Assembly: GCA_001970855.1 (NCBI GenBank)
Contig: LSSN01000081.1
Span: 1-64,000 of the forward strand
Source of the DNA: Smittium culicis
Lineage: Eukaryota > Kickxellomycota > Harpellomycetes > Harpellales > Legeriomycetaceae
Length of the DNA: 64,000 nucleotides
Direction: 5' to 3'
In this document: in pieces, positions 1 to 64,000 of the stretch
Layout: the number at the start of each line of letters is the position of its first letter
Numbering within the stretch: the stretch's first letter is position 1
Translations under genes and position numbers: made by a program
Notes under the pieces: generated by a model
Database searches by the model: none
The model's input: only the letters and a program-made list of their open reading frames with translations
What the model was told of the DNA's origin: nothing

Positions 1-875
1 GGCTAGCACTGTAAATCGGTTATGGCTGACAAAATTATTTTCAGCCAATAATAATTTTTTCGCGTTAATTTTTGAATTTTTCGCCGGTACCTCGAGAGAG
101 TCCAAATTCCACTGCGCTGCGATCGGCATGTGGTCCGAGAGGTCTAAAAAACGGTTCGCTGTACACCAGTTTGGGCGGCTGTTGAGCCCAGCATAGTATA
201 TGTGGTCGATCATTCGGCCCACAGTGTTCTTATTGTACCTCGACCCGGTCGAGTTGGTCACTTTTGTATGTTGGAAACCAGTCCCAAGCTTCAGAGAAAA
301 CTTTTTTGAGACCGGAGTGTCCATATTGTAGTCCAACAGCAGTATGTATTTAGCATATTTATTTTTAAAAATTTTATAATTGTCTAAAAGCTCGTAAATC
401 GCACGCTTTTTGCGCTTGGGAATTGGAAATCGGTGACCAAAAGCTGGAGTTTATCACCATTTTTGGTTTTTCCAGAGACTATCATAGATAGCAAAGTCGG
501 TGCAGATCTAAATTCGATTATTTATAGTCCAATATTATTTTTTACATAAAAAAATTGGCCGGTACTTTCCTTGGATTGATCGTCTTTGGCCTCTATACAA
601 GTGTATATTGGTATGTAGCAGTAATAAGTTTTTTTAGTTAAAAATATTTCCTGGAGTTCCAGTATATAGGACTTATAACTATCCTACTTTGAAAAATTCA
701 GATAGTGCTCAAATTATTCTTTTACACACTTTATGCCTCGTATATTGTAGGTCATAACCGTCAGAGTGTTGTTTTTTGAGCAATTTAATTTTTGTTTTTT
801 TTGGCAACTTAAATTGGCGGATCGAAATTTTTGATTTTTTTCGCGTCTAATTTTGGCGCTTACGCTTTTTCTATA
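1..875 (-). mobile_element. LINE fragment, endonuclease part of ORF2, 5'-truncated, runs off window
   Basis: Read on the minus strand, this is a second copy of the LINE at 52850-58260; for example 721-870 is the reverse complement of about 55575-55735, and 180-290 matches about 56170-56280. It encodes part of an apurinic-type (APE/EEP) endonuclease. The motif SDHMPIAAQW, containing the catalytic Asp-His pair of the family, is visible at about 105-140. The reading frame is broken in several places, so it is not a live gene. Similarity to the other copy stops at about 875, inside the leader before ORF2, which is what 5' truncation during target-primed reverse transcription produces. The 3' part lies outside the window. 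Confidence 0.85.
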
Positions 876-3164
876 AATTTTAATTTAATTATTGAAAATT
901 TTGTTATTTTATTGTTTATGGAGTGAATTCCGTGTATCATTTGATCATAGCGTTGTTTCATTTTTTTCTGTAAACTTATGTTATTAAAATGTACTATTCA
1001 GGACGATAACTTTTTTACAGTATCTTTTATTAACTCTTGAACTTTGTAAACCAAGAATTAATCAAAATTGATTATAGAAAAATATATGTAATTTTAATAT
1101 ATATTGTTTCTACTTTTTGTTTATTTTTTTATTTTACTTATCTAAATATTGATTTTGCGCGGATATAATATTATAAAGCGATTATACGGGAATCCGGCTT
1201 TTATTAAATTCTTTAATTTTCAATCTGGTACAAATGTATTTTTTATAAATTTAACTAGTTAACAATTTCAAATAAGATGTTTATTTTTACACATCTATTA
1301 AAATACCACCTTTAAGTTTGAATTTATAGTAGGATTTTTGCCTATGGATTCAAACTTTTCAAAGCACTTTCTAGATATTTGAATTTTATCATTTTTAATC
1401 AGCTTATTTCAATCTTAGATAATTCCGATTATAAAAATTAAAATTTCAATATATTTATAAGTGAAAACTTTTTCATAGTGATTTAGAACATATTACCCTT
1501 CCTTATATCCCAGAAATTTATAATCCCTTTCTTTCATATTTTTATAGATTAATTATCTGTTTTGATAAATTTATGTATATTTAATTATTTTTTATTGACT
1601 AATTGCATTATGAGATGATTAGATTGTAGTTATAATTATAATAATAAAACCAAGTTATATATAATTTTTACTATAATTAAAAATCCAAGGAAGGTAAAAA
1701 TCATTATTTCATGCTACCATAGCCCTTCATAAATAAATTTTTTTTTCTGATTTTACTATTAAATATCATACTGACTTTAAATATTTTAAAACACCATGTA
1801 AACAAGATTTATTTGAACTATTTCCCGCATGAACACTGTTCGAATAAAGTACAATTTTCTTCGAGTACGACAGAGAAAATAAAATTCAGATTTATGGTTT
1901 TAAATTATTATTGTGAAATTATTCAATAATTTCTATATCTAGCGATTATCTAAACCTAGATAATAAGATAACTCATATTAACATCCTCCGTTATTATTTA
2001 ATATAATTTGATCTTTATTAATTATACAATGAAGCTGTTAATAGGTTATTTTGCATTATAAAATCTAGTGTGTAACGTGTTTTAGCCTCATTTCGGATTT
2101 ATAAAGAATTTTAAACTCGCGATTTATTAATTTAATTTATTTTATATTTAAGTAATGGGATTTAATAAAAAATAAAAAAAAAATTTAATTCCGTAAAATA
2201 TACTTTTCATACATTATTACTTATTTTAATCTCCAATAAGTGCTTATTTATAATTTTTGTCTTAATTTATAATTCGTATTTTTATAGTTTGAATATATTA
2301 ATCTGGTTTTTTCAGTTTATTATTTAGTTTTATGCTAATTTTATCTGACGGCGTTTTTGTTAAAGCACTCGAGGATGCTTTTTATATCTATTTTAAACTG
2401 GGTTTGTGATAGGGTAAACTTAACTAGCCTTCGTGTCTTGTGGGTAATTAATGTAAATAAATAAGTGGTAGAGTAATAGAGTACAAATAAAATGTTTATA
2501 ATGGCGCGGCTTTTGTCATTTATCTTTTCACTCAAATATTTAAGTACAATATTTCGGTCCATTATTTGAGCGTATTATTATACACTAATAAATTATCCAA
2601 TTTATCATAATTAATTTGACAGCGAAATACATCTAATGAACCATAATAATCGGCAATCAAAAAAAGCTTGAATTAAATTAAAAGGGATAATTCAAATAAG
2701 CTGCAGATCTATTTTCTTCCTTATAAATATAAATTATATTTTTTAAAAAGCATCAATCATTTACCATTTTGAATTGATTATTTATTTCTTTATAAAAAAT
2801 ATATTTTAATACTAATAACTTTGTTAAAAGCAAATCCAACTCTTTTGAGGGCGCGAAAAGTATATAAGATTGGTTTTATAAAATTTATTAATAAGAAAAT
2901 TAGTTATATGAAAGTTTAGTAATAAAAAGCCCCACTTTTAATTTCTTCGTTCACTATGTTCTTTTAATTTGTTTTCCTTTCTTTCACTAGTCCACCATAT
3001 CTCAGTATAAAGTAAGTTAGTAGAACTTGTATAATTCATAAAATATATTGAAACAATCCAATCATACTACAACCATTAACACACTTTTATTTTATAGAAA
3101 CAATGTCTTTATGAAATACAAGGCTTCATCATACAAAGAACTTTATAATATTTGTTTTTATATT
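876..3164. other. AT-rich intergenic DNA
   Basis: Very AT-rich. Only short, composition-driven open frames are present, for example 2341-2562 on the minus strand, which has no recognisable motif. No RNA gene or complete element was recognised. Confidence 0.6.
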
Positions 3165-3228
3165 GGTATACCTTAAATAGTACCAATAAGATTCCGTGAT
3201 TAAAAAAAAAAAAAGGTATACCTTAAAT
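3165..3228 (+). mobile_element. Minute poly(A)-tailed retro-insertion with 14 bp target-site duplication
   Basis: A perfect 14 bp direct repeat, GGTATACCTTAAAT, occurs at 3165-3178 and 3215-3228. Between the copies lie 36 bp that end in ATTCCGTGATT followed by a run of A. Long target duplications plus a 3' poly(A) tail are the signature of LINE-driven target-primed reverse transcription, here of an extremely short 3' end. A second insertion at 20521-20592 carries the same ATTCCGTGATT-poly(A) end in the opposite orientation. The parent element was not identified. Confidence 0.8.
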
Positions 3229-3797
3229 TTCCTTTTCACAAAGAAGCAAAAATTTAGTATGTGTAGTATCTTTCAAGCTGTTTAAATCGAAACTTTATTG
3301 ATTTTATAAAAAAAAAATAAAAGGATAATTTAAAATATAAATTAAAATAATCACTTTACTTTTTAAAATAAGTAGTTGTATTTAAATATCTTGGAAATAT
3401 AAATTGTCCAAGATAATTTGAAGAGCCTTTTTTATACATTAATATTTATATATGTATTATTTATTACTGTGATATAAATAAGCTGTACCAAATATTTAAT
3501 GTTTGATTTAATATAAATAATGTTGTCAATATACAACAATGGGAAATTACATCCATATTTTCATCCAACAGGCACTAGACTGTTTTTGGTTTACCAAATA
3601 TATCCAGATAAACTCCATACAAGCAATTTGATTTCAAGTCCTTATTAATTTTTTGTATATTTTATAATAAAAGCAATTATTAAATTTCCATATAAATCAA
3701 AAAAGAATCAATAAACTGGGGTTGGTTGAGAGATTTTAACAGAAAAGGATTAAAAATCAACAAATACAGGTAATTAGGATAAAAATTTTCATTATTT

Positions 3798-3990
3798 ATC
3801 CCCTTCCCGTCCAACAATCTAAAAAAAATCGAATTTAATGATTAGTATATGATTTATAAACAAATTAATTATTTGCTGTTAAAATCAATGCACCGATAAT
3901 TCTTAAGGCCTGGGAATTATTTGATTTTCATTGAATACATTTGGCTATATTTTGTGGTTCAAGAATAGTCTACCACGCGTGAAAGGGTTA
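3798..3990 (+). repeat. Family A miniature inverted-repeat element (MITE)
   Basis: About 190 bp. It opens with CCCTTCCCGTCCAACA and closes with GTCTACCACGCGTGAAAGGG followed by TTA. The interior shares the ATTTGCTGTTA, AAGGCCT(G)GGAATTA and GGCTATATTTTG blocks of the other copies at 19.2-21.5, 24.5, 41.4-43.0 and 60.1 kb. There is no coding capacity. Confidence 0.8.
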
Positions 3991-5722
3991 TACTATCTTT
4001 AATATGGGTTTTTTTATAATATTTCTATATTTCTGTAATTTATCAAAATTTTTATTTGTTTGATAATAATAAAATATTACTTATAAGCTTCATAACCAAA
4101 CTTATTTTGTATTTTCATAATAAATTAGATAAATTTAAATCAAAAACTACCAGCTTACTTTAAAACAAAAGATTAACTAAATAACCTCTCTAAGAGCGAA
4201 AAAGCTATTCAAGGTTTAGGGGATTATTAATTATAATTTACAAAGCGCACTTTACTAATATCTCACTCGTTTTTACGCTATAATTGATAGAGGATAGTTA
4301 GGGTGGCGATCAGCGATCAGCGATTCAGAGTACAGCGATTTATGAAGAGGGCCAACTAGAAATAGGAGGAACCAGTTTATTCATCACAATCTGGGTCATT
4401 CTCTGAGAAAAAATCCAGATTTTGACAGCAATTCAGGTCTCAAAAGTTCAGTAGCTTATTTTAGGGGATTCAGATCGATCGTTCCCAAATTTGGGTAGGT
4501 GCATATTTTTTATTATTCCAGTTACATATAGATTCTGACTAGGAGCTCAATGGTCTCAATGAATTCGAATTTTTTGGAACGAGCTTAATTGAATATACGT
4601 TTTTAATATCATTCATATAGCCTACTTGAGTATTTTACTGACAGGATTTTTTGTTGGAAGATTTATCCGATTCTCCTTTTGGTATGAAGCCAATAGACCA
4701 GCATAGGAATTTGTATGGACTAGATTTTTAGCTTTTATATTCCATGCAACTGAATTTGATGTTTTTTAGTTTTATTTACTGCATATTATTATTATTTTTA
4801 GGATAACAATAAATTTTCATGATAAAAATACAACTAGAAATCGTTTTAGTGATACCTCTATTTTTGATTATTGAATTTAAAAAATAAATAGGCTAGCTGA
4901 ATCGTTTTTTTTTTTTTTTTTCACAGTGAGTTTATTAGTCATAATTTAAAAGTATACTAAATACTATCAAAAAACATTACAAAAATAATTTTTCAACCGA
5001 CCCCTCTCCGATGCTCTAGCAGCTCCATACCAATTGGACATTGGTTCAAGGAAAATGAACTAGCTGAATTTTCGATTTGTTTATTTATCCAGCATTAGTA
5101 GGCTGTAATATATTGTCTAATAAAGCACAATTTACCCTCGTAGGAATTAATTAAACACAAGATATCTGCGATCCAGAAGCTTTAGAGGATTTTTTACATA
5201 GGAAATTTAATAATTCTAGGCTCTATTTTGAAGAAGTGTTTTTATTTATACCATAGAAAAGCTTACCGATCGCCAAGTTTCAAACACCGGTTTTTGAATT
5301 TAAATTCTAATTGGATCGTTTACAAGAGGCAATATTAAATTGGTGTTTCAGACATAATTGAGACTCCTATTTTTTAATACCATGCATGCTTTTTATGAAA
5401 AAAGTTAAAGCGCAAAATACCATTTATGTAATATCACTCCATATTTTAACGTCACAGAAAGTTTAGGTATGTTAAGACCCCTGTATTATTGATTCCTTAG
5501 AGCATAATGTCTAACTAAAAGTTATTTTATATTCATAATTACACGAAGCGAACTTTATCCCTTCAGGATAAAATTTTTTTATATTATATAAGCACATAAT
5601 AGCAGTAGACATAGTTATACTTCGTTTCCCATTTCAGTTCCAATAGTTCCAATACACTTTCGATCCATTTTTTAAATAAATATTAAACTTTTCCTATTAA
5701 TAAGCAAATTTTTTTTTTAAAA
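3991..5722. other. Intergenic; slightly GC-richer patch at about 4290-5050 not identified
   Basis: The stretch 4290-5050 is less AT-rich than its surroundings and contains a short tandem GCGATCA-type repeat at 4307-4330. It may be an old transposon or gene remnant, but I could not assign a family in any frame. The rest, up to the dehydrogenase start, is AT-rich and featureless. Confidence 0.4.
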
Positions 5723-8521
5723 ATGATGAAAATCAGCTGTCGTTTACAATCAAGTTTCGTTTTTAATAGAAGCGGCACTACTTTTAGTGTTCTGAAAAAG
5801 CTCCAAGACCATAAAACAATCAATTCTAACTCTATTTGCAACGTTTCATGGACAACAAATAATAAAAATGAAAAGTTAAGTAGTATACTTATGCACAGAA
5901 CGCCAAAAAATAAAGAAAGATCTTACAGCACTTTAAAAAAGCTGGAAATTAATCCCAGAAATCCGAATTACAAACAAGTAACCATATTTTATCTAGCATA
6001 CGATTTCAATCTTAAATATATACAACTGATAAATTATCCGACTTTTAAACATACCCAATTGCGACCGGGGTTTATTATATATCTTAGCTTTCTAGAGAAG
6101 ATGTACTTTATTTTACAGAAATCTTAGGCTCAGAGAATATAATGGCTACAAAAACCCTTGGAGGTACATACGATATCACAGAGCTTACAAAGTATAACGA
6201 ATCTTGGCAAGGCGAATATACAGGCAAATCTCAATTAGTAATTTTTCCGAAATCAACACAAAACGTTTCCGATGCGCTAAAATACTGCAACACAAACAAG
6301 TAAAACTCTTCTTTCAGAATCTTCCTTTTACATTTTTAACTATTATTAAACATTTTTAGAATAATTTCCATTATAAATTTATTAATTTGCAAATATTTTT
6401 TAATTAACGGAGCTAGCAAAATTGTTAAAAAAAACACATTTTCAAATTTATAGAATCGCTGTTGTTCCTCAAGGTGGAAACTCTGGGGTGCAAGGTATAA
6501 AATACCACCTTTTATTCATTTAACACTTTCCATACCTCACATTATTGAAGGGACTATCTTCAATAGTTGTATTACTGTCAAAGGCTTTTTAAAAATATAA
6601 ACTAAAAAAGAAAAGAAAAGCCTATACATAAATTTCAACAATATTTCTATAAATAAGAATAAAATTTTCTCAATCTATTTTGTATATAAAATAAATTAGG
6701 GGGAGCTGTTCCAGTATATGACGAAGTTGTAATAAACTTATCTAAAATGAACAATATTAGGAGCTTGGATAAAGATTCCGGTGCTCTTGTTTGTGACGCT
6801 GGGTGTATTCTTGAACAGCTCGATAACCATGTAAACGAGTTTGGTTTAACAATGCCAATTGATTTAGGTGCAAAAGGAAGGTATTCGTTTTTTCCCTTTT
6901 CTTCATAGATTATTAAAGATAGTGACAATTTAAAAATTTAATATGTCTCCTTATTGATATATGTAGTTGCCACATTGGCGGCAATATATCTACGAACGCT
7001 GGTGGAATTAGATACGTAAGATACGGATCTTTACATGGCTCTGTACTTGGTCTAGAAGCTGTAATGTCTTTTAACATTTGTTTGATAATCTAATCTTTTG
7101 TTATTATTTATTATAAATCAATCATTTACAAAAATTTTTTATATTTTAAACATTACAATTATAAACTTATAGGTATTGCCGGATGGTACAATTATAAATA
7201 ACCTATCGACATTAAGAAAGGATAGCACTGGATATGATATAAAACAGCTGTTTATTGGAGCTGAGGGTACACTAGGTATCGTTACTGGCGTCTCAATCCT
7301 GACCGCCAAGAAACCATCAGTAAATTAAACTCTATTAAATAAAAAAAAGTTTTTTATTAACTTGAAATAAATATTTTTTATGACAGCAAGTCAACGTCGC
7401 TGTTTTAGGCCTAGAGTCATACGAACAGGTAGTGAAAACTTTCAACTTGGCTAGGTCGATGTTTCCCGAAATTCTTTCAGGTTTGATTTTTATTTCTTAG
7501 TTTATACTGAAAATTGCACATACTCACTTGAATGTTTTTTTTTTTTGTATTGTATCTAATTTTTAAAAAAAAACCTATATTCCAATTTAAAATCTCGGAT
7601 ATTTTATAAACAGCTTTTGAATTTTGGGATCAGTATTGTATGGAAACAACTTTATCTGTTCAAGGATACGCGAATCCATTCGAAAAAAGCTATCCTTTTT
7701 ACATTTTGATCGAAACTGGCGGATCAAACTCAAGTCATGACATCGAAGTAAATATAACCTTTTCTATTCATTTCTACTATTTTTCTTATATACTTTTTCG
7801 CTATCGGATTGTAAATAAACCTATTTTTGAATAAGAACTAAAATACTAATTGATATGAACTCACTTTATAGAAACTTCAAAAGTTTTTAGAGGAATCTTT
7901 TAACTTGGAAATAGTCTCTGACGGAGTTTTAGCACAAGATATAACACAGGTACTTTTCTATCAATAACTAAACCTGTATAACTATATGCGGAGATTTCTG
8001 AATATAGAATGCTTAATACTATTAATTTATAGCAAAATAAGTTGTGGATGATCCGCGAGTCCATTATTGAATCGATATCAAAAGGAAATAAAGTTTACAA
8101 GTACGATCTTTCGGCACCTATAAGCAAATTATATGACGTTGTGAACGATGTGAATGATAGACTAGAAAAATTAATTCCTGGTTTAATTTCCAAAGGCGGC
8201 GAAATTATCAACCAAATGGAGCCTGCTGATGTTGGGTATGTAAAATCAGTTAATGGATTTGGACATATCGGAGACGGAAATGTTCACTTGAACGTTGTTG
8301 TTAGCAAATACAATCAAGAGATTGAAGAGCTACTTGAGCCGTACATATTTGAATGGGTTCAATCGTTGAATGGATCTATTTCAGCTGAGCATGGAGTTGG
8401 GATAGTTAAGCCTGCTGTTTTAAAGTATTCAAAAGAGCCTGAAGTTCTAAAACTGATGAAAATGGTTAAGGATAAGCTGGATCCACATGCTATTATGAAT
8501 CCTTATAAAGTCTTGATGTAA
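5723..8521 (+). CDS. D-2-hydroxyglutarate dehydrogenase, mitochondrial, ten exons
   Basis: Oxidises D-2-hydroxyglutarate to 2-oxoglutarate using FAD; family members act in mitochondria. Proposed exons: 5723-5977, 6088-6299, 6454-6494, 6700-6880, 6967-7060, 7173-7319, 7387-7480, 7614-7747, 7872-7949 and 8033-8521. All introns are GT-AG and 66-205 nt long, and together they give about 574 residues, slightly longer than the usual 500-560. The first ~60 residues are rich in Ser, Lys, Arg and Asn, as expected for a mitochondrial presequence. The FAD-binding type 4 domain includes PQGGNSG (161-167), CDAGC and CHIGGN...TNAGG. The FAD-oxidase C-terminal domain has [11 protein letters not shown] (489-499) and EHGVG (531-535). 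Each splice site was chosen so that the joined frame matches the conserved family order. The yeast Dld2/Dld3 enzymes are the same family, so substrate preference is inferred. It is convergent with the pICln gene. Confidence 0.92.
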
Positions 8522-8769
8522 TTGGTTGTAGTATAGGTTACATTTTTAATGTCTGAAAGATTTTATTTTTATACCTTTAGCTAAAAAAATGATACACGAA
8601 AATTAAAATTAAAATTAGAAATTATTTTTCATCTAGAAGCGATTCTAATCGATAAAGCGTTTCCTAAGCAAAATAAATATAATTTTCAGTTTTAATATAT
8701 AAGTTATAAAATGCGTTATTCAAGATAATTTGTTAAAAATGAAGATAATCAGTTTTATGTTTTAAATTA

Positions 8770-9688
8770 TCAGTTATTATAAATAATTTGTATAAGAATT
8801 TGTAAAGCAAAAACCTTTCCCTCAGGAGTTAATTTATCGAAATCGTCTTTTGAATAGTACAGTGCATTTTCGTTTTGATCCAAAGTGGAGAGTGGTACAA
8901 CAGCTGTATCAGCATCTTTCTGCTCAGATTCGCTTTCTGAATGCCTGGAGCGCTTATTGGGCTCTTCGTATTCTTCATAACCATCAAAACCGTCAAAACC
9001 TTTAAATTCCTCTTCGTTTGAATCTTGTACAGGGCAAGAAGATATTGCATCAGATAAAGCAAAGTAAATCTGATCAACTAAAAAAAAAAATAAAGAAAAA
9101 ACGAAAAGGTTGTAGGAAATATTTTATAGCCTGATGCTTTTTTAAATGAAAATATTAAGAAAATTATCAAAGATCAAATACTGGGAATAAGTTTTATATA
9201 TATTTTTTTGGCTAACCTTCTTCGACAGAGCTTGGGTAAATGAATATTTCGGTGCTGTGAGTATCTTCGCTGTCAGAGTCAGAAGCGAATTCAAGTTCTT
9301 CATCATCTAAATCTTTATGCTGTTTTTTTTCGCCCTCAAGATCATCCCCAATAAAAAAATCTAAATGGCAATACACGCAATCACCCAATTCACGGAAAAC
9401 TTGCTTGGCATCTACATCTTTATCTTTTGCGCTGGTTTCGTCATCTTGCGAATCTACTCTAATCTTCTTCGATTTTGCATGTATTATTATAGATTCATAG
9501 TTAATCATCACCCCCTTTTTAGCTTTTTCATCGAAAAATATTAGGTATCTACTAGCGATTATCAAAGTCCCTTCAACTCTAGGAATATCGCTGCATTTAG
9601 GCTCTGATTGAATTAGCACATTATCCAGCTTCAAGTAGTTTTCGGCACTAGTGCCTTCGGGAATCGAGTCGATTATAACTAGAGTCAT
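8770..9688 (-). CDS. Methylosome subunit pICln-like protein, two exons
   Basis: pICln binds Sm proteins and presents them to the PRMT5 methylosome during spliceosomal snRNP assembly; it is mainly cytosolic. Exon 1 is 9688-9217 and exon 2 is 9077-8770. They join across a 139 nt GT-AG intron with phase preserved, giving about 259 residues, a normal length. Residues 1-130 show the pleckstrin-like core with the characteristic segment GTLIIASRYLIFFDE and a later YCHLDF strand. Long Asp/Glu-rich stretches follow (DLDDEELEFASDSDSED), and exon 2 begins with the helix VDQIYFALSDAISSCP and another acidic tail, all typical of the family. It is tail-to-tail with the dehydrogenase gene, 248 bp away. Identification rests on domain pattern, not on a search. 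Confidence 0.82.
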
Positions 9689-12410
9689 TTTATTTTATTA
9701 CGTTCTCTGGCGACTATAATATGGAAAATATTTTGAGAAAAATACACGCGTGGTATTGAACTAAGACAGCACTTTGTTTCTTTTTAAAGATATAGATTTG
9801 GATATTTATTAATTATAAATATTATTGACAGGGTTGATAAGACATATCGATTTTTCTAATTATTCGTTTCATATTGATAATTTTATTCGCCTGTAAAAAT
9901 GTTAACATTTATTCATTGGCTATTAATTCTTTGTGAAATTTTATTATCTGTATCACATAACACCATTAAATGAGCCCTAAATAAAGAATTTCCCTTACTT
10001 AAGAAAGGTAGCATTAAAAATAAACTCTTGCATGAAAAAAACAATGTATTGCCCAGAATATGCTTCAAAAATAACGGATTTAATTTGGCATAGATAAAAG
10101 TACTTAATTTATCCTGTTACTATTAATACCAAAAATAGCCGAGCTTCTTTGATTGCCTATTTTGAAAAGCTAAAAAGGTAGCAGAAATAAAAAAATCCAT
10201 TTTTAGTCTAAATTTATTGGTAAGCCTTATAATTGGAATAAATATAACACAATTCAATTTAATTTATGATTGTTCTTCTGCTTTAGTACTATCACACAAG
10301 AGCAACAAAAAAAAAAAAATCTAATAAATAATAATTCTATCAAATAAGTATAGCAAATAAATAATTTATCAGAAATTATACAAAAAAACCAATGCTTAAA
10401 TACAAGTTAGCGCTGGGTATACCTAAGTAGTAATAAAAAACTTTTTTTAGTCTTATATTAGATATACATTTTATTTCTATTTAGCCAAATTTAATTATAG
10501 CAAATGTTTTAAAAATTAGCCTATTTTGTAAAAATGCGTTAATGATATTTTTGAACCAATAGCTCCAACTTTAGTGTTGGCTAACTTCTTCCGAATAAAA
10601 AAATTTGGTTTAATTATCATAATATTTTACTATAAGTGACATGAACCTATATTTGACAAGGTTGTTGAATAATATTTTTGAAATGTGCTGTAACTTTTTC
10701 TCCTACAGTTAATCCGGGCTTGGAAATTATTTCTATTTTTAGGAACATGTTACTGCTAACTCAAAAAACAAAATCATTTGAACGCGCCACTTTCACATAA
10801 CTTTGAAGGCTAAAAAATTAATTATTTATCACGGTTATTAGATTTATTGTTCTTTTTATTCTCAGTTGAGTGTGTGGAGAATAAAAGGAGGCTTGATTTA
10901 CTCTATTTTTTCTAGTAGTATATTTTTCCTATAATTGCAATCATAGAAAAATGGCTTAATATTATCCTCATTTTTTTTTATCTAGTAACATAAAGCTAAT
11001 GTTATTTCGTGACCTTTATCGAACTTAATAATGTATAATTATATTTTTATTACTAGAAATAAGCAATTTTATTATCTAAATATATTTATTTTCGCACGCC
11101 TTGTCCACGTATTTCACAAAATAAAGCCTCAATCCTCGATTACAATACTTCAATTGCCCTGTGGATTTTTATCATAATAATTAATTTCGCCAATACTATC
11201 ATTGCAATTCATAATTAAAAATTTAGACTTTTATTAACCACACCATTTTTTTACCATGGCGGCCATCCTCTTTCTTTCCTTCGATTAACTGTGTGTTCGA
11301 TTTAAATTCAATTTAATTATAAGTAATAAATTATTTCGAAATGATATTTTATTTGAGGCATACTAAGTAAAAATACATTTTCAGATAAAGAGTAAAGAAG
11401 GCTTTGTATCAACTACTCAATGTAAATTAAATTGAAATTACTCATTTTAAAAAATAAAAAAATAAATTATTATCTGGTACGCCCCATTCCAGAAATGACC
11501 TTAAGAAATATAACTAAACTAGTTTTCAGAGCTACTAATGTTTAGATTTTATATCACAAGATCCTTTTTTTTTATTGAACAAACTCTATTATAAAAATAA
11601 ATTATAACTGTGCTTATTTTTTTCACTGAACTGATGATTGTTTTTTCTTGATCATTAATTTCACAGTATTGGTGTGGTTAAATTGTTTTTTTCTTCATTT
11701 TATTATTTTGTAATACTTTAAAATAGAGTTAGCTCGAATATCACGAAGCCAAAGCCATGAATTTTATAAAGATAAGAATAAGAAAAGGATAAAGCCTATG
11801 GTATTTATTCTATCTGGAAATATTTTCAGCTAAGTGATAGTTAGTATATTTGATAAATAAAATAATAAAAATTTTTTAATACAGTAAAAAATAAAGCGAT
11901 TTATTATGAAAGTCAAAAAAAAAAAGAAAAAAGATAAATCTCAAAGCTTTTCTTATTTTTAATTTATATATAAGGGATAGAATCCTCAAGGATTTTTCTT
12001 TTTGAGTTTTTAATCTTTTCCCTAATTCTTTATTCAGAAAAACATTTAAATATCAAAGCATATTTATAATTACCCTATATCCTCAACCTCTATATACCCT
12101 TATTCTACTTTAATCTAACGACCGATACTAATATATCAGTAACCTCCAACCACACTAAAAGGAATATATTACTATCAAAATAAACATAATTTTTTCTGCT
12201 CAATACTAAAAAGTGTTAACATAATAACTTTATAAAATTCAATTAAAGGTTAGTTAAATTAATCAGTATATAAAATCGAAAATTGATCTAGGAATTATAT
12301 ATAGTAGATAATAATCACTTTTTAATTAAGATTAATATATTTATTTTATTTTTCATCTATTATAAATTATTTAGAACTCTAAGAAATATACTAAAATATA
12401 TTATAACACA
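9689..12410. other. AT-rich intergenic DNA
   Basis: No open frame of interest and no recognised repeat, tRNA or element. The last ~350 bp before the esterase gene has a C-richer stretch (12060-12170) and a TATATAAAA at 12267-12275, which could belong to the promoter of the downstream gene. Confidence 0.5.
12267..12275 (+). promoter_or_regulatory. Possible TATA box of the GDSL-esterase gene
   Basis: TATATAAAA lies 135 bp upstream of the ATG at 12411. In DNA this AT-rich the match could be chance. Confidence 0.25.
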
Positions 12411-13601
12411 ATGATTGTTGGAGCACTCGCTATCTTTACTTTCGCATCTGCATCTTTCGCAGCAAACCCTCATCTTGTCTCATTCGGTGACAGCTTCTCC
12501 GATATCGGTAACGTAGGAACCGAAGGTCAAGATATTGCTTATTGGAATGACCGCCACTCAAACGGTCCACTTTGGAATGAGTACCTCGCATTCAATAACA
12601 AATACACCTTGGTTGACTTTGCCAACGCCGGTTCTACGGTAAATAACACTCTTGTTAACAGTTTCTCAAAATCTAACATCAAATTGCCAAGCTTGTCAGA
12701 TCAAATCGACAACTACGTCAAATTGTTTGGCTCAAACCTAACTCGCCATGATGTCAAAAAGGATATTGCTGCCATCACTGTTGGCTCAAACGATTTCAGC
12801 TATGCCATGAAAGAAATGGATAAATCAGCTTTCAAATCCGTTTGGTACAGCAGCGCACTCGTTGATTCAATAGTCTCTAACATTGAAAAATTGATCAACT
12901 TTGGTTTTAAAAAAGTCATACTTTTCAACATTCCAGATTTGAAGAACGTTCCAGGAATCTCTGTCCAGGCCGGAAACTTCACTAGCGGTCTCGATCTATT
13001 CGTTACCCTAACTAACTTGAAGATTGAACAATCAGTTAAAGCTATCAACGACAAAAACATTAAAAACTTTGACTGGGTTAGAGTTGTCAATTACTATGAC
13101 GTTCTAAACGTTATGGCTAACCAAAAGGACCCAAAACGTAACTTTGGTATTATTAACTTCAACCTCCCATGTAACCAAGTTCTCTCCGAAAACAAGCTAT
13201 CTAAATGCACTAACCCAAACCAATACTTCTTCTTTGACTCAACCCACCCAACAACTAAAGTCCACGCTTTGATTGGTGCATACGCTTCAGAGCTTATCAG
13301 TAACTCAAAGTTCGCAGTTACATTCAACTCCCTCTTTGATATCTACAACAACTACAAAATCTTTGAAATAACCGACTCCGTAAACCCACTATTTATCGCA
13401 AATTCTACCACAACCGGTAACTTGACCATCGATGAATTCACAGTAGCACAAGTTATTTCAAACAAAACTCAGATCATCAACGAAAAGCGCGGTAAGAGAT
13501 TCAACAACAGCGCTTCGTCTAAAAACAAATCATTCTTCACCGCCTCATCTCTAATGGGAGCTTCAGTTATGGCAGCTGTTGCTTTCGCCACTTTACTTTA
13601 A
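12411..13601 (+). CDS. Secreted GDSL/SGNH-family esterase-lipase-like protein with hydrophobic C-terminus
   Basis: Single exon, 396 residues. A 17-residue signal peptide ends at SFA. The GDSL block is FGDSFSD, with the predicted nucleophile Ser28. Further family blocks are NAGST, the oxyanion-type GSNDF, and DSTHP with catalytic Asp276 and His279. The family hydrolyses ester bonds of lipids or polysaccharide acyl groups; the substrate here is unknown. Several N-glycosylation sequons occur (NNT, NLT, NFT, NST, NKT). The end is Ser/Asn-rich (NNSASSKNKS) followed by a hydrophobic tail, VMAAVAFATLL, which fits a GPI-anchor signal and hence a cell-surface location. Codon choice is much richer in C and G at third positions than in the neighbouring genes, suggesting high expression or acquisition from elsewhere. 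It converges on the MADS-box gene. Confidence 0.88.
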   Translation: MIVGALAIFTFASASFAANPHLVSFGDSFSDIGNVGTEGQDIAYWNDRHSNGPLWNEYLAFNNKYTLVDFANAGSTVNNTLVNSFSKSNIKLPSLSDQIDNYVKLFGSNLTRHDVKKDIAAITVGSNDFSYAMKEMDKSAFKSVWYSSALVDSIVSNIEKLINFGFKKVILFNIPDLKNVPGISVQAGNFTSGLDLFVTLTNLKIEQSVKAINDKNIKNFDWVRVVNYYDVLNVMANQKDPKRNFGIINFNLPCNQVLSENKLSKCTNPNQYFFFDSTHPTTKVHALIGAYASELISNSKFAVTFNSLFDIYNNYKIFEITDSVNPLFIANSTTTGNLTIDEFTVAQVISNKTQIINEKRGKRFNNSASSKNKSFFTASSLMGASVMAAVAFATLL

Positions 13602-14420
13602 GCTTTTCATCGTTATTATGAAATAGATGAATTAGAAAGATGGTTTTTATATACGTTTTGGGATGATTTAAAGATAAAAAAAAATCAATATTTGATCTAA
13701 AGAAAATGAAGTATGAGCTTTTTTAATGACTTTGCATTGAATTGCTTTTAATTTTTAATTTCTCTATTTTTTTTCAAAGATTTTGTTTTTCTTGTCATTC
13801 TGGTATCTATTAACCCACAGAAATCTTTGATTTTTATTTCGCTAGTTCATCTAATATTAAGATCTTCATACAACATTAAATATATTATTTTATTTTCAAA
13901 TTATTACCACTATTATTACTAACACTGCTTTTTTAAATAACATAATAAAAATATATCAAAAAAATCATCTTTCGATTAAATAGATCAGACTCTTGTGATT
14001 AAAATTTATTGGTATCTCTTTTACATTTAATATTATTATTTTGTTATTGGATTTTTTTCAAACAATTAAAACTATGGCAAAACTTTTTCTACTAAAAAAA
14101 ATCATTGAAGATTAAAAAAAAAAATTCCTTATTTGGAATACCAAATAGTTAAATTTTCTCTTTGAAATATCAAAAAATTGCAAATTATTTGCAGGTGGTG
14201 TAAAATCGAGAGCGAGAATGAGGCATATAAAACGGATTAATGATTTAAGATTATAAAATTTGATTTGATATTTATTTATATTTATTAAAATTATTACCAC
14301 TATAGAAAAAAGATATAGGCACAAGCATTCAAAGCAATGAATAATGTTATTACTTTGAAAAACGAGAAAAAAGGAGTGATGTAAATGCAATGTACAATGC
14401 TTAAATAATGTAAAAATAAA
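13602..14420. other. AT-rich spacer between convergent genes
   Basis: This is the 3' flank of both the esterase and MADS-box genes. No motif was recognised beyond poly(A)/poly(T) tracts. Confidence 0.5.
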
Positions 14421-16961
14421 TTAATTTTTTCTGTAATTTTGTATTGGAGGAGAGTTTCCAGATTTTGAAGGCCAAATAAAGGACTGTTTTGAAGAAGGAT
14501 CTTCTAATATTGGGGTTGCGAAACTTATTGAAGGAGGAATATCGCCTTGGTCGTAAAAATCAGTGTAAAAATTCCCAGGGGATGGTAATCCTTGAGCAAA
14601 TTCGATAATTGCTGCAGTATCTGGACCGGGCTCAGAAATATTGAGGTTCGTTTCAGCTACCAAAGATTGTACATTTTTATTCTTTGGTTGATTTTTTGAT
14701 GATTTATCGGTTGAAGATTTTATCAGTAATCTCTCAAGAATAATATTTTTTTCTTTTGATCTTGAATTTGGCAGCATTTGCATTGAACCTTGGTCGCCGA
14801 CATGAAGTTTAAAATCTCTAGGCCCCTGCGATAATTTATCAAACTCATTTGTGTTGCTGTTTTTATCAAAACTCGATGAATTATTTTTTATTGATTGTTT
14901 TCTACTATCATTTTGTTTGTTTTCTGTAACTGAATTGCTTCCTATTAAGGAATTAGAGTGGACAGCAGAAGCTGGTTCAGAAGTTTTTGACTTGTTTAAG
15001 TCATTACTTTGGTTTTGTAGGCGGTTCAAATTATTGTTATATTGGTTAATTTCATCTTGTGTAAAATTAGAATTTTCCTTTTTTTCCAGAGGTACTTTGC
15101 TTCCATCTTCAGATATCGAATATAAAATTTTGAGAATATCTAAATATGCACTTGGGGACTTGCTATTATCTTTTTCATCAGGATTATTTCCTTCAGCATT
15201 ATTTTGGGTATTACTATTAACATTTATATTACTATTATTCATCGCACTATTTTGAACAGATGGGTGGTTTCTGGCCAATGATACCATCGAGTCGCGCGTA
15301 TTTCTATGTGCTTCCCTACCATCTTTAATGCTCTCTCTTTTTTTACTACTATTATCGTGTTGGTATTCATCACTTTCATAATCTGAACATGAATCTGGAT
15401 AGCCGTCTTTGTCATCTGCACCAGCTTTTTTAGAGAAATGATCTCTATCGCTTTGTTTTCGTTTTTTAGCAGATGAGTTGTAGCCATCTTCTTTTCCATA
15501 GTTAGTTAAAGTTGTAGGATCTGTATCTATATCATATATACTTCCTATACTTCCTCTGTTAGTTCTAGAGATATTATTGCTATCGTTAAAATCGGATTCC
15601 ATTTGGTTATAGTCTGAAACTTGGGTGCTAGTACTTTTTTTACGAGACATTTTAGTGTTATATTTATTGTAAGTTCGCCTTTTTTGTATAGTTGATGGTT
15701 TGTTTGCTTTGAAGCTAAATGAGGGTCTTGTACGGGATTGGCTAAAGGAATTTCTAGGATACTTATATGAATATCTGCTAGCTTCAGACAAATGTCCTGA
15801 ATAAAACCCTGGGCTATCTAACCTACTTCTAAAATCAATGTCTACTGAACTTGTTGGTAAGTATTCTTGGTATCGGCCTTGAAAATGGGTATTTTGTTGA
15901 AATTGACTATAAAACGGCGATTGTTGATCAGAAAGCACAGGGTTACCGTAAGCATCATGGATTTTTGGAAAAGAAGCGCTTGCGTGGCTATAATTATTTT
16001 CGCTGCCTAAAGATAGTCTAGACCCTTTGAAGCTGTTAGCGGAATTTTTTTGATGATATTGATTTTCATATAAACGATTAACAGAATAATCATTTTTTTC
16101 AGAGTTCAATTCAAAATTTTGTTGGTAATTGCTAGAATTTAGAAAATCTTTTCTATCTTCTATTAGACTACCTTGAATTTTATCGGGATAATAACCATCT
16201 TGCTTCAGTAAGGAATCTTCTATTTCGTTAATAATGGATAATGGATAGCGATCTTGGGTAGAGTTTAACTGGAAATTTCCGTTATTACCCCTTATTTCAC
16301 TTGGGTTGCTATAATTGTTATGAGTAGGATATGCTTGATTTAAATTAGACAAGTTATTTTGCATAATATTTTCAGAGTTGCTAATCATGGATTGGAATGA
16401 AGCTTGATGTCCAGAATTAACAGCAGTAGCATTTGTATCATTGCTAAATTCACGCTGCTGAATAGGAGTAAAATCGAGAGATGATGGTCTCAGTTTAGTT
16501 TGCCTCTTTGTAGAAACATCGTTAATTTCTGAGTCGTCTAGAATATTATTATTATTAATGTTTGAAGTAAAAAATTCGGAAATTGAGTTGTCAGAGATTT
16601 CGCTTTTTGCTATTCTTTTTGGAACCGAAGGAGCCAAAAGTTTTTTGGTTATTTTAGCGCTTGTTGGAGTAGATTTTTGAGTGGGTACACTATCGAGGAA
16701 CAAAGTATTACAGTCATCATTTGTATAACTCTCATGTGGCTCTCCATAGTCGGTGTATCTTAATAGAGTTGAGTTCATATCGTTGCTTGCATATTGAACA
16801 AGCTTCCCTTGCGAGCTAAATATTATTAGAGCTATCTCACATTCACACAGCGTACTTAGTTCATAAGCCTTTTTCATTAAGCCAGATTTTCGCTTTATGA
16901 AGGTGACTTGTTTGTTTCTCTCATCTGAAATTGCAACGATCTTGATTTTTTTTCTGCCCAT
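14421..16961 (-). CDS. MADS-box transcription factor, MEF2/Rlm1 type
   Basis: Intronless, 846 residues. It starts [20 protein letters not shown] and contains [17 protein letters not shown] and [10 protein letters not shown], a complete MADS domain (1 to about 60). This is followed by a MEF2-like extension with [19 protein letters not shown] and TNDD (about 61-83). The motifs place it in the type II (MEF2/Rlm1/Smp1) group, not the SRF/Mcm1 group. Such factors bind A/T-rich CTA(A/T)4TAG sites in the nucleus, and in yeasts they act below the cell-wall-integrity MAP kinase; that role here is inferred. The remainder is long, low-complexity, Asn/Ser/Gln-rich and apparently disordered, with basic patches (SAKKRKQSD) that could be nuclear localisation signals. 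The ATG is fixed by the invariant MGRKKI start. Confidence 0.93.
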
Positions 16962-19233
16962 TTTTTATTAGACTAATGTAAGTATAGCAAGGTAATATAT
17001 ACAGTATATGATTTTTTGGTAAAAGAAGTGGAAAAAAAAGTGAGCTAGTTTATTGATATTTCTATTTAAAATATTCTAAAAATACCTTGTAAAAGTCGTA
17101 ATGTTTACAATATATGAAAATTTTGTAAATATTTAGATACGTATTTGTTTATCTACAATGAGTATTTTATTAGCTTAAAATGGGTATAATCTTATTAGTC
17201 TCGCTCATGTAATAGTTGGGTGAAAGCTGAACGCGTAAAATGTGTGAATTGATAAAATTATGAGAGCTAAAAATGAATAAAAGATATAAATAGATTTACT
17301 GAAGAAAACAAAAAATATCTAGACAGATATTTATAATAATCGTGCGCTTTTTGACTATTTCTAAAAACGTAACTTTTGTTCCTTAAAGGCTAGGGAATTG
17401 GCAGCGACTTCAAAAATAAAAATAAATTGTTCTATTTTTAAACTAGCAACTGCTTTTCTGAGATGATAAGGTGTGTAATAAAATGGGCAAGTGAATGTCG
17501 CCTGGGCCTATAGAAATAAAATGTCTCACGTAAACGTTTGTAATTCTTATTTAAGCTTACAACAAGATAATTGTTTTATATATTACATTTATTACAACTA
17601 TAAATTACTAAATTCGCTGGAATGAATGGCTAAAATACGGAAACGCTATTCTTGTTACCAAATATTGGTAATATAGCTAACATTATCTATAAATAAACCC
17701 AATCACTTTATAATAAATAAAGCATATTCACTACAATTAGAATAAAGGCTGTTAAATAGTATTACATTTGATAAATCAATAAAGAAATATCGACTTATTG
17801 GCCAAAATAGTTTTATTATTGGATTAATAATTTACTACAACTCGAAATGGTGGAATTCGAATATCAGATGTATTGTATTACATAACAATTCTATTGTTTA
17901 GATTAAATTCCAAGCTCTAATTAGTTAAGATATGGAAATAACTTTTGATATTAATAATTGGCAGTCTCAAGTTCGAGGCAACAATAACATTTCTAATAGA
18001 CTTCTGTATATTTTCCTTCTAGTTAGCTACAAAATTTAAATATTAATAATGGCACAGGTAAGGTATATATAATTTGTTTACAACTTCCATTTTAAATATC
18101 ATTGGAAACGAGAGATCATATAAGGCGATTTTATAAATTCAAATGATAAAATGCTTACATGAACTTTCAAGACAGTTTCCAATAAATTATAATTTGTAGA
18201 TATGATGTAAATTCTATTAGAAAAAAAATTTAACTGGTTGACAGAAAATTTTGTCAGTTTTATCAATTGGGTATTAATATTTTTTAGGGTGTAGTAATTA
18301 ATATTTAAAATCAATTATAAACACCGGATCAAAGAAATTCTAACCAAAAAAAGTGTCTGGATTTTTTTTTTATATACAGAATTTTATTGGAACGATAACA
18401 ATGAAAGAAACTGTGTAGTAAAGTAAAGCTAATAAAATAGTAAGTTGGTGCAAAAAATATACAAACTAATATTCTGATACTAATAAATCCCTCTGCCGGT
18501 CTACTGCCTGAGTACCTAATGGGAAATGGGATCAATCTAACAACCGAAAGATCTACCCAGGCATTGCTTCAAGTAGGCTGTATAACTGAAGTTACATGCA
18601 TAAAAATTATCTATAAAAGAGACTTTTATATTCAACAAGTCTTTCTATAATATTGAAACTGTTTCACTATAAATTTATACTATTGAAACTTGAAACAAAA
18701 GCCAAAAAAAATCCTTTAGAACAGATAATATTTTGACATTGGTAAAATTACCAAATACAATGGCAAAACAATAAAAAAATAATTCGGATACATAATATTA
18801 CCCTAAAATTTATAATGAACAATTGTCTAGGCCTTTCAAATTACAATGGATTTAAATTTTATTAAATTGCATCTGTCTATTATGCCAAAGTTTCATTAGT
18901 TACAATTATTAATCTCAATAATTCATTTAAATTAATAATCTGAATGTTTTTTCGAATTTTTTTGGCTAGATAAATATCTCAATAAAATACCAATACTTTG
19001 GGAGAATTATTGTTGTGATGATTAAATATTTGCATCAACATTTATGGGAATATATTTGGAATATTCTTTTGAGGAGCTAAACACTTTCATAAAAATTTCC
19101 TTAAATTCAAACTTTGAATATGGCTTTAAATTCAATTGGTAAAAAACATCAAATTGGTTAAATAGTTTAGTCAATAAAATCACATAATAATTATTGGCAA
19201 ATAATATATCTCAAAATATGTTTCTCTCACTTT
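16962..19233. other. Upstream region of the MADS-box gene and AT-rich DNA
   Basis: Mostly featureless. At about 18479-18660 (+) there is an open stretch of GC-richer, coding-like sequence without a start (reading LLPEYLMGNGINLTTERSTQ). It may be a fragment of a decayed element but has no family I recognise. Confidence 0.4.
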
Positions 19234-19428
19234 ATCCCTTTACCGTCAAACACTCTTTAAAAAAGTCAATTTTTTGATTCGTATATGATTTATAAGCAAG
19301 CCTATTATTTGCTGCTATTTTAAAATATACAAATTTATATTAATGCCTCGGGGTTAAATTATTATAATTGACTGTAATTGGCTATATTTAGAGGGTCAAA
19401 AACAGTCTACCGTCCGTGAAAGGGTTAA
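19234..19428 (+). repeat. Family A MITE
   Basis: It begins ATCCCTTTACCGTCAAACAC and ends CGTCCGTGAAAGGGTTAA. The interior matches the family, including ATTTGCTGCTATTTTA, GGGTTAAATTATTATAATTG and GGCTATATTTAGAGG. Confidence 0.85.
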
Positions 19429-19472
19429 GAATCTCCCGTATGTAAACATAATTAGTGGGATTTGATTCTTTG

Positions 19473-19860
19473 TTAACCCTTTCCCGCGCGGTAGACTGTT
19501 TTTGATCTACAAAATATAGTCAACAGTGTTCAAATAAATTGCCTTAATTCCCAGGCTTAAGAAATGTCGGTATACTGTAAAAAAACAGCAAATGGCTAAT
19601 TTCATTATTAACCCTTTCCCGTCCAACACTCTTTAAAAAAATTAACTCTATGATTCGTTTGTGATTTTAAGCAAGTTTATTATTTGCTGTTACTTTACAA
19701 TAAACCAATAATTATAAAGGCCTCGGAATTAAAGAGTTTTAAATGAAAAAAGTTGGCTATATTTTGTAGGTAAAAAACAGTCTACCGCCAGTGAAAGGGT
19801 TTATCATAAGCGAATCGATAAATTCATTTTTATCATAGAGTGTTGGACGGGAAAGGGTTA
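19473..19860 (-). repeat. Family A MITE, reversed, split by a nested copy
   Basis: The left half (19473-19607) starts TTAACCCTTTCCCGCGCGG and reads as a reversed copy up to the CAGCAAAT block. The right half (about 19805-19860) resumes with the expected AAGCGAATCGATAAATTCAT and ends TGTTGGACGGGAAAGGGTTA. The intervening 19608-19804 is a complete forward copy. The outer element is therefore older than the inner one. Confidence 0.85.
19608..19804 (+). repeat. Family A MITE inserted inside another copy
   Basis: TTAACCCTTTCCCGTCCAAC at the left end and CCGCCAGTGAAAGGGTTTAT at the right end. The left flank is TTAA and the right flank TTTA, consistent with a TTAA target that has since mutated on one side. 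Confidence 0.85.
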
Positions 19861-20136
19861 GAGATCTATTTTTTAACTCTTAGTGTTACTTAATACTTTA
19901 AAGGTTCAGCAGTTTATATCTCCAAAGCTTGTTTTTTTATACTCTAATCTCTCTATAGTATAATTTAAAAAAAACTAAAATTTATTTAAAAATTTTCAAT
20001 ATGAATATCCAATTTATTTAACTAAAATTATCAGAAATGAATTTTCATACTCAATCAATATTAATAGTGTTTTAAATGATCTAGTTAAAAATTTAAAAAA
20101 TTATTTATTTAAAATTATTTTCAAAATCAATAAAGT

Positions 20137-20371
20137 AGATTATTTATGAAGAAAGCGCTTAAATGCACATAGTTCTAGTGTATAAAGTTCCATATTTAAT
20201 TATTATCAAGTAGATATAATCTAGTTTTTTTTATTTTTTTTACAAATATACTTTGAGAATTAAATGGGTAATAAAAATGCCTCACCAATTCCTCCAATAA
20301 TAATTTTAACTTTAAAATGATCATTCCAATAGTATTAAGCTGCTACAAAGCGCTTTCTTCTTTTATATCCC
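20137..20371. repeat. Family B inverted-repeat element
   Basis: About 235 bp. The left end TTTATGAAGAAAGCGCTTAAA is roughly complementary to the right end CAAAGCGCTTTCTTC. Related elements occur at 21580-22061, 29806-30308, 46793-47036 and 48764-49014. Non-coding. Confidence 0.65.
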
Positions 20372-20520
20372 AAATATTATTAATATGTTAAAATAATTGA
20401 TTCACTTTGTAATTTTAATTTTGACTTGCATATTTTGTTAATTCATTACAAAGCCAATATGTTATTTGAAGATTTACTAAATAACTAATATTTCACACCA
20501 ATTATGATTATTATGATATG

Positions 20521-20592
20521 ATGTGTTATATCATCTATTTTTTTTTTTTTTTTTTTTTTTTAATCACGGAATTTTATGTGTTATATCATCTA
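20521..20592 (-). mobile_element. Minute poly(A)-tailed retro-insertion with 17 bp target-site duplication
   Basis: A perfect 17 bp direct repeat, ATGTGTTATATCATCTA, occurs at 20521-20537 and 20576-20592. It flanks 38 bp consisting of 24 T and then AATCACGGAATTTT. Read on the minus strand the insert ends ATTCCGTGATT plus poly(A), the same 3' end as the insertion at 3165-3228. The target duplications differ, so these are independent insertion events. Confidence 0.85.
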
Positions 20593-20861
20593 GAAGGTTT
20601 GAATATGTTGTATGCCAAGTATTAAAAGCAAAAACAAATTTTCTATAAATGGTTTGATATGAAACCACATAGTTTCATCGGTATCGAAATTATTTAATAA
20701 GCAGACCATTATAGCATAAAGATTTAGCGAATTAGTAATTTAAAAATTTTATGAGCTTTTTTTTACTCCCGAATGATTTAAAAAATAGATTTGTCCTATT
20801 TTGCACCTTAAGATGCTTTATCTGAAATGAATCTGAATTTTTAGTAACATGGATGTCACCT

Positions 20862-21462
20862 TTAACTCCTTATCATCCAACACTCATTAAAAAAATCAAT
20901 TTATGATTCGCCAGTGATTTAGTAGCAGTTTTATAATTTACTGCTGTTCTTCAGCAAACGAACAATTATATGTGTCTCGGAATTATATTAAATTTATTGA
21001 ATAGAGTTATCTATATTTGGTAGTCCAAAAATAGTCTACATCGTGGGAAAGGTTCAACCCTTTCCCGTCCAATGCCCTTAAATATTCCGGATTTATCTAT
21101 TCATTTGTAATTTATAATTTAATTTATATTTTGATGCCATTCTCTAACTAAACAATATTTTTTGATTAATATGAATTAAACTATTTTTATTGAATTCAGC
21201 TGGCTATATTTGGTAAATCAAAAACAATTTACCGCCTGAGAAAGTGTTAACGAGTGGAGCATTTTCTAGCCCTTTCACTCGTGGTAGACAAATTTTGACC
21301 TACCAAATACAGCCAGTTGAATTCATTAAAATAATTTTACTCCGAAGCCTTAAAAAATATTGTTTAGTTAGAGAATGGCATCAGAATATAAATTTACTTA
21401 TAAATCATAAACGAATCAGTAAATTCATGTTTATTAAGACTGATGGACGGGAAAAAGTTAAT
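20862..21462. repeat. Three consecutive family A MITEs
   Basis: Copy 1 (+) spans about 20862-21054. Copy 2 (+) spans about 21055-21250 and begins TCAACCCTTTCCCGTCC. Copy 3 (-) spans about 21268-21462 and begins TAGCCCTTTCACTCGTGGTA. Copies 1 and 2 abut; 2 and 3 are inverted with respect to each other, creating a potential long hairpin. The short open frame across copy 3 is incidental. Confidence 0.8.
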
Positions 21463-21579
21463 TAGCTGTTCCTTCATTTCAAATTTTATATGGTTTAAAT
21501 TCATATAGAATACGTTAGCAGGTGGATAAATAAATTAGCCAATAATGTCACAACATTACTATTAGCAAATGGATGATTC

Positions 21580-22061
21580 ATAATGAAGTAAGCACTTTGT
21601 TCTGTTCAATATTATTGGGCTGAACAATTTAAATATAATACTATTATTATTTTTATTGGTTTTATTGGAAAGGAATTATGCTTTTTCCATTTGGGAGAAT
21701 GTGAAAATGAAACCTCTTTGTTGCAGCTTTAAATTATTGGAACGAATTACTTAATAAAATACTATTGGCTGAATTGGAATGGCATTTTTTTTTTTTATTA
21801 ATTTATTTCATTATAAAAAGTATTATTTGCTAAAAATAAGTATAGATTTCATTTATTGAGTATAAATGAAAAATGAAATTTCATAAACCATTAATGTTTG
21901 CGCAAAATATCACTCTTCATAAAGTGTAGCCAATTTTATAAGTAATATTTTCAAATAATAAAATTTTTTTTATTTATCGGACAATATTGAAATATGAAAT
22001 TTCAAACACTGTAACTTTTTGCACTATAAAATTACTATTTCAAAAAAGAGTCACCCATATA
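21580..22061. repeat. Overlapping or nested family B elements
   Basis: Two left ends (21580, ATGAAGTAAGCACTTTGTTC; 21690, near TTGGGAGAATG) and two right ends (about 21940, CACTCTTCATAAAGTGTAGCC; about 22060, AAAAGAGTCACCCATAT) are visible. The unit is usually about 240 bp, so one copy probably sits inside another. Confidence 0.55.
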
Positions 22062-22305
22062 GAATAATCTTAGGGCGAGACGGGTTATTTATATCCTTGG
22101 AATATTATTTGTTGGTTAAAAATAATTAATATTATCCACTAAAAAAGTAATCCATTTGATAATATATGCTAATTGAATTTAAAGCCCAAATTAAGTTTGA
22201 GGTGAAGACCAAATTTTACGGAAAAATTTCTGATACTCATTAGAGTCTCCTATATTTATAAGTATATAAAGTACTGACAATTTTGGTTCGGCATGTTGAA
22301 CCCTT

Positions 22306-22395
22306 TCCCGGGCGGTAGATCAAAAATGGCCTTTTTCAAAAATGAGCGTTCCTGTTCAGCATACCAAAAATAGTCTACCAAAATTAATTCATTAT
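22306..22395 (-). repeat. Family A MITE fragment
   Basis: TTGAACCCTTTCCCGGGCGG at the left, then ATCAAAAATGG and later ATAGTCTACCA; only the end modules survive. Confidence 0.55.
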
Positions 22396-22679
22396 TTTGC
22401 TTCTTCAATTTTATTTGCCAAATATTTTTGTTTTTATAATTAATCTTAAAAAAGTAACAAATAGAAACTTAAATCGCTCGATTAATATGATTGAATTATT
22501 GAAAAAAAATAGACGTTATGATGATTGGGCTTTGAACTTCAGAACTCCACAAATGGTTGTCAAGAAAAATATTACTTACTAGAAATTGTTCTAGGTAAGC
22601 CTGGGCAGAAAAAAAATTTACACGAAGTAAATATGAATATATAAAAATTGATAGGTGTATCAAAACTATACACTATGAT

Positions 22680-23190
22680 ATACACTATGTCCGATTTTAG
22701 GGCCTTTCCTGCGCAAATGTAGACTGTTTTTCTTCATTTTCATTGGCTGGCAGAAAATAAAAAAATAGCACACTTTAGTAGCAATAATAAAAATACACCT
22801 ACTGTATTTTATATACTGATATACACTATGTCCGTTTTTAGGACCTTTCCTGCGCAAATATAGACTGTTTTTCACCATTTCCATTGGTAAAATATATAGC
22901 TAAAACAATATTACTTAGTATCAAACACTACTATAAATATACTTAAAGTAGTATACAATATTATACTTTGTGCTCATTTTTTGAACCTTTCTCGTTCAAG
23001 GGTAGGCTGTTTTTCGAAATTTCCATTGGCAAAATTTATAACTAAAAAATTATATTTAGTATCATTCACCAATAAAAAAATACCTATTCAATATATACAT
23101 CTATGTACACTGTGCCAATTTTTTGGACCTTTACCATTCAAAGGTAAAATTTTTTCCGCTGTTACCAGTAGTTAAAAAACTGTTAGCACG
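22680..23190 (+). repeat. Tandem repeat, period about 140 bp, nearly four diverged copies
   Basis: Copies begin at about 22680, 22820, 22960 and 23100. Each starts with a TATACACTATGTCC-like segment, then GGACCTTTCCTGCGCAAAT, GTAGACTGTTTTTC and CATTTCCATTGGCAAAA. The block CCTTTCC.GCGC..TAGACTGTTTTT resembles the right end of family A elements, so the array may have grown from a MITE end. Open frames across the array are a by-product of the repeat. Confidence 0.8.
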
Positions 23191-23346
23191 TTTTTTTAAT
23201 TTTTTTATATTTGATTAGACTTCAGCTTTTTATATTTTAATTTTTTCGTATTCCATGTTTTGGTTAATAATTTTTATCAATTATTATATATCAGTTTAAT
23301 ATATTATTACATATTACAATCTTTCACTTTTACCATTTGTTTAATT

Positions 23347-23370
23347 GATAGATAGATAGATAGATAGATA
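23347..23370 (+). repeat. GATA microsatellite
   Basis: Six perfect GATA units. Confidence 0.9.
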
Positions 23371-23731
23371 TTATTATTATTTCTTAATAATTGCATAAAG
23401 ATCAATATTAATAAATTAATCCCCAAAAAAAACTTTTATTATTTTTTTAAACATCAATCAAACTATAGTATATAATACTCTTAAATGCGTTATTTTTCGT
23501 GAGATTTTTTCAATACTTTTGGGTGATTATGAGTAAATTTAGAATCAAATAGTAATAAAAATGGCTAATTTTTTAAGCTTTATATTAGTCAAACAATTCC
23601 TAAAAAGCATAAGTTAACAATAATCACTTGCCTTAGCTTCTTTATTAAATTTTTAACCTTTAAAAAGTTTAATTGTTTTTAGTATGTAATGATATCTCAG
23701 TATATCTTTTACTGAGTAACTGACTATAATG

Positions 23732-23805
23732 TTTATTTCTACCTAGAGTTAAATATAATTCAAAAATATTTATTACTACCTAGAGTTAAATATAATCCAA
23801 AAATA
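23732..23805 (+). repeat. Direct tandem duplication, 37 bp unit, two copies
   Basis: TTTATT(T/A)CTACCTAGAG and the following 20 bp occur at 23732 and again at 23769 with two or three mismatches. Confidence 0.85.
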
Positions 23806-24513
23806 CTTATTGCATTAATTAAAGCTCGTTATTATATTCGCTGAATTGAATAAATAACCTTTATATAGTTATTATCTTGTTACATTACAATTATTTTTTA
23901 TTATAGATAATAATACATGATATTATACTAGCAATATTTTTTGTGAATGGCGATTTTTGTATCTTGTTTAGTTTTTTTTATTACTAATGTTTGAGGTCAA
24001 GAATGTATAATTGTTAATATCTAATCTAGTTAAAGATTAGTATATTTTATAACAATCATATACCTTATTATTTATTTATATTTCTTTGTAAAAACTATTA
24101 GCACAGGAAGAATCTAAAGTACATTCAGCTTGAACTATAGATAATAATGGATATGCGCTATAAATATAAAGATAATTTTTATTATTGTATTTTTTGATAA
24201 TTTTAGGCTTGGACAAGTCTGGTCAAGGCTCCAGTAAACTTTTTTTTTTCACACTTTAACTATTTTCACATTATTGGATGAAATTTACATAATGCATATA
24301 TAATAAAGCCAATAATATTGTGAATTTTTTTACTGAACGAGAGGAGTTTATATTTTCATCATGCAAAAATTTTTGGACTGGAAAGGGTTAAGCATGGTAC
24401 TCCTTTGGAATTTCTGTCCTCTAAACCTGTTATTGTTGCATTTTTGATCCTCAACCAATGATATATTAGAATTATATAATATTTATATATAGCTCGACTG
24501 GAAAAGTAACCGC

Positions 24514-24710
24514 TTAACCCTTTCACGGGCGGTAGACCATTTTTGATCTATCAAATTTAGAAAATTAGACTCATTAAAAATAATATGATTCCTAGGCCTT
24601 TAGAGATATTAGTATATTGTAATATTACTGCAAATAATAAATATACTTATAAATCATAAACGAGTCAATAAATTGATTTTTTCGAGGAGTGTTGAACGAG
24701 AAAGGCTAAA
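24514..24710 (-). repeat. Family A MITE, reversed
   Basis: Starts TTAACCCTTTCACGGGCGG and ends AGTGTTGAACGAGAAAGGCT. A solitary right end of the same family (GGACTGGAAAGGGTTAAG) lies at 24375-24392. Confidence 0.8.
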
Positions 24711-27700
24711 AAACAAAAATAAAGCAGATGAGTAGAAAAATTTCAATATTATAAGCTCTGCTTCTAAGAATAATCTCTCATATGAGATATTTTTCGTAAT
24801 TTTATTATTTTTTTCCATTAATTTTTTACTTTTCATAATCAAAACTTCTATTTTTAAATCAGATTTTAAATTAACATCGAATGAAAATCAAATTTAACCA
24901 ATAATTTTTCCTAATTCTAATTAGCAGATAAATTTGCTAAGTTAAAAAGTTCAAGTTCCCAAAAGAATTATCATATTAAATTAAATTTATAATAGCGCAA
25001 GAAAAAAAATTCATTAGATGTATCACATAAAAAATTTATTTTATTTTTCTCTCTCTTTTAGTTTACGAGATGAATAAATCTTTACAATAAATTCAATGGG
25101 TTTATAATAATTATAGAATATTTAGGAGCAATCTATCATTCGCTTTATATAAATAAATAAATTGTGTTGTTTTATGTAATTTCATTTTCATTAAAATAGT
25201 TTATATGTAATAAAAAAATTAAATATAAAATTTTTAGTAGATGAGAACTCTTCATAGAGACAGGGGATTTTTTCTGAAGTTTTACATGCATTTCTACTAA
25301 ATTTGTAGCTCATGTGAAACTTATTTGCAAAGATTATGAAAGAATTGAAACTTGACTACAGAATAAATAAACCGGTTTGAAGGTTGTGAATTTATTGAGC
25401 TAAATATACTTGAAGCTAATTAGGTTTCATTTGTACTTTTTATTACAATGTATAACATAAGGGACATTCATAGAGAAGCGAAACTATTTTTCTTATAAAT
25501 TATATCTGCTTATGTGAATTAGATGTAGCTATTGGTTTTATCATTTAATTCATTCGACATAGTTTTCTGAAAGCATTGTAAAATTAAGCTAAATGTTAAT
25601 ATAGGAAAATTTTAATGTTAAAAGCTCCGCACCTCCAAATAATCTCCCATATAAAACTATTCGAAGCTCTATATTAATGACTAATATGTTATCAATGAAT
25701 TTTCATAAAAATTATCGAAAATTTCGCTATGAAAAGTAAGTAGATATCTTATCATGCCAATTGTCTATAAATAAAAAATAAGCCTGAACTTTCGTAAGAA
25801 TAATAACTATTTTAAAATCTGTCCAATCTCATTATAGACTCACTGCCATAAAAATATCTTATATTGAAAATTCTTAGCGATTAGAAACAAGAAAGTAGAA
25901 TAAATTAAAACGATTTTAATTCGATATAGCTATACACTTTTCCATATTATTATTAAATAAATATTATATAGTAACATTCTATCCCGTTTCAAATAAATAA
26001 AATTTTACATTAAATATCAACATATAAATGAAAGTATAAAAATTATAACTTTTAAAAAAAATAAATTTTTAAAAATTTCTAGAAAATTCAAAAAATAACA
26101 AATATGGGAGGCTCTTATGCGATATGGAACTTTACTTGAGTCACTTTTTCCTCATTCTGGGCTAGGAAAGTTTATATCTTATATTAAGAAACTTAATCTT
26201 TAGTATTTTGTATATGATTTTTAAAGTAAAAGTCTAAACGATGATCATGATAAATTACAAAAAAAAAAAAGTTCCCTGAAGATAATACCTGGTATATAAA
26301 CCTGATTAATCTTTTATATGAAACAAAGAACCTATAATAATAATATTATTTTTGTAAAAAAATTTTAATCAAAGAAATTTTCCGAATAACGTTTCGCTAT
26401 TTTCTGACTCTATAATATAAAGATATCTTTAATATTTGTCGCCAATTATAACCTGATAAGGTACTAAATGTGATTTAATATCTATTAAGTATATTTTTTG
26501 TACATTTTTTTTTATTTAATTTAAATTGGATTTTATTTGTTAGATTTTTCCACCATAAAATTTTCGAAAGTGTATAAAAAATTGTATTTTTAGGGAATTT
26601 TACACCTTTTTCGTGATAAGATATGTTTCTTACTTTTAGTAAGAATGGTATTTAATATAGAAATAACAATAGTGGTAAGTAATAACGGAGTAATGCAGTA
26701 AGAATAAAGTAAATAATCTTGTTTATAAAAAGAATTTAAAGATCAAATCAAATTGGTACTTTTTTTGTTCAAAAAATACTCTATACAATATGAGAACATT
26801 GGATTTACTTTGCTAGAGGAGAAAAAAATATGAACTTACTATATCTTTAAAGTCAATAATAAATCCATATGATTGAATCTTTGTATTATTATATGACATA
26901 TTCCTGCAAAATAAACTATTAATTGCAGCAAATATCCTTAAAAAATCTTGACTCTCTTAGAAAATAACAACTTTTGAGTATCAAAAACAATAAAATAATA
27001 CCATATTTATAATTAATCTCCATAATGTATTTATTGACTGATTTATATATTACGCTTACAAGAGTGTGCATCCAATTTCGCTAAAGTTGTTATCTTTTTT
27101 GATGAACACTAAAAAAAAACTCCAAAATAAAATTTCACTTCGAGTTGCAGTTTTTTTTTTTTTTTTTTTCTAAATTACATAGCTTTGTATAAAAAATTTT
27201 GCAAGGTGTAATCTCAATTTTGCGCACGCCTCAAACTATTTTGCTAAAATTAAATTTGAATTACCAAAATTGCTTTTAGTATAGAATTAAGTGAATTTAT
27301 TCCAATGTATACCTATCATTATCACATTTAGCCTCTTAGATATAAAATTTTCTTTTATATATTTTTTATAAAAAACAGTCATCATTAATGTAGGAAGTCT
27401 TATATAAAATTAAAACACATTTTTTTAACATCGAAAAATTTTTAAATCAATAAAAACAATGTAGATATTTTGCGTATTATTATATCTATTGATATCAGTA
27501 AACAAAAAATACCATGAATTAAGCACGTTGGTTTGAAGAAGAAAAAAAGGATATCAAATGAAAATATACTTTTTTTCATGTTTAACTTTTATATGCGAAA
27601 TGATTTCTATTATTGTTTTTCCTCATTATTAGCACTATATTATTTTAGTTTAGAATAAACAAGATGTTGCGGTTTTTTATATTTTGAATATCTTTTTTAC

Positions 27701-28020
27701 TTTTATAATGGTGCTAAATTAAGCAATTTTAAATTATTAGAACTCTCTAGTATGATAATATAACTATAAAAGTACAAAAATCTAATTTAAATGAAGGTGC
27801 TAATTACCTTTTAGTTAAAAAAAATTTATTTAAAGCTAAATATTGGTTTTTCTATGCTTGTTTATTTTACAGTGCTCTCTCTTCGAAAGTAGCCAATAAA
27901 AACGCTTTAAATTTTAAAAATTATTAAGAGCAATCGAAGTCAAAAATAGCTCGACGATTCAGAAAAGAAAGTGTCTAATACTACTTAAACACATAACTAT
28001 ATACAATACTTGTATACTTA
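24711..28020. other. AT-rich DNA without recognisable genes
   Basis: No significant open frame. A solitary family B-like end (GTGCTCTCTCTTCGAAAG) lies near 27872-27890. Homopolymer tracts occur, for example T at 27151-27170. Confidence 0.5.
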
Positions 28021-28853
28021 AACCAAACCAAAACCACCCTCCACTCCCTAAGGAATTGCATTAAGATTGCGATAATTGAAAGATCGCTTTTCACAAAGTT
28101 AACTTTTGTCTTATGCGGTCAAAGATAATCAATTCTGTAAAGAGTAGGCCTTTCAATTTCTAACATCAGGGCATATAAGGAGTATCGCCCTTATCTGAAA
28201 TAGGCAGCTGAGCGAAGTAGGATAAGTAAGTCTTGAGCTATCTTGCATACGTGTGTCAAATTGAAAAAAAGAAGCGTCTTTTGTAAGGTTTTCTTGCTAT
28301 TGTCTTAGGCATCGTACCATATAATTAAGGTATCAGTGTCTTTCACCTCTGGCCAAATAGTACAGTAGTTTTTTTGAAATTTAGTCTTTGCAAGAAGCGC
28401 TAAAGAGTAAAGTCACTACTACATAAGTGGACGTACCACTGAGGTTGACCTCGTAGGTAAATATATCTGTTTGCTAGTACCAGTTGAGCTTACGGGCCGT
28501 GACGCTGTGAATCATTCTTGTGATACCCAACGAGCCAAACCACACGATCCTACGCATTCGATCCCAAAGAACGCCAGAACTAATTCCTGGACGTACTTTG
28601 AGGCTGTTTAAGTGGTGAGAACAACCTCATAAGTCATAAATCTAAATTTAATCTAACCTTGATCACCGACCGCGACCGACGAACAGAGACCGATATCATT
28701 GAACAAATACATAATTACAGAGATAATCCCTGCCAAATTTTTTTTCACCCTTTATTTTTTTAGCCAATAGAATTTAATCAAAAAAAAACTTAATCCAAAA
28801 AAAAACTTTTCCCACAATAAAATTTTACACTCATTTTCACAATAAAACCAAAA
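28021..28853 (+). other. GC-richer leader upstream of the LINE ORF1 copy
   Basis: Base composition shifts abruptly to near-balanced, with stretches such as GATCACCGACCGCGACCGAC at 28661. It lies directly before the ORF1-like frame at 28854, so part of it is probably the LINE 5' untranslated region and internal promoter. The exact left boundary and any RNA gene content could not be determined. Confidence 0.4.
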
Positions 28854-29282
28854 ATGACTTCAGATAGTGATATTATTTCAACTTCCACTCCTGTATTTAA
28901 ACGGATTAAGTCCGTTAGAAAGCCTGCCTATATGATGGGCAGCAAGAGGAAAATCACCTCAAATAATACAAGCAATGCTCTAAATAACTTTGAGCAACCA
29001 AATAAAAGCTATGCACAAATCGCTAAAAAATACAGCCAAAATGTAGCCCCAAGTAACGTATTTGTATTTAAAAAGCACAAAAACAAAAAAAACAATAAAA
29101 GCAGCCAAAGTACACCAGATGACACCCCTTACCAAGATTTGGGTGACTACAAAGAGGAATCTATATTCCACTGGTACAAGGGCGAGGCCCATAAAAAGAA
29201 CCTTAAAAAGCTCTGCTTTGGCGGTTCCGACTATATGATAGGCTGCCCCTGGGAACAATTTGGAAACTTCAAGCATAATTGA
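28854..29282 (+). pseudogene. LINE ORF1 N-terminal fragment
   Basis: 142 residues, basic, ending in a stop. Its end, LKKLCFGGSDYMIG followed by CPWEQFGNF, aligns with LKKFCTGDSDMKVG, stop, SWAQFKGNY in ORF1 of the LINE at 53034. That identifies it as the nucleic-acid-binding protein of the same or a sister LINE family. The remainder of ORF1 and all of ORF2 are missing, so this copy keeps its 5' end and has lost its 3' end, the opposite of usual LINE truncation. The unbroken frame suggests it is fairly young or belongs to another subfamily. Confidence 0.7.
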
Positions 29283-29805
29283 TTAAAGTTTGTTACCAGC
29301 CAAATAAGCACTGCGCCTCTGCGGTATATAATAAATTTTCAAAAACCACTACTATATTTTTGAAGAATAAAGCATGAATTTTAGGTATGAAGGGAGGAAT
29401 AAAGAAAGGCCTAAGATTAGACTTAAAATGAAACTGAAACTAAGACTAATATAGTGTTATATATTTAAAATTATAGGGATGATATAAATTTAGTGGTATA
29501 AATATAATAAAATAAATAACACAATTAGATTTTTCTGAAAGATGGAAAAAGTTAACCCTTTTATACGTTGAATAAAAATCTAAATGATATTATTATAAAA
29601 AAATAACTATAAAAGTATAAATAATTTACAAATAATACTTGCGGAATATTTTAAAATGTTCTAGAAGGTTCTAGAATCTACTGAAAATAATCTATGGATA
29701 ACATTCCATAAGGTTCCATTTTATTACATAATGTCATATTATGTTCCATTGTATTGCAAAATGTTACATAAAGTTCTAGATTGTTTCTATACACAATATT
29801 TATAC
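29283..29805. other. AT-rich DNA with GTTCTAGAA-type motifs
   Basis: Contains a four-unit heat-shock-element-like array (TTC/GAA alternating every 5 bp) at 29659-29676, and looser repeats of GTTCCAT and GTTCTAGA up to 29782. Otherwise nothing recognised. Confidence 0.5.
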
Positions 29806-30308
29806 ATATAGGCGATTATTTACGAAGAGAGCGATTTTATGCATAAAGAGTTTAGGTGTATGAAATTTATATTTAATTATTCTCCAACAAAAAAGAAATA
29901 AGTCCTTTTAGCAAATAATGCTTTCATGATGATATAAATAAATAAAAAAATCGAATTGCCTTTCCAAATCCGCAAATAAATTTTTTAGTTTTATAATAGT
30001 CATTCTAATAATTATAAGTTGAAACAAATTTCTTTCTTTGTTCAGAATCTTCCATAAGGGGTATCCTTTACAAAGAGAGCGCTTATAAGTACAAAGAATT
30101 TCGCTGTATTATAATTGAAATTTAATTATTGTCCTATAAGAGTAACCTAGTACTTATTTTTAGTAAATAATTTATTTAAATTGAAATAAATTAATAGAAA
30201 ATTCAAAACGCCTTTAAAGATCAACCAATCATCGTTTATCATTTATAATTTTCGGTCCAATAATTTTAAGCTGCAAAAAAGTACTTTCTTCGTTCAGAAT
30301 CTCCCAGA
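29806..30308. repeat. Two abutting family B elements
   Basis: Copy 1 (29806 to about 30055) begins near GGCGATTATTTACGAAGAGA and ends TTCTTTGTTCAGAATCTTCC. Copy 2 (about 30056-30308) begins TTTACAAAGAGAGCGCTTA and ends ACTTTCTTCGTTCAGAATCT. The ends of each are imperfect inverted repeats. Confidence 0.7.
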
Positions 30309-30860
30309 TGATAAAATTTGCCATTTTCTGGTATTTTAAAATAATCCGATAGTAGCACATGACTGAGGTGAATAATCTTTTTTATTGAATGGATTTGGAT
30401 ATATTTGACGGATAAAAAATGACCTGTGCGTGAAAAGGTTGGAAATTAAAATTTTGAGGTTAATATAAATTATTGGGCATAAATATGCGTAAATTTAGAG
30501 TTAAAAAGCTAAAATTTATAAAAATTGGATTTACTTGGAACTGCTTTATAATTACGCATAAATTTATTTATTCGTTTAATCTAAAGTTAATTTAGCCTTT
30601 GAAGATTATTAATTATTATTATCTATCAATGGATTCATATTAAGCGTTTCCAAATTAATTAATAAATAATCGAAAACTAAAAATAAAATTAAATAATTTT
30701 TTTTTACAAATTTAAATGCTATGGTGCGCATTCTCGATTATGTTACTATCTTTTCACAAAGATATAAAAAAAAATGGGAATTTGGTGAGTTTGACTTGAT
30801 ATGAATTCATAATTAGTATAAATATAGTAAATAACCGTAAAAAACTAAGTTGACTTTAGA
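30309..30860. other. AT-rich spacer
   Basis: A degenerate family A end (GACCTGTGCGTGAAAAGGTT) lies at about 30420-30440; otherwise featureless. Confidence 0.45.
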
Positions 30861-31333
30861 TTATATGCCATTTGTTGGATTCGTATTAAGTGACTCCAGA
30901 GTCATTATCGCTTGTGTGATATTGGTTGATGCTGTGCGTGAAAAGCGATAATAATTATCAAATATTTCATAATTTGACCATAATTCTTGAGCTACGATTG
31001 AGTCGGAAGGGATACCTGCGTTTGCCGCCATGGTTGCACCAATATCTCTCGCCTTAGGGGTAGGTTTATTTTGTGGTCGTGCAATCCTATTTGAAATACT
31101 GTATATATTCCTAGTTATACTATTGACTGAAAATGGTTTATTGAAGCCATTAATATACCGGAATATCCTATTAACTATGATTGTGTTATCGTTAATGTGC
31201 GGGGTTGGGAACAAATCTTTTGCAACATTTAATCGATATAACCCATATTCTTCGACATGGCATAGAATTTTATCAGAGTGGCAGCTGATTTCACAAGACC
31301 TAATGTGTCAAGATCTGGGTTATAAGAGTTCAA
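30861..31333 (-). pseudogene. Tyrosine recombinase (YR) C-terminal part
   Basis: A 117-codon open frame (31214-30861) contains ARDIGATMAANAG, ELWSN and FDNYYRFSR, matching the distal Arg block, the WS block and the catalytic Tyr region of DIRS/Crypton-type recombinases. The same frame continues upstream with VEEYGLYRLNVAKDLFPT to about 31333, after which stops accumulate. The N-terminal half of the recombinase was not recognised. Confidence 0.7.
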
Positions 31334-31703
31334 GGCAAGTGAAGTCAAAAGTTATATTTACTATAAAGATATTTATTTATTACTTATTAGAAAGTATACA
31401 AGATACTAGATGTCGAATTCAAGACAGGAAAAACGTAACCTTTTTATACTTTTTCCGTTGCTTGGTTTTAAGTCATAAACTTCAAAGAAAAACTAAAGAA
31501 TAAACTAGAAAGAAAGCTATAGAAAAATAACTGAATGATTACTAATAGAACTTGATTAGTAATCAAAATAAATCGTTATCGATGTTAAAATATGAACACG
31601 TAAAATTATTACGTAAGAAAAATTAATATCGATAAGAAATTTCGGAAATGTTCTAGAACGTTTCATAACATTCTAGAACATTGCTGCTGATGATATCTGA
31701 ATA

Positions 31704-31736
31704 TTCCGGAACATTCTAGAACGTTCTAGAAAGTTC
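31704..31736. promoter_or_regulatory. Perfect seven-unit heat-shock element array
   Basis: TTC or GAA occurs in strict alternation every five bases: TTC 31704, GAA 31709, TTC 31714, GAA 31719, TTC 31724, GAA 31729, TTC 31734. This is the consensus binding pattern of trimeric heat shock factor (nTTCnnGAAnnTTCn). Two shorter TTCTAGAA cores lie at 31651 and 31671. It sits upstream of the recombinase remnant on the minus strand, so it may be a promoter of the DIRS-like element. Confidence 0.6.
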
Positions 31737-32979
31737 CATTCATGACATATTGATTGAGCTGCACTTTTGATTTTACTTTGGTACTAAAATTACCAGCTCT
31801 AGTTTTTCGTCAACTGTGGTGGTCTGTGCGTCACCTATACGTGTATATAGCTCGTGCACATAATACCACATACTGCCAGCATCCATCATGTTTTATCAGT
31901 TAATTTCTTACTGTTTAGCTGCTCTTTGTCATCTATTTCTCTGAAGTATTCTATGATCGGTGATATATCCATATAAGCCCTAATGAAGCAAGTTATAATT
32001 GTTTCTTGTAGAGCTATTATTAATTTTCACATGCATTTGTTTTCACTTATTGACTGCGGGTTGAGGGCCAGCTGAAAGATAGCAGATTTATAAATTTTGA
32101 TCGTATTTACGCTTTGTTTTTATTCAGTATATATCTCTGACAGATAATCTACTACGTTCATTACTGATATTGCAGAGTTTTTATATCGTTTTCTGTGCCA
32201 TTCATTGTACTTTTTCTAAATAGGGTTGTATGCCGACGTTCTACTAACTGAACGCTGACTGTTTAAATTCGATCTCAGCGTTGGATACAACTTTATCCTT
32301 ATTGGAGCTACGCTGATTATCCATACCATTAGATTCCAGTTCTTGTTCTTTGTGAATAGGGACTTTACGCTTAATAGTTCGGGGACCACCATGATTGCTT
32401 GTAGTTTTTTTTTACTAGAAAATCGATAGTGATTGCATTTCTGGAAACCAAATCGCGGACGTCCATGCAGACGTAATTAATTTCATAGTTATCAGCTCTG
32501 GTCTCGTAGTCTGGACTACCTGTGAATCAGGTTCCAGGGAGGAAAAAGTACTGGCTCTTCCAACCCGACCAGTTTTATCACAGTAATTTCTGGGCTATAT
32601 ATTGGTAGCCCAGGTACCAGGCGAAATGCTTCAGCATTTTTTTTTTTTTTGATCGCGGATGAGAAGAGGTCTAAGATGCTTTTTGTGAATATCTTGTGGA
32701 ATCAATAAACTTTTCTACTCGAAATTTACCACTCTGATCGTGCATTTAAGCGGCTCGGTACATTTGCTGGGATCAGAACTGTTTGACATATGTGACTTAA
32801 GACCTGTTATTCGTCTTCAAGTAGAGCTCAAACAGGCTTTAAGATAAACTGAGAGATTTGTTTGAGGTAGTTACATGAAATTTCCTAACTTATTATAGGG
32901 AGGTTGCATTTTCTGAGTAGTTCAGAACTGAGCTTCCCACAATTTCTTTCAGTTACAATGAAAATAGAACCTCAAGTAG

Positions 32980-34646
32980 CTCCTTGCAGTTGATGTAAAG
33001 CTTAGCCTCTGATGTTTTCTATAAAACAGAGTAGCTCTTGTAGCCAATATCAATTCCCCATGCCGTATCACTTGTATCTGTAAGTACCTCTAATTTTGGG
33101 GTCTCCAGCAGAAACGACAGATCTTTCTATTGATTCAAATGGTCGATCCCGAACAATATATTCTGTATTGATTTTTCTGATAAGAAGGCTGTCGATTTTA
33201 ATGAAGCTTTCATCAACAAGGATTGGTTTTTAAGCTCCGGCAGTCGGTGTAGCATTAATAGTCCCGGTAGGAGCGTTACCGATCTATTGTGCCTTTCTGA
33301 CAAAGCCCTTTAGGAATCCTAGCGACTCCTTCCTGACGTTTATATGTTTCCCTGCTTCTCTCAGTAGATCTCGGATATTTTTAATTATTAATTTCAGGGT
33401 CATATCCTGGATATATATAGGCATAACAAGGTTTATGATTCTCTGAGAGTGGATCAGCTCCGACTTATACGTGTTTATCAAATATACCAGCTCTTTTAAC
33501 TTCAACTGAATCAGATTTGTGCGTCTCATGTATACTTATATTGAATCCACTACTATAATTAGGTTTTTCAAGTATTCTGATACTGTGATTATCTGGATTA
33601 GTACCCATTTCAGAATTGGGAGCAGTTTCTTTGAAAATGTATGAGGGCTCAGATACACACCGAAAGATAGAAAACGGAACTGGTAGCTTTGTGTGTAACA
33701 ACAGGAATGTAAGTACTTCCTGCACGAATTATGTATCAGAATATGAAGGAATCAGTCCTTAAATCCAATTAAGTTATAAATTTCTTTCTTCGGATTATCT
33801 TGCTGATTGATTGAAGAGATTCCAAATTAGATTTACTTTTCTCGATGCTCAGGTTCAGATTCCCGAGATAAAATATTAGGCGTTGCCCTCTAGTCTTCTT
33901 TGGGATGCAGAATAAATTGCTATAGAATCCTGAGCTCGGATTTTCTACCTACTCTATAGCCTTTTTTTTTTTAGTAGAGACGTCACATCTTTCACCAGGA
34001 TTTTGTGGGTCTCGCGTCTGAGATTCGGCTTGTATCGCAGAGAATGCGATGTCAGAGCGGGTGGCCCCGTCAGAATCGTTTTTCGGGGACGCTGAGGATT
34101 CCTTGTCGAGCCTTAAAAGTCATTTTTTTATAGCAGGGACCGCCTCTACAAAAATTCTTTGTCGGGTCTCCTTGTAATCCTTTTTTTTCGGTTCCAATTT
34201 CTTGAAAGGTATTTGGATCCCTATCTTTACAATGTTCCGAACCCACTGATTGTCCGGGAGCTTTTATCATGCCCGTCTGAACACTGAGATGCGCTCTCCC
34301 AGTGGGAGAGCGATTGAATCCAATACTGGATACCTCGACCACTCCTCCTGGATCCATTCTATAATCCCTCACGGGAGAAATTCGGAGCCGGTCTTGTCAC
34401 TGCAGCTTCGGTAATCGGCGCCGAAGCAGTACTGAAGCTGACAGGGATCGGGCGTCCTTCAATCTGCTGGAGCCCGCTAAAGGGCGTTCTAACTCTAGCG
34501 CGCTTAGTAGGCTTGATTGCTGCTAGTTGAGTATCGAATTTTTCGCTGTTCATGGATGGTTTTAATTCGGATTCCACTAATTTTCCAGGCTTTACGGTGA
34601 ATAGCTTTCCGCTGTGTACGTTATATGGCCTAGCGTGAGTTTTCAA
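32980..34646 (-). pseudogene. DIRS-type N-terminal region, reverse transcriptase and RNase H, degenerate
   Basis: Recognisable pieces in order on the minus strand: LPDNQWVRNIVKIGIQIPF (about 34206-34263), the conserved entry segment of DIRS reverse transcriptases; IPKKTRGQRLIFYLGNLN (33853-33909), the motif 1 region; YLKNLIIVV at 33548-33574, where the family has YLDDL, so both catalytic Asp are lost; a stop a few codons later; ELIHSQRI...DMTLKL...IRDLLREA (33480-33340), the connection region; and TDTSDTAWG (33055-33081), the RNase H entry motif. Frameshifts separate several pieces. The N-terminal open frames at 34646-34359 and 34372-34070 overlap and partly lie in the wrong frame. Confidence 0.8.
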
Positions 34647-34650
34647 AGAT

Positions 34651-37600
34651 TTGGCGTTTATTGGAATTCATCTTTTCGTGCTTAGCATGCCAAGTCCATA
34701 TGATTTAATATCAGAATTGATTTGGCTGAAGCATCCAATGAATAAAATAGTCAATTAAACGTGTTTCATGTGCTAGAAAAACTTTAATTGCGTAGAATGC
34801 TGCGTTTGCATTCTTGACTGAAACTGGAGCTGCTTCGCTAGTTGGGGGGGAGGGGGCGAGATGTATCTGACTTTATTACCCTTGGGACTACCATAAATTT
34901 ACTCCTTCTCTTCTTCAGCAAGATAGGTTCATATGAGGCCTTATGTCATCTATGGATTAATGTTATCGAGCTCTGTGTATAAATTATGCACTGTTTCTGG
35001 AATAGATGTTGAAACGTACTAATCCCCTTCTAGTTGCGGATCAACCGTCATTCCTAAAATAAATTCATCACACTCAGGCGATAGATTGCTTATAAACATG
35101 ATAATTTCAATAACTAAAATTTCTGATATAATAGTTTCTGAGCTAATTTTAGGTGAATTAATTCATAAAATCTAAATATTTCTGGTAGAGTAAATTTCCC
35201 AATGAAAGTATTATAATGATATCGAGATGCGTAACATAGTATTTAATTGGTAAAAAAAGTTTTTATTCTACTTTATTTTTATTTTACTCGTAATTTTCGA
35301 TATTTTATCAATAAAGAAGGTAACATTTAATATGAATCCGTAAAATAAATTTTTATATTCAAAATAAGGATTAAAATAAATCAATCATGAAAATATTGAT
35401 AAAAAAAAAATTCTTAGTACCTAGTTTATATATGAGCATTTTTATTAAAAAAACAATAAAAAATTTATATAAGCAGGAATAAGATAAACTTTAAAAGATT
35501 CAGTATTTGAAAAATTATTCTTTAGACTTTTATATACTCGATAAATCAACCATTTTTTACCTTCAATTAGTTTGAGAAGCAACACTAAAATATTTTAAAA
35601 TTTATTTTAGAGAATAAGCTTAAATATTTTTTCTAATTAAGAAAAGTAAAATTAAAGTTCTCAAATATCAATTGAAAATAGTGATAAATTAGCCAATAAA
35701 TGGTATTACTTTTTATTTAACCAAAATTTTTTTATCTTGTTTATTACACTTATAGCCTCGAAAAAAATAAAAAGCTAAATTCATAAAGATTGTATTTGGG
35801 CTAATTTAAAAATAATTAAAAATTAATCAAAACACTTGTAAAAAAAGAGTAGAATTTATTCTTTAAAATTCATTTTTTTCTATTTTAAAATGTAATATTA
35901 TTTATTCAAAAGAATTGGTATATTAATGAGTACAGGTATTGTCGAAAATGAATTCTGAATTTTACATCACTTTTTATTTCAATCGATTAATATAAAACTT
36001 ATCTGATAGTGATCAGTTTTGTATAATAAAAATCGATTTATTTCTATTCTAAGAGTATAATCTATTAATTTAAACTCTAATTATAATGAAAATATTAACT
36101 TTCACAAAACTGAAACTTAATTAGCTCTTAAAAAATTATAATATATCACATGAGCCGAATTAAGAAAGTGAAACTAATAAATATTTAAATATAAATATAA
36201 AATACAAGTAAAACATTTTTGTGCATTTTTATTTTCTAATTGTATCTAAATAGGCATTTATGATGGATTTTACTTCACAAATTATACGATTTTAATTTTA
36301 TTATGGCTTTAATAGCTATGATTTAAATTATAAAATAAGGGTAGAAGATTTTTTGATCAGTACGAGGAATATTTATTAAACATCCTATAACTAACAAAAA
36401 GCTATCAAACCAATCGAATACCTTTCAAGGATTAAAAATACCATGAAAATGATTTTTATATCATTTAATGAGTCATTTTAAACGATTTTACATAATGTTA
36501 TGGCTAATAAACATAATCACTAAGCCAATATTTTAAATATTTGGTTTAATATGTAAACTATTAAAATTATACTTTTATTTCGATAAAAATGTATGAAAGG
36601 CGTCAGAATTAACAAATATAATGGTTAAACAGTAAAAATTGTCTATAAATCATATAAATTTGAATTAAATAAAACTGTAATTAAAAATCATAAAACTAAT
36701 AATATTTCTAATTCAGGAAAGAACCTATGATGCCTATTAGATTTTTTTATTTTCTATTTTTTTTAATTAAAACATATGTACTCTATTGGATCCAGGAATT
36801 CATTCTGTAAAGATTATTCAATACTATTTGCTGATTAATCATTCATTTTATTGATAATTAAATTTCCATGAGGTTAAATTTCGACGTTAAAATATCTCAA
36901 AAAAAAAAAAAACTCTGAAGGCATATTTTTAGGATAAAAATCTACTATAATGTATCAATAGCGTAGCTGTAAATTTTTATCCAAGATATTAGACATAAAT
37001 TAGCATTTATATTTGTTTTAGATTATGCTTATTTAAAATTTATGAAATTTTGAAATTATTCTTAATTTAATTTTATTATTTAACTCGTTTTATAAAAAAT
37101 TAAAGTGAAATTAGTTTCTTTTTTATAGAATTATTCTTCAATCATTAAATTTTTTAGTATAACCAAAAAATTTTAAAATAATATTAATTTAGTATTGTGA
37201 TAATGATTACAAATTCATTTGATTATTAAAGCTAATAAAAGCTGACTTTAAAGATATAATTATTAATTTTACTTGTGCCTCACTATTTAATGAAAAAAAA
37301 TTTTAGACATAATTTACGTAATCTACATAGCAAAAAATAAAACTGAGCTAGAAGGAAAAAGAAAATTTTTGCAAATTCTAAATTAATAATAATTAAAAGC
37401 CCTACTCTGCAACAATAGAACATCTAATAATTCAAGATTACAAGTTCCTCTCCTAATTATGGATTAATATATATTAAAATCATCAAATCAGCGCTTAACT
37501 AACGGAATAGCTTTTTAGAACATAAGAATAATCCTATTTTAAAGCTATGTCTCGTTTACGACATGTAAAAATAATATAATAATATATATTTAACATAATT

Positions 37601-40600
37601 TTATAGTATATTTACGAACTAAAGTCTCTCAATAACCCTTTTATATTCATAAAATATTCTTTAACTTATATTTTCACATAGCAGAAAGGTAAATTTAATA
37701 TTATCTTCAATAATATTTACTATTTCTAAACAAATTTTTACCTTATTTCAAGTGGATATTATCCCAAAATTGCCCACATTATTTTTTGATAATCTTCAGC
37801 ATAACAGATAAAAAATGCGTTTTCATAATTTATTACTTATTTTCTATTTCCCAATAAAGGAAATCTAATAGTTTACGCAAATTTTAATACTTAAAACTCT
37901 AATATTATTTATTTGATCTTGGTATTTTTTATGCATTTGAAAATTTTCTATAGCTAATATTATATGTAATCTAATATTAAGAATATAAGCAAAATGTTTA
38001 TTTGGCTATTTGTAATTATTATATCAATAAAATCTGATGACAGATCATATAAAATAAAGCATAATAAATTTAAAATATTTTTATTTTGCTTTGATTAAAG
38101 TAGTATTCAATCTTGAAACATCTTTGAATGTTTATTTATTTTAGTATATACTTATTTGAAAATTTCTAATGATTTGTTTGCTTATGATTGGGCTAATAAT
38201 TTTTTATCGAGCTTAATAAATAATTGTGATTCCAATAAATACGTATCTTGTAATTTTAAGCTATTTGACTTTAAGTAGCTACCTTTTCATTTTGTTACTT
38301 ACTTGCTATTTTTTTAGGGAAATTTTTGTATTTTAATAATAAATGATCCCTGGTTTATTTAATTGTAAAGTATAAATTATTTATTATAGATTTTTTTTTT
38401 TTTTTTTGGCATAAATGGGAGATTCTTAAAGGTTAAGGAGTTTTTTTACCTTCGAGTATTAATTGTTAGTAAACACTGATTGATATAAATGGTAAAAAAA
38501 AAATTAATCCATTTAATAATAATTACTAGTCTAATTTTAAACCCAAATAAAATTTTAAGTGTTGGAAAAATTTAACTGCGAATGTTCCACTCATCACTAG
38601 ATTCTCATATATTATATATATTATTATTATTCTAATGTGGTTTTAGAATTATTTAATCGGCTGAATTTCACCTTAATTTATATAAATTCCAACAAGTTTG
38701 TAGACAAATGGACCAAAAAACTTGGAGCAAATAGAAAACCCGAATAAAATCTTCCAACGAATCAAGATCAAAGCTAATAAAGATTATTATTGAATCGAAA
38801 TAGAGCTATTGGATATATGAATCTAACTGATATTGAGTTCATTGGATTAATTGTTCGAAGATTATTAAAAATTAAAAATCGAGTTTCTAATATTGAAAAA
38901 AGTTCACATACTATTAGATTGTTCAAATCTATTTGATAGTTATATTTATGTCATTTTAAAATATATAATAGTTAAATTGTTTATTAAAACTAATCTAAAA
39001 GTGAATTTTAATTGCCTATAGATCTCTATAGATTTAGGATAAGCAGGAGATTCCACTGAAATACGATCAGGGTTCTATACACCGTATTCGGTTCAATGAA
39101 GATTCGGTTTATCTTACTGATTTCAAAGCTTAATATTTTCTTTTAAAAAAGGTTTTACTAAATAAAAAATTTTATTACTATAAATCGAAAATGTGATGGC
39201 AATTTTAATTCAACCTCTATAAATTGTAATAACTATAATTTATCTATTTTTAATATTAATTGGTCATTAATACAAATAGTGAGATGGGTTATTGATTGAA
39301 AATTACTACGAAGAATTTATTAAAGCTGTCAAAGCTGAGCTATAATTATAATACTAGAAATTTAGCAGATAAATAAATAAGTCATTCATATTCTTTTATA
39401 GAAGCTTAAAAAATTCTTTATATAGCTCGAGTACCCAATACTATGAATAACTAATTATTTTATATATAATTTTTTAGATCACACAATTATAAATTTTTTT
39501 GATTATAACCAGAAAAGTAATTGCGATAAGTTGGTTTATATAAAAAGTTTAGCTAAAATTTAAAATAATATATAATAATTTCTCTTTTCTACATCGGATA
39601 ATAAATAAATTAAAATATATAAAGGCACATCTGTGGCCGTAGATTTAACCAAATTTATTGAGACTAAGTTTATTTAAATTTAATAAAGTTGTGGTTTAAT
39701 TTACTTATTTATGACTTAAAATTCATAGATTTATTTTTTTAAATATGATTTTATTGAATTTATAATGGTGATATAAAAGCCTAGATTATTAAAAAAAGAA
39801 AGCATGCTTTCTTATATAAAAAAATGAAAATTTTTTTTCTTTTCTTTCGTTATTTATCAGTATATTTAATTAAGTAAAATCTACAAGGTGTAAAATCCTG
39901 TTAAATGGTTAATAGTATATAGTGTAAAGCAAATAAAGATAGTAAATACAAGGTTTTATAAAGAGTATGTATATAAGCCCCCTTTTTTCTGCATTTTTAT
40001 TAATAAATACCTTTGTACAAAGAAAGATCAAAAGATCTCATTCTACAAAGGAGAAGTCTATAGTAATTTTCTCAAAATTATTTTGCTGAATATATATTAA
40101 ATTCGCGAATCTACAACACGCCTGGTTGATATAATTATAGTTTGAATAAAATTCATATAGTATACCATAATTAAACATAGTCGAAGTAATTAAATGAAAG
40201 GTGATTATATGTTTCTATTCTAGGAATTATTGGTATTTTTACATTTAATCTTGGTATAAATTGACGATTTTTAAATATTTTTTAAATTTAATGCTATTTA
40301 AAATCCCTTTGTAGTTGTAGTTGTATTTTTATAGTTATAAATAAAAATTAAGATATAGTTAAACGTAGATAATTAATTTATGGAGTGAAAAAATAAAAAA
40401 TATAATAACGAATAAATGTAGTGAAAAAATTAATAAAATAAATTTAAATTTATAAATAATAAAATTTATTTTATTTAATATAAATTGTGGGATTTGATTC
40501 TAGAAAAAAATATCAAAAAATAAAAATCATAACAATATAAAAGGTAGTTTAAATAGTATGATTTTCAGGTTATAGATACAATGCTTATGCTGATTAAAGT

Positions 40601-41430
40601 TACAATATATATTATCAGTAAATGGAGGTTTAGTTAACAATGACGGATTCTTCAAAAAAAAAAAAAATCCCAGCCGAGAATTTTCAACTGTATTTCTATA
40701 AATAATTAAAAGCTTAAATTAAAATTCAGATGCGTTTTAACTTTGGAAAGAGTAAGATAGGCCGCCGAGTGAACTAAAATAATATTTAGCTTTATATTGT
40801 CATTTGATTTTTTATTTCGAAAAATAAAGCAAGATTATATTACTTATAGTTTAATTTATATTTCAAAAAGCTTCGCTGATTTTTTATATTAAATTACGAA
40901 ATCCAATATAAAAAAGAAAAAAATATAATCGTAATAAATTATAGAATTGAAAAACAACTTTTTCTTCTTGAAAACATCATTAAAAATCTACTCTAGTTTA
41001 AAATTCTTCTTTACGAGTAGTAATGATAAAAAAAGTAGATAAAGGAATATCAGGAAAAAATATTTAATAAAGTATTTCACTTTATCAATCTACTGGTTGT
41101 ATATCTAAGCGTGTCCGAGTTAATCTATCATACAAAAGAATCGTTCACGCTTTCTTCGAGAATTCTGAATAGCTGGCATTTCAAGTAGTGACTAATTTAG
41201 CTGATTTCAGCAAAGTATAATTCTCTCATAATCGAAGGTGTTTTAGTAACAAGCATAAATCCAAATTGTTAAATAAAACCAATTTAATCAACAAAAATCA
41301 AGAATATTTAGCCAAAGAATACAATAAAAATAGGCTACAGTTTTCTATCCATACCTTGGCCATAAGATATGTGTAGAGATTTACAAATCGACAGTAGTAT
41401 CATATAAAACTTTTTTTTGATTATGTTTAC
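34651..41430. other. Long AT-rich gene desert
   Basis: 34651-35050 still has element-like, GC-richer composition (for example a G-run at 34841-34855) and may be the leader of the DIRS-like element. From 35050 to 41430 the DNA is extremely AT-rich with dense stops in all frames. No element, repeat array or RNA gene was recognised. Confidence 0.55.
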
Positions 41431-41625
41431 TTAACTTTTTCACGGGAGTAAGTAAATTTTTTGTCTACCAAATATAGCCAACTGATTCAGTTATAATACC
41501 ATAATCCAGAGACCTTAAGAAATATTGATATACTATAAATAATACTAAACTGTATTTCAGCTTTTAAATCATAAACGAATCATAAAATTAATTTTTTTAA
41601 TGTGTTTTGAACCGGAAAGGGTTAA
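41431..41625 (-). repeat. Family A MITE with TTAA on both sides
   Basis: TTAACTTTTTCACGGGAG at the left; ACCGGAAAGGGTTAA at the right. TTAA at 41431-41434 and 41622-41625. Confidence 0.85.
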
Positions 41626-41770
41626 TTCATTATAAACCTTTCATCACTACGACGAATGATTTTTTCCTAATAGGACCAATAAAAATTAATAATCTAGCTT
41701 TTTTTTGAAGCATATACAAAATTTCTATCAAGTATAAAGGTATACTATTTAAATTATAGATTCTAACATT

Positions 41771-41964
41771 TTAACCCTTTCTAGGGCGGTAGACTTTTAT
41801 GACGTTCCAATTTTAGCAAATTAGATTTAATAATAATAAATATTTCTGAGGATCAATCGTTCATTGGTATATTTTATTAAAACAGCAAGTAATAAACTTG
41901 CTTAATAATCATAAACGAATAATAAATTCGGTTTTTTGAAGAGCGTTGAGCGTGAAAGGGTTAA
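41771..41964 (-). repeat. Family A MITE with TTAA on both sides
   Basis: TTAACCCTTTCTAGGGCGG at the left; GAGCGTGAAAGGGTTAA at the right, 194 bp overall. This is the cleanest example of the terminal inverted repeat CCCTTTC...GAAAGGG with flanking TTAA. Confidence 0.9.
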
Positions 41965-42776
41965 AGAACGAGAATTACGTAGAGGTGTTTATTTAATACT
42001 TAGCCTTTATTTTCAATTAATGAACTAAGATTTTAAAATTTTTGCTAGAATACAGAGAAATGTTTTCATGCATAATGATTTATGATTTATTGAGATAAAT
42101 ATATCATGTTTTTTCAAAATAATAATAATAATTAGTACTGAAGTATTGAAATAAAAAAAGAATCAAATAAATAATAATTTTTAAACTAAGTGCTCTTTTC
42201 AAGTTAAGCTTCTGCTTATTTTCTCAATTTTTTAATTTTACTTGCAAGTGTATCTATTTTAATTATTTGAGGAAGATTTTTATTAAACGAAGTGTTACTT
42301 ATTTTTACTGAAAATTTCGTGGACGTTTCACATATGTTCTTTTCTTATCTATTTATATATCCGGATAAAAAACACCTACTAACCTTTTTTTTCCATTTTA
42401 TCATCATATGTATTTGATTTTTTTGATATATAAAGCTTTTCTTCCCCTATGTAGGTTGTTCTTTACACTAAAAATTTTTTTTTTTAAAACTCAATTATAC
42501 AAATCGACTTACAATATTCCAATCAATTAATCGATAGATCATCTAACAATTTCTTTATACTCGAATTTTTTATCTTTCTTGCTTTATTCTTGCTAAGTTT
42601 CTCATTTCATTCAAAATAAATTTATATAAAAATTTAATGCTACACACACAAAATGGGATTATAAAATTTTCCCTTCCCTTGTGATAATTTTACACTAGGT
42701 CAATTATTTGGTTGATTTGGATAGCTTAAGAATCACCTACATCGTCTAAACAGGGCAAGTATTATAGTCATACACA
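41965..42776. other. AT-rich DNA upstream of the Abp1-like gene
   Basis: Nothing recognised apart from homopolymer tracts. Confidence 0.45.
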
Positions 42777-42975
42777 TTAAAACCCTTCCCCGTCCAACAC
42801 TCTTTGTAAAAATTAATTTATTGGTTTGTAAATGAATTCTACGCAAGTTTATTATTTGCTGCTATTTTGCAATATAGCAATATTTCTTAAGGCCTCTGAA
42901 TTAAAGTATTTTAATTGAGTACAGTTGGCTATAATTAGAGGATCAAAAATAGCCTAACGCACTTGAAAGGGTTAA
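42777..42975 (+). repeat. Family A MITE 358 bp upstream of the Abp1-like gene
   Basis: TTAAAACCCTTCCCCGTCC at the left (TTAA 42777-42780) and ACTTGAAAGGGTTAA at the right (TTAA 42972-42975). It lies at the outer edge of the presumed promoter of the downstream gene. Confidence 0.85.
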
Positions 42976-43234
42976 TATTAAATGTATAAAAAGCGCTTTA
43001 TATTTACAATTCTGGGCAAATAGAATCTTTATTTTTGCCAAGTTTATATCCGGGGAGAATTTTCTGCCTTAGCAACATTGGGTAGTTGGAATTGAAATTT
43101 AACTGCCAAGGTAGTAATTCAACGTAGTCAAATGGCCTCGACTATTGGCCAAAATTACTCCAATGGTCATAAAGATACCATTAATCACCAATGATGGTAA
43201 ATATTCTCAACGGTAAGAATTATAAAGTTTGGAC

Positions 43235-43242
43235 TATATAAA
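43235..43242 (+). promoter_or_regulatory. Probable TATA box of the Abp1-like gene
   Basis: TATATAAA in the context GGACTATATAAACAATG, 91 bp before the start codon and inside a GC-richer upstream region (43090-43330). Confidence 0.4.
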
Positions 43243-43332
43243 CAATGTGAATTCCACCTTAGAGAAACAAATAACAATTTATCAATTTCTAATCATTATA
43301 ACTTGAACACATCTTGCTATATATCATAAGAC

Positions 43333-45686
43333 ATGAGCAATCAAGTAAACTTCTCAACTCACTCTAGCCAGATACATTCAGCGCATGAAAGAATTCTTGC
43401 TGCTGATCCCGAAATATCCTGGGCTGTTTTTGGCTTTGACAAAGGATCAAACGATTTGAAAGTAGATGCAACAGGTTCTGAAGGTTTAGAAGAATTGGTT
43501 GAAGAGTTTGACTCAGGAAAAGTACAGTATGCATTTTATAGATTCTCAGACCCAAAAACTAAGCTAAATAAATTTGTTTTCTTCTCCTGGTGTGGTTCTG
43601 GAGTTCCAGTATTTAAAAAGGGGCTTCTTGGCTCCCAGATTGGCGATGTACAGAATGTTTTGAAGGTAATAGAACTAATCTGATTTTATTAGCAAAACAA
43701 TTAGACAAAACAGCATTAGTAAATTTAAATCTAACATTGACACTATTTATTTAGGGCTATCATGTATCTATAAATGCTCGTTCAGATGACGATATTTTAC
43801 CAGAGTCAATAATGGAAAAAATTGAAGAAAGCTCTGGTTCTAGATATGATAATCAATACTCAAAGAAAATTGTAAAAATTTTTTATCCATACCGTTCTTT
43901 ATCCTATTGATGCTTAATTTATAATATTTCATATCTATAGATTTCTCCAAAGCCTCTGATGTCTACTAGTAACATTCCTCCTCAACCAAAAATTGCTACT
44001 AAACCTACAGGGTATTCTAACAAATACTCATCCCCCAAAAATATTCCTTCAAAGCCTAATTTAGACTCATATTCAAGCAGGAGTTATAATTTCCCAGCTA
44101 GAAAAACTTTATCTCCCGATCTTACCACGCCCAAAATAACAGATTCTTCGATTAGCAATATTCCACGGGAAAAAAAATCTGAACCCACTCAAGCATCATT
44201 AGGTACAAAGCCTCTCTTTACCAATGCTAAACCTGTATCATCAATCTTTGGACCTAAAAAATTTTCCAGTCAAAATTTTTCTAGCTCAAGTAATACTTCA
44301 AAGCCCATTCAGTCTGCCAAAATCAATTCCAATAGTAATTTATATGGAAATAGCAATTCTCCATCAAATTACAATCCTTCCACTGGTGCTAATAGAATTT
44401 CTACTGCATCAGAAAAGCACAGATTGAATGCTACTGACACTGTAGTAGCATCCAATTTGTCACAAGCTGATCAAACTAAAAGTGAGCTGGAAATGCTAAG
44501 AAATAAAAATTTAAATAATAGAAAGCCGTCCAATAGCGGTACTAGCTTTAATTATCAAAATAGGGAACCTAATGCCATTAATCCTATTCCAAGCGATATT
44601 GATAAACTAAGCAAGGATTTAACTAAGTCTACTACGATCACAAACCAAAGAAAATATAGTTTATCTTCACCATTTAATCAAAGTGTGAACAATGATAATT
44701 CATCTAAAACCACATATCACTCCAAATCTCAATCTGTGGAGTATAATAATAGTCAACTAAACAAAAATGTTGAAACTAAGATCATTTCTTCTAAGCAGGC
44801 AGTAGTTATGTACACTTACCAAGCTGAAGAGTCTAATGAAATGGATCTTTACGAAGGTGAAATTATCACAGATATCGAAGTAATCGATGATGGTTGGTGG
44901 TCTGGAAAGAGCTTAAATAGTGACCGCTCTGGATTATTCCCCGCCAACTTTGTTGAATTTATTGAGACTGACAATGTTGGTTCGGTATCTTCTGACCCCA
45001 GTGGAGTACCAACAAGTCACGATATTTTACAAGAGCAATCCCAATCATCCCCCAAGTCAGCCCAGCCTAATTCCTCTTTGTCCTCACCACCACCACCTCC
45101 CCCCCCTCCTGCTCCTCAGCTCAATACATTTTCCCCACCACTACCTCCCCCTCCTGCTCCTGCTCCTGCTCCTCAGCTCAATACATTTTCCCCACCACCA
45201 CCCCCTCCTGCCCCTCAGCTCAATACATTTTCTCCACCCCTACCACCACTACCTCCAAAAACCACCAGCCTTCATGAAACTGCCTATGGCAATAACATTG
45301 ACAGTTCCGTCCATGATCTACCACCTGCTTTACCCTCTAGAAGAGTCGCTGAAATTCCTTCTGTTTCTGACGAAAGCGAGGCACCTCCTCCACTACCTAG
45401 AAGACAAGATAACGATGGCAATCATGTTAACTCTAATTTTTCAAATGTAAACTCTTCGAATACAAACTCTGCTATTCATCAAGATACTGTGGACGATTTC
45501 TCTACTTCTTATAAAGCCGTTGCTTTATATGACTACTCTGCTTTAGAAGATGGTGAATTATCATTTGATGAAGGTGAATTGATTACAAATGTTGATTTTC
45601 CTTCTGATGAATGGTGGCAGGGATTTAATAGCAAGGGTCAATTTGGACTGTTCCCTGCAAATTATGTTGAGCTTTCGAAAAACTAA
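43333..45686 (+). CDS. Abp1/drebrin-like actin-binding protein with ADF-H and two SH3 domains, three exons
   Basis: Proposed exons: 43333-43665, 43755-43871 and 43941-45686, GT-AG introns of 89 and 69 nt, 731 residues. Residues 1 to about 135 form an ADF-homology domain ([42 protein letters not shown]) that binds F-actin. A long Ser/Asn/Pro-rich linker follows. SH3 domain 1 (about 436-491) has YTYQAEE, DDGWWSG and [12 protein letters not shown] polyproline region then holds three [10 protein letters not shown] units, and SH3 domain 2 (about 674-731) has [24 protein letters not shown] and LFPANYVEL. The family couples cortical actin patches to endocytosis and Arp2/3. Budding-yeast Abp1 has one SH3; two, as here, occur in other fungi. 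No acidic Arp2/3-binding motif is obvious. Confidence 0.92.
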
Positions 45687-46792
45687 CTCATTATTTTTTA
45701 TCACGCTTTATTTAAAATTGCCTATTCTATTATCAATTGCTTCTCTAGTACTATATCACCCAAAATTCAGATTATCTTTATTCAATTACCTTCAATCAAA
45801 TATATTAAAATAAAAATTACATGAGAATTTCGTAATTTTTATTTTTTTCTATATAAATTTATTTGAATACTAGAGATTTTTAGCTATACCCTCAATACTG
45901 ATTCTCGCTTTAAGCCCATATCTATCCACTGTAAAATATATATTAAAAATAATTTCTTATAATAGTTTTTACTATTTTTACAAGTTATGTTTGTAATCTT
46001 TAAGTTTAATTTCAAGCTAATCAGCAATATTTTCCCGATTATTCTGAAAATATCAGAAAAAATCTAATATTATTAATTTCTAAAACATAAAGGATCGCAA
46101 CTATTTTATTAGTACCTCACTGCATTAGTTAGTGAAATAGCAAATTAAATTTCTTGAATCGATATCAAGTGGTAGTGGAGATGAAACATTGACTGTTGGA
46201 GAAGCGTCAGCTGAATAATTTTTATTCATATTTTAAAGTTGATTAATAAAATCACCTTAGATAAATAAAAATAGCTAATACTCTCTTTAAATATATGAAA
46301 TAAATTACACCTGTTAAGGAAAATATTTCTTGGAATATACTAAATTTGAAAAATCGAAAAAAAATCTTAGCTAGATGATTTTAAATTTAAAGTTTTAAAC
46401 CCTCTAATTCAATAATTAAGCTTTTTATTTTAAATCTGATTTCAATGTATTCTACTCCTTTTAATTCATAGACTAAAAAATTCTTGAATTCAATTTAGTG
46501 ATAGCACTAATATCTTAAATAATATAATTATTTTATCAATAAAATATTAACTATCTATGCTTGATTCAGAGAATATTAACTTATAAGAATTGGCAATCGC
46601 TTATTTAAAATGAGTTATCAAACAAACTATAATAGAGTTCATATTTTAATATTTGTCGAAATACTTTTTTTTAGATTAAAAAATAGCTATTATAAACTCA
46701 TTGAAATAGTCAGATTTTCAATATACTTTAGTTTAAATTATATTGTTAAATGTGATTTTTATATTATTGGTTAGATTTATTTAGCTTTATAA
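45687..46792. other. AT-rich DNA; short coding-like patch at 46147-46218
   Basis: 46147-46218 (+) reads KFLESISSGSGDETLTVGEA and ends in a stop. It is GC-richer than its surroundings but only about 24 codons long and has no partner exon that I could find. Confidence 0.35.
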
Positions 46793-47036
46793 TATGGGGG
46801 ATTCTAAACGAAGAAAGCACTTTGCTGCAGCTAATAATTATTGGACCGATTATTTTAAAGTTAAATTATTGTTGGCAGAGTTGGTAAAGCGTTTCAATTT
46901 TCCATTCGATTTTTAAAGTATTATTTGTTTAAAAAAAAACATTAGATTTTATTTACTAGATAATAATTAGATATGAAATTTTACTCGCTGTAACTAGATA
47001 TGCATAAAAGTGCTCTCTTCGAAAAGAATCAAAAAT
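46793..47036 (+). repeat. Family B inverted-repeat element
   Basis: Left end ATGGGGGATTCTAAACGAAG and then AAAGCACTTTGCTGCAG; right end AAAAGTGCTCTCTTCGAAAAG and then AATC. The two ends are inverted copies over roughly 30 bp. Confidence 0.8.
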
Positions 47037-48763
47037 ATTTAGACCCATTGAATCGTTTTACTATAAATAATTATTAAGCAAAGTATAAATATTAAAAAGA
47101 TTATAAAAATTTTTCAAGACGATAAAATAAAGAAGTGTTATTAAATATATACTCTAATATAACGAAATAAACTTTAAATATTAATTTATTTTTATATATA
47201 TTTTAATTTAAACTTATAAACTTTAACTTCTAATTATGGAATTAAACTTAAACTTTCCTTTTTTATTAAAAAAAATTTTTTTTAATGTGAATCTCAGATT
47301 TAAAGTTTATTAATAAAAGTTAGAATTCACACTAAATTTATTATTTTTTTATCCATAAAAGATATCATTATGTTTATTATTCGAAGCTAGAGCGTGATAT
47401 AAAATTTTAAAATGTTATTAAAGTGCGATAATGAGAACTTTGCTCCACAAAATAATTTTATAATGGCATTTTTAAAAATTTATTGTAACTAAAAATTATA
47501 AAACAACTGTTAATTTTTACTTGGTACAAAAAAGTGAAAATTTTAATTTTTAATATGTTATAAAAATAAAATAGAAAGAAAGACGTTAAACTCTTTCGAG
47601 CGCGGTTGATTTTTTTTGGATTAAAAAAAATATCCAACCTAATGAAAAATTGATAAATTAATACAGTTATTAATTTATATTGGCTATGAAATATAATGCA
47701 TCCGATAAATACTAACATCCGCTTTATTTATCCAATATTGATTAATAAATAAATATTAGGCTATTGGCCTCCAGAAGGGATAATCTAGGAGCCTAATTTA
47801 AAGGTTATAGAATCGCATTGTCAGTTATAATCTACAAAAGATACAATTTTCTATTATAACGCTATCGGTTAAGGATAATTATAGATATAAATTGTTTTAT
47901 TTCTAGAATAATTTTTAAAATATCATTTTAATGGCATGCTATATTATGCTATTTCTCAAAGCTAAGAGAAATCTGATCAATACTTGGAATGAATTTAACT
48001 TATTACTCTACACTAAAAAAAAAATTCAAAAAACCACGAAAAAGCTATTGCACAGTTTTAAAATACTCTCGCTTTTATTAAAAGTTGATTTAAAAATAAT
48101 TTAAATAATTCAATTGGTACCATAATAAAAAATTTTAAAAATGAAGCCTTATTTAGCGAATTTTTAAGCTATTTATTCTATAATTTGACAAAAAACAATA
48201 TTTTGAAAATTATATTTTTTATTTTTTTTCAAAAGCTGCGATTCTATAGCTAAAATATAAAACATTGATATGATTTTATTTGTAAAGGGGGCTAGGAACA
48301 GAAAAACCAACTTATAAAATTAAGAGAATTTAAATTTATTTTATATTATAATTCACTTAAAAACATTTTCCAATATAGATATAAATCTAAATAAAATTAG
48401 TAATAAATATTATAAATAATATCTTTTTTGGGGAAAATGTTGGCTAGTCTTATACTAAGAGCTTTTAATTATTTTACAAGAGGATTATTTAGATTTGATT
48501 AAAAGCATCGTTTCGGAATCGTAATTGGTGTTCCATAAATTTTTGAACAGACATAATTAGCTAAAAAATTCATATGGGATATTCTTAGGGGATGCAGAAC
48601 TTTTTTTCTTAGAAATTCTATTTGCTTACTTTTATTAGGTAAAGTTATTGGTTGTGTTAGATTATTCATTCGATGATATTTTTTAGTAAATTTAAAAGTA
48701 AAAGTAATACTGCAAAGTAAGAAATTTTTATTAGGAAAAGTTCCGCTCCTCGAAATAATCTCC
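47037..48763. other. AT-rich DNA
   Basis: A degenerate family A end (GTTAAACTCTTTCGAGCGCGG) is at 47585-47605. Otherwise no gene or element was recognised. Confidence 0.5.
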
Positions 48764-49014
48764 CGTATGGGAGATTCTGAACGAAGAGCGCACTTTGGTG
48801 CAGTTTAATGTTATTGGCCTATATAAGCACTTATTTTAAGTATTATTGGCGGAGCAAAAAAGGCATTTTGATTTTTCCAATTCATTTCAATATAAAATTT
48901 TTATTTGCTAAAAAAGTAAATTATTCTACTCATTTGCCGTTTATTTTTTATGCGATTTTATATACTGAAACTCTTTACACTATAAAATGACCTCTTCATA
49001 AAGAATTGCCCATA
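48764..49014 (+). repeat. Family B inverted-repeat element
   Basis: Left end TATGGGAGATTCTGAACGAA and then GAGCGCACTTTGGTGCAG; right end CCTCTTCATAAAGAATTGCC and then CATA. Length about 250 bp. Confidence 0.8.
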
Positions 49015-50050
49015 TGTATATATCTAGACTTACAAATAATATATTATACTAATTAATAAAACTCAGCATGAAATAGAAAATTTTCATGAAAATCAATGAA
49101 TAATCAAATATAATTACGTTTTTTAGAATTAATTAAAAGTAATTATTATAACTAAACGCTAAACTTAGTTATAAATGCGGTTGTATGAACGAAGAATGTG
49201 CTATATTTTCTAGTAGTTTTTATTTAATAAAAATGATATACTTTCACCTTCCAATAAGAAAAGAAGGGAGTTTTTATCAAATAAATACATGGAAAAATCT
49301 TTATTCATATTCAAAAAATTGAAAGAAACAGTAATTTTTGCATCCTCAGTCATGCAGCATTAAACTTCAAAAATGTTCTAGTCATCGTATAGAGTCTTTT
49401 GATTTGAGTTAATTTTAACCAGTTCTAAATATTTTAATGAAATTAATATAATTAACACATCGCTGTTTCTAAAATAGTTATAAATTAGAATAAACTTAGC
49501 CATCTAGGCTATACTAATAATAATTGCCCAGTCAAATTAAAAAAATATTTGATAATTAAACTTAAATTAATTAAATATTAAATTAATATTTTGTTAATCG
49601 AAAGTATGAGGAAAGAAAAAAATGCAAGGAGCAAATCTTTTCGGGGGAGAATTGCAATTTTTGAACTGATATAATTAGCCAACCAAATTAGGATTAAATA
49701 AATTAATATATCTTAATAAATCGTTACTGGCGTTAAAATATTCTATATCCAATAATAATAGCTATTTATCTACTTTCTTGTCCAATCACGATTTTTAAAT
49801 AGATTTAAGATCGCATGCCTCGGAAATTGATAATTTGGAACTCTATTTAATAAAAAAATAGCTGATTGAAAATAGGTTCAAATATTAAATCCTAAAGCTA
49901 CAACTCTTTCAACAATAAAATATATAAATTAGTACCAAAAGTAATAACAAAATAATTCAAAAATTAAATTATGCTTTATATACTGCTAAAAGGATATTAT
50001 TTTAGCATATTGAATTCAAAGTAATAGTATAAAGTGTTGAGCATATTAAA
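49015..50050. other. AT-rich DNA and promoter of the secreted basic-repeat gene
   Basis: A half family B end (GTATGAACGAAGAATGTGCT) lies near 49184. A TATAAAG at 50028 lies 23 bp before the start codon at 50051, too close for a typical promoter; no other control element is evident. Confidence 0.4.
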
Positions 50051-52057
50051 ATGAAATACGTTTACACTTCATCGCTTTTAGCGATGATAAGCTTTTCTAA
50101 GGTCACTCATGGAAGTTATTTTGGACAAAATGGACAGTACAAGTTACAAGGAAATGATGGGCAAGTCTACTATGACAATAACCATAATGGCCTATACTAT
50201 AATGATAATGAGCCTTACGACGAAGCAATTCCAGAGATTTATCAAAACAAAGTTCCGGCTGTTCAACCAATCTCACCGCCAACACCTGCTAATGTAGCAT
50301 TTCCACAACAAATTATAGCTGCCCAACAAGTACAGGTCCCAGAAATGGTTGCCAAACAAGCACCTATTCCTGCTATGGTATCCCAGCAGACACCAGAGCT
50401 AGTACAAGCTCCAGCTCCGGTATCTGGGGCAAGATCGATAGTTTCTCAAGTAAGAAATGGTCAGTTTTCAGTCGAGAGTAAAAAAGAACGCTCTAGAATA
50501 AAGAAAATGATAAAGAGAGATAAAATCCAAAGGATGGTTAGAAAACTCTTTAAAGCAGATAGAAAGGCAGTCAACATTGCTAGAACCATAAATTCAGTGA
50601 AGTCGACTAACCCAGAATTGGCATCAAAATTATCACTAACACTAGATAAAATCAAAGCTAGAATCCAAAGATTGACAGATAAGCTTAAATCTAAAGTCGA
50701 TCCGATTAGATTTGATGTAATATCAACTAGTATAAAAATCAATGACCCAAAAACTGACCTTACAGCTAAGCCTACTGATTACAAAAAGCTTACTGAAGAA
50801 CAAAAGGTTAAAAAGATGACACGAAAAGTGCTTAGAGCCGACTTTAAAGCAGTTAACTTGGCCCGTGCTATTAACGCTCTAAAGGACAAGAATCCTAAAT
50901 TGGCCGAGAAATTGTCTGCAAAACTCGAAAGAACTAAATCGAGGATTTCAAAAATCTTAGATAAAATTAAAACCAAGGTTGATGCTGCCAATTTCCAAAA
51001 GATCTCGGAAAAAGTCAAGATAAATGATCCAAAGACAGACCTTACAACTAAACCATTGACTCTTAAGCAAGTTAAGAATCATATCATAGCTAAAAAAATA
51101 CAACGTAAAATTAGGATTAGAGATAGAAAATCTGTCAATCTTGCTCGCGCCCTTAATGCTGCTAAGGGCAAAAACCCAAAGCTTGCTCGAATTCTCAAGA
51201 AAAAGCTTGACAGAAACATTAGAAAACTTAGAAATTCATTGAATAGGTTAAAGAAAAGAGTTAGCGCAGATAAGTTGGACAAAGTTATCTCTAAAGTTAG
51301 AATTCTCAGTCCTAGTGTTGATCTTAAGGCAGCACCAAATCCACGAAGGAAACTAACAAAAGACGAGAAAGTTGCTAGGCTTACTAGACGCACATTAAAG
51401 AGTGCAAGAATGGCCCGTAGATTGAATCGTAAGCTTAAAGCTGCGCTGAAATCTGGTAACAGGCGCCATGCACTAAAACTTTCAAAGATAATAAGAAAAG
51501 CCTCTATAAATAGATCGAGAGCGCTAAATAAACTATCTAGACTCGTAGAATCTGATGCTGTTAAAGCTATAGCAATAAGGACCCACTTTAAAGTTCCAAA
51601 AGTGGCAAGATTAACTAAAAGAAAAAGTATTTACCAGAATAAACATCAAATACCCAAGAATACTGAGAATAAGAATATATTCAATCCAATAAGACAAAAT
51701 GTTAAACCAAAATATAGAGATGGAAGGTTTAAAGTACGCAGAGGCAGAAAATACAAAGGAAGAGAGTCCAGAAAACTCAAGCTTCTCAGAAAACTACGAA
51801 AACTTAGCGGAAGACCGATAAGAATTCGCAAAGCATCTAATCGCAGACTTAGATATCTCATCCGTAAATTCAAGAAATGTGCTAGAAGATGCTGCGATAA
51901 ATGTGTTGGTAATTGCTTGAGTAAATCAATTAATCTTATTAAATCCCATACTGCAGAAGGTGAAAGTTACAAGTACAACTCTGGTAGACGCGGAATGTTA
52001 AAGCTAAAAATTGACTTGAAAGCTAATAACAAAAAAAATGTTAAAGCAGCTATGTAG
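50051..52057 (+). CDS. Secreted, highly basic protein with 94-residue tandem repeats; function unknown
   Basis: Single exon, 668 residues; no family recognised. A signal peptide (MKYVYTSSLLAMISFSKVTHG) precedes a Tyr/Asn/Gly-rich stretch and a Pro/Gln/Val/Ala-rich segment to about 130. From 157 to about 530 come four repeats starting at 157, 251, 345 and 439, an exact 94-residue period. Each begins (D/Q/E)K(I/V)..(M/L)(V/T)RK and contains KAVNLAR.(I/L)N..K.KNPKLA..L, a basic helix, then KI.DPKTDL. The fourth repeat is the most diverged. The C-terminus is almost pure Arg/Lys with a six-Cys cluster (KKCARRCCDKCVGNCLSK, near 612-630). The net charge is extremely positive, which for a secreted protein suggests binding to acidic polymers such as wall or host polysaccharide, mucilage or nucleic acid; that is inference. 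Dibasic sites are too frequent to predict processing. Confidence 0.85.
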   Translation: MKYVYTSSLLAMISFSKVTHGSYFGQNGQYKLQGNDGQVYYDNNHNGLYYNDNEPYDEAIPEIYQNKVPAVQPISPPTPANVAFPQQIIAAQQVQVPEMVAKQAPIPAMVSQQTPELVQAPAPVSGARSIVSQVRNGQFSVESKKERSRIKKMIKRDKIQRMVRKLFKADRKAVNIARTINSVKSTNPELASKLSLTLDKIKARIQRLTDKLKSKVDPIRFDVISTSIKINDPKTDLTAKPTDYKKLTEEQKVKKMTRKVLRADFKAVNLARAINALKDKNPKLAEKLSAKLERTKSRISKILDKIKTKVDAANFQKISEKVKINDPKTDLTTKPLTLKQVKNHIIAKKIQRKIRIRDRKSVNLARALNAAKGKNPKLARILKKKLDRNIRKLRNSLNRLKKRVSADKLDKVISKVRILSPSVDLKAAPNPRRKLTKDEKVARLTRRTLKSARMARRLNRKLKAALKSGNRRHALKLSKIIRKASINRSRALNKLSRLVESDAVKAIAIRTHFKVPKVARLTKRKSIYQNKHQIPKNTENKNIFNPIRQNVKPKYRDGRFKVRRGRKYKGRESRKLKLLRKLRKLSGRPIRIRKASNRRLRYLIRKFKKCARRCCDKCVGNCLSKSINLIKSHTAEGESYKYNSGRRGMLKLKIDLKANNKKNVKAAM

Positions 52058-52849
52058 AGTATAAGGCAATCAAGCATACGTATAGAGAAATTATTATGTA
52101 TTTTTCTACATTTTTATTTAACACCAATACAAAATAAATCCACAGTTGAAGAAAAAATCCAAGCACACTTGTTTAACAATATTTATGCTAAATTACTAAT
52201 TTTTTTGTTTTAGTAATTAAATACTGCCTAAAATTTATTTATGACCATAATTGAGTTTTATTTTTTAGTCAACCTGATCTTGAGAGTATTATTATATAAA
52301 ATCTTGTAAAAATAATAAAGAGACGATTTACAAAAAATCAAAATCTTTAATACCTAACACATGAATATATTAACTACAATTCCAGCATTTTAAATTCGTT
52401 ATTCGATTTATATTATTAGTATTATTTTTTTTGTGATTGATTATAGTTTTAATATTTATCTCTGAACCATTGCCCAAGTGTTACTGCAAACAAGTATTAT
52501 TCTAAGCTTTAAAATCATATATAAATATCTATTGGTCTTAACTTATTACATCCATCATACACAAAGCAATTTTTGAAGGATCTTACAGTATGATATTTGA
52601 CCCTATTTCTCTTAAAAGTACACTGTGAGTAAACCAGTACAGAAATTTCTATCTATTAGGTATTAGTTTTTTATGCCTTAAATGTTTATAAATTATTCCA
52701 AAAAACAGTGCTGCAATTAATATTTACTATAACCATCGAATGCGTAATCTATCGACTTTCAATTATTAGTAAAAGTTGTTTGACCTTTCCAAGAGCTACA
52801 TTTTGACAAAATTTTGGTCTCTGTAGACAAAGTTTAAATATATCAATTA
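52058..52849. other. AT-rich spacer
   Basis: 3' flank of the basic-repeat gene; nothing recognised before composition rises at the LINE leader near 52850. Confidence 0.5.
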
Positions 52850-53033
52850 AATTGTAAGTGCCCAAGTTTGGTGCACGGTTTTAATTGGCCAAATCGAGGG
52901 GGGAAAGTTCCCAAATATCCGAATTCGATTAATTTGACATTTTCGATTAACTTTCGTCGCATAAAAAAGCCTATACAAAAAAAAACTAAAAAAATAAATA
53001 AAAGCACAAAAAAAAACACCAATTTAATTAACT

Positions 53034-55294
53034 ATGGTCATTAGAAAGCCCGTAAAACGTGCTAGAACCTTATTTAGCGACGTTGTGAAGGGGAATGACC
53101 CTCATTGCCTCATAAATGAGGTATAAAACAGCAACACTGCTGATTATACTATGGTTAATAACCAACATAGGGTAAACAATGATCCCATATCACAATTAAA
53201 CATTAAAAAAATGCAAAAAAGCTCAGCTAAAAAAACCCTCGCAGGAAGAAAAGGAAATCTGACAGATATGAGTATGTATAAGGAGGTTTCCATCAAGCAC
53301 ATGCTTCTTGGTGGTGAAATGACCTGCCTCAAGAAGTTCTGCACTGGCGACTCCGACATGAAAGTCGGCTGATCATGGGCCCAATTCAAAGGGAACTACT
53401 TCGATGCCCTTGAGGTTGTATTCATCGCCCTTAAAGATGTATCGTACATTAGACAGGACGACCATCGCGCCGGTACCACATATATGATTTTTAATAATAT
53501 TAAATACGCAAATGATCTCATGTCAACTAAATTGGTCTATAAAGACAAGCCAATAGACCCATACCAGACAGTGAAAATCGAGGAGGATATCACTGTAGTA
53601 AACATCCCAAACTTCAGGGATGNNNNNNNNNNNNNNNNNNNNNNNNNNNNNNNNNNNNNNNNNNNNNNNNNNNNNNNNNNNNNNNNNNNNNNNNNNNNNN
53701 NNNNNNNNNNNNNNNNNNNNNNNNNNNNNNNNNNNNNNNNNNNNNNNNNNNNNNNNNNNNNNNNNNNNNNNNNNNNNNNNNNNNNNNNNNNNNNNNNNNN
53801 NNNNNNNNNNNNNNNNNNNNNNNNNNNNNNNNNNNNNNNNNNNNNNNNNNNNNNNNNNNNNNNNNNNNNNNNNNNNNNNNNNNNNNNNNNNNNNNNNNNN
53901 NNNNNNNNNNNNNNNNNNNNNNNNNNNNNNNNNNNNNNNNNNNNNNNNNNNNNNNNNNNNNNNNNNNNNNNNNNNNNNNNNNNNNNNNNNNNNNNNNNNN
54001 NNNNNNNNNNNNNNNNNNNNNNNNNNNNNNNNNNNNNNNNNNNNNNNNNNNNNNNNNNNNNNNNNNNNNNNNNNNNNNNNNNNNNNNNNNNNNNNNNNNN
54101 NNNNNNNNNNNNNNNNNNNNNNNNNNNNNNNNNNNNNNNNNNNNNNNNNNNNNNNNNNNNNNNNNNNNNNNNNNNNNNNNNNNNNNNNNNNNNNNNNNNN
54201 NNNNNNNNNNNNNNNNNNNNNNNNNNNNNNNNNNNNNNNNNNNNNNNNNNNNNNNNNNNNNNNNNNNNNNNNNNNNNNNNNNNNNNNNNNNNNNNNNNNN
54301 NNNNNNNNNCCCAAACTTCAGGGATGTAGGAATCGAACCAATGGCGAAGCTAACTCTAAAAGAGCTCGGGACTTGGTGCGAAATCAAGGATATCAGCGCT
54401 TGGGGCCGATTCGACAACAACCAGTACCTCCTATATGGGATAAAAGTACTTGTAAAAAAAAACAACATGGAGGTCGACCTCTCAAGCTTTCTCGACCATG
54501 AAAATGGTAAAATAAACATTTTTACAAGAGCTGTAAGGAGGCATGCAGTTACTGCAAGGATGCCGGGCACTGGAAATCCGAGTGCCATAAAATCAAGAAA
54601 AATCAAATCAAAAAAAATGCACGCGAGAACATGCAGAAGCTAAAATTCAGCTTTAACAGCTCCAACGCCGAAGCACCACCATTATCAGCCGCTCCCCAAA
54701 CTGATGATTCCAAATCAGTGACCAACAGAAGCTCAACTCAGCACAAAGCCGGTTGAAAAGTCAAAAATCATCAAAGATACAGAAGTATCAACCAATGATG
54801 AAGCTGCAGCTGCCAAATCGGGCATCATAAATCGCCTGAGGGGCACCGTAGGCTTGAAAAAACCTCCAGCCAGCTCATTAAATGCTGCTGTGATGCCTCC
54901 CAGCTCTAATGAAAAAGTATCATCAGATGATGATACCGAGTCTGATGGCAGTGATGATGACAATAATCAACCTATAATCAAATGCAATACCAAATCCACT
55001 ATTAATAGTGATGATTTCTCCGATATCTCGGTAGAAAGTGATATGAGCTCCCCAATGGAGATCAAAAAAGAGTTCATATCACCGAATCTCAGCCCTACAA
55101 ACGAATCTGATGGGTATAGCCCCCCATCAGCGCACGCATTGATAGAAGCAAAAGCCATAGTGGGGCAAATATCGGAACAAGCGTTTAATAAATATGTAAC
55201 AAATGTAGATAAGGCGCCGCCTGGAAACAATATAGCTGCTATAGAGCCTGGATGTGACGCCGAACATCAGGAAATCTCATATATAGAGTACTGA
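53034..55294 (+). pseudogene. LINE ORF1, nucleic-acid-binding protein, disrupted
   Basis: Starts at ATG 53034 (MVIRKPVKRARTLFSDVVKG). A frameshift follows near 53130. An in-frame TGA at 53371-53373 replaces the TGC of the sister copy at 28854-29282. The frame then continues through LVYKDKPIDPYQTVKI, across the N gap, to LKELGTWCEIKDISAWGRFD. A further frameshift near 54510 leads into the CCHC knuckle CSYCKDAGHWKSEC (about 54543-54586), and another near 54757 into an acidic Ser/Asp-rich tail ending at 55294. ORF1 proteins of this kind coat the element RNA. Confidence 0.78.
53623..54309. other. Assembly gap (687 N) flanked by a 17 bp identical overlap
   Basis: CCCAAACTTCAGGGATG occurs immediately before (53606-53622) and immediately after (54310-54326) the N run. 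The ORF1 frame is continuous if the two copies are superimposed. Confidence 0.9.
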
Positions 55295-55674
55295 TGACGA
55301 TTTTATAAGCCCCAACACATATTATGAATCAGAAAACTTTAAAAAATTATAAAATTTCAAAAATTCCAAAAAAATCTCAGAAAAAATACCGATAAATTCT
55401 TGGTATTCAACGTCCAAGAGCTCAAAAAAGATGCTGTAAAAATGTACATCGGGCTGAGTAGCATTCTAAATTATCATCAATTTACAGTAAAAAAAATCAG
55501 ACAACGTAACGGCCAATGGAGGCACGAGATTGTCTCCATTATCCACCAAAAAATGAATCTAACAAAAATTGAAGACAAATCAATCGAGAAAGCTCTAGGC
55601 GCGAAAATTAGGCGCTAAAAAAATAAAAAATTTCGATCCGCCAATTTAAGTGGCCAAAAAAAACAAAAATTAAA

Positions 55675-57780
55675 TTGCTCAAAAAAAACACTCTGACAGT
55701 TATGACTTACAATATACGAGGCATAAAGAGTGTAAAAGAGGAACTTGAGCACTATCTGAATTTTTCACAGTCGGATAGTGCTAAGCCCGATATCCTGGCA
55801 CTTCAGGAAACATTTTTAACGAAAAAAACTTACCGCTGCCGCATACCAGGATACACATGTATAGAGGCGAAAGCCGATCACGCCAAAGGTGGCACCGGTC
55901 TACTGCTGGTAGTAAAAAATAATATTGGACTAGAAATTAGCGAATTTAAAGCAGCGTCAACTTGGCTACCTGGGATAGACTCTGGGCGCGCCAAAAATGG
56001 GGATGAATTTACGCTCTTGGTCACAAATGTGCACTTCCCAAGCGCTGGAATTCGCAAAAAGCGAGCGATTTCCGAACTTTTGGACCACTTAAAAAATGTA
56101 ATAAAAAATTCAACAAACATATACTGCTGGGGGACTACACTATGGACACCATCGAATCAAAAAAAGTTTGAACTGAAGCTTGGAACTAGGTTTCAACATA
56201 AAAAAGTGACCAACTCGATTGGATAGAGGTACAATAAGAACATCGTGAGTCGCATGATCGACCACATATACTATGCTGGGCTATACAGCCGGCCAAACTG
56301 GTGCACAGAAAACCGCTATTTGCACCTCTCTGAACACATTCTGATCACAGCACAGTGAATATTGGACGCTCTCGAGGTACAAGCAAAAAAAAATCAAAGA
56401 TTGACTCGAAAATAAAAATATTTGCTGAGAATAATTTTGTCAGCCGTAACCGATTTACAGTGCTAGCTGAAGCAGAAATGGGCAAAAATGAGCTTTGCGC
56501 AAATCTAATTGACACCTTTTGGCATCAATCTCCTCGTCTCGATTTGCTGGATGCATCTGGAGAAACCATAAAAACTGTGCCTATAAAAATCACCCTCAAA
56601 AAAAATAAAAAAACGACGAAAAAAATTTCAAAAATTAACAAAGAATAATTGACCAATCAGCGAATGCATCAAAGCAAAATCGAGTGCAGATCAATCAATT
56701 TGGGCCGATGAAAAAGCATAGCATGCAAAATGGCTATAAAAATCGCCTATCAGATTCTGAACAACGACTCAAAGTCCTAACGACGGTTCATCAAATCATA
56801 AAATGGGAAATCTCTCCGAAGATCGCAATGGCCCGGTGTACGATAAAAATAAAAAATTAATCATTATAAAACAATATAAAATAAAAATCTGAGCATATAA
56901 TTTGAGAACTGGCCAAAGAGAATAATGTGAATAGCCGATCCGCTGATAAGTGGGAAAATCTTATCGCTATCAGTTGTAACTAATACCCAGAGTGTAATAA
57001 TTAAATTAAATGAACTGATAAAACTCAGGAATATGTAGATACACCTAACAAAAAAGATTAGAGAGCTGATGGATTTCTATCTAGGTTATGGAAACTAGAC
57101 ATGGTTGAGCCAACACCCACATCATCACCAGCAAAATTAATTTATAAAATCATCAATACTATATATGACACTTGGATTATAACCCAGCGCCTAGAAACTT
57201 CAGTATCGGTATGATTGCCTAAAAAATGTGCCCTGAAAGACCTCTACAACTAAATTAGGGATATCATTGATCCCAACACTGGCGAAGCTGGTGGTCAAAA
57301 TTGTGACCACAAAACTCAGCAAAATCGATGCGAAATACAGTATATTGGTGAAAGAGCAATCAGGATTTCGAAGTTTCGAAGAGTGTGCGGGCCAAGCGAC
57401 CACTCTATATGAAATAGTCCGCAGACGGAAAATTCAGAACAAGGAAACATGGTTATGCTATATCGACTATATCAAGGCCTACGACCGGGTCCCCCACATG
57501 GCCCTACTGCATAAACTGCGATCAGTGGGCATTGAGGGAAATCCCATCAATATGATCAAGAGCATTTATGATGCGCCTAAAATCGAAGTTAGAGTTGGAA
57601 ATAAAGTTTTCAGACATACAGAATTTCTCTGTGAAGCCCGGAAAGGGTTCTCAGCCTCGCCTATACTCTTCGATTTCTACATCATCGATATATTCAAGGG
57701 TGTAAGATATATACGGTCACTTGGAAATATCTCATGCAATCCGGGGAAAATTTTACCTCCAATATGACCCTTCATGACCA
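55675..57780 (+). pseudogene. LINE ORF2, endonuclease plus reverse transcriptase, disrupted
   Basis: The endonuclease (55675 to about 56345) shows TYNIRGI, LQETFL and GGTGLLLV. The GD(Y/F)N-equivalent segment is frameshifted near 56130. The final motif reads LSEHILITAQ where the copy at 1-875 has LSDHMPIAAQ, so a catalytic Asp is replaced by Glu. The reverse transcriptase (57267-57767) shows EQSGFRSFEECAGQ, CYIDYIKAYDRVPH and an altered GFSASPILF motif (normally G.RQG..LSP-like). No (F/Y)xDD box was found downstream, so the active site appears lost. Several frame breaks occur between 56220 and 57266. Confidence 0.85.
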
Positions 57781-58260
57781 AAAATACAATATCACCGACC
57801 TTGACGCATATTGAACTATATTATGAAAAAATAATTATTATATTATTAAATAATGATGAAAAAAAATAATAATTCTAGGAAATCTAAATACGTTTACATT
57901 AAAGACAGATATAGCCTAGTGCACTTATAGAACTAAAATTAAAGGTTTAAAAACCAGTTCTGATCTTAATTGGATGTTACAGATCGAATAAATCCTGGTT
58001 ATACGAAACTCAATGCAAGCACATATATTCAGAAATCTAAAATACGATCTATTGATTGCAAACTCCGGTATATCTGCATCTATTGTACGCATCAGCGACG
58101 AAATATACATAATTGAACTGATAATACGCATCAATAAAATACAGGAGAAAACATACTAGAAATGACTATTAACAATAAAAATGATTTCAGATCTCGCAAA
58201 TAGTCTGATGAAGGCCCTGAAGGCTATCTGGTTCAGCGGAAACGTCAGGCGGATAAAATT

Positions 58261-60064
58261 TATACTAATTTGCTTTAAATATCATCTGTCTTACACTGTC
58301 AAGTGCAAATTTAAATGTTACAGATAATAAAAAAAACACCAAGAATAAAAAAACAGACAGTTCGATATGCGCTCTGATATTTCCTAAATGATTTTCAATT
58401 TATAATTTAAATTATGACCGGTATTTCTAATTGATTTTTACTTTTAGAGGTATATAAATTTTAATAGTTTCTGCTAATGGGCTATAATTTTTTTTTTTTG
58501 ATTATATATGTGGAAGCTTAAAACCAGTCAAATAATCCACATTAAAAATTGATAAAAATTATTTTTTTTCTAGTATTTTCTGAAAATAATCATTTAAAAT
58601 TTAAATTTGATGCTTTTTGTAATGGTTTAAATCTAAAATTAAAGTTTTAATAAAATACGATAATTAATAAATGAAGTTAATTTGATAGTAATAATTCTAA
58701 GAAAATTCATGTCAAAAAAATTTGATCTGAAATCAGAAAAGCATAAAAACTACCACAAAGCGACAATGAGACATGATCAAAGAATATGAAAAGTTAAAAG
58801 GAAAATGAAATCAAGGCTAAAAAATCGAATTAATTATTTTCGTTTCATAACATTACCTTTTTTGGTCAACATAATACTAATAAAAATATCACACTTCATA
58901 TTTAGATAAAGCATAATAAATTTTAAACTCTTTATTTCTATAATGTATTTAAATCTAAAATAAGTTAATATCAACATGAGTACTATGAGCACACGCTCAA
59001 AAGAACAGAATAGTTTTGGAGCATTTTCCGGCCCTTATACATATTTATTCCCATAACATTTATACTTCAAAGTATAAGCTATTAACTTGATAATTTTTAA
59101 CCAAAATTGAGTTGATTAGGGTATTTTGGAAATTTTTTTAATTATTTTTTACTTTTAAATAATTTTTTAGATGATTTTTTTTATCTCTAAATTATGTTTA
59201 AAAAATTCAATTAAAGTTATTGTATAATCAGGCAATTAATAAAATTATAGAAAATATGATAAATAAATAAAAAAATTTTTTTGAATGTAAAATTTAATTT
59301 GAATTAAAATATTCAGTGTATAAATAAAAATTACATACCCCATTTCGGGAAAATAAAATACTTAATTTTTTTGAATACTGCAAGATAGATTTTTAATTAA
59401 AAAATTAATAGTATTAAGCTAATTATGCTATACAAATCCCTTCTCTATCTTCATAATTTCATTTCTTTCCACCCCACCTCCTTTATTAGGTTTCTCAGTT
59501 AAAAATCTATAGAAAATTGAATTTAATATTAGTTTATTTTGAAATTGCGAATTTTTAAATAAGTTCACTGTAAAATTTAATAGTTTTTATATCATTTTAG
59601 GTACAAAAAATTTTTTATTAACATATTAAGCTATATTTAGTAGATTTAAATCATAACTTGACAGAAATTGATGACCAATATTGAAAATAAAGATTTAAAA
59701 GTAAAATAATAAATTACATATAATTGTATTGAAACTTGAAATAGTTTTACTTTTTTTTTTTGAATATTTAGGTTAATAACAGCTTTAATTCTGGAATAGC
59801 TAAATTAAGTAATTATAAACGGCTCAATGCAAAAATAAATTATTTATTTGTGCATAAAACTTAATTTAGAAAATTTTTATAAACAAAAAAATACTCGCTC
59901 ATATCGAAATACACGAAAAATGTCCAAATTCCTAAAAATTGACCTAAAAAAAATACAATATTTTCTAATCGAAAGATCATTTTTTATTGACAACTGGGAA
60001 AAAAATTTTTTTGGGTTATAATGAAATAAAGTAATTATGCTAAAATTTTCCTATCCGTGTATCT
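58261..60064. other. AT-rich DNA
   Basis: No gene or element recognised. Confidence 0.5.
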
Positions 60065-60256
60065 TGGTCCTTCCCGTGCGCTATACTGTTTTAGATTTAC
60101 TAAATTTAGCCAACTGAAAACGATAAAATTTATTTAATTCCGAGAATAAATCGATAATTGTCATATTATGGAATATCAGCTAATATCAATTTATATTACA
60201 AATAATTAGAATTTAAATAATTCATTTTTTCAAACAGTTTACGCGGATTAGGGTTA
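60065..60256 (-). repeat. Degenerate family A MITE
   Basis: GGTCCTTCCCGTGCGCTATA at the left and GCGGATTAGGGTTAA at the right; the interior retains TTTAGCCAACTGAAAACG and ATTCCGAG. Confidence 0.65.
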
Positions 60257-60390
60257 ATAAATACCTTTGTTATATAATAGCTATTTACAGATAAACAAAA
60301 GAAATGAACGAAAAAAATATACAAAAAAAACTGTGAATAATGTTAGATTCAATATAAATATATTATTTAATAGAATAGTGCACAATAAAT

Positions 60391-60565
60391 ATTATTGGAA
60401 AGCAGTAAAAAGAATATTATTGGAAAGCAGTAAAAATAATATTATTAGAAAGCAGTAAAAATAATATTATTGGAAAGCAGTAAAAAAAATATTATTGGAA
60501 AGCAGTAAAAAAAATATTATTGGAAAGCAGTAAAAAAAATATTATTGAGAAACAGTAAAAAAAAT
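60391..60565 (+). repeat. Seven tandem copies of a 25 bp unit
   Basis: Units start at 60391, 60416, 60441, 60466, 60491, 60516 and 60541. Each is ATTATTGGAAAGCAGTAAAA plus five mostly A bases; the last two or three variants differ by one to three bases. The array ends 10 bp short of the stop codon of the minus-strand TPR gene, so it lies in that gene's 3' untranslated region. Confidence 0.95.
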
Positions 60566-60574
60566 TTTGTCTTT

Positions 60575-63500
60575 CTACGAGATTGATGAAATAAAGTAGA
60601 TAAGATTGATAAACATGATGCTACTATTTTCGGTACTAAAAGGTAAGGATTTGTCAATAGCTATCAAATTAGTCGGGATTGGAATTGTGCCTGGGATATT
60701 TTCTTCTGATACTAGGGAACGTAGTAGGTGTTGTATGCCTTGTTTTGAAAAGAGTTCTTCAAGGGGTTTTTTATTTATTAGTCCAGAAGGGTTTAAATAG
60801 CTGATATTGAAAATCTGGAACAGTAGCATAAGCTTGTTACAAATGATAGGGTCGTTTTGAATAGTGTCCAGATTGTTGAGTGTAATTTTTTCATTGTTAA
60901 AAGAGTTTAATCTATGGTTGGGAACTTTAATTTTAAAAACCTGTGACAGAGCAAGTGTGATATTATGAACGATATTGTAAACAGGTTCAGATAGTTTATG
61001 GTTATTTTGGGAATACTTGTTAGGGATAGAATTTGCAAGCGAAGTTATTTCTAGGCAAATCTTTGACAAAAATATAAATGATTCAACTCTATTTCTTGAT
61101 GAAAAATGGCTTTGGCTTTGCGAATTAAATCTCGCTGAGATTTTTTTTGAAGTTTTTACTAGGCTTGTTAGATATTTTAAAGAATAGATAAAATATAACA
61201 GCTGTAGCAAAAGCGAAGGCAATACAGAAGATAATGATGAAGTGTATATATTTGATATGGCTTTAATAGTGCTTAATGCATTAAACAGAAAATTGTAGTT
61301 AATGTATACACTGGACAAATTTTCAGGCGACTCAAAGTAAAGGGCACCAAACTGTTTCAAGTTAGATTCTAGATCTTGAGATAGTTCTAAGATTGATGAT
61401 ATTGTCATTCTTTCAATATCATAACTTAATCCAGGTGGGGAAAAGCAATTTAGAGAGATAATGTTAGCTTTTGATAAATTGGCTAAAATATCATCAAAAA
61501 GATCGGTTGATTCAGATCTTAAAATATTAAAAAGGTTGCTTAAAAGTGCTTCTGAATTTGAACTAGTGTTTAAAGTTTGATTAATATCATGCGAAAATTC
61601 ATCAACTATAATTTTTTCATTAAATGTTGAAAGGAGATGTGATAAATAAAGTCTGATAGATTCTAGTTGGGAAATCATTGTATTAGTTTTAGGTGAAATA
61701 ATAGAGTCTGTGGTGTCAATAATCAAAGAATCGTTAGAAGTTTGATCTAAACTTCCAGGTATATTATACTCATCATTGGATAATAAACCTAATATTCCAG
61801 GAGTCCAATAAACAAAATTTTCAACAGTAGTTTTGCAAAGGTGGATAATATTTTTGGTATTCGATGTAATAAAATCTTTTTTTTTGTAAGATGTAGGGTT
61901 TAATAGAAGCTCAGTGGTAACAGGGATAGTTGATAATGTATTTGTTTTCTGTAAAACTTGGAAATATGACGCAACGGAAAGTGTATACCAAGTTGACGCG
62001 CTACTCGGGTTGAACATTACAGCTTTTGCAGCTTTGAATTTTGATTTTTTAATACTCATTTCTATGTGCGAGCCAAACATAACAGATTTAGCTAGTTTAA
62101 GGTTAGAAGATGCGAATTTTTTAATAGTAGATGCATCTTCCTCAATCTTTTCGTAAACGTCAAATAAATTTTCATCTTCGTCAGTAATTTCTGCTGGCGA
62201 TTCAATTATTCCTGAAATAGAAACTTTATTCAAGTTATCGGAAACGTCCTGTGAATCAAGATTATTTTTTACGTAGTATCGTGAAGGGCACCAAATATGT
62301 GTATCACTAATTTTGGGTGGCGAAGGCAAAGACGTACCAAGATTTAGTCCAGCATAACAAGAAATCAACAAAGCGTCAATATAAGATTTTTTATTGCTTA
62401 AGGCCAAGTAACAATCATTGGAAAAAGAGCTTTTAGATAAGTTCTGGACTGATGAGTTCTCTGCTTTTAGTGAAGATTCGTGTATATTTGTTCCAAAATT
62501 AAATTTCATTGCACTAAGGCAAGATAAAAGCGCAGGTTCCATCGTATTGGAATTAAGCTGAGATGAATAGAAGTAAACAGAAGCTGATTGAATCCACATT
62601 TCCCGACTGTTAGGATTTGCTATAAGGTATTTCATGATGTTCCTATTTGATTTACTGCTATTTTCTTCTACGAGAATGTGGTAAACGGAAACCAAAAAGG
62701 GTATATAACTTTGGATAGAAATGCAAGATGGGATTTTCTTGATAGATTCTAGAGCAATGCCTGCTGCTTCCGAATCATTAAAGCTAATGGCGAAGCATAA
62801 GAATACCTTTAAAGCCTCAGCTAGAGAATATAATAAATCATGATTTAAACTTTTCAAAGAACGCGAAACAAAGTTTTCGTCAGTATATAAAGATTCAAAT
62901 ATGTGTTTATAAGCTAGTTTTTTATGTTCATCAGATCCTAAAGACCAAAGTACCTGTGAAAGCAAGCAATCAATAATAATTTTCACGGGTATGAAGCTAT
63001 CATTTAATTGATTAAGATTATTAACTATAGCCATAGCACTTTCAAATTGTGATAAACCTTCTCCGATTTTGTCGCACAATACTAAAGAAATTCCAAATCC
63101 AACCAATATGCTTAGCAAGTTAGAAAGTTTTGAAAAGTCTTTAGTTGATTCAAATTCTAATAAAATAGGATCAACTTCAATTTTCTCAAGAAGAGCAGAA
63201 TAAATTTGAGATGCAGTTTCGTACTCATAAACTGCAGCGCAATTACGAGAATATCCATGTAGAGTAGCAAGTTGCAATTGAGAGATAAATATTTCTGTTA
63301 CTTTATTAGAGATAGATAGGTATTCAGACTCAGATATTGTGCTATTACTGGGTGATAGGATATTATCAAAGTTGTAAATAGTAAATAGTTGGCTTTTGAA
63401 CTTGTTATCATTTGATAAAGTTAATTTGTCATTAAGTAAGCAGCCTTCAGAAATTTCAAGTATAGAATTCTTTTGTGTATCTTCAAGCGAATCATGCATA

Positions 63501-64000
63501 GATAGGTAAGTATACATTCTTATCAAGCTATTAAAATTATAAATAGCATATAATTTGTTTGAACTAAAACATTCACATGCAACTTGAAACATATTTTTAG
63601 AAAGGTTATGTTCTCCTGTAGTTTCAGCAAGCAAACCTAACAAGTGCCAACAAGTTGGGTTGTCGCTAATAATTTCACATAATTTTCTCAGCTCGAAAAT
63701 AGCAAGGTATACGTTGTTTGGAGTAGCTAAGCTTTGGTATTTCCACGTTAAAAAGCAATAGGAAAGAACTGCTCCTATTTTAGAATTGCCGCCCAAGTCA
63801 ATGCAGCGCTGGAAAAGATCAAAAGCTGATTTTGGCGAGTTCAAGAAGAACAAGTTCAATACGGCTAAAGAGTAAGTAGCATTCATGTGGTCAGGGTCTA
63901 TCCCCAAACACGAGTTGAAGCATTTAATTGCAAGATCAAAATATCCTAAAACCATGTAAAGATTTCCAAGTAGCAACCAACCATTTGAAGAGTTTGGGTC
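60575..64000 (-). CDS. TPR-repeat protein, Ski3/TTC37-like, C-terminal part
   Basis: The open frame runs from the window edge at 64000 to the stop at 60575 (1141 residues seen); the N-terminus lies outside. The first residues form classical tetratricopeptide repeats (WLLLGNLYMVLGYFDLAIKC, then LGIDPDHMNATYSLAVLNL, and LIDNPTCW-type helices: NPTCWHLLGLLAETTGEHNL). Weaker helical repeats follow throughout, including AAKAVMFNPSSASTWYTLSV. A very long, all-helical TPR protein of this layout fits Ski3, the scaffold of the cytoplasmic Ski complex that feeds RNA to the exosome. Other TPR scaffolds are possible, since the C-terminal half lacks a signature I can name. No intron is needed in the visible part. 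Confidence 0.55.
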   Translation of the reverse strand, partial: DPNSSNGWLLLGNLYMVLGYFDLAIKCFNSCLGIDPDHMNATYSLAVLNLFFLNSPKSAFDLFQRCIDLGGNSKIGAVLSYCFLTWKYQSLATPNNVYLAIFELRKLCEIISDNPTCWHLLGLLAETTGEHNLSKNMFQVACECFSSNKLYAIYNFNSLIRMYTYLSMHDSLEDTQKNSILEISEGCLLNDKLTLSNDNKFKSQLFTIYNFDNILSPSNSTISESEYLSISNKVTEIFISQLQLATLHGYSRNCAAVYEYETASQIYSALLEKIEVDPILLEFESTKDFSKLSNLLSILVGFGISLVLCDKIGEGLSQFESAMAIVNNLNQLNDSFIPVKIIIDCLLSQVLWSLGSDEHKKLAYKHIFESLYTDENFVSRSLKSLNHDLLYSLAEALKVFLCFAISFNDSEAAGIALESIKKIPSCISIQSYIPFLVSVYHILVEENSSKSNRNIMKYLIANPNSREMWIQSASVYFYSSQLNSNTMEPALLSCLSAMKFNFGTNIHESSLKAENSSVQNLSKSSFSNDCYLALSNKKSYIDALLISCYAGLNLGTSLPSPPKISDTHIWCPSRYYVKNNLDSQDVSDNLNKVSISGIIESPAEITDEDENLFDVYEKIEEDASTIKKFASSNLKLAKSVMFGSHIEMSIKKSKFKAAKAVMFNPSSASTWYTLSVASYFQVLQKTNTLSTIPVTTELLLNPTSYKKKDFITSNTKNIIHLCKTTVENFVYWTPGILGLLSNDEYNIPGSLDQTSNDSLIIDTTDSIISPKTNTMISQLESIRLYLSHLLSTFNEKIIVDEFSHDINQTLNTSSNSEALLSNLFNILRSESTDLFDDILANLSKANIISLNCFSPPGLSYDIERMTISSILELSQDLESNLKQFGALYFESPENLSSVYINYNFLFNALSTIKAISNIYTSSLSSVLPSLLLQLLYFIYSLKYLTSLVKTSKKISARFNSQSQSHFSSRNRVESFIFLSKICLEITSLANSIPNKYSQNNHKLSEPVYNIVHNITLALSQVFKIKVPNHRLNSFNNEKITLNNLDTIQNDPIICNKLMLLFQIFNISYLNPSGLINKKPLEELFSKQGIQHLLRSLVSEENIPGTIPIPTNLIAIDKSLPFSTENSSIMFINLIYFISSIS

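Follow-up and report, generated by a model that had tools for sequence, protein, structure and literature searches.

The question raised by this locus, at 50051–52057 in the 64,000-nucleotide stretch of Smittium culicis DNA analysed here (the window), is what an extremely basic, repeat-built protein with a signal-like start might do in a gut fungus. The ORF was intact on the forward strand, with a single frame running from ATG to TAG through 668 aa and zero internal stops. Its product contained 107 Lys and 68 Arg vs 29 Asp and 19 Glu, giving a net charge of +127 with Lys + Arg at 26% of the residues, which bore out the extreme charge claimed in the initial annotation. For the assumed mature chain the computed charge was +125 at pH 7, +56 at pH 10.5 and about -4 at pH 12; the gut of insect larvae is alkaline. 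The GC content across the window, in 4-kb steps, was 21–35%, and two Smittium culicis assemblies of 77 and 71 Mb are listed at about 29% GC in the available part of PMC5954228. The predicted Pro/Gln-rich spacer was recovered at residues 67–141, and so were the Arg/Lys-rich tail, up to about residue 600, and the compact Cys cluster at residues 601–635. The features, all on the + strand, were as follows.

50051–52057, +: whole ORF of 668 aa, stop codon included (frame read; full-length relative P0002 81% identical)
50051–50113, +: signal-peptide-like start, residues 1–21, cleavage site assumed (MKxVYTS, uncharged at 3–16, in 6/6 members)
50114–50248, +: acidic Tyr/Asn-rich stretch, residues 22–66, net -6 (composition)
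50249–50473, +: Pro/Gln/Ala-rich spacer, residues 67–141 (composition)
50519–50800, +: A repeat 1, residues 157–250 (offset identity, spacing and profile; three-helix model)
50801–51082, +: A repeat 2, residues 251–344 (offset identity, spacing and profile; three-helix model)
51083–51364, +: A repeat 3, residues 345–438 (offset identity, spacing and profile; array model)
51365–51598, +: B repeat, earlier "repeat 4", residues 439–516 (B clade, profile match to A, array model)
51599–51850, +: basic tail, residues about 517–600, net about +30 (composition)
51851–51955, +: Cys cluster, residues 601–635, with C610, C614, C618 and C622 at every fourth position (4/4 C-termini)
51956–52054, +: conserved C-terminal end containing LKLKIDLK (conservation among C-termini)

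The cysteines of the window protein were located at residues 610, 614, 615, 618 and 622, and the ladder of four Cys in steps of four was kept in all four C-termini at hand.

The repeat period was evident from self-comparison: at an offset of 94 residues the identity over residues 157–540 reached 34%, while in 5000 shuffles it averaged 9.3% (sd 1.6) and never exceeded 15.5%. The runner-up offsets in the range of 20–199 were 188 (twice 94; 24%) and 174 (17.6%); as a control for the choice of offset, the best value of any offset from 20 to 199 in 1000 shuffles did not exceed 17.4%. Repeats 1–3 taken alone were 45% identical at offset 94 (at most 16.5% in 1000 shuffles). The spacing from A to A was exactly 94 in 8/8 neighbouring pairs, two each from the window protein, P0002, P0003 and the paralogue L007, and the 14 A repeats aligned without an inner gap. 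The claim of four 94-residue repeats stood for the first three, spaced at exactly 94, and had to be amended for the fourth, which shared with repeats 1–3 a gapless identity of just 9–15%. In the repeat tree this repeat and seven other terminal repeats (type B) split from the 14 A rows with a support of 100/100. Comparison of the A and B profiles with hhalign gave a probability of 91 and a score of 37.3 in an alignment that spanned 70 columns and had a single gap and a one-residue shift, while 100 column-shuffled B profiles scored at most 18.0; because close relatives sit in the profiles, this evidence is somewhat weaker than the figures imply. By these sequence comparisons, window repeats 1–3 are of type A, and repeat 4 represents a related second type, B. 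The structure prediction of one repeat proposed in the initial annotation yielded an AlphaFold model of the A repeat with three helices at a pLDDT of 90, and the B repeat was likewise predicted as three helices in the array model.

Selection on the repeat, another of the initial claims, was borne out by codon comparison. In pairwise comparisons of window repeats 1–3, codon positions 1 and 2 agreed in 52–76% and position 3 in 23–34%, and the A repeats of L007 had a dN of 0.25–0.32 at a dS of 1.3–1.9, the latter being near saturation. These codon patterns demonstrate purifying selection acting on the repeat. Two B repeats of L007, B3 and B4, were recent copies (dN 0.034, dS 0.044, ten changes) in which clear constraint was not visible and which carry little weight.

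The window protein belongs to a family. P0002 (Smittium culicis AYI69_g22, hypothetical protein, 670 aa) was 81% identical over the full length, and P0003 (Smittium culicis AYI69_g6610, hypothetical, partial, 394 aa) was 35% identical over 64% of the query; both share the 94-residue period with the window protein. The source name of P0002, "C2H2-type domain-containing protein", was discarded, as a Pfam scan of P0002 revealed no such domain. The genome of the window, searched as 56.3 Mb in 2529 contigs with member counts taken as lower bounds, contained at least four family genes: the window gene itself (contig C73), a paralogue of 1123 aa with three A and four B repeats on C2136, one of 487 aa with one A and one B on C2163, and one of at least 335 aa, also with one A and one B, which ends at the contig end of C2209. 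The initial annotation had named a lack of transcription and of homologues in related genomes as grounds for refutation; as to homologues, P0002, P0003 and three own-genome paralogues were found. A gut-dwelling fungus as host, which that annotation had set as a condition, is also supported, both named relatives being from Smittium culicis, a Harpellales gut fungus. In the repeat tree all four window repeats paired with their P0002 counterparts, and the present repeat order is therefore older than that split, while A1 and A3 of P0003 paired with L007. An artefact is an unlikely source of such a family.

Homologues beyond Smittium were not found in searches of which two scored 7993 candidates sharing most words and another missed the true relative P0003. 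The family has so far been seen in Smittium alone, and with a search this shallow a wider spread within the Harpellales is possible. The N-terminal piece alone, searched against its own genome, gave just two matches within the family, both weak, and did not enlarge it. Weak matches also fell on contigs C858, C2204 and C614, of which L021 and L032 were dismissed as unrelated low-complexity or Pro/Ala likeness. Promoter words common to the four genes, within 400 upstream bases, remained within Markov controls. The tails of the paralogues (L007, L008:3689-5149 and the end of L009) carried short Arg/Cys or Arg/Ser repeats; the L008 stretch 333–410 contained 46 Arg, 14 Cys and zero Lys, and the C2209 sequence stopped within such repeats.

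Several other genes were observed in the window and its genome. Fragments of a non-LTR retrotransposon followed the window gene, at 55675–56226 and 57267–57767 (Exo_endo_phos just below and RVT_1 above the cut-off), and downstream of the L007 gene an ORF at L007:7643-9001, without a Pfam match, resembled the first ORF of a non-LTR retrotransposon. The window also encoded a GDSL-like lipase/acylhydrolase with a signal-like start (12411–13601, +), a transcription factor of the MADS-box (SRF) type whose long tail is rich in Asn and Ser (14421–16961, -) and, at 43959–45686 (+), a proline-rich protein carrying two SH3 domains. A near-identical pair of secreted-type proteins, each 295 aa long and encoded on separate contigs of this genome (L032:1132-2019 and L033:1129-2016), represents a second candidate matrix protein. 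They contain basic Tyr/Arg-rich sequence, a spacer of Pro/Ala and, at the C-terminus, a chitin-binding domain (CBM_19 in L032, the copy scanned, 20.9 bits vs a cut-off of 20.1).

The initial annotation knew of no named family with this architecture, and this statement survived Pfam, NCBIfam, PDB-sequence and Foldseek searches, none of which returned a convincing match. NCBIfam gave zero matches to the window protein up to E 0.1, and the PDB sequence searches gave no convincing match. Foldseek against PDB and viral models, together with VIA-align, retrieved generic helical bundles only, a result that does not establish a new fold. The best Pfam match of the window protein was Baculo_PEP_C (PF04513; 21.2 bits, E 3.1e-4), accompanied by five weaker names, and it recurred weakly in 7/8 A repeats when E values of up to 10 were admitted (best 0.0055). 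With 21.2 bits the match fell well short of the curated threshold (38 bits), and a relationship to this C-terminus of the baculovirus polyhedron envelope protein was rejected in favour of a chance resemblance between charged helices. The BAG domain (PF02179) was rejected as well: profile A2 gave four BAG1 matches at E 0.011–0.48, and none was among 30 matches with the A-repeat profile A7; the Pfam BAG model does match other genes in the genome. Published work on such a protein was not found in the literature covered, including the available parts of PMC5954228, PMC7270078, PMC7393158 and PMC12611240, with most subscription journals outside this scope. Judged by its sequences, this is a real, conserved family with an undescribed function.

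Secretion was assessed from the N-termini. The start MKxVYTS and charge-free residues 3–16 recurred in 6/6 members, a pattern and conservation in line with the signal-peptide-like N-terminus originally noted, from which we infer that the family proteins are secreted. The best 10-residue hydropathy of the N-termini was modest (1.5–2.2), and a 19-residue membrane-like stretch was not seen in the hydropathy profiles. The modest value counts against the extracellular reading preferred below. A rival proposal is an intracellular protein binding nucleic acids, ribosomes or chromatin, whose N-terminus would merely resemble a signal. Homology to a known intracellular family, which the initial annotation regarded as refuting, was not found in the family- and structure-database scans, and we consider such a protein quite unlikely.

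A secreted repeat protein might also be a precursor of the KEP type, from which Kex2, a protease of the Golgi, would release basic peptides. The same genome has a kexin-like protease gene (L034:1-2373) with a P domain at 99.4 bits, and both the signal-like start (by pattern, in 6/6 members) and the internal repeats would suit a KEP. The Kex2 sites between KEP repeats are described as KR or RR and less often KK (available part of PMC6339444). In the window family, however, KR or RR occurred in 0/8 and KK in 2/8 of the A-to-A linkers, so that Kex2 cutting is unmarked there and the A array likely stays whole; in the fold model, moreover, each repeat forms one unit. In the A3-to-B linker the window protein had RR, and P0002 had KR. 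Across the four own-genome proteins KR was rarer than RK (16 vs 62), in weak contrast to the 17 vs 26 counted in eight further proteins from this genome (Fisher p 0.03). This scarcity was not accepted as proof of intact secretion, given the weak control contrast and the abundance, away from the linkers, of RR, likewise a Kex2 site (the four own-genome proteins have 123). Because of that abundance the tail may be cut by Kex2, while for the protein as a whole a fate as peptide precursor appears very improbable.

The reading that we favour, at a probability of roughly one half, is a secreted, disulfide-linkable polycationic scaffold which binds polyanions in the outer matrix of the fungus, possibly as a holdfast glue. 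The N-terminal signal would direct the chain into the secretory pathway. A flexible arm of opposite charge would be made up of the acidic Tyr-rich stretch together with the Pro spacer, and Lys-rich three-helix modules would be lined up along the A and B repeats. Chains could be joined through disulfides by the C-terminal four-Cys ladder and the basic tail, and the extracellular array might then hold anionic polysaccharides of the wall, the mucilage or the host gut lining, acting outside the cell as a wall scaffold or holdfast glue. The signal-like start, the charge, the fixed A length, the codon constraint on the A repeats, the helical model, the Cys ladder, the A linkers free of KR and RR and the published description of mucilaginous holdfasts were counted in favour of this scaffold, and the modest hydrophobic stretch (1.5–2.2) and the abundant RR (123) against it. 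Both the disulfide cross-linking and the polyanion binding are inferred.

The same extreme charge, together with helices that look amphipathic in the model and the Arg/Cys-rich tails of the paralogues, could instead belong to a secreted cationic protein acting on competitors or host, whose repeats or Arg/Cys tail would harm rival bacteria in the gut or attach to surfaces of the host. The exact repeat length, the long spacer and the Cys ladder fit a structural part better, and neither Pfam nor NCBIfam gave an antimicrobial family match, which makes an antimicrobial or host-acting role rather improbable.

As to where a matrix scaffold would be placed, we know of no other holdfast proteins for comparison, and assignment to the holdfast rather than to the wall in general is a guess with the odds leaning against it. 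The holdfasts of Harpellales are secreted and mucilaginous according to the available part of PMC7270078. The protein anatomy would also suit a component stored in the trichospore and freed at spore extrusion, which might belong, e.g., to the coat or an appendage of the spore and not to holdfast or wall; published work on Smittium spore extrusion and holdfast formation, by its titles, fits such a role, to which we give a very low chance. A bolder and rather improbable version of the scaffold is a novel class of underwater glue or matrix protein, in which one chain uniting an acidic Tyr-rich arm, Lys-rich three-helix modules in an exact 94-residue register and a basic tail with the Cys ladder would condense with itself or with host polyanions inside the larval gut, be locked by disulfides and constitute the first molecular component of the Smittium holdfast.

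By their appearance the family proteins look like parts of an extracellular matrix or a glue. If extracellular, the protein would offer a first molecular handle on the building of matrix or holdfast in these obligate gut fungi and would extend the secreted polycations by a helical repeat of locked length that is so far undescribed, with relevance to wet adhesion.

Three known systems, compared by description only, resemble the window protein in part. The microsporidian polar tube protein PTP2 is likewise secreted, Lys-rich and basic with conserved Cys, but it has a Ser/Gly-rich N-terminus and, in A. algerae, eight conserved Cys, and a 94-residue repeat is not mentioned in the available part of its description (PMC10229552). 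The diatom silaffin precursor Sil1p, in the available part of PMC4557024, shares with the window protein a signal peptide, an acidic N-terminal part and strongly basic repeats, although those repeats are short, cut at RXL-type sites and heavily modified. The diatom pleuralins, described in the same part of that source, have repeats (PSCD) rich in Pro, Ser, Cys and Asp instead of Lys-rich helices, but resemble the window protein in combining a Pro-rich N-terminal domain, several repeats of ~90 residues and a variable end.
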